Positions 1-52,019 of a DNA stretch of 52,019 nt are shown here, in pieces. Under the pieces are notes generated by a model. It saw only the letters and a program-made list of their open reading frames with translations, was not told where the DNA came from and did not search any database. The position numbers were made by a program, and so were the translations under genes. The stretch is from Oscillospiraceae bacterium (GTDB lineage: Bacteria; Bacillota; Clostridia; Oscillospirales; Ruminococcaceae). The stretch covers positions 1 through 52,019 of the forward strand of contig JAJUHO010000002.1 in NCBI GenBank assembly GCA_029267825.1, read 5' to 3'. Every line of letters begins with the position of its first letter. Position 1 is the first letter of the stretch.

Positions 1-684
1 ATCTCTTATTGCCACAAGTATTTTACCGAATTTCCTGCCTGCAAGGAATCTGCAAAATGCAAAAACCAGAACCATCAGTAAAAGCGAAACATAAAACAAA
101 AGGAACATATTGCCTTGGTTGGCAGGGCCTTTAATCCCTCCGAAAACGGACTTTATTTCCGTTATTCCCACATTCCCGTTCGTATACGGCGAAAGGGCAA
201 TGAAAATTGAATACGCCGCCCATGTCAGTGCTTGTGAAATTATTGAAAAATAAACTCCCTTTACACGATTTTTAAATATAAAATATCCTACCAGTGCGGC
301 TATTGCTCCGGGTATCAAAACCATCAGCAGCACTGCCGCAGGAAAACTTAAAAAAGGTTTCCACATAAGCGGAAGGCTTGTCATTCCTCCCGTATGCATA
401 AAATCAGTGATTTTTCCTCCTGTGCTTTGAAGTTTAAGGTACATTGCCATGGCATATCCACCAAGTGCAAAATAAAGTCCGTGCCCAAGACTTAAAATTC
501 CTGTATAGCCCCAAATCAGATCTATTCCCATTGCGGCAATTGAAAAGGCTATGCATTTTCCTAAAAACAAAACAATTGAACTTGAGCTTAACATTCCAAA
601 GTTTAAAAAAACCGGCATGAAAGCAAGGATAATGCAAATAAATGCAAAGCAGAATATATCCGCACGTTTTTTAAAAAGCTTCAT
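1..684 (-). CDS. urtC: Urea ABC transporter permease UrtC (partial, C-terminus outside window)
   Basis: Open minus-strand frame from ATG at 684 to the window edge; hydrophobic permease; directly downstream of urtB in a urtA-B-C order. Confidence 0.8.
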   Translation of the reverse strand, partial: MKLFKKRADIFCFAFICIILAFMPVFLNFGMLSSSSIVLFLGKCIAFSIAAMGIDLIWGYTGILSLGHGLYFALGGYAMAMYLKLQSTGGKITDFMHTGGMTSLPLMWKPFLSFPAAVLLMVLIPGAIAALVGYFIFKNRVKGVYFSIISQALTWAAYSIFIALSPYTNGNVGITEIKSVFGGIKGPANQGNMFLLFYVSLLLMVLVFAFCRFLAGRKFGKILVAIRD

Positions 685-695
685 TAGCAATCCCC

Positions 696-1601
696 CTATT
701 CATCCAAGCTTCTATTTTTAATTACAAAAAATCCCTGAGGACGCTTTTGGAGGAACACAATCACAATCAGCAGCACTATGGCCTTTGCAATGGAAGAAGA
801 TGTATAATTTTCTGCAAAAATGCTTGCCGAACCAATTATGGAAGAACCAAGCACTGTTCCCAAAAGCTTTCCTACTCCCCCAAGCACAACCGCCATAAAA
901 GCGTTGACAATGTAATTTTGTCCGACAGTTGAATCAACTGACCCAAGCAACGCCACCGAACATCCGGCTATTCCGGCAAGCCCTGAACCAATGGCAAAAG
1001 TAACATTATCCACCATTCGGGAATTTATCCCCATGCACTGTGCCATAGCACGGTTTTGCATGACCGCTCTCATTTGCTTACCAAACCCGGACTTATACAT
1101 AACCAAATACACCGCAAAAAGACATATCCCAACAAGCACCATTATAAAAATCCTGTTATATGAAAACGTGCAGCCGCCGATTGAAATTCCACCCTGCAAA
1201 AAAGGCGGGGCCGTCACATTTACGCCTTGGGTTCCAAAAATGCTCCTTGCCGCCTGCTGCAAAATCAAACTTATGCCCCAAGTTGCAAGCAAGCTGTCAA
1301 CAACACGCTTATAAAGCCTTGAAATCACAAGAAATTCAAGCAAGCTGCCAAGCGCGAACGCCGCCGCAAATGCGGCGGGTATCGCGGCAAAGTAATAAAG
1401 CGGCTGGATGCTTTTTGGAAAAACGGCAGAAAACAAATTCTGAACGGCATATGTTGTGTATGCACCAAGCATTACAAATTCACCATGCGCCATATTTATT
1501 ACACGCATCAGTCCGAATGTAACCGCAAGCCCCAAAGATGTCAGCAAAATAATTGAACTTAAGCTTAAGGCGTTAAAAAGAGTATTTATAAATTGCGCCA
1601 T
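696..1601 (-). CDS. urtB: Urea ABC transporter permease UrtB (branched-chain amino acid permease family)
   Basis: Full ORF with LivH/UrtB-like sequence (GLAVTFGLMRVINMAHGEFVMLGAY); between urtA and urtC. Confidence 0.92.
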   Translation of the reverse strand: MAQFINTLFNALSLSSIILLTSLGLAVTFGLMRVINMAHGEFVMLGAYTTYAVQNLFSAVFPKSIQPLYYFAAIPAAFAAAFALGSLLEFLVISRLYKRVVDSLLATWGISLILQQAARSIFGTQGVNVTAPPFLQGGISIGGCTFSYNRIFIMVLVGICLFAVYLVMYKSGFGKQMRAVMQNRAMAQCMGINSRMVDNVTFAIGSGLAGIAGCSVALLGSVDSTVGQNYIVNAFMAVVLGGVGKLLGTVLGSSIIGSASIFAENYTSSSIAKAIVLLIVIVFLQKRPQGFFVIKNRSLDE

Positions 1602-1642
1602 TCCGAAAAGCCACCTCGCTTTGTAAAAATTAAGTATTATGC

Positions 1643-2878
1643 TTATTCAAGCGGCTGAACTCCTGCCGCAACCGCCCAATCATAGGTTTTAAGATACGGG
1701 TCAGGCTCAACAGGCTTTGGCGTTGCATAAACCTCATTTATAAGCCCGCCTGCATCAACTACGCCTATCCTTACTGTTTTTGCAAGGTGATGATTTTCAC
1801 CGTTTATTTCAACTTTTCCTTCCGGGGCATCAAAGGAAATGCCTCCGCTTTTTATGGCTTCAAGCACTTTATTTACTTCAAAGCTGTTTGCCTTTTCGCA
1901 GGCGGCTTTCCAAAGATAAACCGCATCATAAGCAGCTTCCGCCGGGTCTGATGTAACTCTATTTTCACCGAACTTTTCCTTATAAGCTTTTACAAAGGCC
2001 TTATTTCTTTCAGTATCGGTAGTTTGATAGTAATTCCAGCAAACCATATGCCCTTTCAGTATATCTGCGCCGATTGTCGCCACTTCTTCTTCTGCAATGG
2101 AAAAAGACATGGTCATATAATCATCGCTGCTATGATTTTTCTCGGCCATTTGTTTGAAAAACGATACATTGCCGGTTCCGTTTAAAGTATTTATTATTAC
2201 GTCCGGCTTTGCCGCTTCAATTTTAGAAATTATAGCTGCAAAATCGGTCTGGTCCATGCTTGCATATTCCTCGCCAACTATTTCAAGGCCGGAGGCTTTT
2301 ACTTGCGCAGAAATTATCATATTTGCAGTGCGCGGAAACACATAATCCGAACCAAGCAAAAAGAATTTCTTATATCCTTTCTCAATTAAATATTCAATTG
2401 CCGGAACTATTTGCTGGTTTGGAGCCGCACCTGTATAAATTATGTTCGGAGAAGATTCCATCCCCTCATACTGCACCGGATACCAAAGCAAAGCACCGTA
2501 TTCTTCAAAAACCGGTTTTACCGCTTTCCTTGAAGAAGAAGTCCAGCAGCCGAAAACCGTTGCCACCTTATCGCTGTTTATTAGTTTTTCAGCTTTTGTT
2601 GCAAAGGTCGAAGGCTCCGACGCGCCATCTTCTTCAACATATTCAATCTTTTTGCCAAACACGCCGCCTGCGGCATTGATTTCTTCAATTGCCAAAACCT
2701 CTGCATCCCTTACAGATTTTTCACTGATTGCCATTGCTCCGGTAAGCGAATGCAAAAGCCCCACTTTTACCGTTGAAGCATCTGCCTGCGATGAAGTTTT
2801 GGTGCATCCGGAAAGTCCGGAAACAAAAACTGCACCGGCAACGGCCGCCAAAATAAATTTTAAACCTGATTTTTTCAT
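1643..2878 (-). CDS. urtA: Urea ABC transporter substrate-binding lipoprotein UrtA
   Basis: Signal peptide with lipobox (VSGLSGC); VKVGLLHSLTGAMAISEKSVRDAEVLAIEEINAAGG and YPVQYEGMESSPNIIYTGAAPNQQ are typical of UrtA. Confidence 0.94.
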   Translation of the reverse strand: MKKSGLKFILAAVAGAVFVSGLSGCTKTSSQADASTVKVGLLHSLTGAMAISEKSVRDAEVLAIEEINAAGGVFGKKIEYVEEDGASEPSTFATKAEKLINSDKVATVFGCWTSSSRKAVKPVFEEYGALLWYPVQYEGMESSPNIIYTGAAPNQQIVPAIEYLIEKGYKKFFLLGSDYVFPRTANMIISAQVKASGLEIVGEEYASMDQTDFAAIISKIEAAKPDVIINTLNGTGNVSFFKQMAEKNHSSDDYMTMSFSIAEEEVATIGADILKGHMVCWNYYQTTDTERNKAFVKAYKEKFGENRVTSDPAEAAYDAVYLWKAACEKANSFEVNKVLEAIKSGGISFDAPEGKVEINGENHHLAKTVRIGVVDAGGLINEVYATPKPVEPDPYLKTYDWAVAAGVQPLE

Positions 2879-2916
2879 AACCTCTTTCCCCTATCTTTTA
2901 TGGATTTTTAATATGC

Positions 2917-2950
2917 AAAAAAGCCGGTTCCGCCACGCTGCGGCACCGAC
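2917..2950 (-). terminator. Intrinsic terminator-like hairpin in the urtA 5' leader (candidate attenuator)
   Basis: Minus strand GTCGGTGCCGC-AGCGTG-GCGGAACCGGC followed by TTTTTT; lies between a TATAAT box (near 2998-3003) and the urtA start. Confidence 0.7.
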
Positions 2951-3024
2951 TTCATTGTCATGCGCTTTATGTTTGATTTAAGGTTTTCCCTTGCCATTAT
3001 AATACCATAACCATTAAAACCTTA

Positions 3025-3042
3025 AAACATAAAAAAGCAGAT
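3025..3042 (-). promoter_or_regulatory. Candidate regulator-binding motif upstream of urtA
   Basis: Minus strand ATCTGCTTTTTTATGTTT; 17/18 match to the motif upstream of ureA at 6699-6716. Confidence 0.6.
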
Positions 3043-3109
3043 ATTATCCATTAAAAAACAGATTTTCATCAAGGCCTCAAACCAAGTTTTTCCCTACAAA
3101 AATATAATT

Positions 3110-3868
3110 TTATGAATTTTTATATTCAGAAGGGCTCATCCCCGTGACCTCTTTGAAAATTTTTGCAAAATAATCAGGCGACGAATATCCAAGCATATCG
3201 CTGATTTCATAATTTTTATAGGGCGAATTTTTAATCAGCGACTTTGCATATTCAATTTTTATAATTTTGTAAAGCGAATGGAATGTCATTCCCGTACGTT
3301 TTTTAAACATTTTGCCAAAATAATCCTTGTTGAGCTTCATTGCATCTGCCGCCGCATCTGTAGTTACATCCTGTCCCATATTTTCCGATAAAAAAATGCA
3401 AATATCACTTAAAAACTTATCGTTTTGAGCCTCTATCCCGTACCTTTGAAAAACCGAAAGAATAAGTTCGTTTATTCCACGGTTTTTAGAATATTCGCAA
3501 AGGCAAATTCCGGCGCGTTCAAGCACTTCCGTCAAAGCCGTTTCCGTAACCGGTTTGACTATAAAGTCAAATGCGCCAAGCACAAGTCCTTGACGGGCAT
3601 ACTCAAATTCATTATAAGAACTTATTAAAACAGAAAGGATAGGCATATTTCTGGCCTTTAATTCTTTAATAAGAGCAAGTCCGTCAACAAAAGGCATTTT
3701 TATATCCGTCACCAGCATATCAAAGCTTTCACGTTCAAGAATTTCAAGCGCCTCTTTTCCGTTTGCGGCAAAGGAGGAAATCACAAAGCCGCACTCCTGC
3801 CACGCTTTCATCTTGGAATAAAGATACCTTAACTCCTTATCATCATCTGCAAGCAATACACGATACAT
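3110..3868 (-). CDS. AraC-family response regulator (REC + HTH_18)
   Basis: REC domain (MYRVLLADDDKELRYLY...DMLVTDIKMPFVDG) plus AraC HTH (GYSSPDYFAKIFKEVTGMSPSEYKN); ATG at 3868 is placed right after the kinase stop codon. Confidence 0.93.
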   Translation of the reverse strand: MYRVLLADDDKELRYLYSKMKAWQECGFVISSFAANGKEALEILERESFDMLVTDIKMPFVDGLALIKELKARNMPILSVLISSYNEFEYARQGLVLGAFDFIVKPVTETALTEVLERAGICLCEYSKNRGINELILSVFQRYGIEAQNDKFLSDICIFLSENMGQDVTTDAAADAMKLNKDYFGKMFKKRTGMTFHSLYKIIKIEYAKSLIKNSPYKNYEISDMLGYSSPDYFAKIFKEVTGMSPSEYKNS

Positions 3869-3869
3869 A

Positions 3870-6569
3870 TCACTCACCCCTTGATAAAAGAATTTTTGCC
3901 GCCGCTTCAAAATCGTATCCTGCAACAGCCGTTCTTAATTTTTCATATTCGCCCGGAGTAAAGAAATCTTTAAAAAAACTTTTATTTGCCTCAAAAATTT
4001 CCGCCGCTTCCACATCATAAGCGCTGCATTTTGATGCAAAATCATTTAAAATTTTTTGAAAATCACCGGATTTGACATTTTTAAAATCATTGCTGCTTTT
4101 GGATAAAATATAATCATTGATTTCCTGCATGGTTTTCTCCCAAATTTCCAAAAATTCATCAAGAGATGAAAATGTATTTCCTTTAAGCTGTTCCCCAAGT
4201 TTTTTTGCAGATGCGCAAAGCTCGTCGCAGCAAAGATTTCCCGAAAGGCCTGCTATATCATGCAGGATATGCCTTGCATTGCCAAAATTTTTATCCTTAA
4301 TATGAAGGCTTATATGCTCCGCATCATTTGCTCTTTCTTTTGCAAATTTTTTTGCCAAACGAACAAGCAGCGCTTCGTTTCCATTTATGTTTTTAAGGCA
4401 TTTTCGGAAATTAAAATATCCGCCGGCACCGGTATCGAGCTTTTCAGGCTCTTTTTGCGCAATGCTGAAATATTCCGACATTATTGCCCTGAGCTTTTCC
4501 GGCTTTAAAGGCTTTGAAACATAACAATTCACTCCGGCTTCCAACGCTTTTTCAGCCACTCCGGCAACAGCATCGGCAGAAAGCGCTATTATTGGTGTGA
4601 ATTTATATTCCCGCATTTTTCTTATGCGTGAAGTAACCTCATAACCATCCATATCCGGCATACGTATATCCATTATAATCATGTCAAATTTAGTTTCAAA
4701 GACTTTTTTCAAAGCCTCCTCACCGCTTTGTGCAGTTTCGGTCATTATTCCAAAAGCTTTTATTATTTCACTTTCAACCTCCAAATTTATTTCATTGTCA
4801 TCAACAAGCAGCACTTTTTTCCCTATTCCGGCAGATAAAAATTCTTCATTTGAGTCAATAGACAGGGCCTTTTCATCGCCTATGCCAAATTTCATCCTAA
4901 ACTTAAAGCAAGAACCTTTTCCTTCTTCCGAATCAAGTTCAATGGTTTCCTTTCCTCCGCTTGCCCCTTCGACAATCATTCGGCATATTGCAAGCCCAAG
5001 CCCAGTCCCGCCATATTTGCGCGTAATGCTTGCATCGCTTTGGACAAAAGGCTCAAATATTTTTTGTTTGTCCTCTTGCCTTACACCTATACCGGTATCG
5101 CTTACCGTAAATTCAATAAGGCAAAAACCATGCGTATTTTCAACAACTTTTACGGAAAGCTTTACAAACCCCTCATGGGTAAATTTTACGGCATTGCCTA
5201 CAAGGTTTATCAAAAGCTGGCGAAGCTTTACCACATCGCCTCTGACTATTTTAGGCATATCACCCTCTATTTCAAGCCGAAAAGCAAGTCTTTTCTGTCT
5301 TGCGCTGTTTTCCATTATACTGCATACTTCCCTTATAAGGGAAATCATATCAAAATCCACATTTTCAAACGTCATTTTACCCGATTCAATTTTAGCAAAA
5401 TCCAAAATATCGCTTATAAGCCCCAAAAGGTTTTCGGAAGAAAGGCGAATGCTTTCGCAATACCGTTTCTGCCGTTCATCGGATATGCTTTCATTTAGCA
5501 AATAAAGATACCCTATTATTGCATTTAACGGAGTCCTAAGCTCATGGCTCATTCTTGCAAGAAAATCGCTTTTGGCATTATTGGCCCTTGTCGCTTCATC
5601 TCTGGCAATACGCATTTCTTCTTCCGCTTTCTCCCGCTTTTCAAATTCGCTTTGCAAGGTTTTTGAAAGGCCGTTGAACAATTGCCCGAATTGCCGTAAT
5701 TCATATGCTCCTTTTGGGGCCACCTGCACCATACTCAAATCAAATTTTCCGTATGCGTCCTGATTGCGGGCTTTATTTAAATCTTCCGTATATTCTTTCA
5801 GCGGAAGTATGTAAAGGTTATTCAAGCCAAAAAGCAGTATGCCGATAAAAATAATGCCTGTTAAAAGACAGGTTATTTGAATTGTCGAGGCCTTTACCCT
5901 GCCATTCGTTGATTCCGCAACATCCCTGTTGAGACGTGCATTCATTTCATTTTGAAATGTTTCTATCGGATTCATGATTAAATATTTTGCATTTTCATAA
6001 TTTTCATCGTAAAGTATGCTTATCGAAACTTCTTTCATTTCTGCCGCAGAAAGAGTTTTATATTTTTCCGGAAGTTCATATGACATTACACGCTTTACAA
6101 AATCCTGCGTAAGCTTGTCATAAGCATAATCCGCAACGGTTTTTTGATTTGCCAAAAGCACCATTTTCATTGAATAAGCTTCAGTTTCTATGAGAATATC
6201 GGAATATTTTTTTGCTTCTTTTAAAAGATAAAGTTCTTTTTGCGGTGGGTTATAGCTGATTAAAGTATCTATTGCATTATCTCGGCGTTTGGTTACTTCC
6301 ACCTCATACCAGTAATTATACAAATGTTCTATTTCTCCGGTGACAGCATACTTTCTGACTTCATCCGTAAGATAATCTGACGCGTCCGCAAGAGATTCTC
6401 CAAGAGCTTTTAGCTCATAACGGTTTTTTTGCGCCGTGGCTTCGTTTTCAATGCAAATATTCATATAAATATTTCCTGCCAAAATAATAAGCAGCACCGT
6501 AACAAACAAAATCAGCGACAAAGCCGATATCGTTCCGCTTTTCCAAAAAACATTTTTTTCATTTTGCAT
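3870..6569 (-). CDS. Hybrid sensor histidine kinase (N-terminal TM/extracytoplasmic sensor, HisKA, HATPase, REC, Hpt)
   Basis: SHELRTPLNAIIGYL H-box; GGTGLGLAICRMIVE; REC KKVLLVDDNEINLEV...DMIIMDIRMPDMDGYEV; Hpt-like HILHDIAGLSGNL. Confidence 0.94.
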   Translation of the reverse strand: MQNEKNVFWKSGTISALSLILFVTVLLIILAGNIYMNICIENEATAQKNRYELKALGESLADASDYLTDEVRKYAVTGEIEHLYNYWYEVEVTKRRDNAIDTLISYNPPQKELYLLKEAKKYSDILIETEAYSMKMVLLANQKTVADYAYDKLTQDFVKRVMSYELPEKYKTLSAAEMKEVSISILYDENYENAKYLIMNPIETFQNEMNARLNRDVAESTNGRVKASTIQITCLLTGIIFIGILLFGLNNLYILPLKEYTEDLNKARNQDAYGKFDLSMVQVAPKGAYELRQFGQLFNGLSKTLQSEFEKREKAEEEMRIARDEATRANNAKSDFLARMSHELRTPLNAIIGYLYLLNESISDERQKRYCESIRLSSENLLGLISDILDFAKIESGKMTFENVDFDMISLIREVCSIMENSARQKRLAFRLEIEGDMPKIVRGDVVKLRQLLINLVGNAVKFTHEGFVKLSVKVVENTHGFCLIEFTVSDTGIGVRQEDKQKIFEPFVQSDASITRKYGGTGLGLAICRMIVEGASGGKETIELDSEEGKGSCFKFRMKFGIGDEKALSIDSNEEFLSAGIGKKVLLVDDNEINLEVESEIIKAFGIMTETAQSGEEALKKVFETKFDMIIMDIRMPDMDGYEVTSRIRKMREYKFTPIIALSADAVAGVAEKALEAGVNCYVSKPLKPEKLRAIMSEYFSIAQKEPEKLDTGAGGYFNFRKCLKNINGNEALLVRLAKKFAKERANDAEHISLHIKDKNFGNARHILHDIAGLSGNLCCDELCASAKKLGEQLKGNTFSSLDEFLEIWEKTMQEINDYILSKSSNDFKNVKSGDFQKILNDFASKCSAYDVEAAEIFEANKSFFKDFFTPGEYEKLRTAVAGYDFEAAAKILLSRGE

Positions 6570-6592
6570 AAGTTCACCGCCTTTCTGGTAAT

Positions 6593-6626
6593 AAAAAAAA
6601 CAACGATGCCATAAAAAGCACCGTTG
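6593..6626 (-). terminator. Hairpin plus U8 tract at the 5' end of the histidine kinase transcript
   Basis: Minus strand CAACGGTGC-TTTTTATG-GCATCGTTG-TTTTTTTT located between the promoter (6637-6665) and the ATG at 6569. Confidence 0.65.
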
Positions 6627-6636
6627 CTATAAAAAT

Positions 6637-6665
6637 ATTATAAGCATTAAAAAAAACAATGTCAA
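6637..6665 (-). promoter_or_regulatory. Sigma-A-type promoter for the kinase/regulator operon
   Basis: Minus strand TTGACA - 17 nt - TATAAT. Confidence 0.85.
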
Positions 6666-6698
6666 GCATAGTTGCATGTCTGATAATTTGGGTAAAAC

Positions 6699-6716
6699 AT
6701 CTGCTTTTTAATGTTT
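6699..6716 (+). promoter_or_regulatory. Candidate regulator-binding motif upstream of ureA
   Basis: ATCTGCTTTTTAATGTTT; same motif as upstream of urtA, followed in both by (T)AAG and an A/T-rich -10-like element. Confidence 0.6.
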
Positions 6717-6788
6717 AAGCCATATTAAAACAATGTTAAAATAAAATCGGAAACAAAAATAAATTTTTGCGGCAAGGAGGAAAAATTT

Positions 6789-7106
6789 ATGCACCTTACA
6801 CCAAGAGAAATTGAAAAATTGATGCTGCACACAGCCGGAGAGCTTGCAAAGCAACGCAAAGCCAAAGGCTTAAAGCTTAATTACGTTGAGGCCCAAGCAT
6901 ACATAACTTCCGAGCTTATGGAGCTTGCACGAGAAGGCAAAAGCGTAAGAGAACTTATGGAAGCAGGGCGCACCATGCTTGCTAAAAGCGACGTAATGGA
7001 TGGTGTCGCAGAAATGATTCCGGAAGTTCAAATTGAAGCCACTTTTGAAGACGGTACAAAGCTTGTAACCGTACACAATCCAATCAGCGAGGAGGCGTTT
7101 TTATGA
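6789..7106 (+). CDS. ureA: Urease subunit gamma
   Basis: [48 protein letters not shown]. Confidence 0.97.
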
Positions 7107-7483
7107 TTCCGGGAGAAATTATAGCCGGTTCTGAAAAAATTCAAATCAACGCAGGGCTTGAAACAAAAACAATAAGGGTTTTAAATACAGGCGACCGCCC
7201 TATTCAAGTAGGTTCTCATTTCCATTTCTTTGAAGCAAACAAATTTTTATCCTTTGACAGAAAAGAAGCTTTCGGATACAGGCTTGACATACCATCAGGC
7301 ACTGCCGTGCGCTTTGAAGCAGGTGAAGAAAAGGAAGTTGACCTTGTAAAAATAGCCGGAAAAAGGCGCATACGCGGGCTTAACAACTTGACCGACGCAC
7401 AGGCAAATGACGCCTTGCTTGCCTATGCGCTTGAAAAAGCATCACTAAAAAATTTTATCGGCAAGGAGGATAAGCAAAAATGA
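7103..7483 (+). CDS. ureB: Urease subunit beta
   Basis: [18 protein letters not shown]...[25 protein letters not shown]; overlaps ureA end. Confidence 0.97.
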
Positions 7484-9198
7484 AATACATTAACAAAAAA
7501 GAATATATATCCATGTATGGGCCGACAACAGGCGACAAGGTACGTCTTGGCGATACGGATTTATTTATAGAAGTTGAAAAGGATTATACCGTATACGGCG
7601 ACGAAATGAAATTCGGGGGCGGCAAAACAATACGTGACGGGATGGGGCAAAATTCAGACATAACCTGTAATGGCGGAGCACTTGACACGGTTATCACCAA
7701 CGCTCTCATTCTTGATTACTGGGGCATAGTAAAAGCCGACATCGGCATAAAAGATGGCAAAATTGCCGGAATAGGCAAATCCGGAAATCCTGACATAATG
7801 GACAATGTCGACCCTAATTTAATCGTTGGTGCCGGCACTGAAGTAATTGCCGGAGAAGGAACGATTGTCACCGCCGGCGGCATAGACACTCATGTCCACT
7901 ACATTTGCCCCCAGCAAATCGAAACTTCACTTTACTCCGGAATAACCACAATGATTGGCGGTGGAACCGGCCCTGCTGTCGGCACGTTTGCAACAACCTG
8001 CACCCCCGGAATTTTCAATATCCACAGGATGCTTGAAGCAACGGAGGAATTCCCCATGAATTTCGGATTTTTCGGAAAAGCCAACGCTTCCTCCGAAGAA
8101 CCACTCATAGAGCAAATAGAAGCCGGAGCAATCGGCCTTAAACTTCATGAGGATTGGGGAACTACTCCATCCGCAATAAACACAAGCCTTTGCGTTGCAG
8201 ACAAATATGATGTGCAAATAACCATACATACCGATACGCTCAACGAAGCGGGATTTTTTGAATCAACACGCGATGCAATAGCAGGACGGGCCATCCACAC
8301 CTACCATACTGAAGGCGCCGGTGGAGGACATGCCCCGGACATTATCAAAGCTGCAGGGCTGCCAAACGTTATGCCTTCCTCCACAAGCCCAACAATGCCT
8401 TTTACCGTAAATACAATAGATGAGCACCTTGATATGATAATGGTATGCCATCATCTTGACCCAAAACTGCCCGAAGATGTTGCCTTTGCAAGGTCAAGAA
8501 TACGTTATGGCACTCTTGCCGCCGAAGATATCCTGCATGATATGGGCGCTATTTCCATACTTAATTCAGACTCGCAAGCCATGGGACGTCCGGCCGAAGT
8601 CATTACAAGGGCATGGCAATGTGCAGACAAAATGAAAAAGCAAAAAGGGCAGTTGCCTGAAGCCATGGGCGAAAACAACGACAATTTCCGTGCAAAGAGA
8701 TATGTGGCAAAATACACTATAAATCCTGCAATCGCACATGGGGTTTCCGAATACATAGGCTCAATAGAAAAAGGCAAAATTGCGGACCTTGTGCTTTGGG
8801 ACCCTAAATTTTTCGGTGTAAAACCGGATATGATAATAAAAGGAGGCTTTATAGCCGCTGCAAAAATGGGGGATGCAAATGCTTCAATCCCCACTCCTCA
8901 ACCGGTAATCATGAGAAATATGTGGGGAGCTTATGGAAAAGCCAGAGCAAACACAAGCATAACCTTTGTCAGCAAAGCAGCCTATGCAAACGGAATAAAA
9001 GAAAAACTCGGGCTTGAAAAAATAGTCCTGCCGGTTAAAAATTGCCGTACGGTAGGCAAAAAAGATATGATTTTAAACAGTGCCACTCCGGACATTCAAG
9101 TTGACCCTCAAACTTACATGGTTAAAATCAACGGCATCCAAGCGGATTGTAAGCCCTCAGAAACGCTGCCGCTTTGCAGAAGATATTTTCTTTTTTAA
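7480..9198 (+). CDS. ureC: Urease subunit alpha
   Basis: [16 protein letters not shown]; carbamylated-Lys motif [35 protein letters not shown]-terminus RRYFLF. Confidence 0.98.
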
Positions 9199-9212
9199 AA
9201 CCCACAAAAACA

Positions 9213-9248
9213 AAAATCCCGCAAATGCATACACATTTGCGGGATTTT
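9213..9248. terminator. Bidirectional intrinsic terminator between convergent ureC and purA
   Basis: Perfect 15-bp stem AAAATCCCGCAAATG / CATTTGCGGGATTTT with 6-nt loop. Confidence 0.92.
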
Positions 9249-9249
9249 A

Positions 9250-10596
<1,347 letters not shown>

Positions 10597-10599
10597 TCA

Positions 10600-11781
10600 T
10601 TAAACTTGCATTATGCTATCAATAAATCTTGTTGTCTTTTCTATTATAACATCCCACCGGTAGTGTTTATCAACATATTCGGCTCCGTTTTTTCCCATAG
10701 CTTCACGCAGGGATGGATTTTCATGCAAAAGGTCAAGGCAAAGGCAAAAATCCTCGTCACCGTAAAAATAAAGCCCGCCGTTGCTTTTTTCGCAATGTCC
10801 TTTTAAAACGGGGCAATGCCCGCTGACAAGCACCGGCTTCCCAAAAGCAAACGCATCAAGCACAACGATTGAAAGGCTTTCAAAATGTGACGGCAGCACA
10901 AACAACTCGCAATCCTTTAAAACCGAATACTTTTCCTCCTCCGAAACAAAGCCAAGCGATATTATATCCTCGTGTTCGGGCACAGGAATTATTTCCTTGC
11001 CGGTCAAGACAAGCTGAAGCTCGCCGCCATATCTTTTCTTGTATTCAAGGAAAAATTCAAAAAGCTCATCGCAGCCCTTTGCCGTATCAATTCTTCCCAT
11101 ATAAAGCATATACGGCTTTTTTAGTCCAAAATGCTCCTTTTCATCCGGAAGTGTTTCAGGCTTTGGCGGCTCTATTCCTATTCCCGTAAGGACATAAGGA
11201 ATATTTTCATTCTTAAAGTGCCTGTGGACAAATTCCATTTCCTCATCGGTATTGAAAATAATTCCTTTGGGCGAATTAAAAAGCACATCAAAGCATTTGA
11301 AATAAACCGGCTTTTCATCATGCGCAAACGGAACAAGAATTGCCTTGTCAGCTACCTCCAAAAGCCCTGCGGCAGTCGGGTGATAAAGATAGGTAAAGAA
11401 AACAAAAAGGTCGTATTTGTCCTTGTTTTCACGTATGAAATTTATAAGTCCGGTCGAAAGCGGGCCTTGCTCTTCAAGCCAAAGATTTGCCTGCCAGAGC
11501 ACATGGCGAGGATTATCAAATACAAGAGAGGCTATTTCCTCATAAGAACTCCTGTTAAAAGGCCTATCCAGCTTAAACCTGTGCACGGTCACTCCGTTTA
11601 TTGTTTCGGTGCCCTCAGGATAATAGTCCTCCCAGTTTATATAATCAAGCGATGTCGTAGTGGCCACATCTATGTCGTAAAACGGCAAAAGCCTTTCGGC
11701 ATAGGTTTTGCAATAGCTTTCCGCTCCGCCTATAATTTCATTTCCGTATCTTTGTATAACAAAGCAAAGCTTTTTTTTCAT
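10600..11781 (-). CDS. Glycosyltransferase, GT4-like
   Basis: MKKKLCFVIQRYGNEIIGGAESYCKTYAERL; KPYMLYMGRIDTAKGCDEL; FVLPSHFESLSIVVLDAFAFGKPVL. Confidence 0.85.
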   Translation of the reverse strand: MKKKLCFVIQRYGNEIIGGAESYCKTYAERLLPFYDIDVATTTSLDYINWEDYYPEGTETINGVTVHRFKLDRPFNRSSYEEIASLVFDNPRHVLWQANLWLEEQGPLSTGLINFIRENKDKYDLFVFFTYLYHPTAAGLLEVADKAILVPFAHDEKPVYFKCFDVLFNSPKGIIFNTDEEMEFVHRHFKNENIPYVLTGIGIEPPKPETLPDEKEHFGLKKPYMLYMGRIDTAKGCDELFEFFLEYKKRYGGELQLVLTGKEIIPVPEHEDIISLGFVSEEEKYSVLKDCELFVLPSHFESLSIVVLDAFAFGKPVLVSGHCPVLKGHCEKSNGGLYFYGDEDFCLCLDLLHENPSLREAMGKNGAEYVDKHYRWDVIIEKTTRFIDSIMQV

Positions 11782-11804
11782 AGTTTTTTTCCTTAATTTT
11801 TTCC

Positions 11805-12878
11805 TCAATCAAGCCAAGGGAGTATCAGCTCCGCAAAGGTTTTCTTAGTATTTTCAATATCAAAAAACGCAAGTCTTTCACGCTGTTTGGAAATTATCTC
11901 GCTTCGCAAATCTTCATCCGTCGCCGCAAGGTTTATAAGCTCGGCAACAAGCCTGTGGTCCTTTTCATTGAAGATTATTCCGCCTTTTCCAAGAGTATAT
12001 GGTATTGCAGTGGAATTATACGCTATTATAGGAATATCAAATGTCATTGCTTCAAGCAATGGCACGCAAAATCCCTCATGTTCGCTTTCGCAAAGGAAAA
12101 CATCCGCAAGAGTGTAGTACGCTATTATATCGGAAAAGCTGACGTGTCCTGAAAAATAAACATTCTTTACCGCATTTGCTGAAATGTAATCTTCAAGCGC
12201 TTGCTTGTAGGCCTCAAGCGCATTTGAAGATCCGACAAGAAACAGTCTGCTTTTTGGATTTATATATTTGTTGTAAAGGTGGAAGCTTTGTATTACATCC
12301 TCCTGCTTTTTATTGGGAGCAATTCTTCCCACAAAAAGTATATTGGTATATCCATCTTCACCGTAAAGTTCCAAAAGCTTTTTTGAAGGCTTTGTATTTA
12401 AATACTCGCTTTTATCAAATACAATCGGCAAAGTCGCAGTGTTCTTATAGCCAAGCTCGTCAAGTTCTTCCCTGTTGTAATCGCTGTCCGCAAGTGAAAA
12501 ATCAATATGCTTGGCAAGCATTTTAAGTTCTTCCCTGCCTGCACGGCACGCTCCTTGGACATGAGGAAATCCCTCGTAAAATTCCTCGGGGGTGATGTTA
12601 TGATAAACCATAAGTTTGCGTTTTACCTTTGCATCGATAACATAACGCGACATTTCGCTGCCTATTGACATATGAAAAATAAATATATCGGTCGGTTTGG
12701 GAATAAATTTATGGAAAGGCACGACCCTGTCCTTTACTTTATCGCCTATGCCTATTGAAACAATGTGATTCTCAAAACCATGGCTTGAAAGCACATCCGC
12801 CATGGCAAAAACATCGTTGCTCACTGCGTCGCCAAAAGTTATGCAGGGAGTAAGCTGTATTATTCTTGATTTTTTCAT
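11805..12878 (-). CDS. Glycosyltransferase, GT4-like
   Basis: NILFVGRIAPNKKQEDVIQSF; DVFLCESEHEGFCVPLLEAMTFDIPIIAY. Confidence 0.87.
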   Translation of the reverse strand: MKKSRIIQLTPCITFGDAVSNDVFAMADVLSSHGFENHIVSIGIGDKVKDRVVPFHKFIPKPTDIFIFHMSIGSEMSRYVIDAKVKRKLMVYHNITPEEFYEGFPHVQGACRAGREELKMLAKHIDFSLADSDYNREELDELGYKNTATLPIVFDKSEYLNTKPSKKLLELYGEDGYTNILFVGRIAPNKKQEDVIQSFHLYNKYINPKSRLFLVGSSNALEAYKQALEDYISANAVKNVYFSGHVSFSDIIAYYTLADVFLCESEHEGFCVPLLEAMTFDIPIIAYNSTAIPYTLGKGGIIFNEKDHRLVAELINLAATDEDLRSEIISKQRERLAFFDIENTKKTFAELILPWLD

Positions 12879-12890
12879 AAAGCTGTTCTC

Positions 12891-14306
12891 CTATTTCCTT
12901 GCAACAAGCGCATATTCCCTGTTGCCGTAAATAAGGTTATTAAGGGTATTTATTGCATTGTCAAGTTCCCCGTGCTGCGGAATCAAAGGAATTCTTACCT
13001 TTTCATCAGACGGCGTCATATATATAAGCTCGTTTTGAACAAAATTCTCACACTCGGCAATAAATTTTACCGCCTCAGGATGCACCGGCTTTGTATGCGA
13101 AGGGTCAAGATAAAAACATTCGGCATAAATCATAAGGCATTTGGGATTAAGGGTTTCAAGCACAAGGCAAGCTCCCTTTTCAAGCTTTTTGTACGCAAGC
13201 CTTACAAGCTCAACAAGCTGCTCGGTAGAAATATGCTCTATAACCTGTGCGCAGAAAATTCCGCCAAGCGAATTATCCTCACAACTCCTTAAATACTTTA
13301 TCCCGTCGCCAAGGACCGCATCAACTCCAGCTTCCTTGCAGCAGCGTATGTTTTCGGGAAGTATATCAACTCCCCTGCCCTTAATGCCGTTTTCGGCAAG
13401 AAGTTCAAGGAATTCTCCCCTGCCGCAGCCTATATCAAGGACATTTTGTCTGCCTCTGAAATATTCAATATAATGTTCCTGACGTTTTTTTATTTCTTCC
13501 TTGCTGCCCCTGAATTTGCTTTCAAAAAGGAAATAATCAAAATCATGCTTTTCGTTTGTATCAAAAACCTCTCCCACCGGCGAAAGTTCAGAAGAAGTTT
13601 CCATCAAAGCATCTCCGCTTTGAGTGGGATTTTTTGATAAAAGCATTTCCTCAACTCTATGCAATCTTGCCGCAACCGCAGTATTTATGGATTCCAATCT
13701 GTTTTGCCTTTGAGCATAACTGTTTTCCAAATCTGCAAATTTCTTTTCATATTCCGCCATTGTTTCCTTTATTCCAGCTTCAAGGCTTTCCTTATAATTA
13801 TCGACAATTTGCTTCATTTCCAAATTCATTTTTTGGACAAGGCCTTTGAGCTGGGCATTTTCATTTGAAACCGCAGACATTCTCATAAGCAGTTCGGCAT
13901 TTTCATTTTTAAGCTCGGAATATGCATTTGCAAGCACGGACAAGGAATTTGAAACATTTGCATTAAAAATATTCTGCTGGTCAAAAACATGCTTTACATA
14001 AAAATAAGTAAGCTTGCGCATAACCTTGTTTAAAAATACACGCAACCTGCCCTTTATTCCCCCCTGAGGCGGAATCGGCCACCAATACTTAATATTTGAA
14101 GTTGCCGCAACTCCAGCAACTGCCCCAAAAACGGGAGCAGAAAACTCCGAAGCCTGTTTTGTAACCTTTATTTGCAATGGCCTTGAAAGCTTTTTGAGCT
14201 CATCAATATCATATCCGCGCGATTTCATATTTTCATGGATTTGCTCCATGATTTTCTTTATATCGACTTTATCCGAATCAAAAATTATTTCCGGCTTATC
14301 GTACAT
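12891..14306 (-). CDS. Coiled-coil plus class I SAM-dependent methyltransferase, candidate polysaccharide chain-terminating methyltransferase
   Basis: N-terminal VDIKKIMEQIHENMKSRGYD, long heptad-like region, then FRGSKEEIKKRQEHYIEYFRGRQNVLDIGCGRGEFLELL and FCAQVIEHISTEQLVELVRLAYKKLEKGACLVLETLNP. Confidence 0.8.
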   Translation of the reverse strand: MYDKPEIIFDSDKVDIKKIMEQIHENMKSRGYDIDELKKLSRPLQIKVTKQASEFSAPVFGAVAGVAATSNIKYWWPIPPQGGIKGRLRVFLNKVMRKLTYFYVKHVFDQQNIFNANVSNSLSVLANAYSELKNENAELLMRMSAVSNENAQLKGLVQKMNLEMKQIVDNYKESLEAGIKETMAEYEKKFADLENSYAQRQNRLESINTAVAARLHRVEEMLLSKNPTQSGDALMETSSELSPVGEVFDTNEKHDFDYFLFESKFRGSKEEIKKRQEHYIEYFRGRQNVLDIGCGRGEFLELLAENGIKGRGVDILPENIRCCKEAGVDAVLGDGIKYLRSCEDNSLGGIFCAQVIEHISTEQLVELVRLAYKKLEKGACLVLETLNPKCLMIYAECFYLDPSHTKPVHPEAVKFIAECENFVQNELIYMTPSDEKVRIPLIPQHGELDNAINTLNNLIYGNREYALVARK

Positions 14307-14320
14307 AATAAAACTCCTCA

Positions 14321-15562
14321 TCAGTTGATTATCCAGCGATGCACGGGGCGCGCCATGCCAACGTCCTTAATCGGCGAGGCGGTGAAAAATTCCGCGCGCT
14401 TTAATATATAATCAAAGGGCGTTCCCCTTTCATCATGTGCGGCAACATCAATCCAATAGCTCCCCTCAATAAATCCAAGCCTTTCAATTGAGCAAGTAAC
14501 CGTTCCGCTGTCATTTATCTTACATTCTCCGCCATCTATATATGTGTTTGTACCATAGCGCTGAATTCCATCCGAACCAAAAATGCCTATCCCGAAGCAT
14601 ACCTGCCCAACCGGTTTGTTCACTTTATAGGAAATCACTATGTCCATAGCATCCTCAACGTCAAAAACAGCACGCTTTTCACCGCTTTTTGAAAGCAAAA
14701 CAACATCGGTTATTTCAATGCTCCTATCTCCCCAGCGGTTTTCAGTTTCCTGTTTTTTCTCTTCCCTTTCTTCGGAAGAGCCTTGCTTTTCAGCCTTTTG
14801 TTCAACCGCCCTTTCATTAGCCTCCTCGGCCATCTTGGCAAGGTAGGACGTAATTACCGGCTTTGGAACGCCCTGTTCCCTTATTACTCCCCCGTCAAGC
14901 CATATCACCCTGTCGCATATCCTTTCAATGGTTGCAAGGTCATGGCTTACGATTACAATTGTAACGCCGTTTTTCTTAAATTCAACTATCTTGTCAAAGC
15001 ATTTTTTCTGGAAATTTGAATCTCCCACGGCAAGAATTTCATCAATTAAAAGGATTTCAGGCTTTACATGGATTGCAACCGAAAAAGCAAGGCGCATATA
15101 CATTCCCGAAGAATAAGTTCTAACCGGATTGTCTATAAATTCCCCAAGCTCGGAAAATTCAATTATATCATCCAAAAGGGCATCTATCTCACGTTTTTTC
15201 ATGCCAAAAATGGAAGCGTTTGTGTAAATATTCTCCCTGCCGGTAAAATCAGGATGAAAGCCTGCCCCAAGCTCCAAAAGGCTTGAAACCTGTCCGTTTA
15301 CCGTTATGCTGCCTTTTTCGGGATAAATTATCCTTGTAAAAAGCTTGAGCAGCGTGGATTTGCCACAGCCGTTCTGGCCTATAAGCCCAACTGCCTCACC
15401 TTTATAAATATCAACCGAAACATCTCTCAGCGCCCAAAATTCCTCATATGATTTTTTAACTATCGACAATGCCCTGTCCTTTAATGTCATAGGCTTGTCT
15501 TTGTAAATTTTAAAATGCTTGCCCACCCCGACGGCGGAAATGGCAATTTGTCTATCTCCCAT
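14321..15562 (-). CDS. wzt: Polysaccharide ABC exporter ATP-binding protein with C-terminal Wzt_C-like carbohydrate-binding domain
   Basis: Walker A GLIGQNGCGKSTLLKL; signature RTYSSGMYMRLAFSVA; C-terminal ~140 aa beta-rich extension (WGDRSIEITDVVLLSKSGEKRAVF...). Confidence 0.88.
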   Translation of the reverse strand: MGDRQIAISAVGVGKHFKIYKDKPMTLKDRALSIVKKSYEEFWALRDVSVDIYKGEAVGLIGQNGCGKSTLLKLFTRIIYPEKGSITVNGQVSSLLELGAGFHPDFTGRENIYTNASIFGMKKREIDALLDDIIEFSELGEFIDNPVRTYSSGMYMRLAFSVAIHVKPEILLIDEILAVGDSNFQKKCFDKIVEFKKNGVTIVIVSHDLATIERICDRVIWLDGGVIREQGVPKPVITSYLAKMAEEANERAVEQKAEKQGSSEEREEKKQETENRWGDRSIEITDVVLLSKSGEKRAVFDVEDAMDIVISYKVNKPVGQVCFGIGIFGSDGIQRYGTNTYIDGGECKINDSGTVTCSIERLGFIEGSYWIDVAAHDERGTPFDYILKRAEFFTASPIKDVGMARPVHRWIIN

Positions 15563-15563
15563 T

Positions 15564-16340
15564 TTAAAGCTCCTCCGCAAAGGATTTTTGAAGCTTGTCA
15601 AAAACAAAAGCCCCAAAAACAAAAACCACAACAGAAAGCACCGTCACATACAAAAATCCATTAAGCGACGGAAGCCTTGAATACATCAAAACATCCCGAT
15701 ATGCCGAAACAAACTGCGTCATGGGGTTGATTTTAAGTATTTCCTGCACGTTCTCCGGAAAAATTTTTAAGCTGTAAACAACCGGAGTCAAATAAAACCA
15801 CGCCATCGTCACAATTGAAATTATATGTTCCAAATCCCTGAAAAAAACATATGCCGCCGAAAGAAAAAGGCAGAATCCCGTCGTAAAAAGATAATTTACA
15901 AGCATTACCACAGGCAGAAAAAGCACGCTTGGCCCAATCTTTATCCCGGTTAAAATAAGCGCCGGAAAAACTATTACAAGCCCGAAAAGATAGTTTACAA
16001 TCCCGGTCGTCGAAACACTTATAGGCAAAATCATCCTCGGAAAGTAAATCTTCTTGACAAGGTTTGCATTTCCAACAACACATGTGGTTGACATCTGCAC
16101 GGATGAAACAAAATAAATCCACGGCAAAAGCCCCACAAACACAAACATGGGGTAATTTTCCTCAGACATTTTCAGCAAATAAGGGAAAACTATGGAATAT
16201 ATTACAAGCTGCATCAGCGGATTTATAAAAGTCCACAAAAATCCCAAAAACGACCCGCGGTATCTTGAACGCAGGTCTTTTTTAACGGAAGATATAAGCA
16301 TTTCCTTATAATCAAAAATTTCCCTAAATCGGCTTAACAT
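15564..16340 (-). CDS. wzm: Polysaccharide ABC exporter permease (ABC-2 type)
   Basis: LRSRYRGSFLGFLWTFINPLMQLVIYSIVFPYLLKM; next to wzt; start at 16340 with SD GGAGGAAAAC. Confidence 0.9.
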   Translation of the reverse strand: MLSRFREIFDYKEMLISSVKKDLRSRYRGSFLGFLWTFINPLMQLVIYSIVFPYLLKMSEENYPMFVFVGLLPWIYFVSSVQMSTTCVVGNANLVKKIYFPRMILPISVSTTGIVNYLFGLVIVFPALILTGIKIGPSVLFLPVVMLVNYLFTTGFCLFLSAAYVFFRDLEHIISIVTMAWFYLTPVVYSLKIFPENVQEILKINPMTQFVSAYRDVLMYSRLPSLNGFLYVTVLSVVVFVFGAFVFDKLQKSFAEEL

Positions 16341-17269
16341 GTTTTCCTCCAAAAATCAAGGGTATCCGAAAGAGTTTTGTCCAAATCAATCTCCGGCATC
16401 CATCCCGTGTCCTTTTTAATTTCGGATATGTCCGCACAAATCTTGGGCGCATCTATCGGGCGGAGCTTTTCCTTATCCACTTCAACCCTTATTTTGGCCT
16501 CAGAAAGCTTTAATATCCTGCCAAGCAGCTCCTCTATGCTGCAAACCGTTCCGCCGCCGACATTATAGGTCTTCCCAGAAACGCCTTTCTCCACCAAAAG
16601 CCGATATGCCCTTGCAACATCCCTGACATCTGTAAAATCCCTTACCGCCGAAAGGTTTCCAACATAAATAACAGGCTCTTTAAGCCCCTTTTCTATCAAT
16701 GCCACCTGTCGGCAAAAATCCGATGCCACAAAAGTCTGCGCCTGCATGGGGCCGATATGGTTAAATGCCCTGACGGAAATCATATCGGTTCCATATGCCT
16801 TAAAATAAAGCCCGCCCACAAGGTTTTGCGCAAGCTTGCTTACGGCGTAAATATTTGCCGGACGCACTGGATTGCTTTCTTTTATGGGAATTTCCTCGCC
16901 AAGAACATTCCCGTACTCCTCCCCAGAGCCTATAAGCAAAATCCTTGCCTTGGAATTTGTTTCACGAACAGCTTCAAGCACATTGATTGCGCCAATTACA
17001 TTTACATTCATTGTAAGCTGCGGCTTTTTCCATGAAAGGGCCGCGGAGCTTTGCGCGGCAAGGTGATAAACACAATCGGGGCGGATTTTCCCAAAAAGGG
17101 AAAAAACCGCCTCCATGTCAGTGATATCAAGATTAAAAACCTCCGCGCTCGGATTGTCTATCTTTTCGCCTTCAAGCTTTGTGGCAAAGACCTTAACTCC
17201 AGAGCTTTCAAGCTCACTTAGCAAATAATGTCCGGCAAAGCCTCCGGCGCCCACAACCAGCGCACGCAT
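16334..17269 (-). CDS. rmd: NAD-dependent epimerase/reductase, likely GDP-4-dehydro-6-deoxy-D-mannose reductase
   Basis: MRALVVGAGGFAGHYLLSELE; YxxxK motif YAVSKLAQNLVG; adjacent to gmd. Confidence 0.8.
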   Translation of the reverse strand: MRALVVGAGGFAGHYLLSELESSGVKVFATKLEGEKIDNPSAEVFNLDITDMEAVFSLFGKIRPDCVYHLAAQSSAALSWKKPQLTMNVNVIGAINVLEAVRETNSKARILLIGSGEEYGNVLGEEIPIKESNPVRPANIYAVSKLAQNLVGGLYFKAYGTDMISVRAFNHIGPMQAQTFVASDFCRQVALIEKGLKEPVIYVGNLSAVRDFTDVRDVARAYRLLVEKGVSGKTYNVGGGTVCSIEELLGRILKLSEAKIRVEVDKEKLRPIDAPKICADISEIKKDTGWMPEIDLDKTLSDTLDFWRKTC

Positions 17270-17270
17270 T

Positions 17271-19321
<2,051 letters not shown>

Positions 19322-19387
19322 TTTATTTTTCCTCCAAACTTTCCTCCAAAAATCTACAAAACACAATTTTTGCAGTATACACTAAAT

Positions 19388-19415
19388 ATTATATCACTTT
19401 TTTGGAATGAATCAA
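19388..19415 (-). promoter_or_regulatory. Predicted promoter of the manC-gmd-rmd-wzm-wzt operon
   Basis: Minus strand TTGATT - 16 nt - TATAAT upstream of manC. Confidence 0.6.
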
Positions 19416-19532
19416 CAATTTTTTATATATTTTTTCGCAATAGTTCTTTTGCAGTATTTCATCATATAATATGTGTAAAAAATCCGTAAATATAAACAAT
19501 AATAAAAATCACAGTGCAATATAGTATTATAG

Positions 19533-19561
19533 TTGCTTTTTATAAAAAAATATTATATTAT
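19533..19561 (+). promoter_or_regulatory. Predicted promoter of the divergent glycosyltransferase
   Basis: TTGCTT - 17 nt - TATTAT. Confidence 0.5.
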
Positions 19562-19587
19562 GTTTAAAGAAATTTTTCGAAAGGCTT

Positions 19588-20871
19588 TTGGCAGATATGA
19601 GGATAAAGAAGACTATAATAAATACAATTTGCACGCTTGGGGATAAATTAAAACCTTTTTTGATAAAAATACTTCCGCTGCGCTTTCTTAAAAAAATAAA
19701 GGGAGGCCTTATAAATTCGGCTTACGGCAAAAATCCTAAAATTCCGTTTCAAAAAGACGCATATCCGTTTGGAATAAATCTTATAGGATATATAAAAGCT
19801 CAAATGGGACTTGGACAGGGTTGCCGGCTGATTGCCTCAGCCATAAAGGAAAGCGGGATTCCTTTCCTGATAATGGACACAAGAGTCGGAAATCCCTTCA
19901 ACCACAGCGACTGCTCATGGGACAGCCATATAAAAAGCTCTCCCGTTTACAACATAAACATTTTTCACATAAACGCTGAACAAATGCCGCATTTGCAGCT
20001 CTCCCTGCCATCCGGCACGCTTGACAAAAGGTACAACATCGGCATTTGGCTTTGGGAACTGCCGGACTTTCCCGACGAATGGTGCGGGGCTTTTTCGCTC
20101 GTAGATGAAATTTGGGCGCCATCGGAATTCAACTGCGAAAGCATAAGAAAAAAATCCCCCGTTCCGGTAACGCTTATTCCTTATGGAATTGAGGCTGAAT
20201 ACGATGAGGCTTTTGACAGGGATTACTTTTCTCTGCCAAAGGAAATGTTCCTTTTTCTTTCAATGTACGATTCAAATTCAACCATTCAGCGCAAAAATCC
20301 TATAGGAGCAATAAAAGCCTTTAAAAAAGCCTTTCCCGCATCCGAAAAAGGCGTTGGCCTTATAATAAAAATAAACAATCCAAAAGAAGAAGATTTAAAG
20401 CTTATCGAAGATGAACTTAAAGGCTATGAAAATATTTTTATAATAAAAAATACTCTTTCAAAAGTGGAAGTAAATTCGCTTATAAAATGCGCCGATGCTT
20501 TTGTTTCACTTCACCGTGCGGAAGGCTTTGGCCTTGTTATAGCCGAGGCAATGCTGCTTGGTACGCCTGTAATCGCCACAAACTGGTCTGCAAATGTGGA
20601 TTTTATGAACAGCGAAAATTCCTGTCCTGTTTCCTATGAATTAAAGCAGCTTGGAGAGGATTATTTCTTTTACAAGGCATATCAGCACTGGGCCGAACCT
20701 GACATAAGCCACGCAGCGGAATATATGAAAAAGCTATTTTCCGATAAAGAATATGGCAAAATGATTTCAAAAAACGCAAGGGATTTTATACAAAAGAATT
20801 TTTCCGTGCAAAAATCAGCTGAAAAAATAAAATCAAGAATTGATGAAATTATACAAGAAAACAAAACTTAA
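19588..20871 (+). CDS. Glycosyltransferase, GT4-like, divergent from the polysaccharide operon
   Basis: FLSMYDSNSTIQRKNPIGAIKAFKKAF; DAFVSLHRAEGFGLVIAEAMLLGTPVIATNWSANVDFM; start is TTG 19588 or ATG 19597. Confidence 0.87.
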   Translation: MADMRIKKTIINTICTLGDKLKPFLIKILPLRFLKKIKGGLINSAYGKNPKIPFQKDAYPFGINLIGYIKAQMGLGQGCRLIASAIKESGIPFLIMDTRVGNPFNHSDCSWDSHIKSSPVYNINIFHINAEQMPHLQLSLPSGTLDKRYNIGIWLWELPDFPDEWCGAFSLVDEIWAPSEFNCESIRKKSPVPVTLIPYGIEAEYDEAFDRDYFSLPKEMFLFLSMYDSNSTIQRKNPIGAIKAFKKAFPASEKGVGLIIKINNPKEEDLKLIEDELKGYENIFIIKNTLSKVEVNSLIKCADAFVSLHRAEGFGLVIAEAMLLGTPVIATNWSANVDFMNSENSCPVSYELKQLGEDYFFYKAYQHWAEPDISHAAEYMKKLFSDKEYGKMISKNARDFIQKNFSVQKSAEKIKSRIDEIIQENKT

Positions 20872-20956
20872 AGCATATTGCATTCATCAGCCTTATATGG
20901 TATAATGCAGCGTAATCCGCCAAGCGGTGGAAAATATATAAAAACATCAAGGGGTA

Positions 20957-22330
20957 ATGCTTAAAATGCCTGTCCTACACGCAAAAAACAAACCTTTTCA
21001 TCCAACGAAACTGATAGTTTTGAGTTTTATTCTCGTAATAATAGTCGGCACTTTCCTGCTGATGCTTCCGATTTCTTCACGTCGGCATGAATTTACACCT
21101 CTTATAACTGCGCTTTTTACTGCCACTTCGGCCACCTGTGTGACCGGACTTGTTGTCGTTGACACATATACTCACTGGAACGCATTTGGCCAGTTGATAA
21201 TCCTGATTATGATACAAATAGGCGGAATAGGACTTGTAACTTTTGCATCTTTTTTCAACTTGATAATAGGCAAAAAAATGGGACTTAGAACCATGCAGCT
21301 TGCAAGCGAATCTGTAAGCATGGGAGGATTTGACGACATAAAAAAACTGCTGATATCCATTATGAAAATATGCCTCAGCTTTGAGGGCGCTGGAGCGCTT
21401 TTGCTGATGATTGTTTTCGTCCCCAAATACGGGCTGCGCGGAATTTGGATTTCGGTTTTTCTCTCCATTTCGGCATTTTGCAATGCCGGATTTGACCCGC
21501 TTGGCTTTGAGGGCGAATTTTGCAGCCTTATGAACTATGCGGACAATCCAATAGTCACAATAACAATCATGCTCCTGATAGTATGCGGCGGACTTGGCTT
21601 TGTGGTCTGGAACGACCTTGCACAATATAAAAAGACCGGAAAACTGATTTTGCATACAAAGGTCGTTCTTCTTGGAACCGCCATACTGATTGCTTTCGGC
21701 ACGCTTTCAGTCTTGATTTTGGAATGGAACAACCCACATACTCTCGGCGGACTTAATTTCTTTCAAAAACTTATAAGAGCGCTTTTTCAATCAATAACCT
21801 ATCGTACAGCCGGATTTAACACAATTCCAATAAACGAAATGTATTCGCACACAAAAATTATCGGCGCCGCAATGATGTTGATAGGTGCAGCTCCCGGCTC
21901 CACCGGCGGCGGCATAAAGGTTACAACCTTTATGGTGCTTCTTATGACTGTCGTGAGCGTTATCAAAAATCAGCAGGACACAATTATGCTCAAAAGAAAA
22001 GTCGATAAGGACGTTGTGTACAGGTCTATTGCAATTTCTGCACTTGCAGCTCTTGTGGTAACAATTACAACTGCAATAATAATGTACACAAACAACGGCG
22101 TCAGAATACATGGCGTTGATGCGCTTTTTGAATCCGTTTCCGCTTTTGCAACTGTCGGATTAAGCGCAGGCGCAACTCTTTTAGTAAACAAGATATCACT
22201 TGTTTCAATGATAATTACCATGTTTATAGGTCGTGTTGGCCCTGTTTCATTTATGGCTTCACTGCTGCTGGGACGTGAAGGAAATTCCAAAAACCAAGTT
22301 GTCCCCGAAGGCAAAGTGCTTGTCGGATAA
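20957..22330 (+). CDS. ktrB: TrkH/KtrB-family potassium uptake membrane subunit
   Basis: TSATCVTGLVVVDTYTHW, YRTAGFNT, GAAPGSTGGGIKVTT selectivity-filter-like motifs. Confidence 0.92.
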   Translation: MLKMPVLHAKNKPFHPTKLIVLSFILVIIVGTFLLMLPISSRRHEFTPLITALFTATSATCVTGLVVVDTYTHWNAFGQLIILIMIQIGGIGLVTFASFFNLIIGKKMGLRTMQLASESVSMGGFDDIKKLLISIMKICLSFEGAGALLLMIVFVPKYGLRGIWISVFLSISAFCNAGFDPLGFEGEFCSLMNYADNPIVTITIMLLIVCGGLGFVVWNDLAQYKKTGKLILHTKVVLLGTAILIAFGTLSVLILEWNNPHTLGGLNFFQKLIRALFQSITYRTAGFNTIPINEMYSHTKIIGAAMMLIGAAPGSTGGGIKVTTFMVLLMTVVSVIKNQQDTIMLKRKVDKDVVYRSIAISALAALVVTITTAIIMYTNNGVRIHGVDALFESVSAFATVGLSAGATLLVNKISLVSMIITMFIGRVGPVSFMASLLLGREGNSKNQVVPEGKVLVG

Positions 22331-22341
22331 GGAGGATTTTT

Positions 22342-23070
22342 TTGCCGGAGAATTCTTTTTCTTTTGAAAAGCTGACAAATAAAATTCAAGTATGCGTTTC
22401 CAAAGAGCATACCTTTGGGACGGATGCGTTTCTGCTTTATGACTTTTCCCTTGCAAAGCCAAAGGACTTGGTCTGCGACCTTGGAACCGGATGCGGGATA
22501 ATCCCTCTTTTAATGTCGCGCGGGGATAATCCGCCAAAAAAAATATATGCCGTTGACATACAGCCAAAGGCAATAAAGCAGCTTGAAATAACGCTTGAAA
22601 AATCGGGGCTTGAAAACATTGAGCCTGTTTGCGCCGATTTAAAAGATCTTTGGGAGGGCGCACCTCTTGGAATGTTCGACCTTGTAACCTGCAACCCGCC
22701 ATATAAGGCGACAGACTGCGGAATAAAAAATGAGCTTGACGCCCATACCATTGCAAGGCATGAAATTTTATGCACCATAGATGATGTCTGCCGCGCCGGA
22801 GCAAAGCTCCTCAAATTCGGCGGCAGGCTTTGTCTTTGCAACCGTCCCGAAAGGCTTTGTGATGTGATTTATGCCATGAAAAAGCATGGCATAGAACCAA
22901 AGCGCCTAAGGTTTGTAAGCAAAACGCCATCGGACGAGCCGTGGCTTTTCTTAATTGAAGGAAGAAAAGGCGGCAAACCGTTCCTTAAAGTAATGAAACA
23001 GTTTTATATAAAAAACGGCGAAAACTTCTCCGAAGAGCTCTTGAAAATCTATGCGGACTACGCAGAATAA
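22342..23070 (+). CDS. tRNA1(Val) (adenine37-N6)-methyltransferase-like protein (TrmN6/YabB)
   Basis: DLVCDLGTGCGIIPLLMSRG; LVTCNPPYKATDCGIKN (NPPY motif); predicted TTG start; next to rsmI. Confidence 0.85.
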   Translation: MPENSFSFEKLTNKIQVCVSKEHTFGTDAFLLYDFSLAKPKDLVCDLGTGCGIIPLLMSRGDNPPKKIYAVDIQPKAIKQLEITLEKSGLENIEPVCADLKDLWEGAPLGMFDLVTCNPPYKATDCGIKNELDAHTIARHEILCTIDDVCRAGAKLLKFGGRLCLCNRPERLCDVIYAMKKHGIEPKRLRFVSKTPSDEPWLFLIEGRKGGKPFLKVMKQFYIKNGENFSEELLKIYADYAE

Positions 23071-23082
23071 TATGGAGGAAAA

Positions 23083-23910
23083 ATGCCCGGAAAATTGTTT
23101 GTTATAGGTACCCCGATAGGAAATCTTTCTGATATGACATTTCGTGCGGTTGAAACGCTTAAAACAGTTGATTTTATAGCCGCGGAAGACACAAGGGTAA
23201 CATTAAAATTGCTCAATCACTTTGACATAAAAAAACCGCTGTTTAGCTATCATGAGCACAGCACAAAATATGCAAGCGAAACTATCATTGAAAAAATTAA
23301 AAGCGGAGAAAACTGCGGAGTAGTGACGGATGCCGGAATGCCATGCATTTCCGACCCCGGAGAGGATTTGGTAAAGGCTTGCGCCGAAAGCGGAATCGAA
23401 GTCATTGTTATTCCCGGACCAAGTGCGGCAGTTTCGGCCCTTGCAATAAGCGGGCTTTCCACATCAAGGTTTTCTTTTGAGGGATTTCTTTCAGTTTCAA
23501 AAAAACAACGGCGCGAGCATTTGCAAAGCGTAAAAAACGATACACGCACGCTGATTTTTTACGAGGCTCCGCACAAGCTGCTCGGAACTTTATCCGATAT
23601 GCTTGAACATTTTGGCGACCGCAAAATTTCAATTTGCCATGAACTCACAAAAATCCACGAGGAAGTTTTAAGAATGACAATTTCACAGGCTGTGGAGTAT
23701 TATTCTCAAAAACCCTCAATAAAAGGTGAATTCGTGTTGATTATAGAGGGCGCAAAGCCTGAGGAAAAACCGGAAGTCACCATAAACGACGCCGCAAGGC
23801 AAGTAAAAAAGCTTGTCGCCGGTGGAATGAGGTTATCCGATGCCTGCAAGGAAATTGCAAAGCTGACAGGATTTAAAAAAAGTGAGCTTTATTCAATGGC
23901 ACAGGAATAA
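23083..23910 (+). CDS. rsmI: 16S rRNA (cytidine1402-2'-O)-methyltransferase
   Basis: MPGKLFVIGTPIGNLSDMTFRAVETLKTVDFIAAEDTRVT; VTDAGMPCISDPGEDLV. Confidence 0.96.
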   Translation: MPGKLFVIGTPIGNLSDMTFRAVETLKTVDFIAAEDTRVTLKLLNHFDIKKPLFSYHEHSTKYASETIIEKIKSGENCGVVTDAGMPCISDPGEDLVKACAESGIEVIVIPGPSAAVSALAISGLSTSRFSFEGFLSVSKKQRREHLQSVKNDTRTLIFYEAPHKLLGTLSDMLEHFGDRKISICHELTKIHEEVLRMTISQAVEYYSQKPSIKGEFVLIIEGAKPEEKPEVTINDAARQVKKLVAGGMRLSDACKEIAKLTGFKKSELYSMAQE

Positions 23911-23967
23911 AAATCTCCGGCGGCAGTTTTTACTGCAACCGGAGATTTATTTTTAAAGTGCTTTTTC
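23907..23967. repeat. 61-bp direct repeat copy 1, includes a bidirectional terminator
   Basis: ATAAAAATCTCCGGCGGCAGTTTTTACTGCAACCGGAGATTTATTTTTAAAGTGCTTTTTC; 58/61 identical by eye to 24636-24696. Confidence 0.92.
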
Positions 23968-23985
23968 ACAGTATTAAGCATTAAA

Positions 23986-24264
23986 TCAGCAAAAATAACT
24001 TGCCTTGCCAAAGAAATTTTTCCATTTTTCAATTACCTCATCACTTCTGGCTTCAATAATATCCATAATATTATTTAACGTCCTTGCGGGAATGTTTGAA
24101 TTATTGTTGCACAAATAGCATTTACCTGCTTTTGTAATCCATATCTTTGTGGCATTTGCACTCGGCGCTCCTTCGGAAACATGAACATGCACAGGTTCAA
24201 GAGGTTCATTTTCATTTGCCCAAAAATAAACCCAATAAGAGCCTATTTTAAAGACCTGAGGCAT
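23986..24264 (-). CDS. DUF4160-family small protein
   Basis: MPQVFKIGSYWVYFWANENEPLEPVHVHVSEGAPSANATKIWI matches the DUF4160 pattern (short N-terminus, HVHV motif). Confidence 0.75.
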   Translation of the reverse strand: MPQVFKIGSYWVYFWANENEPLEPVHVHVSEGAPSANATKIWITKAGKCYLCNNNSNIPARTLNNIMDIIEARSDEVIEKWKNFFGKASYFC

Positions 24265-24520
24265 TATTAAAGCCCCCCTCTTGAGAAAATCTCATTATAA
24301 GGTGAGCCGTTGACTCTATGATTTTTTGGTATTTTTTAATTTCTTCATCTGAAAAACCGTCAACCATTTCCCATTTATACATGGGAAGTATGCAATAAGC
24401 ACTATGGAAGCAATCTTTTGCATCAGGTTTTTCAACATAAACTTTTACTGAACCGTCCGGTTTCATTTCTGAATGAACAATTACCGTATCATCATCAAGC
24501 GTTAAAAACGGGTACATCAT
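24248..24520 (-). CDS. Small hypothetical protein, partner of the DUF4160 gene (17-nt overlap)
   Basis: 90-aa ORF with promoter upstream and stop overlapping the next start. Confidence 0.65.
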   Translation of the reverse strand: MMYPFLTLDDDTVIVHSEMKPDGSVKVYVEKPDAKDCFHSAYCILPMYKWEMVDGFSDEEIKKYQKIIESTAHLIMRFSQEGGFNNASGL

Positions 24521-24557
24521 AATAATCCCCCATTTAAAATAATTCCATGCTTGTTAA

Positions 24558-24586
24558 ATTATATCATAAGGCTGTGATTTATTCAA
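24558..24586 (-). promoter_or_regulatory. Promoter of the two-gene DUF4160 cassette
   Basis: Minus strand TTGAAT - 17 nt - TATAAT. Confidence 0.7.
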
Positions 24587-24635
24587 TAAAGCTTACTTAT
24601 ATTCTCAATAAATAAAATTTAAATTATCGACAATC

Positions 24636-24696
24636 ATAAAAATCTCCGGCTGCAGTTTTTACTGCCGCCGGAGATTTATTTTTAAAGTGCTTTTTC
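24636..24696. repeat. 61-bp direct repeat copy 2, includes a bidirectional terminator and the last codons of the next gene
   Basis: ATAAAAATCTCCGGCTGCAGTTTTTACTGCCGCCGGAGATTTATTTTTAAAGTGCTTTTTC. Confidence 0.92.
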
Positions 24697-25131
24697 GGTA
24701 TTTTGGATTTTTGTCAATACCTCATTGGTTTCATTGATTTTCTTCAAAAATTCATCCATATTTTCAGAAGAAACATCATAATTTAAAAAAGTTTCCTCGA
24801 CTTTGTGTATGGTATGGTGAAGCTCAAGTCCGGCATTTACGAAATTCTTGAAATTTTCACTTTTAGAAATCCTTTTAAAAGCTTCCATATCTTTTTTAAT
24901 GTACTTTACAATTTCGGAAGGCTTTGAAAATTCTCCCGCGCCAACCGGATAAGGCAGAACCTTTTGAAGATAATACTTATTTTTTGCGTTTAAATTATAA
25001 ACGTAAAAAAATTCCGTATCTTCAATGTTGAACCGAACAAAACAAACAAGCCCATGAATGCTTTTTACGTCCGCGCCCATTTGTGTGAGCAGCATTTCAA
25101 TATTATCCTGCTCCGCAGATAAAAAATTCAT
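24682..25131 (-). CDS. Hypothetical protein (149 aa)
   Basis: Full ORF 15 nt downstream of the transporter gene; no family recognised. Confidence 0.65.
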   Translation of the reverse strand: MNFLSAEQDNIEMLLTQMGADVKSIHGLVCFVRFNIEDTEFFYVYNLNAKNKYYLQKVLPYPVGAGEFSKPSEIVKYIKKDMEAFKRISKSENFKNFVNAGLELHHTIHKVEETFLNYDVSSENMDEFLKKINETNEVLTKIQNTEKAL

Positions 25132-25146
25132 ATAAAAAGCCCCTTT

Positions 25147-26421
25147 TTATAATATAATATATGCCGCAATCCAATAAACAGTACACAAAACAATTGAAAC
25201 CAGCATCAGCGGAAATCCTTCGCTGAAATATTTTTTAAACGTAAGCTTGTATCCGTGCTTTTCAGCAAGTCCTGCCGTAACAACGTTTGCCGATGCTCCA
25301 ATAAGGGTTCCGTTTCCGCCAAGGCATGCCCCAAGCGAAATTGCCCACCAAAGCGGTGAAATTACCATACCGGAAGCCCCCATTGCCTTAATAAGTGGAA
25401 TAAGTGTCGCCACGAACGGAATATTGTCCAAAAACGCTGAAAACAGCGCAGAAAACCAAAGCAAAATAACTCCCGTCAAAAGCAAATTGCCGCCTGTAAG
25501 TCCCATTATTCCCTGCGCAAGCTTATTGATAAGTCCAACCTCTTCAAGTGAACCTACTATAACAAACAATCCGCAGAAGAAAAATATAGTCGGCCATTCA
25601 ACGCTGAGCATTGCTTCCTCAATGCTTTCACCGCTTATTAAAAGCAAAAGAGCAGCTCCCGAAAGCGCAACCACCGCAGAGGAATATCCAAACTGCGAAT
25701 GGAGTGAAAATCCAACAAGAATAAGTGCCAGCACCACGAGAGATTTTTTAAGCAAAACAGGGTTTCTGATGGCTTTTTTTTCATCCATCTGCATTATCCT
25801 TGCCTTATTTTCATCGCTGACATTAAGCTTTCCACGGTACATGGCCTTAAATATAAAAAATGTCACAATGAATACAACTATTATAATAGGCGCAAGATTT
25901 TTAACAAAATCCAAAAAGTCAAGCCCTGCCTGGCTGCCTATCATTATATTCGGCGGGTCACCGATAAGTGTTGCCGTTCCGCCTATATTTGACGCCATTA
26001 TTTCAGGTATAAGAAACAAAATAGGGTCAATTTCCAAGGCCTCTGTAATTACAAAAATTATCGGCACAATCAAAAGCACCGTAGTCACGTTGTCAAGCAA
26101 AGCAGAAATAATTGCCGTAATAGCGCAAAGGCTAACAAGTATCTTCCACGGGCTGCCTTTTGATTTCTTTGCGGCATATATTGCAAGATACTCAAATACG
26201 CCTGTGTTTTTTACAATCCCAACGACAATCATCATTCCTATAAGCACGCCAAGGGTATTAAAATCAATATACTCCAACGCCTTGCTGTCGGAAAGTATGT
26301 GGGCAAGGACAATTATGCTTGCTCCCACCAAAGCGGCAACGGTTCTGTTGATTTTTTCGCTTACAATCAGCACCATGACAATTAAAAAAACAAATAGTGA
26401 TAAAATCGCAGAAAATCCCAT
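25147..26421 (-). CDS. ArsB/NhaD (ion transporter superfamily) membrane transporter
   Basis: FSAFLDNIPFVATLIPLIKAMG; DNVTTVLLIVPIIFVITEAL; NIGGTATLIGDPPNIMIGSQAGLDFLDF; ACLGGNGTLIGASANVV. Confidence 0.9.
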   Translation of the reverse strand: MGFSAILSLFVFLIVMVLIVSEKINRTVAALVGASIIVLAHILSDSKALEYIDFNTLGVLIGMMIVVGIVKNTGVFEYLAIYAAKKSKGSPWKILVSLCAITAIISALLDNVTTVLLIVPIIFVITEALEIDPILFLIPEIMASNIGGTATLIGDPPNIMIGSQAGLDFLDFVKNLAPIIIVVFIVTFFIFKAMYRGKLNVSDENKARIMQMDEKKAIRNPVLLKKSLVVLALILVGFSLHSQFGYSSAVVALSGAALLLLISGESIEEAMLSVEWPTIFFFCGLFVIVGSLEEVGLINKLAQGIMGLTGGNLLLTGVILLWFSALFSAFLDNIPFVATLIPLIKAMGASGMVISPLWWAISLGACLGGNGTLIGASANVVTAGLAEKHGYKLTFKKYFSEGFPLMLVSIVLCTVYWIAAYIIL

Positions 26422-26533
26422 ACAAAATTCCTCATCATTATAAATATGTTGTTAAAATTAAATTCCAAAGCTTTATTATACATTTATTTTTCTAAAAGTC
26501 AATAATCACCCAGGCATTTTTATATTAAATTAA

Positions 26534-26565
26534 CAGGCGCGCCTTTCCAATTGTCGGCGCGCCTG
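26534..26565 (-). terminator. Inverted repeat, probable terminator of the kor operon
   Basis: CAGGCGCGCC / GGCGCGCCTG, 10-bp perfect stem just downstream of korC; weak U-tract. Confidence 0.55.
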
Positions 26566-26568
26566 ATT

Positions 26569-27099
26569 TCAATACTTCATTCCTATTTCAATTGCCTTTA
26601 AATTTGCCTCAATCAAGCTTGCTTTTGATGGAGGAACCGATTTTTCAACTGCTTTTTTTATTGCTTGTTCTGAAATTATTCCGGTTTCTTTAAGCAGCTT
26701 TCCTATCAGCACTATATTCCCCATTCCGCTTAAATTGTTTTCAAGCGCAAGCTGTGTTGCGGGAATGTAAAAACAATTTATATCATTCCTTTGGCATTTT
26801 TCATCAACCATCGTGCTGTCAATAAAGGCTTTGCCTCCCGGCTTTACGGCATTTATGAATTTATTGTATGAAGGCAGGTTCATAGCAATGAGCAAATCCG
26901 GTTCAAGCACAAGCGGCGAGCCTATCGGCTCATCGGAAATACAAACCGAGCAGTTTGCCGTTCCACCGCGCATTTCCGGCCCGTATGACGGAAGCCATGA
27001 AACTTCCCTTTCATCCATAAGTCCGCCATAAGCAAGCACCTTGCCGGCAAAAAGTATTCCCTGCCCGCCGAATCCGGCAAGAATTATCTCACTTGTCAT
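26569..27099 (-). CDS. korC: 2-oxoacid:ferredoxin oxidoreductase subunit gamma
   Basis: MTSEIILAGFGGQGILFAGKVLAYGGL; SWLPSYGPEMRGGTANCSVCIS. Confidence 0.93.
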   Translation of the reverse strand: MTSEIILAGFGGQGILFAGKVLAYGGLMDEREVSWLPSYGPEMRGGTANCSVCISDEPIGSPLVLEPDLLIAMNLPSYNKFINAVKPGGKAFIDSTMVDEKCQRNDINCFYIPATQLALENNLSGMGNIVLIGKLLKETGIISEQAIKKAVEKSVPPSKASLIEANLKAIEIGMKY

Positions 27100-27844
27100 T
27101 TTGTTCATCTCCCTTGTCCTTATAAATTCCAAGAGGATAATAAGGAATCATATCTTTTCTAAGCCTTTCAAGCGCCTCTGCCGGAGAAAGCCCCCAGTTT
27201 GTGGGACAAGTTGAAAGCACTTCGACAATTGAAAAGCCTTTTTTGTCCCTTTGGTTTTCAAAAGCCTTGCGGATTGCTTTTTTGGCCTCGCGAATATGAG
27301 GTACGCTGTCCACTGCAACTCTCTGTGCAAGTGCAACGCCATCAAGTGTGGAAAGCATTTCGCATACCCTTACAGGATACCCCTGAACTTTCGGGTCACG
27401 CCCGAACGGAGTGGTTTGAGTTACCTGTCCAGGAAGTGTGGTAGGAGCCATTTGTCCGCCTGTCATACCATAAGTCGTATTGTTTACAAAAATTACAACT
27501 ATATTTTCGCCCCTTGTCGCGCTGTGAACGGTTTCCGCAGTACCTATCGCAGCAAGGTCGCCATCGCCCTGATAAGTAAACACAAACTTGTCCGGATTGG
27601 TTCTCTTTACTCCGGTTGCAACTGCCGGAGCACGCCCATGCGGAGCTTCAATCATATCACATCCAAAATAATCATACGCCATAACCGAACAGCCTACTGG
27701 GCAAACGCCTATGGTGTCGCCCTCTATACCCATTTCGTCAATGACCTCGCAAATAAGCCTGTGGATTATTCCATGCGTGCACCCCGGGCAGTAATGGGTG
27801 GGCACATCCAGCAGGGATTTCGGTCTTTGGAAAACAACCGCCAT
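27089..27844 (-). CDS. korB: 2-oxoacid:ferredoxin oxidoreductase subunit beta (TPP-binding)
   Basis: HYCPGCTHGIIHRLICEV; TYQGDGDLAAIGTAETVHSATRGENIVVIFVNNTTYGMTGGQMAPTT. Confidence 0.95.
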   Translation of the reverse strand: MAVVFQRPKSLLDVPTHYCPGCTHGIIHRLICEVIDEMGIEGDTIGVCPVGCSVMAYDYFGCDMIEAPHGRAPAVATGVKRTNPDKFVFTYQGDGDLAAIGTAETVHSATRGENIVVIFVNNTTYGMTGGQMAPTTLPGQVTQTTPFGRDPKVQGYPVRVCEMLSTLDGVALAQRVAVDSVPHIREAKKAIRKAFENQRDKKGFSIVEVLSTCPTNWGLSPAEALERLRKDMIPYYPLGIYKDKGDEQNDK

Positions 27845-28905
27845 TACCTTGCACCGCCAATCTTTTTAATTTCTTCAAGGATTTCCGAGGGCTTAGGCAC
27901 AACTCCGCCTGTTCTGCCCAAAAAATGCACCGGCTTTGAGCATGAAAGCGCAAGCTTTACATCATCAACCATCTGTCCCATGCTCATTTCAACGCAAAGC
28001 ACGGCATCGGCATTTTTGCAAGCCTTTTTAAGCTGCTCCTCCGGAAAAGGCCAAAGGGTTTTGGGCCTTAAAAGTCCAGCCTTTATTCCTGCCGCCCTTG
28101 CCGAATTAACTGCGGATTTTGCAACTCTTGCAGTTGCGCCATAAGCTGCAACCACTATTTCAGCATCATCAGTAAGGTAGCTTTCAGCATCAGATTCTTC
28201 TTTTTTAACCCTTTCATACCTTTCAAAGCGTTCCCAAACTGATTTTTGGAGCACTTCCGGCTTTAAGTAAAGCGAATTGATTATGTTATGGCTCCTTTTG
28301 CCTCCGTGTCCGTTTGCCGCCCAAGGCTTTTCGGGCTGTTCCGCTTTTATCTCAGGGAAAGTAACAGGCTCCATCATTTGTCCCAAAAGTCCGTCAGCAA
28401 GTATCATTGCCGGCATGCGGTACTTGTCCGCAGTATCAAAAGCTTTTGATACCATATCTACCATCTCTTGCACCGAACATGGAGCATAGACAAGAATATG
28501 GAAATCTCCATGTCCCATTGCCCTTGTCGCCTGCCAATAATCAGCCTGCGACGGCTGGATTCCGCCAAGTCCCGGTCCGCCTCTTTGCACATTTATAATA
28601 ACGCATGGCAAATCGCTTCCTGCCATGTATGAAATTCCTTCCGCTTTAAGGCTTACTCCCGGCGAAGAAGATGATGTCATTGCCCTTACACCGGATGCCG
28701 CCGCTCCAAGCACCATATTTATTGCGGCAATTTCTGATTCAGCTTGCAGGAAAACTCCTCCCGCCTTAGCCATTTTCTTTGCCATATAAGCCGAAAGCTC
28801 AGTCTGTGGTGTTATCGGGTATCCGAAAAATCCCCTGCATCCCGCCCTTATTGCCGCTTCGGCAAGGGCCTCGTTGCCCTTCATAAGGTTCCTTTCCAAA
28901 ACCAT
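27844..28905 (-). CDS. korA: 2-oxoacid:ferredoxin oxidoreductase subunit alpha
   Basis: GNEALAEAAIRAGCRGFFGYPITPQTELSAYMAKK; MTSSSSPGVSLKAEGISYMAGSDLPCVIINVQRGGPGLGG. Confidence 0.95.
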   Translation of the reverse strand: MVLERNLMKGNEALAEAAIRAGCRGFFGYPITPQTELSAYMAKKMAKAGGVFLQAESEIAAINMVLGAAASGVRAMTSSSSPGVSLKAEGISYMAGSDLPCVIINVQRGGPGLGGIQPSQADYWQATRAMGHGDFHILVYAPCSVQEMVDMVSKAFDTADKYRMPAMILADGLLGQMMEPVTFPEIKAEQPEKPWAANGHGGKRSHNIINSLYLKPEVLQKSVWERFERYERVKKEESDAESYLTDDAEIVVAAYGATARVAKSAVNSARAAGIKAGLLRPKTLWPFPEEQLKKACKNADAVLCVEMSMGQMVDDVKLALSCSKPVHFLGRTGGVVPKPSEILEEIKKIGGAR

Positions 28906-28925
28906 TCATCTCCCTTAAAAACAGT

Positions 28926-29132
28926 TTATTTTGTTACGACTATTGCGCAATCAGGACACATAACCGCACACATTGCGCAGGATATGCAAGCCTCATCGTC
29001 AATGCAGTGTGCCGTAAAATATCCCTTTGCGTTGCGTTTTTCCTTTTGCAGCTCCACAATTTTTTTCGGGCATGCCGTTATGCAAAGCCCGCAGCCCTTG
29101 CAGCGCTCAAAATCAACCGTCATCTTTGCCAT
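28926..29132 (-). CDS. korD: 4Fe-4S ferredoxin subunit
   Basis: CKGCGLCITACPKKIV and CISCAMCAVMCPDCAI. Confidence 0.93.
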   Translation of the reverse strand: MAKMTVDFERCKGCGLCITACPKKIVELQKEKRNAKGYFTAHCIDDEACISCAMCAVMCPDCAIVVTK

Positions 29133-29152
29133 TTATTTCATCTCCCTATAAA

Positions 29153-29812
29153 CTATTCATCCCAAACAGGTTTTACATATATATCCACATATTTAACCTT
29201 TCCGTCAAGCAAAGGACACGCAATTTCTCTGGGTGCTGTGGAAAATTCAAGCGGCAAGCCGCTTTCCTTTGCTATTTTTTCTGCAAAGCCAATCGACGAA
29301 AGCACGTCCTGCGGGGTGGTTTCCCTGCCCAAATTTGAATTGTTTATTATCTTTGTCGCCCTCAGTCTTGATGCCGCCTCGATTTTCCAAAGCAGCCCCA
29401 AAGCCTCATCCTCTTCCCCTTTAAGATACCTGAACTTATTCACAACATAGAAAAAATCCAAATCATCTCCAAAAAGAGAAAGAAAGCCGGCATATCTTCC
29501 AAGAGCAACAGCACCGTCGTCGTCCCCGCCGACATCTATTATCACATACCCGTCATCATTTGCAATCCTTTCCAAATCAAAAGAAATTGCCGGAATATCA
29601 AGGTTTGTATTTGCATAAAGAGGTTTTACAAGTTCAACTCCGCATCCGGAAAACAATTCTTCAAAATCGGCGCTCCTAAAATACGGATTTACAATGTCAA
29701 GGTCAACAATAGCGGTTTTTTTGCCCTGCTTTGCAAGCTCTACTGCCATATTTACGGCAATATTTGTTTTTCCGCTTCCGTAATGACCGGTGATTATATT
29801 TATTTTTTTCAT
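29153..29812 (-). CDS. MinD/ParA-like P-loop ATPase
   Basis: MKKINIITGHYGSGKTNIAVNMAVELAKQGKKTAIVDLDIVNPYFRS (P-loop). Confidence 0.85.
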   Translation of the reverse strand: MKKINIITGHYGSGKTNIAVNMAVELAKQGKKTAIVDLDIVNPYFRSADFEELFSGCGVELVKPLYANTNLDIPAISFDLERIANDDGYVIIDVGGDDDGAVALGRYAGFLSLFGDDLDFFYVVNKFRYLKGEEDEALGLLWKIEAASRLRATKIINNSNLGRETTPQDVLSSIGFAEKIAKESGLPLEFSTAPREIACPLLDGKVKYVDIYVKPVWDE

Positions 29813-29908
29813 AAAAAACCCGCCTTTTGGCAATACATTAAATTATATCACAAATACATTTAAAAATCAAATTAAATGAATATGGCAGGGTCTCCCCTGC
29901 CATAAAAA

Positions 29909-31885
29909 TCATTCGTTTCCGTCGTTGTTCTTATCCGAAGAATCATCCACGGTAACGTCAATCACTTTGCCTATTTCCTTATTTTCAGTGGTTTGCGCCG
30001 AAATTTCAAGCTCATTTTCGGACATCTCACCAGACATAAGCTTTTCAAACACATCGCCGTCGATTTTCTCGTATTTTAAAAGGTGTTTTGCTATAAGATG
30101 GAGCTTTGAAATATTCTCCTCCAAGATATCCTTTGCCCTTTCATAAGCTTCCTCAATGATTTCCCTGATTTCAGCATCTATTTCAGCCGCAACGTTTTCG
30201 CTGTAATTCGGTGTACTGCTGAAATCCCTGCCAAGGAAAACCTCCCCTTGGTCATGCCCATAAACAATAGGGCCAAGCTTATCGCTGAAGCCATACCTTG
30301 TAACCATTGAACGCGCTATATTTGTTGCACGTTCAATATCATTTGAAGCTCCGGTTGAAATATCGTCCAGTATAAGTTTTTCAGCCACACGTCCGCCAAG
30401 AAGCGTAACGATATTTTCCTGCATTTCCTTTTTGCTTACAAAAGACTTGTCATGCTCCGGAAGCGACATAGTATATCCTCCCGCCATGCCTCTTGGGATT
30501 ATGGACACCTGATGCACCTTATCCTGCGTCTTGCAAAAATAAGTGCATATAGCATGTCCAGCCTCGTGGTATGCTGTAAGGCGCTTTTCCTTTTCCGTAA
30601 CAACCTTGGATTTCTTTTCCGGGCCTGCAATAACCTTAATGGTAGCTTCTTCAATATCTTCCTTGGTTATTGCCCTGCGGTTCTTGCGCGCGGCAAGAAG
30701 CGACGCTTCGTTTACAAGGTTTTCAAGGTCGGCGCCGGTAAATCCTACCGAAGTCTTTGCAATAACAGCCAAATCGACATCCGGCGCAAGAGGCTTGTTC
30801 CTTGTATGCACTTTAAGGATTGCCTCCCTGCCCTTTACATCAGGATATCCGACAACTATCTGTCTGTCAAATCTTCCCGGCCTTAAAAGTGCCGGGTCAA
30901 GTATATCCCTCCTGTTTGTCGCGGCAATCACTATAACGCTTTCATTAGCCGCAAAGCCATCCATCTCGACAAGCAACTGGTTCAAGGTCTGCTCACGCTC
31001 ATCGTGGCCGCCGCCAAGTCCTGCGCCCCTATGGCGTCCCACAGCGTCAATTTCATCTATAAAAACTATCGACGGGGAATTTTTCTTTGCCTGTTCAAAC
31101 AAATCCCTTACTCTTGAAGCACCCACGCCGACAAACATTTCAACAAAATCAGAACCCGAAATAGAAAAGAAAGGCACTCCCGCCTCACCGGCAACAGCTC
31201 TTGCAAGCAAAGTTTTACCTGTTCCCGGAGGGCCTAAAAGAAGCACTCCCTTTGGAATTCTTGCCCCAATTTCGGCATACTTTTTTGGATTTTTAAGAAA
31301 ATCCACAATTTCAGCCATTTCGGCCTTTTCTTCCTCAGCTCCCGCAACATCGGCAAAAGTAGTTTTCCTTGCCGAATGTGACTGTGCCTTTACATTTGCC
31401 TTGCCAAACTGGGAAATCTTTCCGCCGCCTCCTGCCTGTTTCATCATAAAATAAAACAGCACAACCATTCCTATAAGAAGAAGCACGGTAGGAACAATAT
31501 TTATAAGCCATGAATTATCCTGTATGGGATAATAATCCTGTTCAAGCTTTTTTTCAGGATGAAGCTTATTGTATTCCTTGCGGTAATTTTCCTCGCCCTG
31601 TATATCGTTGAGGAAAATGCTTACATTCGGCACCTTATAGACAATGGGAAGCTTTGAAGAATCCACACCGTCAACCTCGCTGAGAACAAGCTGTCCGCTA
31701 CTCAAATCAAGCGTAAATTTCGAAACCCTGTACTCGTCAAAGTAATTTATTATTTCCGAATAAGGCACCCTGCTTTCGTTTTTGGCCGAAAGTGAAAACA
31801 TAAAAACTATTGAAAGCATAAGTGCCGCCGCTATTGCCAGATATAATATCGTGCCTTTATATTTTTTTGGATTCAATAAATTCAC
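29909..31885 (-). CDS. ftsH: ATP-dependent zinc metalloprotease FtsH
   Basis: [51 protein letters not shown] zinc motif; GTG start. Confidence 0.97.
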
Positions 31886-32409
31886 CCCTCTTTTCGCTGC
31901 ATATAACTTGTGTCATATGCGCCTATATAGGGCAGATTCCTGTATTTTTCAGCACAGTCAAGCCCATATCCGATAACAAACTCGTCCGGAATTTCAAAGC
32001 AGACATAATCGGCGCTTATTTGCGTCTTTCTACCGGATGGCTTGTCAAGAAGAGTGCAGACTTTAAGCGATTTAGGATTTCTATGCTCCAAAAGCTTTAC
32101 CACGGCACTTAAAGTAAGTCCGCTGTCAAGAATATCCTCCACAATTACAACATCATATCCGCTTATGTCCACATTCAAATCCTTTGTTATCTTAACCGTC
32201 CCGCTTGAAACAATGCTGTTTTGGTAGCTTGAAACACACATAAAGTCCACTTCGCAAGGGATTGTTATTTCCCTTATCAAGTCAGCCATAAACACAAAAG
32301 CGCCCTTTAAAACGCTTACCAAAAGAAGGTTCCTGCCCTTATATTCCTCTGAAAGGAGTGCCCCTACCTCCTTTATCTTTGCCGAAATTTCCTCTTTTGT
32401 TATAAGTAT
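31882..32409 (-). CDS. hpt: Hypoxanthine phosphoribosyltransferase; start codon non-canonical or mis-assembled
   Basis: Frame reads [44 protein letters not shown]...[28 protein letters not shown] 8 nt before an in-frame ATA at 32409. The ORF track starts at an internal TTG (32322). Confidence 0.85.
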
Positions 32410-32414
32410 TTTTT

Positions 32415-33782
32415 TTACTCCAAGTTCTGCGGTGTTAATTGCCAGACACTCCCAACTATTTCTATTTTAAGTATTCTTTTTGTATTTCCATCAGGCTTTA
32501 CGCGGTCGGAAATACCAATGCCCTCGATGAAAACAACCCCCTCATCGTCGGCAAGAAAAACAAGCCCGTCCCGCTCCCCCGGCGGAATTTTTCTATCATT
32601 TAAAAGCTTTTTGACCGAGCTTGTAAAGTTCCTGTTCAAAAGCTTTATTTTGTCGCCGTCCCTACGGTTTCTCAAAATAGCTTTACCTTGTATTTTATCA
32701 TAATCAATACAAACAATTGCAAATTTTTTGTTAACATTAGCGTTTTTAAATTCCTCTGCGTCGCTTTCAAGGCTTGCCCTTACTATTTTATTAAAAAATT
32801 TATTTTCACCAATTTTCAGTTCAAATTCCGTTTGCGGCAAAGGTTTTTTCTTTTCTTCCTTATAAATAATTCCCTTAAAGCAGCAAATATAAACGTCTTT
32901 TGCAATATTTATTTTGCCCCCATAAAGCAGAATTTCATCAAGCTTTTCAAGCTTTTCAAAGCAAACCGCCGCTGAAAGCCCGACATCCTCCAAAAAACGG
33001 GCAAGGCATCTCTTTCTTATTGCCGGATGTTCCTTCACCAACTTTTCTGCAAAAAGAGAATTTTTATCCTTAAAACACCTTTCGTATGCCCGATTTGCTT
33101 CATTTTCAAGAAAATCATTTTCCTCTTGCAAAATTCCGGCCGCCCTGCCAATGCAAAAATCTGCCGCCGGATTTATTTCACGAAGCTTTGGCATTATTTC
33201 AAGACGTATCTTATTCCTTGTATAATCCGAGGTCAAATTTGTTTTGTCGATTGCAAATCCCTGCCCCGCCTGTTTTAAAAAGTCCTCTATTTCGCGCCTT
33301 GAAGTTTCAATCAGCGGGCGGATTATATTTCCCCTTACCGGAGGAATTCCGCAAAGACCTTTTAAGCCCGTGCCTCTTGATAAATTTAAAAGCACGGTTT
33401 CAGCATTGTCATTAAGGTTATGGGCAGTAGCAATTTTCATCCCGTTAAAAGATGAAAATTCCTTATATCTTAAATCCCTTGCCGCTTCCTCAATGGACTT
33501 TTTTTCTTCTTTGGCATAGGAAATCACATCCACGTTCCTTACAAAAAGCTCCACGCCAAGCCTTTTGCAAAGTTCGCGACAAAACTGCTCATCAGAGTCG
33601 CTCTCCTCTCCCCTGAGATGATGGTTCACGTGCACCGCAGAAATTTCAATATTATATTTCTCTTTCACCTTTAAAAAATTCAAAAGCAGGCACACGCTGT
33701 CCGCACCTCCGGAAAGCGCTGCTAAAATCCTATCTCCGGGATTTACCATCGAATACTTTTCAATCGTTTCCAAAAAACGCAA
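32415..33782 (-). CDS. tilS: tRNA(Ile)-lysidine synthase
   Basis: DRILAALSGGADSVCLLLNFL; HVNHHLRGEESDSDEQFC; C-terminal TilS domain. Confidence 0.95.
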   Translation of the reverse strand: MRFLETIEKYSMVNPGDRILAALSGGADSVCLLLNFLKVKEKYNIEISAVHVNHHLRGEESDSDEQFCRELCKRLGVELFVRNVDVISYAKEEKKSIEEAARDLRYKEFSSFNGMKIATAHNLNDNAETVLLNLSRGTGLKGLCGIPPVRGNIIRPLIETSRREIEDFLKQAGQGFAIDKTNLTSDYTRNKIRLEIMPKLREINPAADFCIGRAAGILQEENDFLENEANRAYERCFKDKNSLFAEKLVKEHPAIRKRCLARFLEDVGLSAAVCFEKLEKLDEILLYGGKINIAKDVYICCFKGIIYKEEKKKPLPQTEFELKIGENKFFNKIVRASLESDAEEFKNANVNKKFAIVCIDYDKIQGKAILRNRRDGDKIKLLNRNFTSSVKKLLNDRKIPPGERDGLVFLADDEGVVFIEGIGISDRVKPDGNTKRILKIEIVGSVWQLTPQNLE

Positions 33783-33803
33783 AACAAACCATCACCGCCG
33801 AAA

Positions 33804-35147
33804 TTATTTTTGAATTTCCGCGCTTGAAAAACGCGTAAATTGCCCATCCCACACAAGATAAACTGTTCCCGTACTGCCATGCCTGTTTTTGGCAATAATG
33901 CATTCCGAAATGTTTTGCTGTTCGCTTTCCTTATTGTAATAAGCATCCCTGTAAAGGAACATGATTATATCTGCATCCTGCTCTATTGAGCCGGATTCTC
34001 TCAAATCCGAAAGCAGAGGCCTGTGGTCGGTTCTGCTTTCCGGTCCTCTTGAAAGCTGTGAAAGGGTTATAACGGGAACATTAAGTTCCTTTGCCATAAG
34101 TTTTAAATGCCTTGTTATTTCGGATATTTCAAGCACACGGTTGTCAATCCTGCGCGCGGAAGACATGAGCTGCAAATAATCTATCACCACAAGTCCCAGA
34201 TTGCTCATTCTTCTAAGCTTTGCCTTCATCTGCGGAACCGTTATTCCGGGCGTATCATCAAGGTAAATCGGCAGCCTTGACAGCACATCCGCTCCGGCCG
34301 CAAGCCTAACCCATTCCTCGCCGGAAATTTTTCCGGTTTTAAGGCTCTGGCTGCTGACCAGTGATTCTGACGAAAGCATCCTTGTTGCAAGCTGTTCCTT
34401 TGACATTTCAAGCGAAAAAACCGCCACCTGTTTTCCAGAACGCCTTGCAACGTTTGTTGCTATATTCATGGCAAAGCTTGTCTTTCCCATTCCGGGACGC
34501 GCGGCAATAATTAAAAGGTCCGATTTGTTAAGCCCCGTTATCACCGTATCAAGTTCGGCAAAGCCGGATTTTGCACCAAGATATTTTTCCTTGTCCGGAC
34601 CGGTTATCTTTTGCAGCCTGTCATATGCCTGCACGATAACCTCGTCAATCTTGGTAAGTCCTTCTACCTCCCTGCCCTGCCTTATATCGTAAATCTTTTG
34701 TTCCGCGCTGTCAAGGATTGTTTTCGCATCGTCCTGACCTGAGCTTGCAATATCAATTATTTCTCTTGCCGCAAGAATCAGCGAGCGTATGTAAAACTTT
34801 TCCTCAACTATTTTGCAGTAGCTTTCTATATTTGAAACCGTAGGCACGGACTGCATTATTGCCGAAAGATAGCTTTTGCCTTGTGAAGAACTTTCAAAAA
34901 CGCCTTGTTTTACGGCCTCATTCAAAACGGTTATTATATCCGCATTTACACCGGACGAAAACATCCTTATTATTATCCCAAAAAGTTCCCTGTGCTTTTC
35001 GTTGTAAAAGCTCTCCGGCTTCAAATGCTCCATCACTGTGGAAAGCGTTTCAGGTTCAAGCAGCAAGGCGCCAAGAACGGTTTGCTCTGCTTCAAGGCTG
35101 TAAGGCAAATCCCTTTGTGAAAATTCAGATATTGAGCCAAAATCCAT
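33804..35147 (-). CDS. dnaB: Replicative DNA helicase DnaB
   Basis: LPYSLEAEQTVLGALLLEPE; LIIAARPGMGKTSFAMNIA; LVVIDYLQLMSS. Confidence 0.97.
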   Translation of the reverse strand: MDFGSISEFSQRDLPYSLEAEQTVLGALLLEPETLSTVMEHLKPESFYNEKHRELFGIIIRMFSSGVNADIITVLNEAVKQGVFESSSQGKSYLSAIMQSVPTVSNIESYCKIVEEKFYIRSLILAAREIIDIASSGQDDAKTILDSAEQKIYDIRQGREVEGLTKIDEVIVQAYDRLQKITGPDKEKYLGAKSGFAELDTVITGLNKSDLLIIAARPGMGKTSFAMNIATNVARRSGKQVAVFSLEMSKEQLATRMLSSESLVSSQSLKTGKISGEEWVRLAAGADVLSRLPIYLDDTPGITVPQMKAKLRRMSNLGLVVIDYLQLMSSARRIDNRVLEISEITRHLKLMAKELNVPVITLSQLSRGPESRTDHRPLLSDLRESGSIEQDADIIMFLYRDAYYNKESEQQNISECIIAKNRHGSTGTVYLVWDGQFTRFSSAEIQK

Positions 35148-35202
35148 TTTATCACCCCGCCATTTTCAATAAAAGGACGCGACTTTGCGCGCCCTTAAAA
35201 CA

Positions 35203-35646
35203 TTATTCTTCTGAAACTTCAACGCTTATCTTTGCCGAAATTCCGGGATAAAGCTTTATTTCAGCCTCGTATGTCCCGAAAGCCTTTATTTCGGCAACCG
35301 AAATTTTCTTTTTCTCAATCTTTTTTCCAAGCTGTTTTTCAATCTGCTGCGCTATGTCGCCCGATGTAACCGAGCCAAAGAGTTTTCCTCCCTGTCCGGC
35401 CTTTGCCTTTACGGAAATTTTTTTGCCGTTTACAGCTTCCGCAATTTCCTTTGCCGTTTGCTTTTCAACCTCTATCTTATGCTGTTCGCTTGCTTTTTTG
35501 CCGGCAAGGTCGGAAAGATTTTTAGGCGTCGCCTCTACCGCAATCCCCTTTGCAAGCAGAAAATTCCTTGCGTATCCGTCCGCAACCTCCTTAACTTCGC
35601 CTTTCTTTCCTGTTCCTTTTACATCTTGAAGCAAAATAACTTTCAT
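35203..35646 (-). CDS. rplI: 50S ribosomal protein L9
   Basis: [40 protein letters not shown]. Confidence 0.98.
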
Positions 35647-35670
35647 TTGCCGTCACCCTCCAAAATAAAT

Positions 35671-37635
35671 TTATGAAATTTCCTTAATATGCTGGTCAAT
35701 TGCCTCCAAAAGCGATTGCCTTGCGCTTTCAAGGCTTACTCCCTCAAGCTGGGCGCCTGCCATGGTTTGGTGTCCTCCTCCGCCAAGCTTTTCCATTATC
35801 ACCTGAACATTCATTGCCCCAAGTGAACGCGCGGAAAAGTAAACCGTACCGTTTGACTCATATATAACAAAAGACGCATCGACTCCGCTTATTCCAAGCA
35901 GCTCGTCCGCCGCCTGCGGCGCAACAACCCTTATATCATCCGACTCAACATCGCTTATGGCTATGGCGCATCTTTTATAAACTTCGGCAGACGCCACAAG
36001 CTTTGTCTTTTTCTGGTATGAATCAATCGTATTTGAAAACAAGGCCCTGACTGCTATCGTATCCGCTCCGAGCTTTTTAAGAAAAGCCGCCGCCTCAAAG
36101 GTTCTTACACCCGTCCTCATAACGAAATTTTTTGTATCAAGCATTATTCCGGCAAGCAGCGCCTCTGCATAATAAGACGAAAGCCTGCCCGCATCGCCGA
36201 AATACTGTATAAGTTCGGCAACCATTTCCGATGCCGACGACGCATATGGCTCATGGTGGAAAATAACCGCATTGTCTATATAATTCACCGTTTTTCTATG
36301 GTGGTCTATCACAACCACATGTTTTGCCTTTTGATAAAGCTCCGTGCTTTCAACAAAATCCTTGTTATGTGTATCCACAACCACAAGCAAGGTTTGGTCG
36401 TTTATGCTTGCAATCGCATCCTCAGGGGACATGAAAAGCTCAAAATCTTCATTCTCGTTGATTCTTTCAATAAGATTTCCGGCAAGATTTTTAACGCCGT
36501 CCAAAACTACTTTTACGGGTTTTCCCATATTATGTATGGCCCCGCCAAGCCCAACGGCGCTGCCCACGCTGTCAAGGTCACCGAAACGGTGTCCCATGAT
36601 ATATACTTTTTCACTATTTTCTATAAGCTCTATGAGAGCTGTTGCTATAATCCTTGTCTTTACCTTTGCACGCTTTTCTATTCCCTTTGAAGCGCCGCCG
36701 AAAAACTCAAATCCGCCCTCCGTTTTCACTGCCGCCTGGTCGCCTCCGCGCCCAAGCGCCATATCAAGGGCCTGCTTTGCAAAAACCTCGCTTTCGCTCA
36801 AATCCCTGCCGCCTCTTCCGACGCCAATTGAAAGCGTAACGCAAAGCCTTTCGTTTACAGTTATTTCCCTTGCCCTGTCAAGGATTTTAAACCTTTCGGC
36901 AATCATTTCGGCAATATGCCTTTCTTCTATTACCGCTATGAACCTGTCGTTTGAAATCCTTCTTATTATGCCCGTACACTTTTCCATAAAAGCTTCAAGC
37001 AGCTTTTCAATCTGCACAAGCACATGCGCCTTTTCGCTTTCCTTTACATTTTGCAGCAAATCCTCATAGTTGTCAACCATTATAAGCACAACCGTAGGCT
37101 TTGCAAGCTCATGCTCCTTTTGCAAGCTTGCAAAATCAGTAACATCCTCAAAATAAAGTATCGAAAGCGATGTTCCATCCTTTTGCGTCAAGTTTGAAAA
37201 AATCCTATAGCTCTTGCCGCCGTACTCGACAACACATCCCTTGCGGCAGTGTATCTTTTCAATATCCACGTTTAAAATTTTTGAAAGCGAAATGCCAAAC
37301 GGGTCATCGTCCGGATAAATCCTTTCCTCAAAATCCTTGTTGTACCAAAGTATTTTTGCGTCCGAATCTATTATTATGCAGGGAGCAGGGAAATTGTAAA
37401 GGCTGTCCCTTTCTGTCAAATTAAGCTCACTGTCAATTTTTGTGACAAAGCGATGTATATTCTTCTGCGCGGAGACCATTTCCAACATAAAAGCAAGTCC
37501 CGCCGCAGAAGAAATCAAGAGCATAATCCAAAAAGCGTATTCGTTGTATCCGTAAACGACAAACGCCGAAGCAAAGGCCACCAAAACCAAAATTACAGCG
37601 GTAACCTTAAACAGCAGCCATTTTGCGCCTTTCAA
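35671..37635 (-). CDS. gdpP: GdpP-like cyclic-di-AMP phosphodiesterase (TM, PAS, degenerate GGDEF, DHH-DHHA1)
   Basis: VYIMGHRFGDLDSVGSAVGLGGAI; VVVIDHHRKTVNYIDN; GGGGHQTMAGAQL; conserved gdpP-rplI-dnaB order. Confidence 0.92.
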   Translation of the reverse strand: MKGAKWLLFKVTAVILVLVAFASAFVVYGYNEYAFWIMLLISSAAGLAFMLEMVSAQKNIHRFVTKIDSELNLTERDSLYNFPAPCIIIDSDAKILWYNKDFEERIYPDDDPFGISLSKILNVDIEKIHCRKGCVVEYGGKSYRIFSNLTQKDGTSLSILYFEDVTDFASLQKEHELAKPTVVLIMVDNYEDLLQNVKESEKAHVLVQIEKLLEAFMEKCTGIIRRISNDRFIAVIEERHIAEMIAERFKILDRAREITVNERLCVTLSIGVGRGGRDLSESEVFAKQALDMALGRGGDQAAVKTEGGFEFFGGASKGIEKRAKVKTRIIATALIELIENSEKVYIMGHRFGDLDSVGSAVGLGGAIHNMGKPVKVVLDGVKNLAGNLIERINENEDFELFMSPEDAIASINDQTLLVVVDTHNKDFVESTELYQKAKHVVVIDHHRKTVNYIDNAVIFHHEPYASSASEMVAELIQYFGDAGRLSSYYAEALLAGIMLDTKNFVMRTGVRTFEAAAFLKKLGADTIAVRALFSNTIDSYQKKTKLVASAEVYKRCAIAISDVESDDIRVVAPQAADELLGISGVDASFVIYESNGTVYFSARSLGAMNVQVIMEKLGGGGHQTMAGAQLEGVSLESARQSLLEAIDQHIKEIS

Positions 37636-37665
37636 CCAACCGCCCCCTTTGAAGACAAAACAAAA

Positions 37666-39588
37666 TCATATTTCCATTATAACCGGAAGAATCATCGGAG
37701 TCCTCTTTGTTTTTGAAAAAATAAAATCAGAAAGCACGTCTTTAAGTTTTGTCTTTATTGCATTCCATTCCTTTGTGTCGTTGTCAAGGCACTGCTGCAA
37801 GGTTTTTGAAAGCAATGCCTTTGCCTGATTCATAAGCTCCTCTGATTCCCTGACATACACAAATCCCCTTGAAACTATATCCGGCCCGGCAAGTATCGTG
37901 CCGCTTTCGCTTTCAATAGTCGCAACCACAATTATAAGCCCGTCCTGTGCAAGGTGCTTGCGGTCACGCAGCACTATCGAACCGACATCGCCCACTCCAA
38001 GTCCGTCAACAAGGATTTTTCCCGCCGGGACCTGTGAGGTTATCTTCATTTCAATGCCATTTGTTTCAATAACATTGCCTATCTCGGCAATTATTATGTT
38101 TTCCTCAGGAATTCCCATTTCCTTTGCGGTCTGGGCATGCTTTTTAAGATGCTTGTATTCGCCGTGAACCGGAATAAAGAATTTTGGCTTTGTAAGCGCC
38201 ATCATCAGCTTTTGCTCATCCTGACAGGCGTGTCCGGAAACGTGCACCTCGTACATTGCCTCGTAAACCACCTCGGCCCCGGCTTTCATAAGCTCATTGA
38301 CAACCTTTGTCACAAGCTTTTCGTTCCCCGGAATTGGCGTCGCCGAAATGATTATAAAGTCCATCGGAGTTATATTGACCTTTTTATGGTCATTCATTGC
38401 CATTCTTGTGAGCGCGCTCATTGGCTCGCCCTGGCTTCCGGTAGTAATAAGCACTATCTTTTCGTTCGGATATTTTCCCATAAGGTCTATGTCAATTATA
38501 ATCCCCTGCGGAACCGAAAGATAGCCAAGCTCTATGGCCGTATTGATTACATTCACCATGCTTCTGCCGAATATTGCCACTTTCCTGCCGTATCTTTGGG
38601 CGCAGTCTATTATCTGCTGCACACGGTGGATATTTGATGAAAACGTAGCAATTATTATCCTTTTGCCCTCGGCCTTGTCAAAAAGCTTTTCAAAGGATTC
38701 TCCCACTTTGCGTTCGGTTTGGGTATATCCTTTTCTTTCGCTGTTGGTTGAATCGGACATGAGCGCAAGCACGCCCCTGTTGCCAAGCTCTCCGAATCGT
38801 GCAAGGTCTATTACCCCGCCCTCGATTGGCGTGAAGTCTACCTTGAAATCTCCGGTATGCACAACTACTCCGGCCGGAGTGTGTATTGCAAGCGCAACCG
38901 CATCCGGTATCGAATGGTTTACCCGTATAAACTCAACCGCCATGCAGCCCATCTTTACGGTTTGCTTTGGTTTTACAACATTAAGGCTGACTTTTCCTGA
39001 AAGCCCGTGTTCTTTAAGCTTGCTTTCAATCAATCCTATTGTAAGCCTTGTGGCATATACCGGAACATTTATCTTCTTTAAAAGATAAGCAAGCCCGCCT
39101 ATATGGTCCTCGTGGCCGTGGGTGATAACAATCCCGCGGATTTTATCCACATTCTTTTCAAGGTATGCAAAGTCAGGTATCACTATGTCAACTCCGGGCA
39201 TTTCACTGTCCGGAAAGGTCATTCCGCAATCCACAACAAAAAGGTCGTTTGAGCATTCAAAAACGGTAATATTCTTGCCTACTTCATTAAGTCCGCCCAA
39301 AGGAATGATTTTAAGCGTGGAGCTTTTCCCTCGCTTTTCCGGCTGTGTCCTTGAATTCCTTACCGGCTGTGCTGACTCTTTCTTTACAGAACCCTGTTCC
39401 TGCTTTGAATTCATCTTTTCTTCATATTCCGCAAAATTTGCGGCCTTTTGAGGCTTCATTTTTGCCTGCCTTTTTGACTGAGCGCCCTGCCTTGCAGTCT
39501 TTTTAACGTTTGTTCCCTCTGTTTTTTCCGCTTTTTTAGGCGATATTTTTTCCCCGAAAAACGGGAGTTTTTCAAAATTATTATCCAC
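37666..39588 (-). CDS. rnj: Ribonuclease J with basic, low-complexity N-terminal extension
   Basis: LKIIPLGGLNEVGKNITVFECSNDLFVVDCGMTFPD; VITHGHEDHIGGL; GTG start at 39588 with SD GAGGG. Confidence 0.93.
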   Translation of the reverse strand: MDNNFEKLPFFGEKISPKKAEKTEGTNVKKTARQGAQSKRQAKMKPQKAANFAEYEEKMNSKQEQGSVKKESAQPVRNSRTQPEKRGKSSTLKIIPLGGLNEVGKNITVFECSNDLFVVDCGMTFPDSEMPGVDIVIPDFAYLEKNVDKIRGIVITHGHEDHIGGLAYLLKKINVPVYATRLTIGLIESKLKEHGLSGKVSLNVVKPKQTVKMGCMAVEFIRVNHSIPDAVALAIHTPAGVVVHTGDFKVDFTPIEGGVIDLARFGELGNRGVLALMSDSTNSERKGYTQTERKVGESFEKLFDKAEGKRIIIATFSSNIHRVQQIIDCAQRYGRKVAIFGRSMVNVINTAIELGYLSVPQGIIIDIDLMGKYPNEKIVLITTGSQGEPMSALTRMAMNDHKKVNITPMDFIIISATPIPGNEKLVTKVVNELMKAGAEVVYEAMYEVHVSGHACQDEQKLMMALTKPKFFIPVHGEYKHLKKHAQTAKEMGIPEENIIIAEIGNVIETNGIEMKITSQVPAGKILVDGLGVGDVGSIVLRDRKHLAQDGLIIVVATIESESGTILAGPDIVSRGFVYVRESEELMNQAKALLSKTLQQCLDNDTKEWNAIKTKLKDVLSDFIFSKTKRTPMILPVIMEI

Positions 39589-39802
39589 TTTTTTCCCTCT
39601 CTTTTGAATTTCCGGACCGCAAAAAACAAAAAGACAAAAGGTCTTGCGGCAAAGCTTGCGCAAACCCCAGATGCCAAATTAAATTTTACTTTAAGCGGTT
39701 CCGGATATTGAAAATATAAACCGTATCTTTTGCCCGCGCTTTTGCAAAGCAAATTGCAACGTATGTTTTATGTATCCGCCCGAATTTGACCGCCTTGAAA
39801 AA

Positions 39803-39875
39803 CCTTGCATAATTTTGCCCGTTTTATCCCCATCGCATTATTCAAATCAAAATTACGGCAAGGGGATAAAACGGG
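39803..39875 (-). promoter_or_regulatory. Crossing (ABA'B') inverted repeats in the rnj leader, candidate bistable RNA element
   Basis: Minus strand CCCGTTTTATCCCC + TTGCCGTAATTTTG + 16 nt + GGGGATAAAACGGG + CAAAATTATGCAAGG + TTTTT. Confidence 0.65.
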
Positions 39876-39934
39876 ATAATCCGACCACAGCATTAAAAAC
39901 AGACTTTTCCAACCGAACACAAATATGTGATTTT

Positions 39935-39963
39935 ATTATAACCGCAAAAGTGTTCCGTGTCAA
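39935..39963 (-). promoter_or_regulatory. Consensus sigma-A promoter upstream of rnj
   Basis: Minus strand TTGACA - 17 nt - TATAAT. Confidence 0.85.
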
Positions 39964-39980
39964 TAAGCCTACGTCAGGTG

Positions 39981-42296
39981 TTAATTTTTTTGCTCTTTTA
40001 ACCTGTCGTTTAATAATTTTTCATAAAAATCACATATTTCGGATGCCGTTTCTGCCTTGTAGCTTTCCACAAACATCATAACGCCTTTGCCGGTCTTTGC
40101 GGGACGTATCAAAACCCTGCCCTCGGAGCCGTTTGCAACAACGCCCTCACCAAGACCTCCCCTTTCGCCGCAAAATGTTTTAAGCACTATTGACGGCGGC
40201 TGCTCTATTCCAACAAAGCGGCTTGCGGCGGTAAAATTCGGAAGCTCCGCAAGAGCCTTGCCAAGAGAAAGCCCTCTTTCAGAAAGCCATGAAAGCACTG
40301 TAAGCATAAGCTCAAGCGCATCAAGCGAAAAGCTTTGCTTCCCAGCAAGCTTCCTTGCCTCGGAGTCACTGTTGTCAACGGGAGTATTGTAATATCTTTT
40401 CACCCCTGCCCCGAACCTTCCCGCAATTACATCCGCAGCGGCGGGAGCGCTGTAAGGCAATGCGACATCCTCACCGGCGGCAAAAAATTTAAGGCACGCA
40501 AGCATTAAAAGCTTTTCGTAAAATACATATCCCGTTTCTTCCGTATAAACCGAAAGTTTTTTCCCGTCAGAAGAAACATGGAAAATCATCCTTTCTCCTG
40601 AACGGTCGTTTATTTTATCAAAAATACGGCGAGAAATCTCAGAAATCCTTTTATTTGCAGAATTTACTTCCGCCCTTATCCCGTTTAGCTTTTTAGGCGC
40701 CGCCCTTAAAAGGCTTTCAAGGTAAAGCGCCTTAAATGAACCCGCATCAATAATATTTCCAAAATCGCCTGCTCCTACTCGCGGATATTCGGAACGGTTA
40801 AGGCCGCCTTCAATTTTCCTCTCCTGCTTTCTTGTCAGCGGAAGCCCGTTTTCGGCTGAAATCTTAAATTTTGTAAAAATCCCCGCATCAACATAGCATC
40901 CCAAATCAAGCCCTGCGGTGCGAAGTGCAAATTCAAGCTCCGGCTGGCAGCATTCACCCAAATCCCAAACCTCGCCGCCGGATGACATTATTCCGGAAAC
41001 AAGTGCAAAGCCAAGCGCCTTTGCAGGTTCGCCGGAAGTTCTTCCAACCGCAATTTTCTTTCCTGCCGAACAAATCGCACTTCCAAGCACCGATGCTACC
41101 TGAGGTGTTATCTCGCCGTTGGTTTCTCCGCAAACTCCGTCATCATCAATAGAAAGCAAATGCGCAGTGCCGTATTTTATATCATATGAGGCCGTACAGT
41201 CCCTCTCAAGCTCCTTGCCTGTCCAAATTTTAACTCCGCTTTGAACTATTGAATTTTCGCCTATAACGGCGTTTTCTCCTACAACCCCACCCTCAAAAAC
41301 GGAGCTTGACGAAAGCAACCTTGCCCCCTTGCAGATTACCGCTTCATTGCAGGTGACTTTTTCGCCTACATATGCTCCGTCAAGAATTACCGAACCGTGG
41401 ATTTTTGCTCCTCTGCCGACAAAAACCTCATCGCCTATTATACTTCCCGCCTCAATCACAGCCCCGGGTGAAATTTTTGCATCCATGCCTATATAAACGG
41501 GAGGATTTACCCTTGCTCCCTTAAAATCGGAGCCGGAAGCCGAAAAAATCCCATCAAGGGTGCGATGAGCGTTTAATTCACATTTTACAAGCCCGTTAAG
41601 CATATCCCGCTGGCATTTCATATAGCTTTTGAAATCGCCTATATCGCACCAGTAGCCGTTTTCTTCATAAGCAAAAAGAGGCATGCCTTTTTTTAGCATC
41701 ATAGGAAAAATATCCTGCGCAAAATCCGATTGCCCGTCCGGAATCATTTCAAGCACTTCTTTTGAAAGTATATATACACCTGTATTTGCCATATCGGTAA
41801 CACAGCTTTCAAATGAAGGTTTTTCAAGAAAGCTTTCAACTTTTCCATCCTCATCAAAAAGCACCAGCCCATATTCGCGCGGGTCAGGAACTTTTTTTAC
41901 GACAATTGTTGCCGCAGCCCTGTTTTTCTTATGAAAATCCACAACCGCTGAAAGGTTGAAGTCGCACATTGCGTCACCGCTGATGACAAGAGCTCCTTCA
42001 TCGAAACTTTTTAATTTCAAGGCATTTTTTACGCTTCCCGCTGTGCCAAGCGGTTCGTTTTCAAAAGAATAAAAAAGCCTTATGCCGTCAAACATATCAT
42101 CATCAAAATGTGAAACAATCTTGCCGCCCAAGTACCTGAGCGTAAAAATCGCCTCACCAAAGCCATGAAGCTTTAAAAGCTCAAGAATGTACTCCGCCAC
42201 CGGCCTTCCGCAAAGTGGCACCAAAGGCTTTGGGATGTCGCAAGTCAAGGGGCGCAGGCGTGTGCCCTCCCCTCCCGCCATTATAACAGCATTCAT
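39981..42296 (-). CDS. Sugar nucleotidyltransferase / hexapeptide / phosphomannomutase-like fusion (MPG1-PMM type)
   Basis: MNAVIMAGGEGTRLRPLTCDIPKPLVPLCGRPVAEYIL; hexapeptide-like middle; C-terminal PMM-like fold with degenerate motifs. Confidence 0.85.
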   Translation of the reverse strand: MNAVIMAGGEGTRLRPLTCDIPKPLVPLCGRPVAEYILELLKLHGFGEAIFTLRYLGGKIVSHFDDDMFDGIRLFYSFENEPLGTAGSVKNALKLKSFDEGALVISGDAMCDFNLSAVVDFHKKNRAAATIVVKKVPDPREYGLVLFDEDGKVESFLEKPSFESCVTDMANTGVYILSKEVLEMIPDGQSDFAQDIFPMMLKKGMPLFAYEENGYWCDIGDFKSYMKCQRDMLNGLVKCELNAHRTLDGIFSASGSDFKGARVNPPVYIGMDAKISPGAVIEAGSIIGDEVFVGRGAKIHGSVILDGAYVGEKVTCNEAVICKGARLLSSSSVFEGGVVGENAVIGENSIVQSGVKIWTGKELERDCTASYDIKYGTAHLLSIDDDGVCGETNGEITPQVASVLGSAICSAGKKIAVGRTSGEPAKALGFALVSGIMSSGGEVWDLGECCQPELEFALRTAGLDLGCYVDAGIFTKFKISAENGLPLTRKQERKIEGGLNRSEYPRVGAGDFGNIIDAGSFKALYLESLLRAAPKKLNGIRAEVNSANKRISEISRRIFDKINDRSGERMIFHVSSDGKKLSVYTEETGYVFYEKLLMLACLKFFAAGEDVALPYSAPAAADVIAGRFGAGVKRYYNTPVDNSDSEARKLAGKQSFSLDALELMLTVLSWLSERGLSLGKALAELPNFTAASRFVGIEQPPSIVLKTFCGERGGLGEGVVANGSEGRVLIRPAKTGKGVMMFVESYKAETASEICDFYEKLLNDRLKEQKN

Positions 42297-42413
42297 ATTC
42301 CGCCCTCCGTTTTATTTTTAAATTTAGTATTGAATGGCGGAATGAATTTTATTCAAAAGGCATTATGCACATTTGAATGTTTTGAAAGTTGATTAAATTT
42401 TACAAAGCCTCAC

Positions 42414-42442
42414 TTGCATTTTAAAATCCAAAATGCTATAAT
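42414..42442 (+). promoter_or_regulatory. guaB promoter
   Basis: TTGCAT - 17 nt - TATAAT. Confidence 0.75.
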
Positions 42443-42493
42443 TTATGCTTATACAAAATCAAGATGGATAATGATGATAAAGGAGAGATGAAA

Positions 42494-44002
42494 ATGGCAT
42501 TCTTTTATGATGAACCCTCCCGCACATTTAACGAATACCTTTTGATTCCCGGGTATTCTTCGGCAGAATGTATTCCCGACAACGTAAGCCTTAAAACGCC
42601 TGTCGTAAAATTTAAAAAAGGTGAGGAACCCGCCCTTAAAATGAATATTCCTCTCACCTCGGCAATAATGCAATCCGTATCCGACGACAAAATGGCAGTC
42701 GCACTTGCAAAAGAGGGAGGAATCTCCTTTATTTTCTGCTCGCAGTCAATAGAAAGCCAAGCGGCAATGGTTGCCCGTGCAAAATCCTACAAAGCGGGCT
42801 TTGTTGTAAGCGATTCAAACATTTCGCCAGACAAAACATTGAAAGATATTCTTGATTTGAAGAAAAAGACCGGACACTCAACCGTTGTTGTCACAACCGA
42901 CGGCACGGCAAACGGAAAGCTTGTGGGTATAGTTACCAGCCGCGATTACCGCATAAGCAGAATGAGCCTTGACACCAAGGTAAGCGAATTTATGACTCCC
43001 CTTAAAGACCTTATTTACGCTCCCAAGGGAATAACCCTTTCCGAAGCAAACGATATAATCTGGGATAAAAAGCTCAATTCGCTTCCTATTGTGGACGATG
43101 ACGGAAAACTTCTTTACATGGTTTTCAGAAAGGACTATGATGCCCACAAGGAAAATCCCAACGAACTGCTTGACGCATCAAAAAGATACATCGTCGGCGC
43201 AGGCGTAAACACAAGGGATTATGAGCAAAGAATCCCCGCTCTGGTAGAGGCTGGGGCCGACATACTTTGCATAGATTCATCCGAAGGCTTTACGGAATGG
43301 CAAAAGAGAACTATTGCATTTGTAAGGGAAAAATACGGCGACAAGGTAAAAATCGGCGCCGGAAATGTTGTTGACAAGGACGGATTTTTGTTCCTTGCAG
43401 AATGCGGAGCGGATTTTGTAAAGGTCGGCATAGGCGGAGGCTCTATCTGCATAACCCGTGAAACCAAGGGCATAGGCAGAGGTCAGGCTACCGCAGTAAT
43501 CGAAGTTGCCAAGGCAAGGGACGAATATTTTGAAAAAACAGGAGTATATATTCCAATTTGCTCCGACGGCGGAATAGTTTACGACCACCACATCACACTT
43601 GCGCTTGCAATGGGAGCAGATTTTGTGATGCTCGGAAGATATTTCTCACGCTTTGACGAAAGCCCGACAAACAAAGTCAACATAAACGGAACTTATATGA
43701 AGGAATACTGGGGCGAAGGCTCCAACCGTGCAAGAAACTGGCAGCGCTATGATATGGGCGGCGACCAGAAGCTTTCCTTTGAAGAAGGCGTAGATTCCTA
43801 TGTACCGTATGCCGGAAGCCTTAAAGACAATGTGTCGCTCACTTTAAGCAAGGTAAAATCCACCATGTGCAACTGTGGGGCGCTCACCATACCGGAACTT
43901 CAGAAAAAGGCAAAGCTTACCCTTGTTTCCTCAACAAGCATTGTCGAGGGCGGAGCTCATGACGTAATTTTAAAGGATAAAAATATAACTCCAATAAAAT
44001 AA
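42494..44002 (+). CDS. guaB: IMP dehydrogenase
   Basis: CBS region and [58 protein letters not shown]; start set by SD AGGAG. Confidence 0.95.
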
Positions 44003-44031
44003 CTGCAAGAAAACTTAACTCAAAAAACTGC

Positions 44032-44071
44032 AAAAGCCGCACAAAAGGACAAAACCTTTTATGCGGCTTTT
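44032..44071. terminator. guaB terminator
   Basis: AAAAGCCGCA ... TGCGGCTTTTTTA stem-loop with U-tract. Confidence 0.85.
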
Positions 44072-44085
44072 TTATATCATCTTTC

Positions 44086-44439
44086 CTAATCGGTCTTTTT
44101 AAAGCTTCTCAAATAAACTACATTTCTATCCGGGTCATAAAAACTCATATTGACCGCTCCCCAAGGACGCACGGTAGGTTTTTCAATTATTTCGGCCCCT
44201 AAACCCAAGACTTTCTCATACTCTCTATCAATGTCATCAACGGTAAATGCCAAGCACATATTTTGATTTAAATTATTTTTATTTGTCCCGTCATTATAAA
44301 CCGTCAGCATAGTTTCCTCTTTCAAAATCGTTTGATGCACCGTATCATCGCTGCCGTTATCCACATCAAGCAATTTCTTGTAAAAATCCGAAAGCCTTGC
44401 AACATCGTTAGTCAACAACCCTACTTCTCCTATTTTCAT
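44086..44439 (-). CDS. VOC/glyoxalase-family protein
   Basis: MKIGEVGLLTNDVARLSDFYKKLLDV; AVNMSFYDPDRNVVYL; SD GGAGG. Confidence 0.85.
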   Translation of the reverse strand: MKIGEVGLLTNDVARLSDFYKKLLDVDNGSDDTVHQTILKEETMLTVYNDGTNKNNLNQNMCLAFTVDDIDREYEKVLGLGAEIIEKPTVRPWGAVNMSFYDPDRNVVYLRSFKKTD

Positions 44440-44464
44440 AGCAGCCTCCATTTCAAATTCAACG

Positions 44465-44575
44465 CTACTTGGAGTAAAAAAGCGGCATAAATGCCGAAAA
44501 TACAGCACCAAGCACCATTACTGCGGCAAGTGCAAGCAGCACTGCTTTTGCCCATGCCGGTCTTTTGCCGTTCAT
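44465..44575 (-). CDS. 36-aa single-pass membrane microprotein
   Basis: ATG 44575 to TAG 44465: MNGKRPAWAKAVLLALAAVMVLGAVFSAFMPLFYSK; starts 3 nt after upstream stop; absent from the supplied ORF track. Confidence 0.6.
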   Translation of the reverse strand: MNGKRPAWAKAVLLALAAVMVLGAVFSAFMPLFYSK

Positions 44576-44578
44576 TTT

Positions 44579-45391
44579 TTAAAATACCTCCATTTGTTCG
44601 GGAAGTTTAAATCTGCCGGCCGCGCTTATCCCCGACGGCGAAAACAAAAACACCTCGGTGGAAAGCTTATTGCCGGATTTCAAATACTGCTCCACAATAG
44701 CAGTTCCAAAGCTTTCAACAATATTATTTTTTATCTCCTCAACCGCAAGCATATACTCCTGCGAAGGGGCAAAAACCAAAAAACGTGCCCCAAGCTTTTC
44801 CGAAACAAGCTTTTGAAAATTTGAGCAAAGCATAAACGAAGCCTTCAACTTCAAAGGCTGAATCGAAAAATCAACTGCCTTTACCTTTCCCGCCACAACG
44901 CAGGAATGCAGGCTCGTTTTTTTAAGCATCTCGCTCATATTCTTGTCTGCAACCGCAAAAAGCACATCCTTTGGCACTCCCCATTTTTTTAAATGTGAAA
45001 CGTCAAGAGGATAAATATTTTCCCCGTCGGCAAAGGCAAGTATCTTTTTTATCCCGCCGACAAAGTTCCCCCATATCCAGCCTTCTTCCAAATCCTCCTC
45101 GCGCACAAGCAGATGCCTTAATGCCCCCTGTGCGGTCTGAAAAGACGTCAGCTTATATTTTATGGCAAATTCAAGCCCAAGCTTTGCCATCAAAGCATCA
45201 AGCTGCAAAAGTGTCCTGCTTTTCAAATATTCATCCCTTGCGGCCGAAACATCTGCGCAAAAGCTTATCCCCTCTTTTAAAACCTCTATTTCGTTTTCAG
45301 AAATCATACGTTTTAATAAAAATCCGTTTTTTCTCAAAGCAGTTCTAAGTATGCTGTTGAATATGATGTTTTTAACTTTTGTCACAAGCAT
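44579..45391 (-). CDS. Hypothetical protein, possibly DUF1444/YtpQ-like
   Basis: Full 270-aa ORF; family assignment tentative from overall pattern. Confidence 0.6.
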   Translation of the reverse strand: MLVTKVKNIIFNSILRTALRKNGFLLKRMISENEIEVLKEGISFCADVSAARDEYLKSRTLLQLDALMAKLGLEFAIKYKLTSFQTAQGALRHLLVREEDLEEGWIWGNFVGGIKKILAFADGENIYPLDVSHLKKWGVPKDVLFAVADKNMSEMLKKTSLHSCVVAGKVKAVDFSIQPLKLKASFMLCSNFQKLVSEKLGARFLVFAPSQEYMLAVEEIKNNIVESFGTAIVEQYLKSGNKLSTEVFLFSPSGISAAGRFKLPEQMEVF

Positions 45392-45460
45392 TGCCCCACC
45401 CCGTTCTCTATGGGGTTATTATACCATGCCGTTTTTATTTTGTGAATACTAAAAAATCCC

Positions 45461-47107
45461 TCAAAATTGCTTTTTCCGATTGTCTTTTTTCACAAAAGGC
45501 CTTTTGTTTTCCCTTTTTGATTCCCTTTTCCCGTCAAAAAGCCTTACCGTAACCCTGTTGCCGTTGATTTTTCCATCGTTCATTGTTTTAATTACATGCT
45601 CTTTGTCTTCATCGGGAACTTCAACCGTCGTATGACTATCAAAAATATCTATCTTGCCAAACGCCTTTCCGGGCATTCCGGTTGCATCAACAAGCGCTCC
45701 CAAAATATAATTCGGAGCAATTTTCTGCCGCCTGCCAACCGAAATTACAACCTTTGCAACTTTTGCATTATATCTTCTTTCATCTCCGGATTTTTCCCTC
45801 TTTATTTCAGGTATCTGCATTATGTTGCCCGCAATTTTTTCGCCGATAAGGGCAGCCGCAACATCCCTTGCCAAAATACCCTCGGCCTCAAGCCTTTCAA
45901 GCATCCCTTGCGCCTCCATGGAAATCTCCCCCATAGTCGCAGATTTGATTTCTGCGCAAAGCCTTTCAAGTCTTTTTTCGGAAATATCCTTTGCAGAAGG
46001 AAGCTCCCTCTTTACTATTTCAGCTTTTGTAAAGCGCATTATGTCCCTTAAATCATAAAACTGCTTTTTGCCGCTTATAAGCGTATGCGCCGCACCGGTC
46101 TTTCCCGCACGGCCGGTTCTTCCTATGCGGTGGATATAGTACTCAATGTCCTGCGGAAGGTCATAATTGAAAACCATGTCCACGCCCTCAACATCAATTC
46201 CCCTTGCGGCCACATCGGTAGCTATCAGTACCGAAATCCTGCCGCCTTTAAAGCCTCCCATAACCTGGGTTCTCTGCGCCTGCTTCATATCGCCATGAAG
46301 CGCCGCAGCCTTAAATCCCCTTGCGCAAAGTTCTTCCGAAAGCTCGTCAACCATGCGCTTTGTGTTGCAAAAAACCATAGAAAGCTTAGGCTCCCAAAAC
46401 ATAAGCAGAAGCGAAAGCGCATCGGTCTTTCTTCCTGCGGGAACATCATAATAATACTGCTCTATGCTTTCAACCGTACTCGTTTTGTTTTCAATTTTTA
46501 CCATCACAGGGTCTTTTTGAAACTTTTTTGTAATTGCAAGTATCGCTGGCGGCATTGTTGCGGAAAAAAGAACGGTCTGCCTTTCCTCCGGAACATTTTT
46601 AAGGATTTCCTCTATATCCTCCCTAAATCCCATATTAAGCATTTCATCCGCCTCGTCAAGGATTACTTCCTTTACATTCTCAAGCCTAAGCGTTTTTCTG
46701 CCTATATGGTCCATAACCCTGCCCGGTGTGCCGATAATTATATTTGCGCCTCTTTTAAGCTCTATAATTTGCTTTTCAATGCTTGCCCCGCCGTAAACCG
46801 CAACCGGCTTTATCCAAGGCATATGCTTTGAAAACTTTTTTATTTCGCCGCATGCCTGCATTGCAAGCTCCCTTGTGGGGCAAAGTATCAAAACCTCCAC
46901 TCCGTGGCTGTCCTTTGACATTCTCTCAACCGCCGGTATTCCAAAAGCGGCGGTTTTCCCCGTTCCGGTATTTGAGCGCCCTATAACATCACGCCCCTCC
47001 ATAAGCACCGGAATTGCCTTTTCCTGTATGGGCGACGGTTCGGTGTATCCCATTTCATCAATCGCCCTCAACATTTCCTCTGATAAATTCAAATCTGTAA
47101 AACGCAT
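45461..47107 (-). CDS. DEAD-box RNA helicase (CshA/DeaD type, C-terminal DbpA-like RNA-binding domain)
   Basis: FTDLNLSEEMLRAIDEMGYTEPSPIQEKAIPVLMEGRDVIGRSNTGTGKTAAFGIP; DEADEML; HRIGRTGRAG. Confidence 0.95.
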   Translation of the reverse strand: MRFTDLNLSEEMLRAIDEMGYTEPSPIQEKAIPVLMEGRDVIGRSNTGTGKTAAFGIPAVERMSKDSHGVEVLILCPTRELAMQACGEIKKFSKHMPWIKPVAVYGGASIEKQIIELKRGANIIIGTPGRVMDHIGRKTLRLENVKEVILDEADEMLNMGFREDIEEILKNVPEERQTVLFSATMPPAILAITKKFQKDPVMVKIENKTSTVESIEQYYYDVPAGRKTDALSLLLMFWEPKLSMVFCNTKRMVDELSEELCARGFKAAALHGDMKQAQRTQVMGGFKGGRISVLIATDVAARGIDVEGVDMVFNYDLPQDIEYYIHRIGRTGRAGKTGAAHTLISGKKQFYDLRDIMRFTKAEIVKRELPSAKDISEKRLERLCAEIKSATMGEISMEAQGMLERLEAEGILARDVAAALIGEKIAGNIMQIPEIKREKSGDERRYNAKVAKVVISVGRRQKIAPNYILGALVDATGMPGKAFGKIDIFDSHTTVEVPDEDKEHVIKTMNDGKINGNRVTVRLFDGKRESKRENKRPFVKKDNRKKQF

Positions 47108-47128
47108 TTCAAAATCCTTTCTAAAAGA

Positions 47129-47153
47129 AAAACGAGGATTTTTTCCTCGTTTT
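47129..47153 (-). terminator. Terminator downstream of the spoIIA operon
   Basis: AAAACGAGGA / TCCTCGTTTT 10-bp perfect stem with T-run on the minus strand. Confidence 0.8.
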
Positions 47154-47205
47154 AAAATCTTATGGTTAGTAATTTATGATAACACATATATTAACCTTTG
47201 TCAAG

Positions 47206-47862
47206 CTATTTTAAAAGCACCGCGCGCATTTCTTCAAGCAGCTTTTTTTCGCGCCTTGAAACCTGAACCTGTGTCATATCAAGCCGCTTTGCGGTTTCCG
47301 ACTGGGTTTTATTTTCAAAATATCTCAAATAAATAAGTTGCCTGTCCTTTGGCTCAAGCTCAAGCATAACCTGTCTTAACGAAATTATATCACCTATTTC
47401 AACATCGGGCGCCTCCACCGGAACATCAAGCTGGCCCTCGTCATCGCTTGTTTCCGTAAGAGAAAGCGGCGGCTGGCTTATCGAAAGCGCCTCCACCACA
47501 TGTTCCACAGAAATTTCAAGAATTTCCGAAAGTTCGGACAAAAGAGGTTCCCTGCCATATTTTTTTATATACTTTTCCCTTTCGCGCGACGCTCTTAGGG
47601 AAAGCTCTTTTAAACCGCGGCTGACCTTTACCGTTCCCCCGTCCCTGAAAAGACGTTTGATTTCGCCAAGAATGACCGGAACCGCATAGGTTGAAAACTT
47701 AAGCCCCCTGCTTTCATCAAAAGCGGAAACCGCCTTCATTAGCCCTATGCAGCCCGCGGAGTAAAGGTCCTCATAGTCTATTCCCCTGCCGCGGAAACGG
47801 TTTGCGCAAAGATGCACAAGCCCCAAATGCTGTTCTGCAAAAGCTGATTTAAGGGTATCCAT
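47206..47862 (-). CDS. sigF: RNA polymerase sporulation sigma factor SigF (SpoIIAC)
   Basis: HLGLVHLCANRFRGRGIDYEDLYSAGCIGLMKAVSAFD; C-terminal region 4; directly after spoIIAB. Confidence 0.92.
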   Translation of the reverse strand: MDTLKSAFAEQHLGLVHLCANRFRGRGIDYEDLYSAGCIGLMKAVSAFDESRGLKFSTYAVPVILGEIKRLFRDGGTVKVSRGLKELSLRASREREKYIKKYGREPLLSELSEILEISVEHVVEALSISQPPLSLTETSDDEGQLDVPVEAPDVEIGDIISLRQVMLELEPKDRQLIYLRYFENKTQSETAKRLDMTQVQVSRREKKLLEEMRAVLLK

Positions 47863-47948
47863 ATATGTTCCGCCTTTCATTTTACCCAAAAACGGATTTT
47901 TTAAACGCCGCCGCACAAATGAAAATTTATCCGGCGGCAATATGTAAA

Positions 47949-48383
47949 TCAGCCTCTTTGCGAAAACTTTTTCCTCATTACAACGCAAGTGCCTCTGCCG
48001 ACTTTGCTCCTAACTGAAAGCTTGTCCATAAAGCTCTCCATCACCGCAAAGCCAAGTCCTGCCCTCTCGCCGTTTTTGCAGGTGGTGAAAAGAGGCTCCA
48101 TTGCCTTTTTTACATCCTCAATGCCGCAGCCATAATCCTTGACTTTAACGTAAAATTCACCGTTTTCAAAAATTCTGGCGCATATTTCAATTTTGCCGAC
48201 TTTATCGGGATAGGCATGCACTATGCAATTGGTCACCGCTTCGGAAACCGCGGTCTTTACGTCCGCAAGCTCATCAACCGGCGGGTCAAGCTGTGAGGCA
48301 AACGCAGCTACGGCAAGCCTTGCATACCCCTCGTTTACGGATTTTGACGGAAACGTAATCTTCATTTCATTTAAAACCTTCAT
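47949..48383 (-). CDS. spoIIAB: Anti-sigma F factor SpoIIAB
   Basis: FPSKSVNEGYARLAVAAFASQLDPPVDELADVKTAVSEAVTNCIVHAY; GHKL ATPase. Confidence 0.95.
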   Translation of the reverse strand: MKVLNEMKITFPSKSVNEGYARLAVAAFASQLDPPVDELADVKTAVSEAVTNCIVHAYPDKVGKIEICARIFENGEFYVKVKDYGCGIEDVKKAMEPLFTTCKNGERAGLGFAVMESFMDKLSVRSKVGRGTCVVMRKKFSQRG

Positions 48384-48718
48384 GGCTGCACTCCCTTTCT
48401 TGAACTGTCGCCAATGCCCGCAAGCTTGTCCAGCCCCGCAAGGCGCATCACTTTTTTTATATGCATAGAGGGATTTTGCACAAAAACCCTTCCGTCAAGA
48501 TCCCTCATTTTTTTATATCTCCCCATTACAAGTCCTATGCCGGAGCTATCCATAAAGCTGACTTCACCAAAATCAAGCACAAGCAGTGATGGAAGGTTTT
48601 CATCAATCGCCCTGTCTATTTCCTCTCTCATTTTTTTAGCGCCGTGATGATCTATCTCACCCGAAAGAAAAGCCGTCACAGTCTTATTTTCCTTATTCTC
48701 AACTATGCGGACAGGCAT
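48380..48718 (-). CDS. spoIIAA: Anti-sigma F antagonist SpoIIAA (STAS)
   Basis: LVLDFGEVSFMDSSGIGLVMGRYK STAS phosphoserine motif. Confidence 0.95.
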   Translation of the reverse strand: MPVRIVENKENKTVTAFLSGEIDHHGAKKMREEIDRAIDENLPSLLVLDFGEVSFMDSSGIGLVMGRYKKMRDLDGRVFVQNPSMHIKKVMRLAGLDKLAGIGDSSRKGVQP

Positions 48719-48850
48719 AAGGGCACCTCCGTTTCAAAACAGTTGTTTAAATGATTATACAATTTCTGGCATATCGTTTGCTGTCGAAAGCTGAAACCCA
48801 AAATAAAAAATATTGCCAAAAACACTTGTCCGGCATATTTTTTAAAATTA

Positions 48851-48879
48851 TTGCAAATCTTAAAAATATGGTATATAAT
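48851..48879 (+). promoter_or_regulatory. Promoter of the DUF1858 gene
   Basis: TTGCAA - 17 nt - TATAAT. Confidence 0.75.
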
Positions 48880-48908
48880 AATGGTATCAATAAAAGGAGG
48901 ATTAAAAA

Positions 48909-49109
48909 ATGGAAATAACAAAAGACACCATTATCGGTGACATTCTCGATGCCGATTTTGACGCCGCTCCGTATTTCCTTGAAATAGGAATGCACTGCCT
49001 TGGCTGCCCCGCTTCAAGAGGCGAAACCATTGCACAGGCTTGCGAAGTTCACGGTGTTGACCCTGATTCACTCATCGAAAAACTTAACGCACATTTCAAC
49101 AACAAGTAA
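48909..49109 (+). CDS. DUF1858-domain protein
   Basis: MEITKDTIIGDILDADFDAAPYFLEIGMHCLGCPASRGETI. Confidence 0.9.
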   Translation: MEITKDTIIGDILDADFDAAPYFLEIGMHCLGCPASRGETIAQACEVHGVDPDSLIEKLNAHFNNK

Positions 49110-49164
49110 AAAAAACGCTCGCAGGCTGAAACTTGCGGGCTTTTTAATATAAAGGAATAAAACC

Positions 49165-49833
49165 ATGCTTAGTGACCAAAGACTGCTTGCCTGCGCCGAA
49201 TATGTTTCCGGCAGGGGGATTGCGTGCGATGTGGGAACAGACCACGCTTATCTTGCCGCTTATCTTGTCAAATCCGGAAAATGCGGCCTTGTAATAGCAA
49301 GCGATGTAAAAGACGGCCCCTTGCTTTCCGCAAGGACAACAATAGAAAAATACGGCGTTTCGGACAGGGTAATGCTTATAAAATCAAATGGGCTTGATGA
49401 CATTGCACCGGACAATGTTTCCGATGTAATAATCGCCGGAATGGGTGCGGAGCTCATATGCTCCATAATCGAAAGGGCCGACTGGCTGAAAAACGGTGTG
49501 AATTTAATACTCCAGCCAATGACGCGCGCACCTTTTCTCCGCAAGTGGCTATGCCAAAACGGCTATGAGATAGATTCCGAAACCGCAGTAAAAGATTCGC
49601 GTTTCTTTTATGCAATAATAAAGGCTCACTATACAGGCATATGCCGCACACCCGATGCTGTTTTTGAAAATATAGGCAAAATGGACCTTTCAGATGATAT
49701 TTCAAGGGAATATGCCAAAAAGCAGGCCCAAAGGCTTTTAAAAGCCGGAAAAGGAATGCTTGCAGCCTCGGGTGGGCAAACCAATGCCGCCATTGAAACC
49801 GCAGAAAAAATCAAAAAGCTTTTGGAGGGATGA
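49165..49833 (+). CDS. trmK: tRNA (adenine22-N1)-methyltransferase
   Basis: LLACAEYVSGRGIACDVGTDHAYLAAYLVKSGKC; IIAGMGAELICSIIE; LQPMTRAPFLRKWL. Confidence 0.93.
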   Translation: MLSDQRLLACAEYVSGRGIACDVGTDHAYLAAYLVKSGKCGLVIASDVKDGPLLSARTTIEKYGVSDRVMLIKSNGLDDIAPDNVSDVIIAGMGAELICSIIERADWLKNGVNLILQPMTRAPFLRKWLCQNGYEIDSETAVKDSRFFYAIIKAHYTGICRTPDAVFENIGKMDLSDDISREYAKKQAQRLLKAGKGMLAASGGQTNAAIETAEKIKKLLEG

Positions 49834-49835
49834 AT

Positions 49836-50924
49836 ATGGCAACCGTTGGAAAAATTTTTGAGGCAATAGATGCTCTCGCTCCTTTTTCTCTTGCCGAAAA
49901 GGGCGACAATTCAGGACTTTTGGTTGGAAATAAGGAAAACAAGGTAAAAAAGGCGCTCATTGCACTTGACATAACAAACGAAGTTGCAGCCGAAGCCGCC
50001 GACCTTGGGGCGGAACTGATTATATCCCACCACCCGGTAATTTATAATCCGCTTTATTTTGTTTTTGACGAAAATCCGGTTCATATCCTTGCAAGAAACG
50101 GGATAAGCGCAATCTGCGCCCACACAAACCTTGACATGGCTCCGGGCGGAGTTAACGACGCTCTTGCGGAAGCCCTCGGATTTGAAGGTAAAAAGGTAAT
50201 TGAAGTCATCCACAGAATGCCGTTCAAGCAGATTTGCGTTTTCTGCCCCGAAGAATACGCTGAAAAAGTCAGCGAGGCAATGTTCCTTGCGGGCGGCGGA
50301 GTACAGGGAAATTATTCTCACTGCGCTTTCTTTTCAAATGGAACAGGGCAGTTTATGCCAAACGAAAAGGCAAACCCGTTTGTCGGAGAAAACGGAAAGC
50401 TTGAAAAAACAAAAGAAGTGCGCATAGAAATGCTTGTATCTCCTTCAAGGCTGAAAAATGTAATTTCGGCAATGAAAGACGCGCATCCGTATGAAGAACC
50501 TGCATTCAGCGTTCAAGATAATCTTGCTTTTGTTGAAAAATACGGATTCGGAAAGCTTTGCACTTCTGAAACTGAATTTTCCGCCAAAGCTCTTGCCGCC
50601 CACATAAAAGAAAAACTTGGCTGCAAGGTGGTACGGTATACCGATTCCGGAAAAGCAATAAAAAACATAGCCGTATGCTCAGGGGCCGGAGGAAGTCTTA
50701 TACGATATGCCGCCGAAAAAGAGGCTGACGCTTTGATTTGCGGGGATATAAAGCACGACCAGCTTATAACCGCAAGAAATCTTGGAATTTCCGTTTTTGA
50801 TGCGGGGCATTTCCACACCGAGGCGGTAATTCTTCCAAAGCTTAAAGAGGTTTTGACAAACGCATTTCCGGAAACGGAATTTGAAATTGCGGCGCAAAGC
50901 ATTGACCCGGCGCTTTACGAATAA
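49836..50924 (+). CDS. Nif3-like dinuclear metal centre protein
   Basis: NSGLLVGNKENKVKKALIALDITNEVAAEA; ISHHPVIYNPL; CAHTNLDMAPGGVNDALAEALG; CGDIKHDQLITARNLGISVFDAGHFHTE. Confidence 0.94.
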   Translation: MATVGKIFEAIDALAPFSLAEKGDNSGLLVGNKENKVKKALIALDITNEVAAEAADLGAELIISHHPVIYNPLYFVFDENPVHILARNGISAICAHTNLDMAPGGVNDALAEALGFEGKKVIEVIHRMPFKQICVFCPEEYAEKVSEAMFLAGGGVQGNYSHCAFFSNGTGQFMPNEKANPFVGENGKLEKTKEVRIEMLVSPSRLKNVISAMKDAHPYEEPAFSVQDNLAFVEKYGFGKLCTSETEFSAKALAAHIKEKLGCKVVRYTDSGKAIKNIAVCSGAGGSLIRYAAEKEADALICGDIKHDQLITARNLGISVFDAGHFHTEAVILPKLKEVLTNAFPETEFEIAAQSIDPALYE

Positions 50925-50941
50925 AAACACGGAGGAATTTT

Positions 50942-52019
50942 ATGGCACTTGACGGTGCGTTTTTATACGCTGTCAAAAAGGAGCTTGATTTTTTAATAGG
51001 CTCACGAATTGACAAAATACACCAGCCCTCTAAGGAGGAAATCCTTATAACACTGCGCGCCCAAGGCGAAATGCAAAAGCTTATAATAAGCGCCAGCGCA
51101 AATTCGGCAAGGGTGCACCTTACAAAGGCGGAGGTTGAAAATCCTAAAACCCCGCCTATGTTTTGCATGCTTTTAAGAAAACATTTAAACGGCGGAAAAC
51201 TGACTGGGATACGGCAAGACGGGCTGGAAAGGATTCTTTTCCTTGACTTTGAGGCAATGAACGAAATAGGCGATTTGGTAAGCCTTACCCTTGCGTGTGA
51301 AATAATGGGAAGATGCTCAAACATCGTCTTAATAAATTCCGAGGGAAGAATAATTGATTCCATAAAGCATGTGGATGAGGAAATGTCCAGGGAGCGTCTT
51401 GTGCTGCCCGGAATGAAATATGCTCTCCCTCCCCGCGATAAAAGGCTTTCGCTGCTCAATGCTTCAAGGGAAGAAATGGCGTCCGGCATACGCCTTGCAA
51501 AAAATGCGGAGCTTTCAAAGTGCCTTATTAAGGTTTTTGAGGGAATATCCCCTATTTTTGCGCGCGAGGCGGTATTTTATGCCGCAAAGGGCAAGGAAAT
51601 TACCCTTGAAGAAGCAAACGGAGATGTCATGGACAGGCTTGTTTTCTGGCTTATAAACGCGCGCGAAAATCTTTTGGCGGGCAAAAATACCTATACGGTA
51701 GTGATGGACAAGGAAAACAACCTTAAAGATTTCTGCTTTGTCAGGATAAGCCAATACGGGCCTATGATGATGACAAAGGAGCTTTCAAGCGCCTGTGAAA
51801 CTTTGGATTATTTTTATGCCGAGCGCGAAGCGGCAAACCGGACCAAGCAGCGTTCGCACGACCTTTTAAAATTCCTTGCAAACACATCCGACAGGATTTC
51901 AAGGAAAATTGCCTTGCAAAAGGAAGAACTTGCCCGCTGTGCAATGCGTGAAGAACTTAAAATTAAAGGCGACCTCATAAGCGCAAATATTTATTTACTG
52001 CAAAAAGGACAGAAAAGCG
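50942..52019 (+). CDS. rqcH: NFACT/RqcH-family ribosome quality control protein (partial, runs off right edge)
   Basis: ATG at 50942 with SD GGAGG: MALDGAFLYAVKKELDFLIGSRIDKIHQPSKEEILITLRAQGEMQKLIISASANSARVHLT; not in the ORF track because no stop is reached. Confidence 0.92.
   Translation, partial: MALDGAFLYAVKKELDFLIGSRIDKIHQPSKEEILITLRAQGEMQKLIISASANSARVHLTKAEVENPKTPPMFCMLLRKHLNGGKLTGIRQDGLERILFLDFEAMNEIGDLVSLTLACEIMGRCSNIVLINSEGRIIDSIKHVDEEMSRERLVLPGMKYALPPRDKRLSLLNASREEMASGIRLAKNAELSKCLIKVFEGISPIFAREAVFYAAKGKEITLEEANGDVMDRLVFWLINARENLLAGKNTYTVVMDKENNLKDFCFVRISQYGPMMMTKELSSACETLDYFYAEREAANRTKQRSHDLLKFLANTSDRISRKIALQKEELARCAMREELKIKGDLISANIYLLQKGQKS

Follow-up and report, generated by a model that had tools for sequence, protein, structure and literature searches.

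A candidate MazF/EndoA cleavage site in the conserved leader of the RNase J gene in Oscillospirales

The DNA analysed here (the window) is a stretch of 52,019 nucleotides from a single contig (JAJUHO010000002.1) of one Oscillospiraceae genome, and the element of interest lies throughout on its minus strand. It precedes rnj, the gene for ribonuclease J (37666..39588, minus strand; Pfam domains RNase_J_b_CASP and RNase_J_C), which begins with a GTG codon at 39588-39586. A preliminary description of this DNA had placed a perfect promoter and a leader of about 340 nt upstream of the gene, and both were confirmed: the sequence TTGACA-17-TATAAT at 39963-39935 matches the consensus at 12 of 12 positions, transcription probably starts at about 39929-39928, and a Shine-Dalgarno sequence, GAGAGGG, can be read at 39595..39601. 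About 10 nt into the predicted transcript stands the motif UGUUCGG (39913..39919). Further downstream, at 39769..39774, the leader contains the hexamer UACAUA, which is identical in a congeneric species and is a candidate site for the MazF/EndoA endoribonuclease, with the cut, U^ACAUA, expected between 39774 and 39773.

At the gathering score, Rfam returned no matches on this leader or on 18 related loci. The window does contain a strong match to 5_ureB_sRNA (RF02514, E 6e-39) elsewhere, at 7630-7927 on the minus strand, which may reflect conserved urease coding sequence. A mobile or dispersed repeat was rejected as the source of the leader, given that the repeat arm A described below is unique in the window with up to two mismatches allowed, and a comparison of the leader segment with its own genome gave no second strong match. 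The leader also holds an open frame of 50 codons (39768-39920, minus strand) running from the GUG of GUGUUCGG to a UAA inside UACAUAA; in the congener the stop is codon 21. We rejected a leader peptide starting at the GTG at 39920, as the frame varies in length among relatives, lacks a Shine-Dalgarno sequence and is stopped early in the congener.

Between the two motifs the leader carries the inverted repeats that had first drawn attention to it. In transcript order these are arm A, CCCGUUUUAUCCCC (39875-39862), arm B, UUGCCGUAAUUUUG (39861-39848), arm A', GGGGAUAAAACGGG (39831-39818), which is complementary to A at 14 of 14 positions, and B', CAAAAUUAUGCAAGG (39817-39803), followed by five uridines (U5, 39802-39798). 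The perfect A:A' complementarity, the bulged B:B' pairing, the U5 tract and the order A-B-A'-B' are thus present as originally reported. Our search reported no inverted repeat in the region other than the A:A' stem, whose 14 bp compare with no more than 11 bp for perfect stems in dinucleotide-shuffled leaders. The B:B' duplex, composed of CCUUGC/GCAAGG and UAAUUUUG/CAAAAUUA on either side of the bulge, has an energy of -14.8 kcal/mol.

It had been proposed that these crossing stems are mutually exclusive folds switching rnj transcription, with A:A' acting as antiterminator and B:B' with U5 as terminator. The presence of both repeats in crossing order, and the retention of B' and U5 in the congener, are what would be expected of such a device. 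The predicted folding is not. In the folded ensemble the probability of A:A' is 0.999 and that of B:B' 2e-9 (1e-12 in the congener), A:A' being favoured by about 12 kcal/mol, so that competition between the two stems is not borne out. B and the spacer that follows it fall within the A:A' hairpin loop, where they are partly paired with each other. The terminator fares no better: a terminator scan called none at B:B' with U5, where the loop would measure 30 nt, and U5 is unlikely to be a free terminator tail because it is complementary to GGAAAA near the 5' end, within a pairing of UUGGAAAA (39912-39905) with UUUUUCAA (39802-39795) that has a probability of 0.74 in a 135-nt transcript and extends to 11-12 bp in the congener.

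The congener (JAIHAL010000003.1, L039) is the sole other species of the genus that was compared. Over the stretch that begins at the -35 box and ends with U5, the two sequences are 97-98% identical, as against 68% identity at fourfold-degenerate sites of rnj. Of the four differences, B accounts for two, and the promoter spacer and the loop spacer differ at one position each; A, A', B', U5 and all 54 nt preceding A are unchanged, and within the hairpin the changes are confined to the loop. Both substitutions in B weaken B:B' (from -14.8 to -10.2 kcal/mol) and neither is matched by a compensating change in B', so that the compensatory changes anticipated from homologues did not appear in this one congener. 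The A-B-A'-B' layout was seen in none of the other rnj leaders examined, and is therefore known only from this two-species genus. Taken together, these observations make the transcription switch barely credible, and the region is better described as one constrained and, by prediction, very stable hairpin within a constrained 5' domain than as a balanced pair of folds. A simpler view would regard the hairpin (-28.9 kcal/mol) merely as a lineage-specific 5' stabiliser of a leader that has no switch, in keeping with arms that are conserved around a changing loop. This too seems very improbable to us, since conservation extends almost unbroken to the promoter spacer and the 54 nt ahead of A, and since motifs shared across the order, described below, are under selection.

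The rnj leaders compared came from the family of this bacterium, from the remainder of its order, from further orders within the class and from 80 GTDB contigs. Throughout Oscillospirales (about 100 genera) the rnj promoter is in most cases nearly identical to that of the window, nearly all members of the order having a 12/12 or 11/12 match to TTGACA-17-TATAAT, and leaders mostly measure 100-600 nt. These leaders fold better than their shuffled counterparts (mean z -2.06, n=45). The identity with the congener, the better-than-shuffled folding and the sharing of rnj-specific motifs strongly support a conserved regulatory role for the long rnj leader. Of the autoregulatory RNA switch originally suggested, it is thus the regulatory leader that stands and the A/B switch that does not. 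In Ruminococcus rnj leaders (L040-L118) we also observed a hairpin, G(R)CUUUAUUGGC...GCCAUUAA(G)AUAU, about 50 nt past the transcription start, with apparently covarying pairs (GGCA/UGCC, GGCG/CGCC, AUGGCG/CGUCAU); it is found in most R. flavefaciens-type rnj leaders and has no Rfam match. A second motif, GCUUGUACGUUUGCCUG, recurs in the Ruminococcus leaders.

The first of the shared motifs is UGUUCGG. In 20 of 87 rnj leaders (0.4 expected) TGTTCGG stands no more than 36 nt from the -10 box, at a position 13-17 nt past the box, and the shorter TGTTCG is found there in 13 of 28 rnj leaders of the family, compared with 0 of 30 rny and 0 of 26 pnp leaders. A general signal following promoters was rejected, because other matches to TGTTCGG after promoters in these genomes are at control level, and so was a 5'-terminal hairpin that would present CGG (mean z of local structure 0.15). 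The motif is complementary to CCGAACA, a conserved segment of 5S rRNA; possible pairing with 5S rRNA was dropped, as the variants of the motif at class level would break the complementarity. In other orders of Clostridia (L189, L192, L187, L207) the rnj transcripts begin with UGUUCGG-like sequences (UGUUCGG, UGGUCGG), and in three of them the leader is only 45-62 nt long, so that this motif predates the long leaders.

The second motif is UACAUA. This hexamer, by far the most enriched in the leader body, is present in 38 of 85 rnj leaders where 3.8±1.9 are expected, almost always as a single copy, and about half of the rnj leaders of the order are without it. TACATT, TACATC and TACATG are at chance, and stretches of equal length upstream of the promoter contain UACAUA in 2 of 85 cases. 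The enrichment was reproduced in 40 genomes of the order fetched after the hypothesis had been stated (21 of 40 leaders, 2.2 expected; the highest of 60 shuffles reached 6), and it is specific to the strand, with 35 of 82 leaders carrying the site in sense orientation and 5 of 82 in antisense. The site lies downstream of the 5' motif and ahead of the Shine-Dalgarno sequence, mostly 27-285 nt before the start codon; two shorter distances probably stem from mis-called starts. The two motifs co-occur (Fisher p 5e-4, a value which, like the other raw p-values, overstates significance, as the sampled sequences are related). A signal common to RNA-decay genes was rejected: in the same genomes UACAUA occurs in 0 of 30 rny and 1 of 26 pnp leaders, the rny leaders lacking both motifs and the pnp leaders nearly so. 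In other orders of Clostridia leader UACAUA is at chance (3 of 23, 2.4 expected).

Order-wide, UACAUA is predicted to be unpaired more often than similar hexamers (0.62 vs 0.49, p 0.0025). In the leader of the window, folding prediction places its UACA in a duplex with the 5' motif (P 0.89), which would hinder an enzyme specific for single strands. A closing helix of UGUUCGG with UACAUA across the order was considered and rejected, since matched pairs do no better than swapped ones (p 0.31) and since, strong though the pairing is in this genus, across species it falls below the level reached once the middle is shuffled.

Both motifs could also be read by RNase J itself or by another RNA-binding protein, which would bind single-stranded UGUUCGG and UACAUA and adjust translation or decay, in a feedback of the type known for E. 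coli rne and with no part for MazF. We regard such feedback as a tentative alternative with a modest chance of being correct. Several observations agree with it: both motifs are specific to rnj and have the character of short sequence signals, UGUUCGG is found on the short leaders of other orders too (L189, L187, L207), the strong promoter is combined with GTG or TTG starts, and the leader is conserved and structured, as would be expected of an autoregulated RNase. It leaves unexplained, however, why the sequence retained should be the exact MazF hexamer, including its sixth base, and why that hexamer should be missing from the reading frame.

The coding sequences of rnj contain no UACAUA at all: none in 128 genes, where about 51.7 are expected, and none in the gene of the window (37666..39588, minus strand). 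For 107 genes assessed by synonymous shuffling the expectation is 45.9, whereas TACATT is close to its expectation; the family alone gives 0 against 7.8, and 21 additional genera 0 against 5.8. A generic avoidance of the hexamer was rejected, since flanking reading frames contain 59 copies (45.6 expected), and rny reading frames contain 7 (5.4 expected). The depletion is mild in other orders of Clostridia (10 vs 19.9) and weaker in the replication set (3 vs 7.8), partly owing to start codons that are hard to place; most of the open-frame copies there fall within the first ~90 nt, where the start codon is uncertain. As side observations, PNPase reading frames (L280-L309) contain 0 copies where 5.0 are expected, a weaker hint of avoidance, and upstream of rny (L250-L279) all 30 loci have a consensus promoter of at least 11/12, 30-525 nt before the start. 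Confinement to the sense strand, removal from the reading frame and replication in the fresh sample support the conclusion that UACAUA in rnj transcripts is under selection as a predicted cleavage site.

The enzyme that would act on it is widely encoded. PF02452 (PemK/MazF) was found in 58 of 61 relatives, and the MazF of the analysed genome (L312:623-997) is identical to B. subtilis EndoA, known from structures 4ME7 and 4MDX, at 70 of 108 positions. In this genome the gene (G000:C191; L354:2023-2397, L312:623-997) is solitary, no MazE-like reading frame being found beside it, and upstream lies an amidohydrolase-like gene on the opposite strand. One relative (L311) has mazF after alr without mazE, and another (L310) has an intact alr-mazE-mazF arrangement. 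B. subtilis EndoA cuts U^ACAU only if the next base is A, and its cleavage becomes visible in cells deficient in RNase J1 and is lost with ndoA (PMC11780869). The hexamer, with its necessary sixth A, is the same in both systems; what sets the present case apart is that the rnj leader has one placed and retained site and the reading frame has been purged of the hexamer. The MazF of Symbiobacterium thermophilum, a host often placed near Clostridia, likewise prefers UACAUA, but the targets reported for it are coding sequences and do not include the rnj leader (PMC10893535).

Our preferred reading, to which we assign a probability of roughly one half, is that MazF cleaves the leader of rnj on the downstream side of its 5' domain and leaves an intact, translatable rnj message. 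The leader would consist of a very strong promoter, UGUUCGG as a recognition motif, a folded 5' domain (for this genus, UGUUCGG with the dominant A:A' hairpin) and one MazF/EndoA site. Active chromosomal MazF would cut at U^ACAUA and detach the 5' domain; the shortened message would keep its Shine-Dalgarno sequence and, because the reading frame has been purged of UACAUA, an intact coding sequence. Synthesis of RNase J would then continue or rise while other messages bearing UACAUA are cut. Since EndoA cleavage appears in B. subtilis without RNase J1, a homeostatic loop could form.

The same site evidence could instead indicate a shut-off, in which cleavage leads to decay and less RNase J is made when the toxin acts. 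Any cut generates a fresh 5' end, and in B. subtilis a trimming activity yields 5'-monophosphates at EndoA ends (PMC11780869). We consider this outcome unlikely, because a decay signal would work equally well inside the reading frame, from which UACAUA has nevertheless been removed, and because the site spares the Shine-Dalgarno sequence. A decay signal needs no clean reading frame, and it is for this reason that we infer release from the 5' domain and not destruction of the message. As to how the 5' domain might restrain expression before cleavage, the predicted cost of opening the ribosome site falls only from 6.7 to 6.05 kcal/mol after the cut (62 leaders), and in the leader of the window it is 3.3 both before and after. 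This small gain suggests that restraint may act through mRNA stability or through a protein bound to UGUUCGG, and masking of the ribosome site is less favoured than either.

In the literature searched, whose coverage was partial and does not prove novelty, a MazF site in rnj was nowhere described. E. coli MazF is associated with leaderless and short-leader messages in translation under stress, a model that is disputed. The likeness lies in a cut upstream of the start codon that leaves a translatable message; E. coli MazF, however, cuts at ACA, whereas here the target would be a rare hexamer at one conserved site in one gene, with the Shine-Dalgarno sequence kept. The autoregulated 5' UTR of E. 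coli rne resembles the rnj leader in its length, its structure and the strong promoter ahead of it, and in belonging to the gene of a key RNase. It differs in that the conserved features of the rnj leader are dominated by a MazF site, the two sequences are unrelated, and feedback on rnj is hypothetical.

Which transcripts chromosomal MazF enzymes act on physiologically has long been an open question. A single MazF site that is kept in the leader of rnj, the gene for the major 5' exonuclease, and removed from its coding sequence across an order amounts to direct evolutionary evidence for a specific target, and it connects the toxin with an enzyme whose loss reportedly switches EndoA on in B. 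subtilis. Judged from sequence comparison, this suggests that in a large group of gut bacteria two RNA-cutting enzymes, RNase J and MazF, are wired together. More speculatively, MazF in Oscillospirales might be less a toxin than one component of a homeostat of RNA decay, an idea beside which we note that mazF of this genus has no adjacent antitoxin gene: it would sense low RNase J activity and free the rnj message of a restraining leader by way of a dedicated UACAUA, the reading frame itself being kept clear of the hexamer.
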